Assembly: GCA_018608565.1 (NCBI GenBank)
Contig: JABAZT010000041.1
Location: 1,820 to 35,346, forward strand
Reading direction: 5' to 3'
DNA from: Candidatus Altimarinota bacterium
GTDB taxonomy: Bacteria > Patescibacteriota > Gracilibacteria > UBA4473
Length of the DNA stretch: 33,527 bases
Position numbers and translations under genes: made by a program. Below the pieces are notes generated by a model. The model saw only the letters and a list, made by a program, of their open reading frames with translations. It had not been told where the DNA came from and made no database searches. The first letter of the stretch is position 1, and each line of letters opens with the position of its first letter. Positions 1-33,527 of this stretch are shown piece by piece.

Positions 1-41
1 ATTGAAGGCTTTTTCTGTATGATTTTCATGTTCTAGAATTC

Positions 42-70
42 TTGTTCTAGAGCGGTTTTTGTGGTATAAT
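42..70 (+). promoter_or_regulatory. Promoter of the pilus ATPase gene
   Basis: A -35-like TTGTTC (42-47), a 17-base spacer and a perfect extended -10, TGGTATAAT (62-70). The expected transcription start is about 7 bases after the -10, on or next to the A of ATG at 77. This sets the start codon at 77 and predicts a leaderless mRNA. An in-frame ATG at 59 would put the promoter inside the gene. Confidence 0.7.
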
Positions 71-76
71 TGTCGG

Positions 77-1693
77 ATGTCAGAACAAGGATCAAAAGCC
101 AATGCTATCAATAGAGAGTTTGAGGAACGTCAAGCGCAGAGTTTGGCGGAACGTTTTAGTCTTGGATATGTAGATATAGAGCGAGAACCAGTGAATCCAG
201 ATTATCTGGATATTATTCCTCGAGAGACGGCGTTGTCACTCAAGATTATGCCTTTTCGAAAAAATCATAAAAAGATTCGAGTAGCATTGGTTTCTCCTAA
301 TAGTGAGGCGGTTCAGAACTATGTTCAGAGACTTAAGAAAGACTATGAGGTTGATATTTTTATCTGTTCAGAGAGTGGATTTAGTAAGGCGGCGGAGATA
401 TATGAAGCAGAAATTACGAATAAGAAGACGGTGGAAACACGAGATGATTTTGAGGAACATAGTAGCTCTAGTCGGATAAATATAGAAGGTTTTAAAGTTC
501 TTGAAGATAAGCTTCCAAGCTTACAAACAGAGGTTGGGTTGAGTGAGATAATCCTTACGGGGCTTGAGGCGGGAGCTTCGGATATTCATTTTCAGCCGTA
601 TCTAGATCGGATGAAGCTTCGATTTCGAATCAATGGGATTCTTCATGATGTGCTGGAGACAGATCAAAAGACAGCTCAACGGATCGTATCACGGATCAAA
701 TATGATTCGGGAACAAAATCGAATATTTCGGATATTCCACAGGATGGAAGAATGTCGCTCAATGCGAATGATCGGCAGATTGATATTCGGGTGTCGGTTA
801 TTCCTACCGAAACAGTGGAGTCTATCACGATGCGGATATTGGATGTTAGGAAGGGGTTGAGAAAATTTGATGAGCTAGGATTTACGCCTGACAAGATTGC
901 GGATATCAAACAAGTGATCCGAGAACCTGATGGGATGGTTCTCATGACTGGTCCTACTGGGTCAGGAAAGACTACTACGCTCTATGCGATGCTCAATGAG
1001 CTAAATACTCCAGATCAGAAGATTGTGACGCTAGAGGACCCAATAGAGTATCATCTGCCGAATGTGACCCAGTCACAGGTAGATAACAAAAAAGAATATA
1101 ATTTTGCCTCTGGGCTCAAAGCGATGCTGAGACATGATCCGGATATTATCCTTATTGGTGAAATACGTGAATTTGATACGGCAAGATTGGCGCTTGAGGC
1201 TTCTCAGACAGGACATTTGGTATTTAGTTCTCTCCATGCTAATTCGGCGGTGGCTTCTATTTCTCGACTTCGAAATCTAGGAATTGATAATTTTAATATT
1301 GCTTCATCTATTCGTGCGGTATTTGGTCAGAGATTGGTTCGAACCCTTTGTCCTGATTGTAAGAAAAAGGTGGAGGCGGTTTTTGAGCCAGAGCTACAAA
1401 CATTAGCGGCTAATTTTGAAGTAACGCTTCCGAGTAAAATCTATGAACCGGTAGGATGTGATACATGTGGACAATCAGGATTTACTGGTAGGACGACTAT
1501 CACAGAAGTGATGTTTGTAAATCATGAAGTGGCTAAACTTATTACCGATAATACCCCAGAACACGATATTAAGAAGGCGCTTATAGAGCTTAAACAATGT
1601 CGTCCGTTGGTGGTGGATGGTTTGGAAAAAGTTATAGCAGGCGAGACTTCCTTGACGGAATTGCTCCGAGTGGTATCTCTTAGAGACTTGTAG
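77..1693 (+). CDS. pilB: PilB/GspE-family type IV pilus assembly ATPase
   Basis: A cytoplasmic hexameric ATPase that would power assembly of a type IV pilus or type II secretion pseudopilus. The protein is 538 aa. The N-terminal ~130 residues resemble the GspE/MshE N-terminal domain. The core has Walker A GPTGSGKTT (from about residue 292), the Asp box TLEDPIEY, Walker B with DPDIILIGEIRE, and a His box. Four cysteines, C425/C428 and C461/C464, form the zinc-binding Cx2C pair typical of PilB and GspE and absent from retraction ATPases such as PilT. I start it at ATG 77 because the -10 box ends at 70. The exported deacetylase gene starts on the base after its stop, so the two are probably co-transcribed. 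No pilin or PilC gene is visible nearby. The family is certain; pilus versus secretion role is inferred. Confidence 0.93.
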   Translation: MSEQGSKANAINREFEERQAQSLAERFSLGYVDIEREPVNPDYLDIIPRETALSLKIMPFRKNHKKIRVALVSPNSEAVQNYVQRLKKDYEVDIFICSESGFSKAAEIYEAEITNKKTVETRDDFEEHSSSSRINIEGFKVLEDKLPSLQTEVGLSEIILTGLEAGASDIHFQPYLDRMKLRFRINGILHDVLETDQKTAQRIVSRIKYDSGTKSNISDIPQDGRMSLNANDRQIDIRVSVIPTETVESITMRILDVRKGLRKFDELGFTPDKIADIKQVIREPDGMVLMTGPTGSGKTTTLYAMLNELNTPDQKIVTLEDPIEYHLPNVTQSQVDNKKEYNFASGLKAMLRHDPDIILIGEIREFDTARLALEASQTGHLVFSSLHANSAVASISRLRNLGIDNFNIASSIRAVFGQRLVRTLCPDCKKKVEAVFEPELQTLAANFEVTLPSKIYEPVGCDTCGQSGFTGRTTITEVMFVNHEVAKLITDNTPEHDIKKALIELKQCRPLVVDGLEKVIAGETSLTELLRVVSLRDL

Positions 1694-2578
1694 ATGTTAT
1701 ATTTTTTATTATTTGGTTTTGGATTTTTGTTTACGACTACGGTCGAGGCGAGTGTGGATCAGATTCCTGTTTCTAGTTATGAATTATTAAAACAGAAGAT
1801 TGGTGCCAAGAATCAGAGTCGGGCAATAAAGGTGCTGGATAGTGAGCGTGATCAAAATAATGTGAATGATTCTTTTATAAAAAAATCAGTGACAATGATC
1901 ATTGCTCCTCATCCAGATGATGAAGTATTGTGTTGTAGTTTGAAAATAAAACAAAAACTAGAGCAAGGTGAACGAGTCGTGGTCGTGTATATAACAGATG
2001 GAGATGCGAAAGAAAAAGGAAATGAACGTGCTTCGATACTGTATGGACAGCAACGTCGTGGAGAATCTATCGAAGCGGCTGAAGCGCTTGGTCTTAAGTC
2101 TAATGATCTTATATTTTTGAATTTTCCTGATGGAATATTGGATAAACTTCCAGTTACTGGTTCAATGATTTCTCCCTATACGGGACAGTCTCAGACGAGT
2201 TATTTATCTTACTTTCCACGGGTTTCATATAATTTGGTAAATTTAGAGGCAAAACTTACACATCTAATCGAAGAATTTAATCCATCTGAGCTCTATGTAT
2301 CGAATGATACTCATCATGATCATAAGTTTATGGGAGATTTTATTAAAGAATTGGTACATAGTCTTGTTGGGGTATTGCCTACCGTTTATGAGTATTCGGT
2401 TCATGGACGAAAAATAAATTTAGAAAGTGATGTTTTTAGTGCTGATAAGTGGAAAGCGATTCAGATATTTAAAACACAAATGCATGATGCCTATCATGAA
2501 AAATTTATGAAACGATACGCCTATGGGCTTGAGAAATTTAAGAAATGGATTCCGACTGGGATGATGGTGAGAGAGTAG
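1694..2578 (+). CDS. PIG-L/LmbE-family deacetylase, probably exported
   Basis: A zinc-dependent N-deacetylase-type protein of 294 aa. The family signature PHPDDE lies at residues 72-77, and a second metal-ligand region HHDH is at 207-210. Both agree with the PIG-L/LmbE fold, which removes acetyl groups from N-acetylglucosamine-type sugars. Residues 1-20 are hydrophobic and end in VEAS, like a signal peptide, so the enzyme probably works outside the membrane. Its ATG directly abuts the TAG of the pilus ATPase with no Shine-Dalgarno motif, suggesting translational coupling. The substrate is unknown; a cell-wall sugar or a pilus or surface glycan would fit the exported location. The hairpin at 2609-2628 follows. 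Confidence 0.85.
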   Translation: MLYFLLFGFGFLFTTTVEASVDQIPVSSYELLKQKIGAKNQSRAIKVLDSERDQNNVNDSFIKKSVTMIIAPHPDDEVLCCSLKIKQKLEQGERVVVVYITDGDAKEKGNERASILYGQQRRGESIEAAEALGLKSNDLIFLNFPDGILDKLPVTGSMISPYTGQSQTSYLSYFPRVSYNLVNLEAKLTHLIEEFNPSELYVSNDTHHDHKFMGDFIKELVHSLVGVLPTVYEYSVHGRKINLESDVFSADKWKAIQIFKTQMHDAYHEKFMKRYAYGLEKFKKWIPTGMMVRE

Positions 2579-2608
2579 GTTTAGATACTTTTAAAATGTT
2601 TATATAAA

Positions 2609-2628
2609 AAGAGCCCCTGAGGGCTCTT
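2609..2628. terminator. Bidirectional hairpin terminator between convergent genes
   Basis: A perfect 8-bp stem AAGAGCCC/GGGCTCTT with loop CTGA. Read on the minus strand it is followed by a run of T, a good intrinsic terminator for rny. On the plus strand the tail after the deacetylase gene is less T-rich. Confidence 0.85.
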
Positions 2629-2659
2629 GATATTTATGATTATATTTTTTGACTTTGAT

Positions 2660-4198
2660 TTATTTCGCAACCCCTTCATACCGGCTTTCTCGGATTACTG
2701 CGACAACGACTTCTCCTGGATACTGACATCCTGATTCGATCTTACGAGCGATTTCAAATGACAATTTTTCTGATTGGAGGTCATCTATTTTTGCAGCGTT
2801 TACGAAAACTCGAACCTCTCGTCCAGCTTGAATGGCGAATACTTTGTCTACTCCTTCGAAAGAACTAGCGATTGTTTCAAGTTCTTTGAGTCGTTTGATG
2901 TATTTTTCGAGTGTTTCACGTCGTGCTCCTGGTCTACTGGCAGAGATTGCATCTGCGGCTTGTAGGACACGAGCTTCGATCGACTCATATGGAAGATCTT
3001 CGTGGTGAGATTTCATTGCAGTAATAACTGGTTCTTCGATCCCAAATTTCTCGAGAATTTCCATTCCGATCAGTGCGTGTCCTCCTTCTACTTCATGCGA
3101 TACGGCTTTCCCGATATCATGGACTAGTCCGGCTCGTTTACACACCTCTGGATCAGCTCCAGGGACTTGGTAGGCAATTCCTTCTGCTAGGTAGGCAACT
3201 TCAAGGGAATGTTGTAGAACATTTTGTCCATATGAAGTTCGGAATCGTAGTCGTCCTACGAGTTTGAGTACTTGATCAGGAAGTCCTGTAACTCCAAGCT
3301 CTTGTGCGGCTCGTTTTCCTATTCCGAGTAACATTTTGTCTGCTGCATCTTGAGCTTTTCGTACGATTTCTTCGATTTTAGATGGATGAATTCGTCCGTC
3401 TTTCAGAAGTTCTTCAAGTGCTACTTTTGCGACATATCGTCGGTACAGATCAAAACTAGAGATAGTAATAGCTCCAGGCGTATCATCAATGATAAGATCT
3501 ACTCCAGTGAGCATTTCGAAGGCGTTGATATTTCGCCCTTCTCGTCCGATTATCTTTCCTTTGAGATCATCAGATTCAATCTTAACGGTAGATACGGTAG
3601 ACTCCCCTGTTACGGATGAGGCGAACCGTTGGATTGACTGAACTAAGATATTTGCCGCTTCTTCATCGGCATCTTTTCTCATGGCATCAATTCGTCGTTC
3701 CATAGCAGTTGCCAGCTGAGTAGAACATTGTTCTTCAATTTGATCGAGGAGTTGTTGTTTAGCTTCGTCTTTTGAGAGCTTAGCAATCTTTTCGAGTTCT
3801 TCTCCTTGAGCATCGAGCCGTTTTTGAAGTTCTTTCTTTTGAGCTTCAAGTTCGTCGGCTGAACTTTCGTATTTTTCACGAGATTGTTCGAGTTTTTCTT
3901 TCTTTTGTTCGAGTTGCTCTTCTTTTTTGATGATTCGTTCGTCGGCTTGTTCTTCTTGTTTGGCAAGACGAGAACGGTTTTGTTCTTCTTCTCGTTTTGC
4001 GTTTTCACGAAGTGATTCCGCTTGTTTTCGTCCATCAGCCGTAATGCGATCGGCGTCTGCCTGAGCGCTTTTTCGGATACGTTCAGCTTCGGTTCGGGCC
4101 GTTTCTTCTACGAGTTTGGCTTTGGGTCGCGTGGAGAGGTATGTAACACCGGCTCCGATCAGCAACCCCGCCACTCCAAGGAGTATTGGGAGCATCAT
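2660..4198 (-). CDS. rny: Ribonuclease Y
   Basis: A membrane-anchored endoribonuclease that starts mRNA decay in many bacteria lacking RNase E. The 512-aa protein has the full family layout: a transmembrane helix at residues ~3-22, a long charged coiled coil to ~150, a KH RNA-binding domain with GKIIGREGRN at 214-223, and an HD phosphohydrolase domain with H330, H360-D361 (VHDIGKA) and SHHEDLPYES near 398-407. The length matches characterised RNase Y (about 520 aa). The first two codons are both ATG. A likely promoter at 4333-4360 gives a leader of about 130 bases. It ends at the shared hairpin at 2609-2628. Confidence 0.97.
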   Translation of the reverse strand: MMLPILLGVAGLLIGAGVTYLSTRPKAKLVEETARTEAERIRKSAQADADRITADGRKQAESLRENAKREEEQNRSRLAKQEEQADERIIKKEEQLEQKKEKLEQSREKYESSADELEAQKKELQKRLDAQGEELEKIAKLSKDEAKQQLLDQIEEQCSTQLATAMERRIDAMRKDADEEAANILVQSIQRFASSVTGESTVSTVKIESDDLKGKIIGREGRNINAFEMLTGVDLIIDDTPGAITISSFDLYRRYVAKVALEELLKDGRIHPSKIEEIVRKAQDAADKMLLGIGKRAAQELGVTGLPDQVLKLVGRLRFRTSYGQNVLQHSLEVAYLAEGIAYQVPGADPEVCKRAGLVHDIGKAVSHEVEGGHALIGMEILEKFGIEEPVITAMKSHHEDLPYESIEARVLQAADAISASRPGARRETLEKYIKRLKELETIASSFEGVDKVFAIQAGREVRVFVNAAKIDDLQSEKLSFEIARKIESGCQYPGEVVVAVIRESRYEGVAK

Positions 4199-4332
4199 TG
4201 TTGGTTAGTTTTATAAAATTAAAAAGTTCGCAAAAATTTCCCAACGCGTGGAGTACCGTTGTGATCACTAATTCGTAGATTTTTTGTATAAAAGAAAACA
4301 TATATCTGTTGTCGTGAAATTCCTGCAAAGTT

Positions 4333-4360
4333 AGTCTACAAACGGACTCTAAAAAGTCAA
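4333..4360 (-). promoter_or_regulatory. Possible rny promoter
   Basis: On the minus strand: TTGACT (4360-4355), a 16-base spacer and TAGACT (4338-4333). The predicted start near 4326 leaves an untranslated leader of about 128 bases before the rny ATG. The -10 matches only 4 of 6 consensus bases, so this is tentative. Confidence 0.35.
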
Positions 4361-4405
4361 CGAAAGGCTGTGCAATAGTATTTTGTGGATTGTGACTTGA
4401 ATATT

Positions 4406-4837
4406 TTATTTAAATTTCTTTTCGATTTTATTTATTTCTTTTAGTAAAGCTTGTTCATTTTTTTGATCTTCAGACATTGTTTTTTTAAAAATCCAAGGCA
4501 TTCCAAGTGCTAGTATGGCTATAAATACAGCTACAGAGACGCCAATGGCTCCAGCTGAATCGGAAATTTTGCTTTTAGGAATAAGCGCTTCAATTTTAGC
4601 TGTTTCTGAGGGATTTATTATTATTTGATCAATTGATCCGTTATTTTCGCCAATCCATTGAATTATTTCTGGACGAATTTCTACAGACATAGGTTCAATA
4701 GGGAGTTGTGTTAGAGATTTTTCTTCTACGGGAGCAACTGTAATTGGGAAAACTCTTAGGGTTTCTGAATTTGTTTCAAACGACATCTGTCTATCAATAC
4801 TGTCTGTATTAATTCTGTCAAAGTGATTTGAGCGCAT
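4406..4837 (-). CDS. Single-pass membrane protein of unknown function
   Basis: A 143-aa protein I do not recognise. Residues 1-90 are polar. A hydrophobic segment at about 97-115 (GVSVAVFIAILALGMPW) is followed by a short charged tail rich in Lys and Glu that looks helical. The long N-terminal part has no signal peptide, so topology is unclear. It lies 207 bases upstream of rny on the same strand and diverges from murJ with only 33 bases between the two start codons, so their promoters must overlap. An AAGGA sequence sits very close to the start. Confidence 0.7.
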   Translation of the reverse strand: MRSNHFDRINTDSIDRQMSFETNSETLRVFPITVAPVEEKSLTQLPIEPMSVEIRPEIIQWIGENNGSIDQIIINPSETAKIEALIPKSKISDSAGAIGVSVAVFIAILALGMPWIFKKTMSEDQKNEQALLKEINKIEKKFK

Positions 4838-4870
4838 TTCCTTATATTTTAAATATTCTATGGAAGAGTC

Positions 4871-6166
4871 ATGAAAAAAATTCTCTCTTTTCTTCTTCGT
4901 GGTGGTGTCCTCCTTGCAGGATCAGCCGTAATATCCAAACTTTTGAGCCTTGCTCGAGATCGTCTGCTTTTGGATATATTTGTAGATCCATCGACCGTAG
5001 ATCTGATCTATGCGAGTTTTCGAATTCCTGATTTTTTCTTTTGGTTGTTGGTGGCTTCGACGGTAGCGATGACTTTTATCCCTAGAATTCAAGGAATACA
5101 AAAAGAAGAACAACATCAGTTTTTTTCGAGTTTTTTCTGGATTATTACAGGCTTGATGACAGTGGTGGTTATTGTGGGAGAAATATTTTTACCGCAGTTG
5201 GTTGGTCTTTTTGGGGGAGGTTTTGAGTTCGAGATTCAGGCGCAGATTGTTTTCTTGAGTCGTTTTTTATTTGGTTCGGTTTGGTTTTTGTCCTTGTCTT
5301 CTGTTTTTTCGGCTTATCTCCAGTGGAGACAGACTTTTTGGGCGTTGGCGCTTGCCCCATTACTCTATATGGGGTCGATGGTAGTTGGGATTTGGCTTTT
5401 TGGGGAATCTTACGGATTAGCCGCGATTGGAGTGTCAGCCATAATTGGCGCTGGACTACACTTGGGACTTCTCTCGATGACTTCATTTTTTGGATATGAA
5501 CTCAGGCTTGTACGAGTTTGGAAAAAACCTCTGAAAAGTTTTCAACGATTTGGGAGTGATTTTGGGCAACGAGTTTTGAATGGTTCGATTTTTCAGATTA
5601 ACCAGTCAGTAGATCTTCTGATTGCGAGTTTTCTGGTGATTGGATCGGTGACTTCTTTTAGTATTGGGACAGCGCTTGGACATGCTTTGCTCTCTGTCGT
5701 GGCTTTTCCTGCTGCGCAGACGGCATTTCCTCGGCTAGCAGAAAAACAAAATCAGATTGGGATACAAAAGAAAATACTGTGGCGATCAACTAAAATGATT
5801 TGGTTACTGACAATTCCGTTTAGTATTATTTGTGCGTTTGGGAGTGAATGGATTTTGCAGCTTATATTTGGCTTGGATGGTGATCGACTCTATATGACTA
5901 ATCTTGTGTTTTTCTGGACGGTGGTGTCTTTGCCTGCCGCTTGTGTGATACCACTTTGGTCACGATTTTTTCTTGCGAATAATGATGTTTCAACTCCGCT
6001 AAAATGTAACTTTCTTTCTTTGGGGGTGGCGATGGGGATGGCGGCCTATCTAAGTTTGCAGGTTTTTAGTGGAATGGGGGCGATATTGGGTCTTGCTATT
6101 GGTAATTTTGTAGCCAATTATCTCAATGCATTGTGTTTTGGGGTTTTGATATTGCGGAAGAAATGA
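4871..6166 (+). CDS. murJ: MurJ/MviN-family lipid II flippase, short form
   Basis: A polytopic membrane protein that would move lipid II, the peptidoglycan precursor, across the inner membrane. The N-terminal region has the family pattern: SLARDRLLLDIF, then YASFRIPDFFFWLL and STVAMTFIPRI, matching the RDR...FRIPN...FIP signature of MurJ. Many hydrophobic helices follow to the end. At 431 aa it is shorter than typical MurJ proteins (about 500 aa, 14 helices), so the last one or two helices are probably missing. The stop codon is TGA, one of the few in the window, and lies exactly at the edge of the repeat at 6167-6296. A GGAAG motif stands 4 bases before the ATG. It diverges from the membrane protein gene at 4837. 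Confidence 0.9.
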   Translation: MKKILSFLLRGGVLLAGSAVISKLLSLARDRLLLDIFVDPSTVDLIYASFRIPDFFFWLLVASTVAMTFIPRIQGIQKEEQHQFFSSFFWIITGLMTVVVIVGEIFLPQLVGLFGGGFEFEIQAQIVFLSRFLFGSVWFLSLSSVFSAYLQWRQTFWALALAPLLYMGSMVVGIWLFGESYGLAAIGVSAIIGAGLHLGLLSMTSFFGYELRLVRVWKKPLKSFQRFGSDFGQRVLNGSIFQINQSVDLLIASFLVIGSVTSFSIGTALGHALLSVVAFPAAQTAFPRLAEKQNQIGIQKKILWRSTKMIWLLTIPFSIICAFGSEWILQLIFGLDGDRLYMTNLVFFWTVVSLPAACVIPLWSRFFLANNDVSTPLKCNFLSLGVAMGMAAYLSLQVFSGMGAILGLAIGNFVANYLNALCFGVLILRKK

Positions 6167-6296
6167 ATCCATCCCTCCCCCTTCCTTTGTCCCCCAGGGG
6201 AGCCTCTCTCGTGCTAGGAGCACAATTCACCTTAATACTAAACAGGAGTTAAGAAGAAATATCTCCCTTGAGAAAGGGAGATTTAGAGGGATTTAT
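6167..6296 (+). repeat. Hairpin-ended dispersed repeat, copy A
   Basis: About 130 bases with two conserved ends. The left end begins AATCCATCCCT and continues CCCCTTCCTTT. The right end carries a perfect hairpin ATCTCCCTT-GAGA-AAGGGAGAT (6261-6282) followed by TTAGAGGGATTTAT. Both ends recur in copy B (12145-12254) on the opposite strand with one or two mismatches, while the middle differs. The outer ends are roughly complementary to each other (AATCCATCCCT versus AAATCCCT), like a MITE or a REP-type palindromic unit. The inner part holds a small GTGCT/AGCAC hairpin at 6211-6223. It starts on the base after the murJ stop. Confidence 0.8.
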
Positions 6297-6391
6297 ATAA
6301 GATTTGTTCTTGGGGATTGTTATTTTTAATAATTAGTATATCCTTCGACAACAAATTGAGTAGAACGCTCAGGGGAATTAATTTTTACACT

Positions 6392-7303
6392 ATGAAAGAA
6401 ACCATAACCATTACGGCAGAGCAGGCAGGGAAACGGATAGATGCTACTGCAGCAGAAGTATTTTCTGATGTGTCACGGTCTCAGTGGCAAAAATATGGAA
6501 AATTTATACTGGACGGAAAAGAAAAGAAATCCAATGTAAAAATTGTTGAAGGACAAGAATGGACGTTGGAATATGAAGCTCCAAGTATTTTTGATGGGAA
6601 ATTAGAGCCATGGGATTATCCACTCAAAGTTCTTAAGGAGACAGATGACTATGTCGTGATCAAGAAACCAATCCGGATTTCAATTCATCCGTCTCCATCA
6701 GAGCCAACACAGAAGACAATTGTAAATGCACTTGTACATCAGTTTGGAAAAAATCTTTCGGAAGGATCACAGGAAATTGATGGAAAATCAATTGCTCGTC
6801 CTGGGATCGTACATCGTCTAGATAAGCCAACGTCGGGAGTCTTGCTTGTGGCCAAGAACAATAAGACACACAAGTTCTTCACGGACAACTGGGATAAAGT
6901 AGAAAAAATATACTATGCGATGGTAGGGGGAAATCCTCCGGAGAAAGGTAATATTGAGGGAGAAATTGTTCGAGATCCAGAAAATAGAAAACGAATGAAG
7001 GTGATGAAGAGTGATAAAGCTCGAAATGCCAGAACGGAGTTTGATACGGTACAACGAGATATAGGACTTGGAACAGGAAATGGGAATGGAAGCCTTCTTA
7101 AGATTAAGATTCATACAGGACGAACGCATCAGATACGAGTGCATCTACGATCTATTGGTCATCCAGTGGTGGGAGATGATCTCTATGATGGAGCTATTGC
7201 CAAACGACTCATGCTTCATGCTTACTCATTGAAGTTTCCAGATCCACAAACAGGGGAAATGGTAGAGGTAACGAGTGAGGTTCCATTTATTCTAGGGGAA
7301 TAA
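6392..7303 (+). CDS. RluA-family 23S rRNA pseudouridine synthase
   Basis: Converts specific uridines in rRNA (or tRNA) to pseudouridine. The 303-aa protein has an S4-like RNA-binding domain at residues ~1-62, then the RluA catalytic core with HRLDKPTSG (141-149), in which D144 is the catalytic aspartate, and the later motif KIHTGRTHQIRVHL. Length and domain order fit the RluC/RluD type; the exact target base cannot be told from sequence. I start at ATG 6392 because the S4 domain begins there (KETITITAEQ); the reading frame stays open 25 codons further upstream but with unrelated residues. The 95 bases upstream, after repeat copy A, are AT-rich and probably contain the promoter. Confidence 0.92.
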   Translation: MKETITITAEQAGKRIDATAAEVFSDVSRSQWQKYGKFILDGKEKKSNVKIVEGQEWTLEYEAPSIFDGKLEPWDYPLKVLKETDDYVVIKKPIRISIHPSPSEPTQKTIVNALVHQFGKNLSEGSQEIDGKSIARPGIVHRLDKPTSGVLLVAKNNKTHKFFTDNWDKVEKIYYAMVGGNPPEKGNIEGEIVRDPENRKRMKVMKSDKARNARTEFDTVQRDIGLGTGNGNGSLLKIKIHTGRTHQIRVHLRSIGHPVVGDDLYDGAIAKRLMLHAYSLKFPDPQTGEMVEVTSEVPFILGE

Positions 7304-7567
7304 GTGCTTTAAAAATATATAAGGGTTGAGAAATCTTCCCTATTTGGATTTTTGTATGTAATCAAAAACAGCTTTAGCCTTAGTTTTTGGCATTTCCCAA
7401 AAAGTAACAAAAAAACTAGCTCCCCGTAAAGAAATTTAGAGAAAATATATGATTACGGCTCTGGAATTATGGAGAAGGACATAAAGGTTGTTGCACCTAA
7501 TAATTTTGATGAACCGTTCATCCTGTTTTCTAGCTAAATTTCTTCAAAAGGACGCCCTAAGATTCAA
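7304..7567. other. 264-base intergenic region with inverted repeat and a coding-like remnant
   Basis: Lies between convergent genes. It holds an 11-bp perfect inverted repeat, AAGAAATTTAG at 7429-7439 and its complement at 7534-7544, with CTAGCT sequences close to both arms, and a 15-base palindrome GATGAAC-C-GTTCATC at 7508-7522. On the minus strand, frames across 7341-7530 give coding-like stretches interrupted by stops and a frameshift (for example VTFWEMPKTKAKAVFDYIQ ending in a TAG near 7343). It may be a decayed gene or a dispersed intergenic repeat. I see no complete gene and no convincing terminator. Confidence 0.45.
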
Positions 7568-8776
7568 TTATTTTTGCATTGAATGAGGAGGGATGAATTC
7601 CCCTGGATCGACTTTGCATCCTGGCATGAGCGCCGCATGAATACCAATCTGAGCTCCAGCTCCTACTATAGCTCCGAGCTTTCCCTTCTTTGAGTCTATG
7701 GCAGATCCTTTGACATCGACACGGACGGTTCGTTTGTCGAGTCTCAGATTGGCAGTACAGCTGTAGGCACCAAAGTTTACGTCTTTGTCTATGATGCTGT
7801 CTCCGATATAGGCGACATGAGTCGTTACGTTTTTGGATAGATAGGATCGAGCAATTTCGGTGTTATACCCCGCAACGGATTCTTGACCTATGACACTGTT
7901 TCGGACGAGGGCATTGTTTCCTACTATGGCTCCTTTTCCTATATAACAAGGACCGATAATGGTGGCATTTTCATATATTTTTGCGTCTTCATCTATTATT
8001 ACGTGTTCCCCTCGTATGTTTGCGGATGGAGCTACTATTGCATTTTTGGCGGTAGAGCTTGGTGTATTTGAGAGGATTAGATCCATCATATCCAAAACAT
8101 TCCATGGATATTTGATGGCTTGCCAGTAGTCATCGTATTCTACCGCAGCGTAGGTTCCTGATTTAAACAATGTATCGAGTGCGACTTCATAGATATCATC
8201 GGCACTGGATTGAGCGGATTTGAGTGCCGTTTTGAGGTCTCCTGCTTGGGTAAAATGATGGACCACAATATTTACTACATCTGAGGGTTCATTGCCTTCC
8301 CCTGGTTTTTCTACAATTCCTGTGATATTTCCATCTGTGTTGAGACTGAGATATCCTCCAGGAAAATATTCAGTTACTTTTTTGGCTAATATTCCACCAT
8401 TTTCCCCATCTGATTGTGCGAGTATCTGGCTGTAGATCTCTGGATTGACATAGTCGTTTCCACCGAGGATCGTAACGGATTCCTTATCTTCTACAGATTT
8501 AAGTCCTTCAGTGATTCCTCCTGCCATGCCTTCCTCTAGGTTTGGTTGGATGGTTATGACTGCGTTATGGAGGAAATCATGCTGTGAGCAGAGTGTTTTG
8601 ATTTGTTCGACATTGTTATCACTTCCGACGATGATGAAGTTCTTGAGTCCGCCTTTGTGTGCATTTTCGAGTAAATGAAGAATGAGTGGTTTTCCACAAA
8701 ACTCTAAGAAATTCTTATCAGAAATAGGATTCATACGAGAGGAGGTTCCGGCAGCGAGGAAGATTGTTTTTGTCAT
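7568..8776 (-). CDS. GlmU-like sugar nucleotidyltransferase with left-handed beta-helix domain
   Basis: A 402-aa two-domain protein. Residues 1-~230 form a nucleotidyltransferase domain starting MTKTIFLAAGTSSRM, close to the GxGTR signature of sugar-phosphate nucleotidyltransferases, with GGNDYVN and GIVEKPGEG further on. Residues ~245-402 contain hexapeptide repeats of a left-handed beta-helix (for example IIGPCYIGKGAIVGNNALV), ending in GAIVGAGAQIGIHAALMPG. This matches bifunctional GlmU-like proteins of the shorter archaeal type, which make UDP-N-acetylglucosamine; other NDP-sugar activities are possible. That would supply MurJ's pathway and glycosyltransferases. It converges with the pseudouridine synthase. 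A weak TATATA lies six bases before the start. Confidence 0.8.
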   Translation of the reverse strand: MTKTIFLAAGTSSRMNPISDKNFLEFCGKPLILHLLENAHKGGLKNFIIVGSDNNVEQIKTLCSQHDFLHNAVITIQPNLEEGMAGGITEGLKSVEDKESVTILGGNDYVNPEIYSQILAQSDGENGGILAKKVTEYFPGGYLSLNTDGNITGIVEKPGEGNEPSDVVNIVVHHFTQAGDLKTALKSAQSSADDIYEVALDTLFKSGTYAAVEYDDYWQAIKYPWNVLDMMDLILSNTPSSTAKNAIVAPSANIRGEHVIIDEDAKIYENATIIGPCYIGKGAIVGNNALVRNSVIGQESVAGYNTEIARSYLSKNVTTHVAYIGDSIIDKDVNFGAYSCTANLRLDKRTVRVDVKGSAIDSKKGKLGAIVGAGAQIGIHAALMPGCKVDPGEFIPPHSMQK

Positions 8777-8830
8777 TGTTTGTATATATTATCCAAAGTT
8801 TTCCTGAAAAAGAGTTGATAATATTTCCTT

Positions 8831-8859
8831 TTGTTTTATTATGGCCTTGTTGTAATAAT
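8831..8859 (+). promoter_or_regulatory. Promoter for the small membrane protein at 8865
   Basis: TTGTTT (8831-8836), a 17-base spacer ending in TGT, and AATAAT (8854-8859), an extended -10 arrangement. It ends five bases before the ATG at 8865, so the mRNA should be leaderless or nearly so. Confidence 0.45.
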
Positions 8860-8864
8860 TAAAA

Positions 8865-9212
8865 ATGAAACAATCAGAATTAGGCTCAAATCTAGGAAAC
8901 CTAACAAAAGAGGATTATCAAAGTATTTCTAAATGGGAAGAAAAAGAAAAAGCAAAGAATCTAGTGAGATCAACCATAAAGTTAGCAGTAGCTATACTCG
9001 TAGTAACTGGAATAAAATGGTTTTATCCGAACGCATCAAGGGAGTCGATAGAAGGAGATCCTGAATCTATTGGAATCATAGCTAAGGGGGTTTCAGCTTA
9101 TGTTCTAGCGCACATAGGAGTAGAATTTGTGCCTGGAATGAAAGCAGAACGTTTTGTGGACTTTGTTCTGAGATCTATAACAATAGAGACTGCGAAAGAG
9201 TCTGTCGATTAG
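8865..9212 (+). CDS. Small membrane protein of unknown function
   Basis: A 115-aa protein I do not recognise. A charged, Lys/Glu-rich N-terminus (about 30 residues) precedes a hydrophobic segment near residues 38-53 (LAVAILVVTGIKWFYP). A second, weaker hydrophobic stretch lies at about 74-90 (AKGVSAYVLAHIGVEFV), suggesting a helical hairpin with both ends inside. It diverges from the GlmU-like gene and converges with the IscA-like gene with only 15 bases between stop codons, so no room is left for a separate terminator. Confidence 0.7.
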   Translation: MKQSELGSNLGNLTKEDYQSISKWEEKEKAKNLVRSTIKLAVAILVVTGIKWFYPNASRESIEGDPESIGIIAKGVSAYVLAHIGVEFVPGMKAERFVDFVLRSITIETAKESVD

Positions 9213-9227
9213 GTTTTAATTGTTCAA

Positions 9228-9770
9228 CTACTCTATCTTAAATCCTTCTTCGCCTTCTTTTTCGACGAAGTTGATGGTTTTGTTTTGTAGGAGTCTAAAT
9301 GAATCTGGAGCGAGATACATCTTGATTGATTGAGATTCTACGATTATATCGTTTTTTTCTGGTTTTTCTTCGAAATCGAGGAAATAGGAGTTATCGCCAC
9401 TGTTATCTAAGACCTCGACTCGAAATCCCCATCCATCTTTTTCCTGAGAGGTTTGAAATTCTTTTACTTTTTCTGCCGCGTATTCGGTGAGTTTGGGATC
9501 TTCTTTTGGGATTGAGGTATCTGTAAGTCCCATATCAGTTGCGCATTCGTTGAGATCGGCGAGGACGGAGTTTAGATCGTCTTGATCGTATCCATGACCG
9601 AGGATTCCATCCTGGAGTGTCTCATAGGCGTTGATATGACAGCTGGCACAGCTGACTCCATGCGAAGAAAGTATCTCTGCTGCCTCTGGCATGAGAGAGA
9701 GAATATCTCCTATGATTTCAGAGCCATTGAATATGAGTTGATTTGTCATTTTTAGTTTATGATTTTCCAT
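9228..9770 (-). CDS. DUF1858 domain fused to an IscA/HesB-like domain lacking its cysteines
   Basis: A 180-aa fusion. Residues ~10-75 match DUF1858, with MPEAAEILSSHGVSCASCH carrying the family's CxxC, the module also seen at the start of ScdA-type and hybrid-cluster-associated redox proteins. Residues ~93-180 follow the A-type iron-sulfur carrier pattern (LTEYAAEKVKEF..., GFRVEVLDNSG, a YFLDFEE strand, IKMYLAPDSFRLL, INFVEKEGEEGFKIE). The Cys expected at the GGCSG position is absent (NSGDNS), and the protein ends before the usual CxC. Iron-sulfur binding by the second domain is therefore doubtful; the only cluster or redox site left is the CxxC region. Start 9770 is supported by a promoter ending five bases upstream; ATG 9749 is an alternative. 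It diverges from the thyA-like gene across a 14-bp palindrome. Confidence 0.78.
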   Translation of the reverse strand: MENHKLKMTNQLIFNGSEIIGDILSLMPEAAEILSSHGVSCASCHINAYETLQDGILGHGYDQDDLNSVLADLNECATDMGLTDTSIPKEDPKLTEYAAEKVKEFQTSQEKDGWGFRVEVLDNSGDNSYFLDFEEKPEKNDIIVESQSIKMYLAPDSFRLLQNKTINFVEKEGEEGFKIE

Positions 9771-9775
9771 AATAA

Positions 9776-9803
9776 ATAATAAAAGTTCTTCTTAGAATAA
9801 CAA
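9776..9803 (-). promoter_or_regulatory. Promoter of the DUF1858-IscA gene
   Basis: On the minus strand: TTGTTA (9803-9798), a 16-base spacer and TATTAT (9781-9776), ending five bases before the ATG at 9770. The -35 box lies within the palindrome at 9797-9810. Confidence 0.5.
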
Positions 9804-9810
9804 TTGTTAT
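9797..9810. promoter_or_regulatory. Candidate operator: perfect 14-bp palindrome
   Basis: ATAACAATTGTTAT is a perfect palindrome between the divergent IscA-like and thyA-like genes. It covers the -35 box of the minus-strand promoter and stops three bases before the -35 of the plus-strand promoter. That is where a dimeric regulator could control both genes. The regulator is unknown. Confidence 0.45.
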
Positions 9811-9813
9811 GTC

Positions 9814-9841
9814 TTGTTTGAGGGAAATGAATCATTATTAT
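9814..9841 (+). promoter_or_regulatory. Promoter of the thyA-like gene
   Basis: TTGTTT (9814-9819), a 16-base spacer and TATTAT (9836-9841). The expected start point is 9848-9849, the A of the ATG, so the transcript is probably leaderless. Confidence 0.5.
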
Positions 9842-9848
9842 TCTTTCA

Positions 9849-10685
9849 ATGAAAAACCAATTTGATATTCAGTTTCAGCAGATTCTTCAAAATATCCAAG
9901 AAAATGGAATAGAAGAAAAGAATGAACGGACTGGACATGTTTGTAAGTCTCTTCCAGGACAGACGATGCAGTTTGATCTAGAGGAAGGATTTCCGTTGCT
10001 CAGCTTGCGACGAATTCCACTCAAGGTTTTTATGGCGGAGCAGATCTGGTTTTTGACGGGGAAGCAGGATCTAGAGTGGTTGCAACAGTATACCAAGATT
10101 TGGGATGATTTTGCGGAAGAGACTAATTGTGTCGAGTCTGCGTATGGATACCGATGGCGGCATCATTTTCAGCGAGATCAGATTGATGGGTTGGTTAAAC
10201 TCCTTCAAAAAGATACCTCATCCCGTCACGGAGTCATCCTGATGTGGGATCCGGGAGATGATGGATTGTCCAATGGAACTGTGAAGAAAAATGTACCGTG
10301 TCCGTTTACGTTTACGGTTCAGATCATGGGTGGACGGCTCTGTCTACACTTGGTGATTCGTTCCAATGATATGATGTTGGGGAATCCGCATGATGTGGCT
10401 GGTTTTGCGTTTTTAGCTCATATGCTGGCACAGAAACTCGGGGTGAAACCTGGGATGCTGACGGTCTCTATTTCAAATGCGCATATTTATGATATTCATT
10501 TTGATCAGGCGGCAGAGATCTGTCGTAGAGAGGTGACCCATGAAGCGGTACAGATAGATTTTCCACCAAATATGTTTGATCGTGCAGAAGCAGCAGATAA
10601 TAATCTGGTAGATGAGGTTTTTCAGGCGTTTAAGGTCGTGTATAAGCCGCAGGAGAGTCTGGGGAAGATGAGTATTGTTTTATAG
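9849..10685 (+). CDS. Thymidylate synthase family enzyme, possibly dCMP-specific
   Basis: A 278-aa ThyA-fold protein. Canonical TS transfers a methyl group from methylene-tetrahydrofolate to dUMP. Conserved features include the folate-side EQIWFL, YGYRWR, the nucleophile C151 in NVPCPF, RSND (171-174) and AHIY. Aligned with E. coli ThyA, the base-recognising Asn177 of the LGLPFN motif is Asp182 here (LGNPHD), His147 after the catalytic Cys is Pro152, and Arg127 of the SRR pair is His127. An Asp at the Asn position is the known marker of dCMP hydroxymethylase of phage T4, and the same mutation shifts TS toward dCMP. The enzyme may therefore methylate or hydroxymethylate dCMP; I leave the gene symbol empty. 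It could still be a divergent dUMP enzyme. It shares a regulatory region with the IscA-like gene. Confidence 0.85.
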   Translation: MKNQFDIQFQQILQNIQENGIEEKNERTGHVCKSLPGQTMQFDLEEGFPLLSLRRIPLKVFMAEQIWFLTGKQDLEWLQQYTKIWDDFAEETNCVESAYGYRWRHHFQRDQIDGLVKLLQKDTSSRHGVILMWDPGDDGLSNGTVKKNVPCPFTFTVQIMGGRLCLHLVIRSNDMMLGNPHDVAGFAFLAHMLAQKLGVKPGMLTVSISNAHIYDIHFDQAAEICRREVTHEAVQIDFPPNMFDRAEAADNNLVDEVFQAFKVVYKPQESLGKMSIVL

Positions 10686-10847
10686 TAGGTTGAAAGAAGG
10701 AAAGAAAGAGAGGTAGAGAGGGAGTGTGCTGAACTTTAGACTTTTTTCTGGTGATAATGATTACGAGTCTTTGTTGGTAGGTTTTAGAAAATGGCTAGGA
10801 TGTTTTAAAATCTATTAACTATTTACTAGTAACTAATAACCATTCTT

Positions 10848-12143
10848 ATGAAACCTTTTGAAAACTTTCTTCTGAATCTACGGAAAGCGGTGAATGTTAT
10901 TGGTCTGAAGGATTCGGCTTTTGAGGCTTTGAGTGAGCCGGAGAATATTTTTGAGTCAGAAATTAGTTTTAAAAAAGATGATGGATCGGATATGACCGTT
11001 TCTGGATATAGAGTTCAGCATAACTCTGCTCGTGGTCCGTACAAAGGAGGAATTCGATTTCATCCAGATGCAGATATAGATGAAGTCAAAACACTTGCGA
11101 GTCTGATGAGTCTCAAGTGTGCGGTGGTAAATCTGCCACTAGGAGGTGGAAAGGGCGGTGTTCAGGTGAATCCAAAGGATTTATCAGAATCAGAGCTTGA
11201 ACGTCTGTCACGAGCTTATTTTCGTGCAGGAACAGAGGCCGGGGTATTTGGGGTAAAGAAAGATATACCAGCTCCAGATGTCTATACTAATCCACAAGTT
11301 ATGAGTTGGATGATGGACGAATATGAGCAAATAGTAGGATATAAAGAACCAGGAGTGATTACGGGGAAGCCACTTGAACTTGGAGGTAGTTTGGGGCGAA
11401 ATTATGCGACGAGTCAGGGAGGATTTTTTATCCTAGAGGAATATCTAAAACAACAATATCCTGATAAATCTCCAAAAGATTTTAGGATTGCGGTTCAGGG
11501 ATTTGGAAATGCTGGAGCTTATTTTGCTGACATTGCCGATCGTGCAGGATATAAAGTGGTGGCAGTTTCTGATTCCAAGGGGGCGGTATTTTGTGAAGGA
11601 GACCAATGTGAAATTCCTAAACTACATAAATACAAGAAAGAAGGAGGCTCACTTCGAGGAAATTTTTGTGATGGAGATGCGTGTGACATAGAGAAAATGT
11701 CTACTGAGAAGGTGAAGGTTATGACAAATGATGAATTGTTAGAAATGGAGGTGGATGTGCTAGTGCTTGCTGCACTCGATGGAGTGATTCATCAAGAGAA
11801 TGCGGATAAAATAAAAGCGCCAGTTGTCTTGGAGCTGGCGAATGGACCGATAACTATTGAGGCTGATGAAATATTGGAATCTAGAGATATTACGATCATT
11901 CCGGATATTTTGGCGAATGCAGGAGGAGTGACGGTTTCTTATTTTGAATGGGTACAAAATCGTTCGGGAGATGTATGGGAGGAAGAGGTTGTAAATCAAA
12001 AACTAAAAAAAGTAATGCATCATGCCTTTAGGGATTTGTTACAAATACAAGGACAGTATAATGGGGCCTCACTTCGAACAAGTGCCTTTGTGCTTGGAAT
12101 GCAGAGAATACTTTCGGCGATGAAGTTGAGAGGGCGGTTGTAG
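10848..12143 (+). CDS. Glu/Leu/Phe/Val-type dehydrogenase (glutamate dehydrogenase-like) with two CxGDxC motifs
   Basis: An oxidative deaminase of the glutamate dehydrogenase family, linking an amino acid to its 2-oxo acid with NAD(P). The 431-aa protein has the substrate site GPYKGGIRFHP (K66), K90, and the signature LPLGGGKGGVQVNP with catalytic K102, then a Rossmann domain beginning near AVQGFGNAGAYFADIA. Size and motifs match bacterial GDH (about 420 aa). Unusual are two copies of Cys-x-Gly-Asp-x-Cys, at C249/C254 and C274/C279, in the coenzyme domain where relatives usually lack cysteines; a metal site or redox switch is possible. Specificity for glutamate versus another amino acid is not proven. 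Repeat copy B follows directly and its first hairpin plus T-rich tail could terminate the transcript. Confidence 0.92.
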   Translation: MKPFENFLLNLRKAVNVIGLKDSAFEALSEPENIFESEISFKKDDGSDMTVSGYRVQHNSARGPYKGGIRFHPDADIDEVKTLASLMSLKCAVVNLPLGGGKGGVQVNPKDLSESELERLSRAYFRAGTEAGVFGVKKDIPAPDVYTNPQVMSWMMDEYEQIVGYKEPGVITGKPLELGGSLGRNYATSQGGFFILEEYLKQQYPDKSPKDFRIAVQGFGNAGAYFADIADRAGYKVVAVSDSKGAVFCEGDQCEIPKLHKYKKEGGSLRGNFCDGDACDIEKMSTEKVKVMTNDELLEMEVDVLVLAALDGVIHQENADKIKAPVVLELANGPITIEADEILESRDITIIPDILANAGGVTVSYFEWVQNRSGDVWEEEVVNQKLKKVMHHAFRDLLQIQGQYNGASLRTSAFVLGMQRILSAMKLRGRL

Positions 12144-12144
12144 A

Positions 12145-12254
12145 ATAAATCCCTCTAAATCTCCCTTTATCAAGGGAGACTTCTTTTTATAGTGGGCTTA
12201 TTTCTTATTCTACAATATTCCCTTCCTTGTTAAAGGAAGGGGTAGGGATGGATT
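12145..12254 (-). repeat. Hairpin-ended dispersed repeat, copy B (inverted)
   Basis: About 110 bases, the reverse-complement relative of copy A at 6167-6296. The two conserved ends match copy A over roughly 23 and 36 bases with one or two mismatches. Both ends fold: TCTCCCTT-TATC-AAGGGAGA and CCCTTCCTT-GTTA-AAGGAAGGG, each perfect. The first hairpin is followed on the plus strand by CTTCTTTTTAT and could act as the terminator of the dehydrogenase gene. It lies one base after that gene's stop and just before the end of a convergent gene. Confidence 0.8.
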
Positions 12255-12258
12255 TGCC

Positions 12259-12660
12259 TTACACGGTATAGGTTATAGCAATGATTGTTTTGACGATGAT
12301 ATAGGCGAAAATAACCATAAAGAGTCCAGCGATAGACCATAGTAGTCCTTTTTTTGCTTTGGCGAGACCATCTCCCCCACTAGAGGTGGTGATGAGGAAG
12401 GCATTGATAATTGTGAAGAGAATGGCTACGGAAGCTACAACTATTGTCAGCGCGTTTACCGCTCCTTGTATGATACTAGCTATAGTATTACTCGTCTTTA
12501 GGTCTTTGTTTTGTATATTAGGAAGATTTCGAGGTTGTTGAATTCCTCCGCTATTCCCCAAATTTACCGCTTCCCCAAGACTTAGTCCAGTGGCGCTTAC
12601 ATTTGAGATTAATGGAAGTGAAATTAATACGGTTAGGATTAGATATTTTATTATTTTCAT
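12259..12660 (-). CDS. VirB2/TrbC-like small membrane protein
   Basis: A 133-aa protein with an N-terminal signal peptide (residues ~1-23, ending VSA), a short polar linker, and two hydrophobic segments joined by a charged loop TSSGGDGLAKAKKGLLW. This layout (signal peptide, helix, Gly/Asp-Lys loop, helix) is that of VirB2/TrbC pilin subunits of type IV secretion and conjugation systems and of many CPR proteins so annotated. It is the last gene of a three-gene operon; its ATG overlaps the upstream TGA as ATGA. No other T4SS genes are nearby, so a role in secretion is unproven. Confidence 0.72.
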   Translation of the reverse strand: MKIIKYLILTVLISLPLISNVSATGLSLGEAVNLGNSGGIQQPRNLPNIQNKDLKTSNTIASIIQGAVNALTIVVASVAILFTIINAFLITTSSGGDGLAKAKKGLLWSIAGLFMVIFAYIIVKTIIAITYTV

Positions 12661-13085
12661 GCTTTTGTTATTATCTCATACACAACTCGGACGAGGGTAT
12701 AGGCGGTTACTGCAAAGATGAATCCAATCACAGAGTAGTGAAATACTTTTTTTGCTTTTGATATTTCTTCGTCGTTTCCTTGAGCGATGATGAGGTTTAC
12801 TCCTGCGTATATCATTATGACGATAATGATACTTGCGACGGAAAACAGCAGATAGTTGGTTATTTTTGGAAGAAAAAGGAGGATTCCTTGGGTTTCTCCT
12901 TTTTCGGAAAGAGAATCAAGTTCTCCAGATCCGTTTTCTCCAATTACTCCAGTCGGTTTTGCTTCCTTGCTCCATTGAGGGAAAAGATCTTTAGCACAAA
13001 ATTCGTTGGCTCCACAGGCATCTGCGGTTGATATAAAGCCAGCTGAGTAAATACAAAGAATGAGAGTTAGTAAAAGTTTTTTCAT
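12657..13085 (-). CDS. VirB2/TrbC-like small membrane protein with cysteine-bearing N-terminus
   Basis: A 142-aa protein with a signal peptide (residues ~1-22), a cysteine pair soon after the predicted cleavage site (ACGANEFCA) that could form an external disulfide, a polar linker, and two hydrophobic segments flanking the loop AQGNDEEISKAKK. It is a paralogue in layout of the two neighbouring genes. It starts two bases after the upstream stop, with an AGGA a few bases before the ATG, and its TGA overlaps the next start. TGA is clearly used as a stop here. The function as a pilin-like or secretion-related subunit is inferred. Confidence 0.72.
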   Translation of the reverse strand: MKKLLLTLILCIYSAGFISTADACGANEFCAKDLFPQWSKEAKPTGVIGENGSGELDSLSEKGETQGILLFLPKITNYLLFSVASIIIVIMIYAGVNLIIAQGNDEEISKAKKVFHYSVIGFIFAVTAYTLVRVVYEIITKA

Positions 13086-13086
13086 A

Positions 13087-13551
13087 TTATCCTATTAGTT
13101 GAATTCCAGTTACGATTCGTATAATGGTATAGGCGAGTATTGCTATTGCCATACCTATAAGTGACCATTTTATCATGTCTTTTCCTTTAGATGCCTTTTC
13201 AGTCTCTCCTGATGAGTAAATATACATGATTCCTCCTAGAATGATCATGATGGTAGTCGCGGATAATACGGTAATTAGAATAAAATTTGTGACTCTTGGA
13301 AGTAGTTGGTTTGTAATGTATCCTCTTATGGCTTGGTTTTCTTCCCATGCAGAACCACCTTTCTTGCCTGGTAGTATTAGTCCTGTTGGTATTTCTACGG
13401 CTTCCATGTTTTGTTCTATTGGGTCAAAAGGATCTGCTTCTGATGCCTGTGTATCTTCTACATATTCTCTTCCCTCATTTGCAGAGGCTGTTAACAGAAA
13501 TCCATTGATTCCGATGAAGCAGAGTGAGAATAGAAGTAATTTTATTTTCAT
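13087..13551 (-). CDS. VirB2/TrbC-like small membrane protein, first gene of operon
   Basis: A 154-aa protein with a signal peptide (residues ~1-24, ending ASA), an acidic linker, and two hydrophobic segments around the loop YSSGETEKASKGKDMIKW. It belongs to the same VirB2/TrbC-like group as its neighbours. It heads a three-gene operon (gap of one base, then an ATGA overlap). A perfect extended -10 ends eight bases before its ATG, so the operon mRNA is probably leaderless. Function is inferred only from shape and family resemblance. Confidence 0.72.
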   Translation of the reverse strand: MKIKLLLFSLCFIGINGFLLTASANEGREYVEDTQASEADPFDPIEQNMEAVEIPTGLILPGKKGGSAWEENQAIRGYITNQLLPRVTNFILITVLSATTIMIILGGIMYIYSSGETEKASKGKDMIKWSLIGMAIAILAYTIIRIVTGIQLIG

Positions 13552-13559
13552 ATCTCTCT

Positions 13560-13568
13560 ATTATAGCA
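13560..13568 (-). promoter_or_regulatory. Extended -10 promoter of the VirB2-like operon
   Basis: On the minus strand TGCTATAAT, a perfect extended -10, with its TATAAT ending eight bases before the ATG at 13551. No good -35 is visible, as is common for extended -10 promoters. The predicted mRNA has almost no leader. Confidence 0.65.
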
Positions 13569-13689
13569 TGAAAGTACTAAATTAGGAAGTTTGGAATTGA
13601 AGCTTTGTATTGATGGAGAGTGCGTTGGGGGATTGGGTTTTTGAGATTCCTTGAAACTTCCTTTTGGTATGAAAATAATATAATAAAAA

Positions 13690-13715
13690 AAAAGACGCTC
13701 AAGTGAGCGTCTTTT
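13690..13715 (-). terminator. Strong intrinsic terminator
   Basis: A perfect 11-bp stem AAAAGACGCTC / GAGCGTCTTTT with loop AAGT. On the minus strand it is followed by a run of T and then AT-rich sequence, so it should end the single-gene transcript from 14110. It separates this gene from the three-gene operon downstream. Confidence 0.9.
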
Positions 13716-13738
13716 CTTAATAATTTTGTTTCTAGTTG

Positions 13739-14110
13739 TTAGACTGGTCTTTGTCCTTGTCCAACCTGGATAACCGTATTCACTATTGCGAATGATAGAA
13801 TCACGATAATGATACCGATCACAGCGTAGAGTAGTGTTTTCTTTGCTTTTTCTACTTGTCCATCGTCTCCTCGTGAAGTGAGGTAGAGGAAACCAGCGAA
13901 GATAACGAATGCTACCGCTACAATTCCGAGGAAGAATAGCATGAAGTTGATCACCGTAATGATGGCTTGTCGAAGTGAACCTCCGAATGAAGTATTGGTA
14001 CAAACTCCACTTGGACAATCGTCCGGAGCAATTAGTTGAGCGCTTACGTCAGCACCAAAGATACTAAAGGCTGCGAATAGAGCGAAGGCGGTAATAAGTA
14101 TTTTTTTCAT
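13739..14110 (-). CDS. VirB2/TrbC-like small membrane protein, separate transcript
   Basis: A 123-aa protein with a signal peptide (residues ~1-24, ending VSA), a short region with two cysteines (DDCPSGVC), and two hydrophobic segments flanking TSRGDDGQVEKAKKTLLYA. It has the clearest VirB2/TrbC-type profile of the four such proteins in this stretch. It has its own promoter (14153-14181) and a strong terminator (13690-13715), so it can be expressed at a different level from the three-gene operon, as expected of a major subunit versus minor ones. That interpretation is inference. Confidence 0.75.
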   Translation of the reverse strand: MKKILITAFALFAAFSIFGADVSAQLIAPDDCPSGVCTNTSFGGSLRQAIITVINFMLFFLGIVAVAFVIFAGFLYLTSRGDDGQVEKAKKTLLYAVIGIIIVILSFAIVNTVIQVGQGQRPV

Positions 14111-14152
14111 TATTTTGATGTAATTTGTGGTTTTTTGACCAAATATCAGTTC

Positions 14153-14181
14153 AGTATATCACAATTCTACCGAAACTGCAA
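14153..14181 (-). promoter_or_regulatory. Promoter of the VirB2-like gene at 14110
   Basis: On the minus strand: TTGCAG (14181-14176), a 17-base spacer and extended -10 TGATATACT with TATACT at 14158-14153. The predicted leader is about 35 bases, with no Shine-Dalgarno motif. Confidence 0.6.
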
Positions 14182-14257
14182 TGCTTTTGTAAAGCTTTTT
14201 TATTTATCAGTAGAAAGTGTAAAGGTAATTTGCGGGGATTCAAGCTTTTTCGAGAGG

Positions 14258-14286
14258 TTGATAGGGATAAGTCTATAGTTTATAGT
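14258..14286 (+). promoter_or_regulatory. Promoter of recG
   Basis: TTGATA (14258-14263), an exact 17-base spacer and TATAGT (14281-14286). The expected start is 14293-14295, at the ATG, so recG mRNA is probably leaderless. Confidence 0.6.
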
Positions 14287-14294
14287 GGTAGTAA

Positions 14295-16316
14295 ATGTTA
14301 CATTATCCCTTAGAGAAGGTCTTGAGGACGACAAAAGCACACTTATTAAAATTACAAAAAATAGGTATTTTTACGGTGCAAGATCTTCTAGAGTTCTTTC
14401 CTAGGAAGTTGGAATCGGCTAATACAAGGACAAAATTAGCTGAAATTCAACTGGGAGAAAAACAAACCTTATATGGAATTTTGAATTATTTTCGTGTAGA
14501 AAAGTCCCGTAGAGGTAAACCAATTGGAAAAGCAGATCTAGAATTGAGTGATGGAACGTCTGTTGCGGTGATTTGGTTTCGGATTCCGTATCAGCTCAAA
14601 AATTTTCAAGGAGCTAAGAAGGTTTTCCTCGTTGGGAAGGTTGATCGAAATTATGGAACGGTTCAGATTAGTAACCCAGAAGTTCATTTTAACCAAAATG
14701 TTCATGTAGGAGGCATACGTCCTGTCTATCCTGAGTCTCCGCCTCTTACCTCTAAATGGTTTAGAGAAAAAATAAATGGATTGATGGTGTTTCAAAAAGA
14801 ATTTGATGAAATATTACCATCAGAGATATTGAAGACTGAGGATTTTATGGGGAAAAGAACGGCGATTAAGGCGATACATTTTCCTGAGAGTCTGGATATG
14901 TGGGAACGAGCGAAGGCTCGTCTTGGGTTTGAGGAATTGTTGGCGATACAGCTACGAGTGATGCAGTCGAAACTCATGCGAGAGAAAATACAGCAGAATC
15001 CTTATAAGTTTGGATTTGATCCAGAGGATATAAAAAAGGATTTTGAATTGTTTCCGTTTGAGCTGACACTTGCGCAGAAGAAATCGTTGTTGGAGATTTT
15101 GCAGGATTTTGACAAAGATCGTCCGATGAATCGTATGGTTCAGGGGGATGTGGGATCGGGGAAGACGATTGTGGCTTTTCTTGCAGCGCTGCAGGTTATA
15201 AAGCAAGGTTATCAGTCAGCGATACTGGCACCGACGGAAATTTTAGCAAAACAGCATTTTTCGGGAGCGCTGAAGTTTTTTCCTGCAGATTACTCAGTAG
15301 AATGTCTGACTGGTTCGACTCCTGCCAAGAAAAAAGAAAATATTAAGGCTCGACTGAGATCTGGTGAGATTAAAGTAATTATTGGGACTCATGCGATATT
15401 GACGGAAGATACGATCTTTAAAAATCTGGGGCTAGCGGTGATCGACGAGCAGCATCGGTTTGGGGTGAAGCAACGGAATCTTTTGGGGGAAAATCTGGCT
15501 CATGTTCTCAATATGACGGCGACTCCAATCCCCCGCTCTATGGCACTTACTATATATGGAGATCAGGATCTTTCTATCATAGGGGAGAAACCGGCTGGAC
15601 GGAAAGACATAATCACACGAATTGTGGCAGATAACAAAACGATGGAGACTTGTAATTACTTTATCGATGATCAAGTCAAAAAAGGACGACAGATTTTTTG
15701 GGTGTGCCCGCTCGTAGAAGAGTCTGAAAAGATGGAGGCAAAGAATGTGATGGAAGAATTTGTTCGAATATCAGAACAGGTCTTCCCTCAACATAGAGTG
15801 ACCTATCTGCATGGAAAGATGAAACCAAGAGAAAAGGATGACATCATGCGGGCGTTCAAGGAACATCAGTTTGATATACTCGTTTCTACCTCGGTGATTG
15901 AGGTGGGAGTGGATATTCCGAAGGCGACGGTGATGGTGATAGAAAACTCAGAACGGTTTGGGTTGTCACAGTTGCATCAGTTTCGTGGACGGATCGGACG
16001 TAATGATATGCAGTCGTATTGTTTCCTGATGGTGGGAGATAAAGAAGACAAACAAAAAGAACGGCTCAAGGCGATGGAAAAATCAAATGATGGATTCTAT
16101 CTCTCGGAGGTAGATCTACAGCTTCGTGGAGCTGGGGAAGTCTATGGGACCCGTCAGAGTGGTATCCCGAATCTCAAGCTCGCGGATCTGCATGATGTAG
16201 ATGGATTGAAAAAAGCTCGAAGTTGGGCAGAAAAACTCCTTCGAGAGGATCTGGGACTGTCGAAATATCCTGGATTACAAGCAATGGTTCGGAGTGGCGA
16301 GGTATTTTATCAGTAG
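14295..16316 (+). CDS. recG: ATP-dependent DNA helicase RecG
   Basis: A branch-migrating helicase that reverses stalled replication forks and processes recombination intermediates. The 673-aa protein has an N-terminal wedge/OB region (residues ~1-230), then a superfamily 2 helicase core with Walker A GDVGSGKT near residue 283, the RecG-type DEQHRFG box near 383, TATPIPRSMALTIYGD, and the C-terminal helicase lobe STSVIEVGVDIPKA...HQFRGRIGR. It is complete and close to the usual length (about 690 aa). A good promoter places transcription start at the ATG. It is followed by a small unknown gene on the same strand after 80 bases. Confidence 0.97.
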   Translation: MLHYPLEKVLRTTKAHLLKLQKIGIFTVQDLLEFFPRKLESANTRTKLAEIQLGEKQTLYGILNYFRVEKSRRGKPIGKADLELSDGTSVAVIWFRIPYQLKNFQGAKKVFLVGKVDRNYGTVQISNPEVHFNQNVHVGGIRPVYPESPPLTSKWFREKINGLMVFQKEFDEILPSEILKTEDFMGKRTAIKAIHFPESLDMWERAKARLGFEELLAIQLRVMQSKLMREKIQQNPYKFGFDPEDIKKDFELFPFELTLAQKKSLLEILQDFDKDRPMNRMVQGDVGSGKTIVAFLAALQVIKQGYQSAILAPTEILAKQHFSGALKFFPADYSVECLTGSTPAKKKENIKARLRSGEIKVIIGTHAILTEDTIFKNLGLAVIDEQHRFGVKQRNLLGENLAHVLNMTATPIPRSMALTIYGDQDLSIIGEKPAGRKDIITRIVADNKTMETCNYFIDDQVKKGRQIFWVCPLVEESEKMEAKNVMEEFVRISEQVFPQHRVTYLHGKMKPREKDDIMRAFKEHQFDILVSTSVIEVGVDIPKATVMVIENSERFGLSQLHQFRGRIGRNDMQSYCFLMVGDKEDKQKERLKAMEKSNDGFYLSEVDLQLRGAGEVYGTRQSGIPNLKLADLHDVDGLKKARSWAEKLLREDLGLSKYPGLQAMVRSGEVFYQ

Positions 16317-16396
16317 GATTATAATTTAAGGAAGGTGGGAATTGATTTTTTATGTTTCGAGTATAAAGTTAATTTGTTTTTAATCTTTAAATAAAC

Positions 16397-16735
16397 ATGG
16401 ATTTGGAGCAAGCACGAATTATAATTGATGATTTAGCAGGAGAGGAAGGATTGGTTGGCTTAGATGAGGTTTTTCGATCACCTTCTATGACTTCAAAAGA
16501 AGCTTTTGAAAAAGCATCTGGTTTAAGTTGGGAGGAAATAGTAGCGAATCTAAGGAATGAAGATATTTCTATTTTATCTCAGGAATTAAAAACAGTAACT
16601 CCTTTGAATGCATTTGTTATTGGTTGGATAAGGAGAGTTGGAAATATACTTGTAAGTAGAAATACAGAACAAATTGGCATCGGGCAGAATAATATTCTTA
16701 CTTCTAATACACTGATTGTTCCTAGTGAGGGTTAG
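16397..16735 (+). CDS. Small soluble protein of unknown function
   Basis: A 112-aa protein I do not recognise, without a signal peptide or clear membrane helix. The N-terminal half is acidic and predicted helical (DLEQARIIIDDLAGEEGLVG); the C-terminal third is Asn/Ile-rich. It lies after recG on the same strand, with its own AT-rich upstream region, and converges with uvrA. A perfect palindrome at 16748-16771 sits between the two stop codons. Confidence 0.6.
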   Translation: MDLEQARIIIDDLAGEEGLVGLDEVFRSPSMTSKEAFEKASGLSWEEIVANLRNEDISILSQELKTVTPLNAFVIGWIRRVGNILVSRNTEQIGIGQNNILTSNTLIVPSEG

Positions 16736-16747
16736 ATATTTTTTTGG

Positions 16748-16771
16748 AGCCTAGGTCACGTGACCTAGGCT
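16748..16771. terminator. Perfect 24-bp palindrome between convergent genes
   Basis: A perfect palindrome whose RNA would form a 10-bp stem AGCCTAGGTC/GACCTAGGCT with loop ACGT. It sits between the stop codons of the small gene (16735) and uvrA (16782), where a bidirectional terminator is expected. It has no T-run on either side, so it would be a poor factor-independent terminator. It could instead protect 3' ends or bind a protein. Confidence 0.5.
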
Positions 16772-16781
16772 TTGGACTCTA

Positions 16782-19658
16782 TTACTTCTTCTCCAACATC
16801 TTTGCCAAGAATTCTCCGGTGTAGCTGTCTTTTACTTTCGCGATTTCTTCTGGTGTTCCTTCTGCGACAATTTTTCCTCCCATATCTCCCCCTTCTGGAC
16901 CGATGTCTATGACATGATCACAGCATTTTATGACATCGAGATTATGTTCGATGACGATGACGGAGTTTCCTTTGTCTACCAGAGCTTGGAGTACATGAAG
17001 GAGTTTTTTTACATCTGAGAAATGAAGTCCTGTTGTTGGCTCATCGAGTACATAGATGGTTTTTCCTGTTGATTTTTTCATCAGTTCTGAAGCGAGCTTT
17101 ACTCGCTGGGCTTCTCCTCCTGATAGGGTGGTAGCACTTTGTCCAAGATGGATGTATCCGAGTCCAACGTCCATAAGGGCTTGGAGTTTGTGAGCAATGT
17201 GAGAAAAGGCATCGAAAAATTCGAGCGCTTCTTCTACTGTCATCTTGAGTACGTCAGAAATAGATTTCCCTCGGTAGGTGACCTCGAGTGTTTCGGAATT
17301 ATATCGTTTTCCGTCACAGGTCTCACATGGTACGTATACATCTGGAAGGAAGTGCATTTCGATTTTTTTGATTCCGTCTCCTCCACAGGCTTCACATCGT
17401 CCCCCTTTTACATTAAAACTAAATCGTCCGGTATTGTACCCTCGGAGTTTGGCTTCTGGGGTTGAGGCAAAGACTTCACGGATATCAGTAAAGACTCCAG
17501 TATAAGTTGCAGGATTTGACCTGGGAGTTCTTCCGATGGCTGACTGGTCAATGGAGATGAGTTTGTCGAGCTGATCCACTCCGATGACTTCATCATGCGC
17601 TCCAGCTGGTTTTTTGGCTCGATTGAGGTCTCGGGCAAGTACTGGTACGAGGATTTTGTTTATAAGAGAAGATTTTCCAGATCCAGAAACTCCGGCAATC
17701 CCGACAAGACATCCAATTGGGATTTCTACATCTACGTTTTGGAGATTGTTTTCTCTGGCATTTTTGATTTCAAGTTTTCCAAGTGGTTTTCGTCGAACTC
17801 GTGGAGTTCGGATTTCTTTTCTTCCAAATAGGAAGTCCGCTGTTTCAGAGTCTGATTTTTCCATTTCCTCTAGCGTTCCAGAGAATACGAGCTTTCCTCC
17901 ATGGGCTCCAGCTCTTGGTCCAATCTCTATAATATGATCTGCGATTCTCATCGTATCTTCATCATGCTCTACTACGATGACGGTATTTCCGAGATCTCTT
18001 AGGTGCTTGAGAGTGATGATGAGTCGATCGTTATCTTTTTGATGTAGTCCAATAGAAGGTTCATCGAGAACGTAGAGTACTCCTTGGAGTTGAGATCCGA
18101 TCTGTGTGGCAAGTCGTATTCGTTGGGCTTCTCCTCCAGAGAGTGTATTGGCAGCTCGATTGAGCATGAGGTAGGAAAGCCCTACATTTTCAAGAAATGA
18201 AAGTCGGTCAGCGATTTCTTTTTGAATTGGTTTTACAATGTCTTGAGTCTCGGTGTTAATTGGAAGTGATAGTATCCAGGCTTTTACCTCTGGGATAGAC
18301 ATGGAACAGACGTTGGAGACGGTTTCTTTTTCGATAAAAACGTTTCGTCCATAGATGTTTAATCGTGATCCTTTACAGGTTTGGCATGAACTTTCGATCA
18401 TGAACTCTTCGAGTTTTTTTCTTACAAAATCACTATCTGATTCATTAAATCGTTTTTCTGTTTGGGCAATAAGTCCGTCAAACTCTGTAGAAGTTGAACG
18501 TCCTGAAAAATTTCCTTTGAGTTTTACTTCGAACATTTCTTCTCCACATCCATCAAAGAGTCGATCGAGATTTTCTTTGGATATTTCACTGATTGGTTTA
18601 TCGAGTGAAAATTTGTATTTGGCACTTACGGCTTCAAGGACTGATACATACCAGCCTTGTGCGTTGGCTCCGAGACTTGCCCATGGAAGAATTCCTCCTT
18701 CTCGGATTGAGAGTTTTCGGTTGAGAGCCGTATCACGATTTAATTCAAGTCTATATCCAAGTCCATGACAAGATTCACAGGCTCCGTGAGGAGAATTGAA
18801 TGAAAACATTCGTGGTTCTATAGGAGGGAATGAAAATCCAGTTTCTGGATCAGATAGATGTTCTGAAAAAAGATGATCACTTTCATCTCCTATTCTGTGG
18901 GCGATAAGAATTCCTTCCCCAAATTTCATAGCTGTCTCGATTGAATCAAGCATTCTAAGCCGATCGTCATTTTTTCCTTCAACCTCTGTTCCATCAGATA
19001 GTTTTTCAGCAATTCGTCCATAATCAGCTTTGGTAAGACGATCTACTACGATTTCAATATTGTGTTTTTTGTTTGGATCTAGTTCTATGTCTTCATTTAT
19101 GGTTCGTATATGTCCATTGATTCGAACTCGTACAAATCCTGCTTTTTGTATTTTATCTAGCACTTCTAGGTGTTCTCCTTTTTTTCCTCGAACCATTGGT
19201 GCGAGAATCATAAATTTTTCACCATTTTCCCATTGATTAATCGTGTCTACCATTTGGGCTGGAGATTGAGACTGAAGTGGTCGTCCATTTTCAGGATTGA
19301 TTGGGGTTCCTACTTTGGCGAAAAGAAGTCGAAGATAATCATAAATTTCAGTCGTAGTTCCTACGGTTGATCTTGGGTTTCGAGGGGCTGTTTTTTGGTC
19401 AATTGATATGGCAGGAGAGAGTCCTTCGATTGATTCTACTTCTGGTTTTTCTTGTAGTTGGAGAAATTGTCGTGCGTAGGTAGAGAGGCTTTCTACGTAT
19501 CGTCGTTGTCCTTCGGCGTAAATTGTATCAAATGCAAGAGAAGATTTTCCTGATCCAGAAACTCCGGTTACTACCGTGAGCTGCTCTCGAGGGATTTCTA
19601 CATCGATGTTTTGGAGGTTGTGCATTTTTGCGCCGCGGACGATTATTTTTTTAGTCAT
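16782..19658 (-). CDS. uvrA: Excinuclease ABC subunit A
   Basis: The DNA-damage recognition ATPase of nucleotide excision repair, acting with UvrB and UvrC. The 958-aa protein is complete: a first Walker [10 protein letters not shown] (residues 32-40), zinc-binding cysteines CESCHGLGY and [13 protein letters not shown] signature [12 protein letters not shown], a second Walker [10 protein letters not shown], the second zinc module CEACGGDG...[10 protein letters not shown], and the second signature [12 protein letters not shown]. Length and order match standard UvrA (about 940 aa). A possible promoter lies at 19747-19775, so the mRNA would have a leader of about 80 bases carrying a terminator-like hairpin. 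Confidence 0.98.
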
Positions 19659-19711
19659 AAAATTGGTTAATTGTGAGTGCTAAAGGAAGAGATAGTAAAA
19701 AAATTTACATA

Positions 19712-19735
19712 CAAAAAAACGGCGACAGTCGCGCC
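19712..19735 (-). terminator. Terminator-like hairpin in the uvrA leader
   Basis: On the minus strand, GGCG-CGACTGT-CGCC (19735-19721) is followed by G and a run of T (19719-19712). It lies about 55 bases before the uvrA ATG and after the candidate uvrA promoter, so it could act as an attenuator. Alternatively it stops antisense transcription coming from the glycosyltransferase side. The 4-bp stem is short. Confidence 0.4.
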
Positions 19736-19746
19736 ATTGCGAACGC

Positions 19747-19775
19747 ATGGTAGCGTTGGAGTTGAGTAAAGTCAA
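19747..19775 (-). promoter_or_regulatory. Possible uvrA promoter
   Basis: On the minus strand: TTGACT (19775-19770), a 17-base spacer and TACCAT (19752-19747). The -35 is good and the -10 weak. It stands back to back with the plus-strand promoter at 19762-19790. Confidence 0.35.
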
Positions 19776-19790
19776 ACTTTGTGTTATAAT
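19762..19790 (+). promoter_or_regulatory. Promoter of the small gene at 19844
   Basis: TTGAGT (19762-19767), an exact 17-base spacer and extended -10 TGTTATAAT with TATAAT at 19785-19790. The predicted start near 19797 gives a 47-base leader. Confidence 0.65.
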
Positions 19791-19843
19791 GTTTTGATTT
19801 CTAAACAACCCTTTAGAAACGATTAACATTATTGATATATACC

Positions 19844-20068
19844 ATGAAACGATTTTTATTTCTTCGCGACTTTGATACTGATTGTCCGCACCATACTGGG
19901 ACAGGTGACTTTACGGCTACGGCTGATCCTGTGGTAATACAGAAAGAAGATGTTCAGTTTAGAAAGTCTCCAGAAGCTTTTTTTGCTTCTCTTAATGATG
20001 ATGTGTCAGGTTATTTTGGTGACCACGCAGGAAAAGAGGTTGAGGATAAAGTGAGTGAACTGGAGTAG
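19844..20068 (+). CDS. Small protein of unknown function
   Basis: A 74-aa protein I do not recognise. It starts MKRFLFLRDFDTDCPHHTGT and is acidic later, ending in a Glu-rich helix-like tail (DHAGKEVEDKVSELE). No membrane helix or signal peptide. A good promoter 54 bases upstream supports a real gene. I use ATG 19844 rather than an upstream in-frame TTG at 19832. Its stop touches that of the convergent glycosyltransferase: TAG ends at 20068 and the other stop begins at 20069. Confidence 0.65.
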   Translation: MKRFLFLRDFDTDCPHHTGTGDFTATADPVVIQKEDVQFRKSPEAFFASLNDDVSGYFGDHAGKEVEDKVSELE

Positions 20069-21244
20069 TTATGCCAGTAGTCCTAACATCCTTTTGGTTG
20101 TTTCTGCAAGACTGTAGTTTTCAGCTACGAAGTCTTTCATGTACGTTGTTAACTCTGTGAGTGCGTCTGGTGTATCAGCGTAATATCCTATTTTTTCAGC
20201 GAGTGACATGGTGTTTTGGTTTTCGATAATGAATGCCTGTTCATCAATCTTGATATTGTGTGTTCTCCAGACCCATTGGATATAAGATTGGATTATTTCT
20301 CGTGGTCCAGTTTGATCGAAAACAAGGATCATTTTTCCCATAGCCATAGCTTCAATTACGATTCTCCCGAATGTTTCGGGTTCGGTTGGAAGTGCGAGAA
20401 CTATGTCGGACTGAGCAAATGTTTCAAAAGGAGATGGAACTTCACCATAGAATTTTACATTAGTTAGTTTTCGGTCTTTGGCGGTTTGTTGAATTTCTTC
20501 GTCGTATTTGATTGTTTTAGGGTCATTTAGGGTAGGAGCTCCAATGATTTGAAATTTTAGGTCAGGGTTACGTTCATAGAGTAGGTCTGCAACTTCTACA
20601 ACGTGATGCTGTCCTTTGCGTGGGTCGATACGTCCAAGAATCGTAATGTTTTTGATCTCTTGAAGTGTTGAAGTATTTTCATTTTCAAGGGAAAGTATTT
20701 TGAGATCGACTCCGTTTTCGACTATTTTTATTTTTTTCTGATCTTTTTCGGCGATGACTTCGTGGAGCCAGTTTCGTGTTGGGAGTGAGTTGGCGATGAG
20801 AATATCTGCTTGGCCTGCTATTCGTCGAATGATATGGTTTGGGGTGGTGAAGTCATGGAGCATGACAATCCATCTAGTTTTTAGGCCTAGTTTTTTTGCG
20901 AGGTACATGACGAAGTGTGTTCGTGGTGTATTGGTAAAGACCTGATGTGCTTTTTCCTTTTTTACTATTTTTATCAAACTTCGTGCCGTTTTAAATAGTT
21001 TTGTAAGGATGAATGCTTTTTTAAGCTTCCCTCCTTTTACGCTTGGAATTTCGAGTGGAATTTGAGGAATCACAATATCGCTTTTACTAATAAGGGATTG
21101 ATAGTCTGGACATGGAGTTCCAACAAGAACCGGATCAATTTGTCTGTTGTCGATGGATTTGAGGTGTGTCAAAAAGTCGATTAAAAATCGTTCGGCTCCG
21201 CCGAGAAATTCGCCTTGGTCTAGAAAGATTGTTTTTTTTGCCAT
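20069..21244 (-). CDS. Glycosyltransferase family 4 (group 1)
   Basis: A 391-aa GT-B fold enzyme that would transfer a sugar from a nucleotide sugar to a lipid, glycan or protein. The N-terminal half has LDQGEFLGGAERFLIDFL, a typical acceptor-side start of the GT4 type, and ENGVDL before the donor domain. The donor half has ITILGRIDPRKGQHH and the family's E-x7-E motif in PTEPETFGRIVIEAMAMG. The substrate cannot be told. A hairpin (21252-21275) lies just before the start, and an unknown gene lies upstream on the same strand with 61 bases between them. Confidence 0.88.
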   Translation of the reverse strand: MAKKTIFLDQGEFLGGAERFLIDFLTHLKSIDNRQIDPVLVGTPCPDYQSLISKSDIVIPQIPLEIPSVKGGKLKKAFILTKLFKTARSLIKIVKKEKAHQVFTNTPRTHFVMYLAKKLGLKTRWIVMLHDFTTPNHIIRRIAGQADILIANSLPTRNWLHEVIAEKDQKKIKIVENGVDLKILSLENENTSTLQEIKNITILGRIDPRKGQHHVVEVADLLYERNPDLKFQIIGAPTLNDPKTIKYDEEIQQTAKDRKLTNVKFYGEVPSPFETFAQSDIVLALPTEPETFGRIVIEAMAMGKMILVFDQTGPREIIQSYIQWVWRTHNIKIDEQAFIIENQNTMSLAEKIGYYADTPDALTELTTYMKDFVAENYSLAETTKRMLGLLA

Positions 21245-21251
21245 GAGTAAA

Positions 21252-21275
21252 GCTTATGCTTGTTGTGAGCATAGC
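21252..21275 (-). other. Imperfect hairpin before the glycosyltransferase start
   Basis: On the minus strand, GCTATGCT and AGCATAAGC pair with one bulged base around a short loop, followed by TTTACT. It could be a weak terminator of the upstream unknown gene or a leader structure of the glycosyltransferase mRNA. Confidence 0.35.
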
Positions 21276-21305
21276 AGAAAAATATTTTAAGAGTAAAAGA
21301 AGTAA

Positions 21306-21824
21306 TTAGACTACGCTGCGTGGAACTTGGATAAATTTTTGAAGTTCTGATCGGATGGATTCGATTTTTTCTTTGTAAGGAGAGGTTTGAATTATTTTTT
21401 GTAATATGGGATCATTTTTTGGTTTTTGCTTTTTATCTAGAGTCCGTATTTCTAGTGAAACATAAGGTAGTATTTGGTTTGGGATATTATTTTTGATTAT
21501 TATTTTAAACTCTGTGAACTCTCCAGATTTATTTCGAAGAGCCGTCCAAGATATTTGATCTTCTGTTCCGATTTTTACTTCTGAATCAGCTATTATTTGG
21601 TCTGTATTTCTATTTTTAATATTAGTTTCTATTTTTTTAAGTTGTAGCTCTAGCTCCCATGCACGTACCGTTTCGAGTGTATCTAGTTCTAGTTTTAATT
21701 TTTCTAGTCCTTCTCCAGTCTCTGGTTCTATTGTTTCAGTGAGAGTTTCAATTGTATTATCAGTTACTTCCTGATAGATATGTTTATGGATTATTTTGAT
21801 ATGTCTGTTGAGGAGGTGTTTCAT
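21306..21824 (-). CDS. Protein of unknown function with His-rich start and coiled-coil region
   Basis: A 172-aa protein I do not recognise. The first 16 residues hold four His and several Lys (MKHLLNRHIKIIHKHI). A Glu/Leu/Thr-rich segment at ~24-70 looks like a coiled coil, followed by a mixed region. No membrane helix. It is AT-rich. The next gene upstream starts with a similar His/Lys-rich segment, so the two may be related or use the same targeting or binding element. Confidence 0.6.
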   Translation of the reverse strand: MKHLLNRHIKIIHKHIYQEVTDNTIETLTETIEPETGEGLEKLKLELDTLETVRAWELELQLKKIETNIKNRNTDQIIADSEVKIGTEDQISWTALRNKSGEFTEFKIIIKNNIPNQILPYVSLEIRTLDKKQKPKNDPILQKIIQTSPYKEKIESIRSELQKFIQVPRSVV

Positions 21825-21886
21825 TGTATATACTTTATTTTTTTCTTAATAGAGACTGCTCTAAAGATTTTATTGGACTGTCTGAT

Positions 21887-22447
21887 TTAGTATTCGTATT
21901 TTTTCCCTGTTACTCGTGAATCAAGAATTGATAATTGGTAGTGTACTAACGTGTCAATGCTGGCTTCTATATCGCTTGCTACGTATTCACGGAGCGTGAA
22001 TTTTGCGTGTTTATTTCCTGGATATAATGGTAAATCTAATATGTAAATGCCGTTAGCTTTTTCAAATCGAAGCAATGCATTCCTGAGTCCAGTTATTCTT
22101 TGCTCACTCATGTTCATAATAATATCAGGGTTTTGATTTTGTTCTCGCAATGCACGACCATCTATTTCTGCACTTTGTAATTCAGCTTTAAGTATGTCTT
22201 TTAATTCATCCCCATTTTTACTGGTTTTGCATATTTTTAGGGTTGCTGTTAGTTTTTTTGTTTGAGATTCTAGTATTCGGAAATATCCTATTTCCTTACC
22301 TTTTAGGTCCATATAGTCACGTGTGTTTTGAAAACCAACTAATCCTTCCTTCAATTGTTCTTTTCTTGTGTTATATTGTGATTTTTCTCCAAATTTATGT
22401 ATTTTTCTGTGATTTGTTTTTTGATGATTTTGATGTAAAAATTTCAT
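21887..22447 (-). CDS. Protein of unknown function with His-rich start
   Basis: A 186-aa protein I do not recognise. It begins MKFLHQNHQKTNHRKIHKF, with four His and five Lys or Arg in 19 residues. The rest is soluble and mostly helical, with MNMSEQRITGLRNALLRFEKANGIY in the middle and a C-terminal Tyr/Lys tail (GKKYEY). It lies 62 bases upstream of a gene with a similar start and 21 bases downstream of comEC, so the three could form one minus-strand unit. Confidence 0.6.
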   Translation of the reverse strand: MKFLHQNHQKTNHRKIHKFGEKSQYNTRKEQLKEGLVGFQNTRDYMDLKGKEIGYFRILESQTKKLTATLKICKTSKNGDELKDILKAELQSAEIDGRALREQNQNPDIIMNMSEQRITGLRNALLRFEKANGIYILDLPLYPGNKHAKFTLREYVASDIEASIDTLVHYQLSILDSRVTGKKYEY

Positions 22448-22468
22448 TTTGTATTTCTTACTAATATG

Positions 22469-23959
22469 TTATCTTATCACGTTTTTCTTTTTAAGTAAAT
22501 ACTCTTCTTGGAATCTTGGGCTAATATTTGCCCATAGGATAAAGCTAATAAGGATTATTCCGGTGAAGAGGGCGAAGGATTTGTGAATTTGGATTGTTGG
22601 GAAAAGAGAAAATATGTTCGCGACAGATAGTAAAATCTGAAGACAGAACCATGCAGGAATACTGAGTATTCGGAGTATAATATCAGGGAAAAATCCAAGT
22701 ATTGAGATGAGACTAGAGAAGAGCATGGCGAGTGGGATGATGGGTTCAGTGAGTTGATTTGCTAATAGTCCTCCGGTCGGAAATGCTTCGAAGAAATAGG
22801 TTTGGAGAGGGAATATTGCAATTTGAGAGCTAAGTGTGACGAGGAATATGTTTCGAAATTCAAATCGATTCGTCAGCCATTGGAAGTAGGGAGTTAGTAT
22901 TGGAACAAGAAGAATAATTCCGAGTGTGGCAGCAAAACTAAAGAAGAATCCTAGGTCGGTTTGAACGACTTTTGGATTTATGAGCCCGATGATGACGGCT
23001 GAGAGGAGTACGATATTTCGACTCTCACTAAATCTTCCGTTACTGACGGCAACGCCTACAAGACTTCCCATAATCGCGGCTCGAACCACGGGCGCTTCGC
23101 TTCCGGTCATGAGGACGAAAAACAAGACGATTATTATCGAGCCAAGTATATTGATCCGTGGACCAAATCGTCTAAGTAGGAAATTGCAAAGAATCATAAT
23201 CACGCTGATATTGAATCCTGAAACTACAAGAATATGCATTAACCCTGAGTCTTGAAAGTCTTTTTGGATTGGAGGAGGAAGTTCCTTTTTGACACCTAGG
23301 AGTATTCCCATGGCTATGGTTGAATGTGGAGATGGAAGCAATTGTTCTAGATTTTGTTCAAGCTTGATTCGGATTTGTTCTGCGGTTTTGAGAAAAACCC
23401 AACCTCCATTTTTATCGAGTACTTCTATGTTTGATGGAAATTTGATGATATGGCTTGCACCAAATCGATCGAGGTACTTGATGTAGTTAAAGTCTTTGAA
23501 ATTTCTTGGTTTTGAAAGTTTCCCTTTTATCTCAATAGTATCTCCGTAATGAAGGATGGTGGTTGGTTTTGTGACGAGAAGGATCTTTTGTTTTCCCGTT
23601 ACTGGAGATTGATTAATAGATTTTATATGGAGGTAGTTTCGGTTGTTTTTGATTCGTTGATCTGGAAAACTTGTGATTGTTCCTTGGATAAGGACGTTTT
23701 CACCTTCCAGTGTATTGAGTGGATTTGTTTTGATTCGAGATTGAAAGCCAGAATAGGTGATCGAAAGACTAAGACAGAGACCTATAATACTTACGAGGAA
23801 TATTGTGTTTTTTGAATTTCTTAGTTGGATCGTGGTAATTAGAAATACGGTTGAGATTAACGGTAGTAATGGATTCCAGCTGATCCATTGGGCCGTAATA
23901 AAACCGGTAAGTAGAGAGAGAAGGCTTATTCGAAGAATTGTGCTTTTTGAGCTTTTCAT
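22469..23959 (-). CDS. comEC: ComEC/Rec2 competence channel without metallo-beta-lactamase domain
   Basis: The inner-membrane channel for single-stranded DNA uptake. The 496-aa protein has two N-terminal helices, a DUF4131-like soluble domain (residues ~55-165, with an OB-type strand pattern) and the multi-helix Competence domain, including GLMHILVVSGFNISVIMIL and TGSEAPVVRAAIMG, both characteristic. It ends in a Lys-rich tail right after the last helices and lacks the C-terminal metallo-beta-lactamase-like nuclease domain of full-length ComEC (about 750 aa). Such short forms occur in several phyla. Its promoter region overlaps that of the divergent gene at 23988; TATACC lies 14 bases before its ATG. 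Confidence 0.93.
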   Translation of the reverse strand: MKSSKSTILRISLLSLLTGFITAQWISWNPLLPLISTVFLITTIQLRNSKNTIFLVSIIGLCLSLSITYSGFQSRIKTNPLNTLEGENVLIQGTITSFPDQRIKNNRNYLHIKSINQSPVTGKQKILLVTKPTTILHYGDTIEIKGKLSKPRNFKDFNYIKYLDRFGASHIIKFPSNIEVLDKNGGWVFLKTAEQIRIKLEQNLEQLLPSPHSTIAMGILLGVKKELPPPIQKDFQDSGLMHILVVSGFNISVIMILCNFLLRRFGPRINILGSIIIVLFFVLMTGSEAPVVRAAIMGSLVGVAVSNGRFSESRNIVLLSAVIIGLINPKVVQTDLGFFFSFAATLGIILLVPILTPYFQWLTNRFEFRNIFLVTLSSQIAIFPLQTYFFEAFPTGGLLANQLTEPIIPLAMLFSSLISILGFFPDIILRILSIPAWFCLQILLSVANIFSLFPTIQIHKSFALFTGIILISFILWANISPRFQEEYLLKKKNVIR

Positions 23960-23972
23960 TTTGTTGTTTTTT

Positions 23973-23981
23973 TGGTATAAT
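23973..23981 (+). promoter_or_regulatory. Extended -10 promoter of the four-helix membrane protein gene
   Basis: TGGTATAAT, a perfect extended -10. Expected transcription start is 23988, the A of the second of two adjacent ATGs. On the other strand the same bases read TATACC, the likely -10 of comEC, so the two promoters overlap. Confidence 0.65.
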
Positions 23982-23987
23982 GATATG

Positions 23988-24731
23988 ATGTTTGGACTTT
24001 TAAAACCCTATAATTTTATCTTGGCTTCACTTTCGGCGGTGTTGACCTGGTACTGTGTGAAATATGAATTGATCTATGATATGGGTGTCATTGCTTCAGT
24101 TTTTTTTGTAGGAATTTTCTTTTGCTTTGGGATTATTATGAATACAGCTGATGAACGTCGGTTTCAAGTTTATGATGAAATTGCACTTATAAATGGAAAT
24201 CTTTTAACTATTTGGGATATGGTTCTTATTCAAAATTTGTCGAAAAAAGAGATGGTGCGACTTCAATCTGAATTAATAAAAATTCAACCGCTTATTTCCA
24301 ACTTTCTGAGAGTTTTATGGGATAAGAATTGTGAAAAAGGACTTCATGAGGTAGATATTTCGATGCGAGGAATCATGGATGTTTCTGAAACATTGAGAAA
24401 AGCAGGACTTCCTTCTCCTGAAATTTCACGTATTCATCAGTTTATGGCTCAAAATTATGCTGGATTTGAGCGTTTACTCTCTATTAAAGAACATAGAACG
24501 CCTAAGGTTTTGAGATCTTTTCTGCAGATATCACTTGTATTGTCGATGTTTATTTTGGCTCCAGAGTTTGCTAATTTAGGTAATTTTGGAGTCTTTTTAT
24601 CAGGTTTTGTCTCCCTATTACTTGCCTCATTGATTGAAATTCAAAATAAAATTGAGTATCCGTTTCAGGATGATGTTGATGATGTTAAATTTGAATTTTT
24701 GAGTCGGTTTGAGAAACGATTTGAGTTCTAG
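23988..24731 (+). CDS. Four-helix membrane protein, possibly bestrophin-like
   Basis: A 247-aa protein with two hydrophobic helices near the N-terminus (~8-46), a long helical soluble part, two more helices near ~180-215, and a C-terminal segment EIQNKIEYPFQDDVDDVKF. The helix order and an I-E-x-PF-x-D-x-x-D-like end recall bestrophin and DUF4239-type proteins, which are anion channels or unknown. The likeness is weak and I do not claim the function. I start it at 23988 (23985 is also ATG) because the extended -10 ends at 23981; the open frame runs much further upstream but would include the comEC start. It is followed by metG after 44 bases. Confidence 0.7.
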   Translation: MFGLLKPYNFILASLSAVLTWYCVKYELIYDMGVIASVFFVGIFFCFGIIMNTADERRFQVYDEIALINGNLLTIWDMVLIQNLSKKEMVRLQSELIKIQPLISNFLRVLWDKNCEKGLHEVDISMRGIMDVSETLRKAGLPSPEISRIHQFMAQNYAGFERLLSIKEHRTPKVLRSFLQISLVLSMFILAPEFANLGNFGVFLSGFVSLLLASLIEIQNKIEYPFQDDVDDVKFEFLSRFEKRFEF

Positions 24732-24740
24732 ATACAAGTG

Positions 24741-24768
24741 TTGAATAAACCTTCAAAAAAGCTACTGT
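24741..24768 (+). promoter_or_regulatory. Possible promoter of metG
   Basis: TTGAAT (24741-24746), a 16-base spacer and TACTGT (24763-24768), with expected start at the metG ATG (24776). The -10 matches four of six bases. Confidence 0.35.
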
Positions 24769-24775
24769 CTCTGTG

Positions 24776-26935
24776 ATGATACAGAAAAAATACTTTACGA
24801 CGCCGATTTACTATGTGAATGATGTGCCGCACATCGGACATGCTTATTGTACGTTAGCAACTGATACACTGGCTCGATACTGGCGAAATAAGATTGGTCC
24901 GGATAATGTAAAATTTCTAACAGGAACGGATGAAAATTCACAGAAAACCGTGGATGCTGCTGCTAAGCATGGTAAAGAAATCTATGCCTATCTAGATGAA
25001 ATGGCGGAAAACTGGAAAACGACCTGGGAACAGTGTGGGTTGCAGTTTGATGATTTTATTAGAACGACAGAGGGTCGTCATCATGACAAGGTGGCCGAGA
25101 TGTTTCAACGAATCTATGACAAAGGCGACATCTACAAAGGAAGTTATAAAGGCTTGTATTGCACTGGGTGTGAGACATTTTATAAAGAATCAGAACTGGT
25201 AGATGGAAACTGCCCGGATCACAAAAAACCACCAATGGAATTGGAAGAAGAAAATTATTTTTTCCGACTGAGTAAGTATGAAAAGCCGTTGCTTGAATAC
25301 TATCAAAAAAATCCTGAATTTCTGGTTCCTGAATCAAGAAAGAATGAAATTTTGTCTTTTATACAATCAGGGTTGGAAGATATCTCGGTTTCGAGGGAGA
25401 CGGCTGAGTTTGGGATATCGCTTCCGATGGATGAAAAACACAAAGTCTATGTCTGGTTTGATGCTTTGATCAACTATCTTTCGGCTTTGCCTGATGGAGA
25501 AAATAATGAGTTTTGGAAGGACGCGGATGTGACGCATATTGTTGGAAAAGATATTACTCGGTTTCACTGTGTGATCTGGCCAGCGATGCTCATGAGTGCT
25601 GGGATCAAGCTTCCAGATCAAGTATTTGGTCATGGATATTTTACGGTCGATGGAACGAAGATGAGTAAGTCATTGGGTAATGTGGTCAATCCCTTGGATT
25701 TATCTAAGAAGTTTGGGAATGATGCTTTGCGATCTGGATTGTTGAGTAGTTTTACGTTTGGGAGTGATGGAGACTTTTCAGTGGAACGGTTTCATGATTT
25801 TTATGACTCAAGACTTGCGGGAGGAATCGGAAATCTTTTTAACCGAGTGATTGTTCTGATTAACAAATTTTTAGATGGAAATAAACCAGAAATACAAAGA
25901 CCAAGAAATTATACTGGGCGGAGTGGTTCTGCGGAAGAGTTTGTAGATTTTCAGTTGCATGAGGGATTGTTTGTAAATTTAGAAAGCTATCAGTTGTATT
26001 CGGCTTATAATCATTTGTTTGAGTTGGTGGACAAAGCCAATGAGCTGATGAACGAAACTGAGGTTTGGAAACTGGTGAAAGAGGATGAAGAAAAGGCTAA
26101 AATTGTGTTTGGGGAACTGCTGGCGTACCTAGAGGTTATTATGCTCATTTCTTGCACATTGCTTCCTGAGACTGCAGGGAAAATGCAACAGATGCTTGGA
26201 GATGAAAAAAAGGCTGGAAAAGCTCAAATCCTATTTCCTCAGGTAGATCGAACCGTAGTGGAGGAAAAAGAAACACCAAGAAGTACGGTCAAATTTACGG
26301 TGAATCCAAAACTGATCGAACAAGGATATCAGGTCAAAGCGGCGCTGATTACGATTCCTAAGATTAGCAAGAAACAGTCCAAGCCATTTCGAGCCCATGC
26401 GACAGAAGTTTTAGGGAATCTAGATATTGATGCAGCGCTCAATGCTGAGATCATCCAAGTTGCCAACAAATCCTATGCTGACGCCGAGGTAGATGGAAAA
26501 CATCCTGCGGTGCATTTATTAGAAATCCTTAAAAAATCAGGGAAACTTCCAAATATTAACAATGTAGTCGATGCCTATAACTTGGCCTCTGTGGACTATC
26601 AGATCTCATTTGGGGTGCATGATATAGAGAAGATTGATGGTGATGTGAAGCTTGATTTTACGACTGGTTCAGAGGACTATACGCCACTGGGAAGTAAGGA
26701 AAAAGTGAAGGTGAATAAGGATGAGTATGCGTTTATGGACGGATCACAAATCCTCTGCCGGATGGACTGTAAACAGTGTGAGAAAACTAAAATAACGATG
26801 CAGACAAAACATATACTGATCTATGCACAGGGAAATAGTGCGGTGGATGCGTTGTATCTCGAAAATGGACTTGATGAAGCGATTGAGAACTTGGTAGAGT
26901 ATTGTGGGGGGGGGCATGTTGAGAGGGTGATCTAA
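24776..26935 (+). CDS. metG: Methionyl-tRNA synthetase with C-terminal B3/4 editing-type domain
   Basis: Charges tRNA-Met with methionine. The 719-aa protein has the class I catalytic core with PHIGH (18-22) and KMSKS (295-299), a zinc-type knuckle C129-x2-C132 with C146-x2-H149 (one Cys replaced by His), and the helical anticodon-binding domain to about 495. The usual C-terminal EMAP/Trbp111 tRNA-binding domain is absent. Residues ~500-719 form a B3/4 domain, the family of the PheRS beta-chain editing site and of stand-alone proteins: LPNINNVVDAYNLASV, FGVHDIEKIDGDVKL, DGSQILCRMD, TKITMQTKHILI. I know of no characterised MetRS of this build. Start is ATG 24776; GTG 24773 is in frame. A run of nine G near the end (about 26906) is a possible assembly-error site but the frame is consistent. 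Confidence 0.96.
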   Translation: MIQKKYFTTPIYYVNDVPHIGHAYCTLATDTLARYWRNKIGPDNVKFLTGTDENSQKTVDAAAKHGKEIYAYLDEMAENWKTTWEQCGLQFDDFIRTTEGRHHDKVAEMFQRIYDKGDIYKGSYKGLYCTGCETFYKESELVDGNCPDHKKPPMELEEENYFFRLSKYEKPLLEYYQKNPEFLVPESRKNEILSFIQSGLEDISVSRETAEFGISLPMDEKHKVYVWFDALINYLSALPDGENNEFWKDADVTHIVGKDITRFHCVIWPAMLMSAGIKLPDQVFGHGYFTVDGTKMSKSLGNVVNPLDLSKKFGNDALRSGLLSSFTFGSDGDFSVERFHDFYDSRLAGGIGNLFNRVIVLINKFLDGNKPEIQRPRNYTGRSGSAEEFVDFQLHEGLFVNLESYQLYSAYNHLFELVDKANELMNETEVWKLVKEDEEKAKIVFGELLAYLEVIMLISCTLLPETAGKMQQMLGDEKKAGKAQILFPQVDRTVVEEKETPRSTVKFTVNPKLIEQGYQVKAALITIPKISKKQSKPFRAHATEVLGNLDIDAALNAEIIQVANKSYADAEVDGKHPAVHLLEILKKSGKLPNINNVVDAYNLASVDYQISFGVHDIEKIDGDVKLDFTTGSEDYTPLGSKEKVKVNKDEYAFMDGSQILCRMDCKQCEKTKITMQTKHILIYAQGNSAVDALYLENGLDEAIENLVEYCGGGHVERVI

Positions 26936-26991
26936 GTTGTTTTTTTTGTATTGTGTTTGATTTTTTTAAGAACAAGTATAAGTTTTTACTT

Positions 26992-27234
26992 ATGAATCGA
27001 TTTGAAATTGAGGTTACCGGGGATGAAACTATGGATGAACTCGCTACAAAATTAGTCCCTGTTGAAGAGATTATGATGAGTGAAAAAGGAGCAGTACTAC
27101 AGTCAAGGAATCTTTTTGCCCAAGGCATAGCACATGTTATATCTCAAGAGGGGGGGAATATTATAATTACTCCTGATTGGAACTTAGAAGCTACTTATCA
27201 ACAACCACTTCCTGCTGTTGCTCTTGCATCATAA
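26992..27234 (+). CDS. Small protein of unknown function
   Basis: An 80-aa acidic soluble protein I do not recognise: MNRFEIEVTGDETMDELATK at the start and a Gly/Ile-rich middle (VISQEGGNIIITPDW). TATAAG ends ten bases before the ATG, so the leader would be very short; upstream in-frame ATG 26953 is an alternative. Its last 44 bases overlap the end of recJ on the other strand. Real gene status is moderately supported by codon use and the promoter-like box. Confidence 0.55.
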   Translation: MNRFEIEVTGDETMDELATKLVPVEEIMMSEKGAVLQSRNLFAQGIAHVISQEGGNIIITPDWNLEATYQQPLPAVALAS

Positions 27235-28891
27235 TATCGACTAGCTTGAGCTTAATCTGTCGTTCTCCTCGCCAGTAGCTTTCATTTATATTGAAGGCTA
27301 TATTTACTGATTTTTCGGGTTGTATATCCGCAAACCATTCGGGTCGGAAGAATACGAGGAATTCGAAGATTTGGTGGTCTTTCATGCCTTGGATTTTGAA
27401 ATGCATTTCAGATTTTCCCATCCATGATTTTTCTAGAATTTGGACGTTTTCAAAACAAAAGATCGGAGCTGGGTTTCCAATTCCAAAAGGAGCTAAGGTA
27501 TTGAGGAAATTAGCAACCTCTTCATTAACAAGCTCTCCGCTGATTGAAGTAGTAATATTTAAAGGAGGAATTATTCTTTCTTGAGATTTGAAGTGTTTGT
27601 CGAGTTCTTTTTTGAGATCTGATATATTTTTTTCTTGTATCTCAAAACCTGCCGCTCCATCATGTCCTCCATATTTTCCGAGAAGTGAATCTACGCTTCG
27701 GAGTGCCTCTATCATATTGCATCCCTCAGGAGCTCGGCAACTCGCTGCGAGAGATCCCGTTTCCGTTTTTCGGAGAGCAATGATTGGTTGGTCTAGTTTT
27801 TCGCAGAGACGACCTCCTATGAGTCCAAGGATTCCCTGTTCCCATTCTGGAGCATAGAGAATCTGACAAGATCTATTTTCATCAAGCTGTGTCATCGCAT
27901 GGGCGAGAGTTTCTTCGGTTTTTTGTTTTCGTTGCTCGTTGAGTGATTCGAGATATTGGATTCGTTCATCATGTCGTACTGGATCTCCGAGAAAAAGTTC
28001 TACGGCTCTTGTGACGTCTCCGATTCGAGAGGCCGCGTTGAGTCGTGGTCCGATGGTAAATCCAACCGTAGTTTCATTTATCTCATTTGGGTCAGTGTCG
28101 GTGAAGTCGAGGAGTTTTTGGAGTCCTTCCCACTGAGAGTTTTGGAGTTGTTTAAGTCCGAGCTTGGCGATGGTTCGAGTTTCTCCAGTGAGTGGGACGC
28201 AGTCGGCGACGAGGCCGATGGCGGCAATAGGGAGAAAGGTTGAAAGGTTGAGAGGTGAGGAGATTGAGAGAGCTTGGATGAGTTTGAATGCGACTCCGGC
28301 TCCAGCTAGGGTTTTGCACGGATAATTGCAATTATATTGCAATGGGTTTAGGACTGCCAGTGCAGTCTCTGGAAATCGTTCTGGATCAGGATCATGATGA
28401 TCGGTGATGATAACATCAATTCCTTTTTCAGTGGCGTATTGAGTTTCGATATATTCATTAATTCCACAGTCACAGGTAATGAGAAGTGAAACTTCTTTGG
28501 ATGCGATTTCATCTATGAGTTCCTTTTTGAGTCCATGAGAATCTTTGACTCTACAAGGGATTCGGTAAGAAATATTTCCCCCAAGATCTCGAAGTCCTTG
28601 GGTTAGTATTACGGTCGAGGTTATCCCATCGGTATCAAAATCTCCGTAAACCATAATCCGTTCGTTCTCTTCTATAGCCTTTTGGATTCTTTTTACGGCT
28701 TGAGTCATCCCAGACATGAGCATTGGATCGTGTAGATCGTCCAAAGATGGACTGAGAAATTTTGATATTTCTTTTTCTTCTAGGTTTTGTTGTTTGAGTA
28801 GGTATTCAAATAAGTTCGTCTGATCAGATATTTCTGAATATTTTGCCCATTCTTTTTTTGAGAGTGTTGTTTGATTTTTCACTATTTTCAT
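27191..28891 (-). CDS. recJ: Single-strand DNA 5'-3' exonuclease RecJ
   Basis: A DHH-family exonuclease acting in recombination and mismatch or base-excision repair. The 566-aa protein has the DHH metal motifs GDFDTDG (83-89; usually GDYDVDG), DCGIN (141-145) and DHHDP (164-168), then the DHHA1 part with GGHDGAAGFEI and the C-terminal OB-type region. Length is typical (about 560-580 aa). A TATAAA box ends eight bases before the ATG. It diverges from the DUF2797 gene with 38 bases between starts. Confidence 0.96.
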   Translation of the reverse strand: MKIVKNQTTLSKKEWAKYSEISDQTNLFEYLLKQQNLEEKEISKFLSPSLDDLHDPMLMSGMTQAVKRIQKAIEENERIMVYGDFDTDGITSTVILTQGLRDLGGNISYRIPCRVKDSHGLKKELIDEIASKEVSLLITCDCGINEYIETQYATEKGIDVIITDHHDPDPERFPETALAVLNPLQYNCNYPCKTLAGAGVAFKLIQALSISSPLNLSTFLPIAAIGLVADCVPLTGETRTIAKLGLKQLQNSQWEGLQKLLDFTDTDPNEINETTVGFTIGPRLNAASRIGDVTRAVELFLGDPVRHDERIQYLESLNEQRKQKTEETLAHAMTQLDENRSCQILYAPEWEQGILGLIGGRLCEKLDQPIIALRKTETGSLAASCRAPEGCNMIEALRSVDSLLGKYGGHDGAAGFEIQEKNISDLKKELDKHFKSQERIIPPLNITTSISGELVNEEVANFLNTLAPFGIGNPAPIFCFENVQILEKSWMGKSEMHFKIQGMKDHQIFEFLVFFRPEWFADIQPEKSVNIAFNINESYWRGERQIKLKLVDIMMQEQQQEVVVDK

Positions 28892-28899
28892 GCTAAAAG

Positions 28900-28905
28900 T
28901 TTATA
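28900..28905 (-). promoter_or_regulatory. Likely -10 box of recJ
   Basis: On the minus strand TATAAA, ending eight bases before the ATG at 28891, predicts a leaderless or one-base-leader mRNA. No clear -35. Confidence 0.45.
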
Positions 28906-28929
28906 GAATAAAATCGAGCTTAAATACTC

Positions 28930-29832
28930 ATGAAAGTACTGGTCTATGAATATCGATGGTGTGATGACGATCCGATGAAGTCCAAATTTCAGGCTTCTGC
29001 GGGAGGGCGGTATGGTGAAAAAATAATAGGAATTGGGGATGATATTTCGGTGGAGGTTTGTAGTGATGTTCGTTGTGGTGGGTCTATGAGAGACAATGAG
29101 TGGAAGCCTTGTTCGGTTGGATCTATGGGCCGAAAAAAATGTGAAACGTGTCGAGCTCGTGAAGGGCAGTTTGTTTTTACAAGTTTTGATGGATTTAATA
29201 CTGATAATCTTACGCAGGATGATTTGGCACGAATTGATGGGCCGCATTTGGTCTATTTAGCCATGTTTGAAAGAGATCTGGTGAAAGTAGGGGTTTGTAA
29301 AAAAGATCGAAAAGTGCTTCGACAGGTAGAGCAAGGATCTCATGCAACGTTGTTTTTTGCGGAAACCGATAATGGAATCCTTGCCCGGCAGATAGAGACG
29401 ACGATGAGAAAATCTGGTATTGCGGATAAGATTCAGGCGAATAAAAAAAAGAATGCGCTCACCCCTGAGTTGACGGCGGATGAGTGCGAGTCAATTCTTC
29501 GTGAAAATTTTGATCACTATGTCGTAGCGCTGGATCATTTTCCAAATCTCAAAAAATTTGTGTTGGAGACTCCAGAGTTTTGTATGTGGGAAGATTTTTA
29601 TGGATTGGATTATTTGAGGCAAAATGAAAAACCATTTCATAGTATCAAACTTGATGTTGGAGAGATGCTTTCGGGAAGAATTGTGACGCGGAAAGGGGCT
29701 TTCTTTGTGGTAGAAACTCCAGAGGAACTCGTTTCTGTGAATGCAAAAGATCTAGTGGGGAGAGATGTGGAATATGAATTTCAGCCTTCAGGTTTGAAGC
29801 TGAATCAGGCGGTACAGAATAGCTTGTTCTAG
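28930..29832 (+). CDS. DUF2797 family protein
   Basis: A 300-aa protein matching the DUF2797 family, function unknown. The N-terminal ~80 residues have cysteines spaced like the family's zinc region (CSDVRCGG, KPC, KKCETC). The core GPHLVYLAMFERDLVKVGV, then QVEQGSHATLFFAET, fits the conserved middle that resembles a GIY-YIG-type fold. Whether it has nuclease activity is not known. It diverges from recJ and is followed by an unknown gene on the same strand. Confidence 0.78.
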   Translation: MKVLVYEYRWCDDDPMKSKFQASAGGRYGEKIIGIGDDISVEVCSDVRCGGSMRDNEWKPCSVGSMGRKKCETCRAREGQFVFTSFDGFNTDNLTQDDLARIDGPHLVYLAMFERDLVKVGVCKKDRKVLRQVEQGSHATLFFAETDNGILARQIETTMRKSGIADKIQANKKKNALTPELTADECESILRENFDHYVVALDHFPNLKKFVLETPEFCMWEDFYGLDYLRQNEKPFHSIKLDVGEMLSGRIVTRKGAFFVVETPEELVSVNAKDLVGRDVEYEFQPSGLKLNQAVQNSLF

Positions 29833-29870
29833 ATTCTTTACTTTTTTTGATTATTACTTACTTTCCATTT

Positions 29871-30500
29871 ATGGTGCTTTCTTTTTCTGAACCTTGTTTT
29901 TCTGAACAATCTGATTTTTTGAATCGTATTGTTGAAATTGTTTGGGAGATAGAGGCGATAGAACAACAAATGGTGGATCATGACATTCAACAGGATTGTG
30001 TTTTGGGACATGAAAATATGGACATTGCTCACTCAGTCCGTTTTAAAGCTCGATTTATTTGTGTTGATTGTCCTAAAGAAAGACAAGATCTTCGTCTGGG
30101 ATGTGCCCATTCTGATCGTCTGAGGAAGATGCTTATAGATGCTTATAGATTTTTGATGGAACATGATGTTTCACAATTTATTGATTTAAGTGCTGGTTTT
30201 TTGGAGGGATTCGTAGAAGAAATTGAAAAGATAGGAGAAGATATAAAAGGATGGGATAAAGAAATTCGAACTATTAATTATTGTATTAGTCAGATTGAAT
30301 ATCCCGATTGGGCCGTTGGCGACACGATTAATCTTGTGGTTGATCCTTCAGATTTTCCAAAAGAGGTAGAATCGTTACAACGAATGAAATTTAGTATAGA
30401 AAATTCTCATCAAAATTCGGTTGATCGCTTGATGGCAATTAAAGATAAACTTAAGATTTTACTTAGTGATGTTTTTGAAATGAGTTCAAGTTTAACCTAA
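29871..30500 (+). CDS. Soluble helical protein of unknown function with Cys/His motif
   Basis: A 209-aa protein I do not recognise. A cysteine/histidine-containing region at ~42-85 (DCVLGHENMDIAH, FICVDCPKERQDLRLGCAH) could bind metal, and a long helical region follows with heptad-like spacing. No membrane helix. I use ATG 29871; a TTG at 29847 in frame would add eight hydrophobic residues and is less likely. It lies 38 bases after the DUF2797 gene and has an AT-rich composition. Confidence 0.6.
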   Translation: MVLSFSEPCFSEQSDFLNRIVEIVWEIEAIEQQMVDHDIQQDCVLGHENMDIAHSVRFKARFICVDCPKERQDLRLGCAHSDRLRKMLIDAYRFLMEHDVSQFIDLSAGFLEGFVEEIEKIGEDIKGWDKEIRTINYCISQIEYPDWAVGDTINLVVDPSDFPKEVESLQRMKFSIENSHQNSVDRLMAIKDKLKILLSDVFEMSSSLT

Positions 30501-30515
30501 CTATTTACATCTTCC

Positions 30516-30542
30516 TTGATTTGTGTTAAAATTGATTATAAT
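30516..30542 (+). promoter_or_regulatory. Promoter of the four-helix membrane protein at 30562
   Basis: TTGATT (30516-30521), a 15-base spacer and perfect TATAAT (30537-30542). The expected start near 30549 gives a leader of about 13 bases. Confidence 0.5.
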
Positions 30543-30561
30543 TTTTTATATTCACTCTATT

Positions 30562-31062
30562 ATGAGTTCTCTTTTTTCAAGCTTGAGTCCGTTGACTATT
30601 GTTTTTTATGTATTGAGTATTTTGGCATTAATTGAGGCTCATGTCTATTGGCGCATGTCTATAAATAAAAGGTCTACCACAAAGAAAATTACGGCCATGA
30701 GTACTATTATTACTATTTTAATTATTCCAATTTTAGCGACTATTGTTGTTGGAATTATATTAGGGATTCCACTAGCTTTCTTAGTTTCTAATGCGTTGGT
30801 TTCTGGTTTGATAGTTTTGGTTGGGACTTATGGATTGTTGTTTTATATGTTTTCTTCTATTGAGCTTAAAAAATACACAGAAATTTCGGCTAAAGATAAA
30901 AAAATTATTGCTGGAGTAACTATTGCTATTCTTTTTTTGAGTAGTGTTCTATGGCAGATTGCAGAACACGTGGGATTGAATTCAATAGAAATAGAGTCAA
31001 TTGAGTTAGGGAGTTTAGTTGAAGAATCGAAAATTGATTCAGCTGTTGAGGTTGGGGAATAA
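30562..31062 (+). CDS. Integral membrane protein of unknown function
   Basis: A 166-aa protein with about four hydrophobic helices (~10-28, 44-68, 72-94, 108-126) and an acidic C-terminal tail rich in Glu and Ser (EIESIELGSLVEESK). I do not recognise it. I start at ATG 30562 because TATAAT lies at 30537-30542; an in-frame upstream start at 30523 would precede the promoter. The CorA-type gene follows after 44 bases on the same strand. Confidence 0.65.
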   Translation: MSSLFSSLSPLTIVFYVLSILALIEAHVYWRMSINKRSTTKKITAMSTIITILIIPILATIVVGIILGIPLAFLVSNALVSGLIVLVGTYGLLFYMFSSIELKKYTEISAKDKKIIAGVTIAILFLSSVLWQIAEHVGLNSIEIESIELGSLVEESKIDSAVEVGE

Positions 31063-31106
31063 GTAGAAGTGGAAAATTAGTATTTTTTTATTAGGATCAT
31101 AGCACT

Positions 31107-32024
31107 ATGCGATCAATTATTGTTGACTCCAAAGGAGAATTTTCGGAAGAAGAGATTGATCGTCGCTTCATGGCACAGTCTTTTGAAATTCATCTACGGG
31201 ATTTACGTCCGGTTTTTGCATTGCGTCAGATTGCTACGATAAGCCCCCGAGGGAAATGTATTATAGTAAATCTAAGGTCGTTGAAGCTCGTGATTGGTGC
31301 TGAAAAAGTGATTGTCCTGAATATTGAAGATCCTGATGTTTCTGAAAAATTTATTCCGAGTCTGTTGAATGCAATTAAGAATAATACAGAAAAACATGCC
31401 TTTGAGCTTTTGGTTCTAGAAGTGGCACTTACGCAAAAGCTTTCGATTGTTCGGTATGAGCACGAGGGGCTCGAGAAATCAATTACCAAAACCTTAACGG
31501 AAGTTCAGCAGACCTATACCAATAGAAACTTGGAACGGTTGTTGAATCTCAAAAAATCGCTTTCAAAACTTGAAACCAAAGTAAAAGAAATACAGGAAGA
31601 ACTTGTCGATATATTGAACGATGATGATGATATGAAATCGTTTTATCTTTCGAAAGATATGACGGCAGATGAAGATTTTTATGCGATTGAATCATTGCTT
31701 GAGTTCGTAGAGGAACCGTTTGAGGAAATTGCGAATAATATATTGGAGATTAAGGAGAATATCGATGATACGCAGGAATTTATTACGTTTAAGGTTAATA
31801 ATCGTCGAAATTCAATTATCCGTTTTGATTTGATGGCGACTTTGGTAACCGGCGTATTTTCCTTTTTAGCCGTTATCACTGGTATTTATGGAATGAATGT
31901 TCGTAATAATTTTGGAGGAGGTGAAGGAGGAGGTTTCTGGTGGATTGTAGGAGGGGTTGTGTTCCTTGCATTGGTTCTTTGTATTTTTATATGGAAATTA
32001 ATGCGCCGAAAGAATATCTTTTAG
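31107..32024 (+). CDS. CorA/Mrs2-type magnesium channel
   Basis: A membrane Mg2+ channel of the CorA superfamily. The 305-aa protein has a long cytoplasmic domain, a first helix ending in the diagnostic GMN (residues 262-264, YGMNV), a glycine-rich loop and a second helix, then a short basic tail. The N-terminus (HLRDLRPV, then RGKCIIVNLRSLKLVI) and DILNDDDDMKSFYLS before the helices resemble the Mrs2 branch best known from mitochondria and plants more than E. coli CorA. An AGGA stands ten bases before the ATG. It is followed by a PLP-enzyme gene after 64 bases. Confidence 0.92.
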   Translation: MRSIIVDSKGEFSEEEIDRRFMAQSFEIHLRDLRPVFALRQIATISPRGKCIIVNLRSLKLVIGAEKVIVLNIEDPDVSEKFIPSLLNAIKNNTEKHAFELLVLEVALTQKLSIVRYEHEGLEKSITKTLTEVQQTYTNRNLERLLNLKKSLSKLETKVKEIQEELVDILNDDDDMKSFYLSKDMTADEDFYAIESLLEFVEEPFEEIANNILEIKENIDDTQEFITFKVNNRRNSIIRFDLMATLVTGVFSFLAVITGIYGMNVRNNFGGGEGGGFWWIVGGVVFLALVLCIFIWKLMRRKNIF

Positions 32025-32088
32025 AAGAAATTTTTAGCTATGTTGCTTTGTATTGCAATTCAATGATTTGTATATATTTTTTAGATAT

Positions 32089-33527
32089 ATGTTTTTTGGA
32101 TATTCAGAGTGTCGGTTTTTGAGGAGAGAGCTTGGACCTGATAGGGGTAGGGATACTTCGGCCTTGCCTGGAAATAAACACTGTGTAATTCCTCATTTTC
32201 CAGAAATGGTGAATGTGGTGGATTTTGAAGCTGGAGAAGTATTACCAGATGCGCCTTATCCAAGATTTGGTTTTAATGTGTTTCACTATGATTTTGTAGA
32301 AAAATTTCTTCCTACTCAAGATTTTGATCGAGAGAATAAAGATTATTTTGTAATTTCTAATTTGAAAATATTAGAGGGAAGAGTTGGACGAATTGAGGAT
32401 GCGGTTTTTTCCTTGTTTGATGATAGTGAGGGGATTACAAGAGACGACGTCAAGATACATAAGGATTTAGGACTGGACCATGGAGATATTCACCCTGTGA
32501 TTATTGAAGTTTCGGAACATGTTTTAGAAAGAGTGATGGGATTGTTACGACAACATACGGGGGTAATTGCTTCGTCGAGGTTTATGGAAGATGCTATACA
32601 GGCGAATTTGAAAGAGCATGATCCAAGATTGTCTGAAGATTTGAAATGGCAAGTGGCTGGATACTATGCTCTCAAAGATGGAGTGGATAGTATAACATTG
32701 GCGGCCACGGGAATGGAGGCAATGACTCGAGTCCAGAGTGCATTACGTTCATTTGATGATGAAGTAGAGGTTAGAGTGGGACAAGTGGGGGGGGCGTATA
32801 TTGATACTGGTAAATTACATGAATTTATGGGATTTAGTTGTCATCACGTAAAGGGTGACAGTGAATATTTTATTGAAGAATTAAGAAAGGATAAAAAGTT
32901 GAATGCTATTGTGGTTGAATTCCCCTCTAATCCTCAATTGAAGACGCCAGATCTAGTTGCATTAAGGAGGCTTGCGGATGAGAAGGACGTTCCTCTTATT
33001 ATTGATGATACGATGGGGAATCCGATTAATTCTAATTTATTGGAATATGCGGATGTAATTGTGTCGAGTATGACTAAGTTTTATGCTGGGAAGTCTGATT
33101 GTATGGGGGGTATGGTGATAGTAAATCCTGATAGTAATTTTAAAGATAAATTTACTAAGGCACTTAGTGTTCAGCCTCAACATACAATGTATCGAGGGGA
33201 AGTTGAATTGTTGTTTGAAAGAGGGGCCGATCTGGAAGAACGGGTAAATCTGATGACGGTCAATACAGAAGAAGTTTTGGCGCAAGTATTTCAACCAAAA
33301 ATGGATGAAGGGCATTTGAAAATATTATATCCAGAAGATGGGCCAGGGTGGAAGGAAGGCAAAGGTAGAGGAAGTGTTTTTTCTGTTGAGTTTGATGATC
33401 CAGAGGTAGCAAACTCATTTTATAATAATTTGGATTCACGAATTTTGAAGGCGGCAAGTTTTGGGTATGAGGATACTTTGGTTTCAGCGTATGGATTGTT
33501 AGCTCATTTTGATGAGTTGGGGTATGC
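32089..33527 (+). CDS. Cystathionine gamma-synthase-like PLP enzyme, cut by window end
   Basis: A Cys/Met-metabolism PLP-dependent enzyme (fold type I). About 479 residues are present and the frame is still open at 33527. The PLP motifs are VIVSSMTKFYAGKSDCMGG with Schiff-base K330, and LIIDDTMGNP with D306 for the pyridine nitrogen; near the present end SFGYEDTLVSAYG matches the family's SLGGxESL strand. The ~165 residues before the PLP-domain core are much longer than in E. coli MetB (386 aa); LPDAPYPRFGFNVFH recalls the TGYPRFF-type region of long, fungal-type cystathionine gamma-synthases. Start is ATG 32089, the first in frame after an upstream stop region. Activity (gamma-synthase, gamma-lyase or other) is not settled. 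Confidence 0.85.
   Translation, partial: MFFGYSECRFLRRELGPDRGRDTSALPGNKHCVIPHFPEMVNVVDFEAGEVLPDAPYPRFGFNVFHYDFVEKFLPTQDFDRENKDYFVISNLKILEGRVGRIEDAVFSLFDDSEGITRDDVKIHKDLGLDHGDIHPVIIEVSEHVLERVMGLLRQHTGVIASSRFMEDAIQANLKEHDPRLSEDLKWQVAGYYALKDGVDSITLAATGMEAMTRVQSALRSFDDEVEVRVGQVGGAYIDTGKLHEFMGFSCHHVKGDSEYFIEELRKDKKLNAIVVEFPSNPQLKTPDLVALRRLADEKDVPLIIDDTMGNPINSNLLEYADVIVSSMTKFYAGKSDCMGGMVIVNPDSNFKDKFTKALSVQPQHTMYRGEVELLFERGADLEERVNLMTVNTEEVLAQVFQPKMDEGHLKILYPEDGPGWKEGKGRGSVFSVEFDDPEVANSFYNNLDSRILKAASFGYEDTLVSAYGLLAHFDELGY

Follow-up and report, generated by a model that had tools for sequence, protein, structure and literature searches.

A B3/4 domain fused to methionyl-tRNA synthetase in Gracilibacteria: a recurrent architecture and candidate for post-transfer editing of tRNAMet

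The window, i.e. the whole stretch of 33,527 nucleotides that was analysed, stems from a genome of the Gracilibacteria class that is 98.9% complete. It contains a single open frame, located on a 62.8-kb contig, in which a methionyl-tRNA synthetase (MetRS) is followed by a B3/4 domain (Table 1). This fusion is the sole MetRS of its genome, and the one other B3/4 protein encoded there is PheT. A DUF2797 protein is encoded two genes downstream of the MetRS gene (window 28930-29832), and a gene for a DHH/RecJ-type exonuclease lies between the two on the opposite strand. ORFs without a Pfam match are found around the MetRS gene at window positions 23757-24731, 26953-27234, 29847-30500 and 30523-31062.

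Table 1. Position of the MetRS-B3/4 fusion and its parts in the window.
Feature	Position	Strand	Remarks
MetRS-B3/4 fusion ORF	24773..26935	+	720 aa; GTG at 24773; ATG at 24776 (codon 2) equally possible as start
MetRS body, catalytic and anticodon-binding domains	24776..26230	+	residues 2-486
Linker joining the MetRS body to the B3/4 domain	26231..26290	+	residues 487-506; low confidence, pLDDT < 50
Complete B3/4 domain including N-terminal helical part	26291..26932	+	residues 507-720
Pfam PF03483 match	26513..26908	+	residues 581-712
LPNINNVVDAYN motif, invariant B3/4 core	26546..26581	+	residues 592-603
SFGVHD	26606..26623	+	residues 612-617; H616 is a Met-type signature residue
ILCRMDCKQCEKTK	26750..26791	+	residues 660-673; D665 and Q668 are Met-type signature residues
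LIYAQGN	26816..26836	+	residues 682-688; Y684 and Q686 are Met-type signature residues

The MetRS profile TIGR00398 matched the fusion ORF with 445 bits (cut-off 336), the MetRS part spanning residues 3-485. Alignment with E. coli MetRS revealed that the class I signatures HIGH (H20, H23) and KMSKS (296-300), the Met pocket (Y14, W228, Y235, D260, H265) and the residues reading the CAU anticodon (N354, R358, W432) are all kept. Judged by profile, signatures, pocket and anticodon residues, the body of the fusion ORF is assigned as a methionyl-tRNA synthetase.

The C-terminal part was matched by the Pfam family B3_4 with 76.7 bits (2e-21; cut-off 29.3). An AlphaFold model of residues 495-720, calculated from an input alignment of 18 relatives, reached a pLDDT of 90.8 and a pTM of 0.87, the ordered fold starting near residue 507. 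When this model was compared to the PDB with Foldseek, the best matches were structures of CtdA (9f7e, 9mkl; TM 0.73-0.79, E 3.5e-15), followed by many PheRS beta subunits (TM about 0.6, E about 1e-9). The residues P593, I595, N596, V599, D600, N603, G614 and D617 of the invariant B3/4 core are kept. An equivalence of H616 to H261 of PheRS was considered and dropped, as H616 lies two positions off the PheRS histidine in the profile alignment. The full PheT architecture of the PheRS beta subunit is not present in the fusion; the B3/4 part alone matches, and PheT is encoded separately in the genome. In the model of the full-length protein, confidence is too low to place the domain relative to the CCA end of a tRNA. 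Residues 507-720 are a real and complete B3/4 domain. The sequence-only reading had assigned the last ~220 residues of the MetRS (26273-26932, residues 501-720) to B3/4, and this is borne out by the above-cut-off B3_4 match and the CtdA/PheRS-like fold, except that the ordered fold begins at about residue 507. Two of the checks which that reading had named, the domain search and the structure prediction with comparison to PheRS B3/4, came out positive.

The same reading had further placed the B3/4 domain in the position of a usual C-terminal tRNA-binding domain, and this part has to be revised. MetRSs of the same family terminate at 475-539 aa without any extension, and none of 19 same-family genomes contains a match to the domain. 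Furthermore, in the Woesearchaeota protein of contig L031 the B3/4 domain is located between the anticodon domain and an EMAP tRNA-binding domain, which is retained. Replacement of an EMAP tRNA-binding domain is ruled out by the short same-family MetRSs and the EMAP-bearing archaeal fusions. The B3/4 domain was added onto a short MetRS that had no C-terminal tRNA-binding domain.

The distribution of the architecture was assessed in several sets of genomes. MetRS-B3/4 was found in 15 genomes of Patescibacteria and Woesearchaeota-class archaea. In the class of the window, which by named records includes Gracilibacteria and Peregrinibacteria, 73 of 353 genomes contain a non-PheT B3/4 match, either as a stand-alone protein or fused to MetRS, ArgRS, class I LysRS, class II LysRS or TyrRS. 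A sample of the phylum, in which 25 of 380 genomes matched at E 1e-20 or better, added a fusion to MetRS in G547, several to LysRS of either class, and others to ArgRS and TyrRS. In the class of the Woesearchaeota record G696, 21 of 281 genomes matched and six of these contributed additional MetRS fusions; two Chloroflexi carry TyrRS fusions (L197:2613-4619 and L188, both with N-terminal B3/4). The domain is N-terminal in the ArgRS and TyrRS fusions and C-terminal in those of LysRS. Viral copies could not be confirmed, the annotated phages yielding weak partial matches. Thus, the fusion is not unique; a studied MetRS carrying the domain did not turn up. We found no description of a B3/4-MetRS fusion in the open-access literature, where the term 'B3/4' itself cannot be matched. 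As far as could be checked, both parts are of known kinds, and their combination and its spread are undescribed.

One 1119-aa ORF combines class II LysRS, an HD domain, B3/4 and DUF2000 (L191:1091-4447, G609), and another a class II LysRS with EMAP tRNA_bind and B3/4 (L194:3302-6043, G623). The genome G033 encodes three non-PheT B3/4 proteins (L012, L004, L014), namely a MetRS-fused, a stand-alone Met-type and a CtdA-like one. In ArgRSs with N-terminal B3/4 from five loci (L007, L008, L010, L112, L124) the key residues are CtdA-like, making these proteins candidates for canavanine editing in cis. Three members of the window's class (L064, L065, L126 from G125, G140, G163) read TGA as a residue, and their B3/4 frames open with code 25. 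In G027, a stand-alone Met-type gene is found among queuosine-like genes (queC, queE and queF-like by motif; L021:4295-6372).

Comparison of the domains in the numbering of the window's protein revealed residues that vary with the linked synthetase. These were defined in one class, before the wider surveys were carried out, and the Met-type set of 19 sequences comprises stand-alone as well as fused members. Position 616 is H in 19/19 Met-type domains, F in all six of the class I LysRS group, Y in 4/4 TyrRS-linked domains, and E in 13 of 19 ArgRS-linked domains and both CtdA sequences. Position 668 is Q throughout the Met-type set (19/19), D in 5/6 of the class I LysRS group and E in 17/19 ArgRS-linked domains; position 686 is again Q in 19/19 Met-type sequences, D in the class I LysRS group and E in the ArgRS- and TyrRS-linked domains. 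The seven MetRS fusions found later (L190, L199, L200, L202, L203, L204, L205) all contain H616, D665 and Q668, with Q at position 686 in six and E in one. Lys-linked domains found later mostly have F or Y, D and D. Exceptions are the Lys-linked L215 and the TyrRS-linked domains outside the class, which follow no clean pattern. The residue code is accordingly solid for Met and Arg, but less strict for Tyr. From their conservation, we infer that the signature residues line the pocket.

When 79 B3/4 domains were placed in a tree, every MetRS-linked one known at that stage fell into a single clade (100/99), together with stand-alone proteins that stem from DPANN archaea, Chloroflexi and Gracilibacteria. 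The ArgRS, class I LysRS and TyrRS fusions form groups of their own, and CtdA is located elsewhere. Fusions within the Met-type clade are exclusively to MetRS, and no MetRS fusion lies outside it. The Met-linked residues are inherited within one clade, which was joined to MetRS alone, and are not independent inventions. Within the clade, MetRS-linked and stand-alone domains are interleaved, requiring at least four changes between the fused and the free state. For the clade tests, the groups were named after the first tree had been seen. A single clade of all MetRS-linked B3/4 domains is disfavoured with 15 fusions (p 0.017); an earlier test with eight fusions had not rejected it (p 0.11). Forcing the bacterial fused MetRS bodies together costs 302 log units (AU p 1.7e-7), because the window's MetRS groups with the short enzymes of its own family, whereas the f15 fusions nest elsewhere. 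A single origin of all MetRS-B3/4 proteins is therefore strongly rejected by the MetRS bodies, in addition to the p of 0.017 for the B3/4 domains. Together, the interleaved domains and the non-monophyletic MetRS bodies indicate that fusions, losses or transfers of the domain occurred several times. On the archaeal contig L032, a stand-alone B3/4 gene begins on the stop codon of MetRS (ATGA overlap), and two relatives carry the B3/4 domain fused at this locus. Most stand-alone Met-type members do not adjoin Met genes. Three genomes of the Woesearchaeota class (L222, L203, L223 from G785, G922, G899) contain bacterial-type MetRS-B3/4 with 41-51% identity to the window's MetRS. The presence of such bacterial-type proteins in archaeal genomes suggests transfer between Patescibacteria and archaea. 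Identity and fold of the domain, its conservation and the repeated link of one B3/4 subtype with MetRS are direct observations.

CtdA is the nearest solved homologue of the MetRS-linked domain and its nearest relative with a known function, being a proven canavanyl-tRNAArg deacylase (PMC10018355). Owing to this homology, the domain of MetRS is predicted to edit after transfer, at a site to which the CCA end of tRNAMet gains access. With a probability of roughly 0.7, we propose that it edits in cis, after transfer, tRNAMet that has been mischarged by MetRS, with homocysteine as the first candidate substrate; deacylase activity, tRNA specificity and substrate are here inferred. According to this proposal, the MetRS body would charge tRNAMet, at times with a look-alike of Met, and the acceptor (CCA) end of the mischarged tRNA would swing to the B3/4 pocket. 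There, the set H616/D665/Q668/Y684/Q686 would recognise a feature of the wrong side chain, and the ester bond would be hydrolysed. The acidic residues of the Arg and Lys types may read charged side chains, and the neutral polar ones of the Met type fit an uncharged polar look-alike of Met. Homocysteine that has escaped the built-in cyclisation editing would be the first candidate, other Met analogues being possible.

The choice of homocysteine is guided by metabolism in this one genome. An SAH hydrolase, an enzyme that makes homocysteine, is present. In the same 98.9% complete genome, searches for the MetE catalytic domain (PF01717), the MetH/BHMT homocysteine methyltransferase domain (PF02574) and LuxS gave no match. 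Homocysteine is the leading candidate since SAH hydrolase is present and a homocysteine methyltransferase was not detected. Downstream of a stand-alone Met-type gene in G927 lie, in the same direction, a methyltransferase gene and a MetE-like gene. A search for riboswitches near the stand-alone genes as a clue to the substrate found none. The residues for pre-transfer editing of homocysteine, among them D260, equivalent to D296 of E. coli MetRS, are intact in the window's MetRS. As the cyclisation-editing residues are also intact in most other MetRS-B3/4 proteins, homocysteine editing by B3/4 could be redundant with that in the synthetic site. In the fusion of G547 (L190:2246-4681), the key synthetic-site Asp is replaced by Gly, and for this reason the extra domain might be the sole defence against homocysteine there.

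The sequence-only reading had left two roles side by side. The clearing of wrongly charged tRNAMet is favoured because one B3/4 subtype joined MetRS repeatedly and other subtypes joined ArgRS, LysRS and TyrRS. In the other role, the domain would remove Met from non-cognate tRNAs mischarged by MetRS and would read the tRNA, not the amino acid. Mis-methionylation of other tRNAs by MetRS is known (reviewed in PMC11415595), but the pocket would have to accept Met and yet spare the Met-tRNAMet made on the same polypeptide. Moreover, the subtype differences at conserved pocket-type positions track the synthetase, i.e. the amino acid, and the B3/4 proteins of known function, PheRS and CtdA, select by amino acid, so that we regard this role as improbable. 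We consider it just as doubtful that the domain is a non-catalytic appendage from which a short MetRS gains only stability or affinity for tRNA. The MetRSs of the family do lack a C-terminal tRNA-binding domain, and in PheRS the B3/4 fold adjoins the tRNA. However, sister MetRSs manage without the domain, archaeal forms carry B3/4 despite their EMAP tRNA-binding domain, and both the core and the subtype-specific residues are conserved in 19/19 sequences, stand-alone and fused, arguing against a mere structural role.

Less probable still is an incidental fusion whose domain edits a tRNA not charged by MetRS, e.g. canavanyl-tRNAArg. CtdA as the nearest solved homologue would speak for this, but CtdA and the Arg-linked domains belong to a different clade and are mostly acidic at positions 616, 668 and 686, and the Met-type clade has been linked separately to MetRS several times and to no other synthetase. 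That the fusion is an assembly chimaera or a decaying one-off, as its isolated position in its family (0/19 same-family genomes matched) might suggest, is hardly credible in view of one open frame on a 62.8-kb contig, the occurrence of the architecture in 14 further genomes and the fully conserved signature.

Proofreading within the synthetic site is classically exemplified by MetRS, and ArgRS and TyrRS are generally described as having no separate domain for editing. We lean towards the broader view that B3/4 is an interchangeable proofreading module which, in pocket variants specific for different amino acids, was attached time and again to MetRS, ArgRS, both classes of LysRS and TyrRS in Patescibacteria, Woesearchaeota-class archaea and Chloroflexi. 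If true, post-transfer editing in cis would occur in synthetases to most of which textbooks deny it, and the stand-alone Met-type proteins would be a new trans-editing family for tRNAMet. A recurring editing domain on MetRS, with variants on four other synthetases, would change the known distribution of editing among synthetases. It would also provide a residue code from which the substrates of B3/4 proteins awaiting characterisation could be predicted, and reveal which errors in amino acids are a danger to small genomes that depend on scavenging.

When compared with canonical bacterial MetRS (PRK12267 / TIGR00398), MetRS-B3/4 shares the catalytic and anticodon domains, the key residues of which are intact; unlike MetRS-B3/4, the canonical enzyme has no separate editing domain, its editing being assigned to the catalytic site (PMC7373986). 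In a review of mistranslation, a PheRS-related deacylase is known only as CtdA (PMC11415595). CtdA (PDB 9f7e, 9mkl) and the domain of MetRS have in common the whole-domain B3/4 fold, the invariant core motifs and a similar length. However, CtdA is a stand-alone protein acting on tRNAArg, shows only about 18-20% identity to the fused domain and belongs to a separate clade; with E616, N665 and E686 in CtdA as opposed to H, D and Q in the Met type, the MetRS domain falls outside CtdA by residues as well as by clade. The B3/4 domain of the PheRS beta subunit (TIGR00472) has a homologous fold and is likewise an editing module inside a synthetase, but it is more distant (TM about 0.6, about 15% identity), and synthetase class and domain order differ from those of MetRS-B3/4. 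The fusions to ArgRS, LysRS of both classes and TyrRS that occur in these lineages contain the same module in other subtypes, with other residues at positions 616, 668, 684 and 686. A precedent for grafting the editing domain of one synthetase onto another is provided by SepRS with its N-terminal ThrRS-type serine-editing domain (PMC5424206), although both editing fold and synthetase are unrelated to those of MetRS-B3/4.
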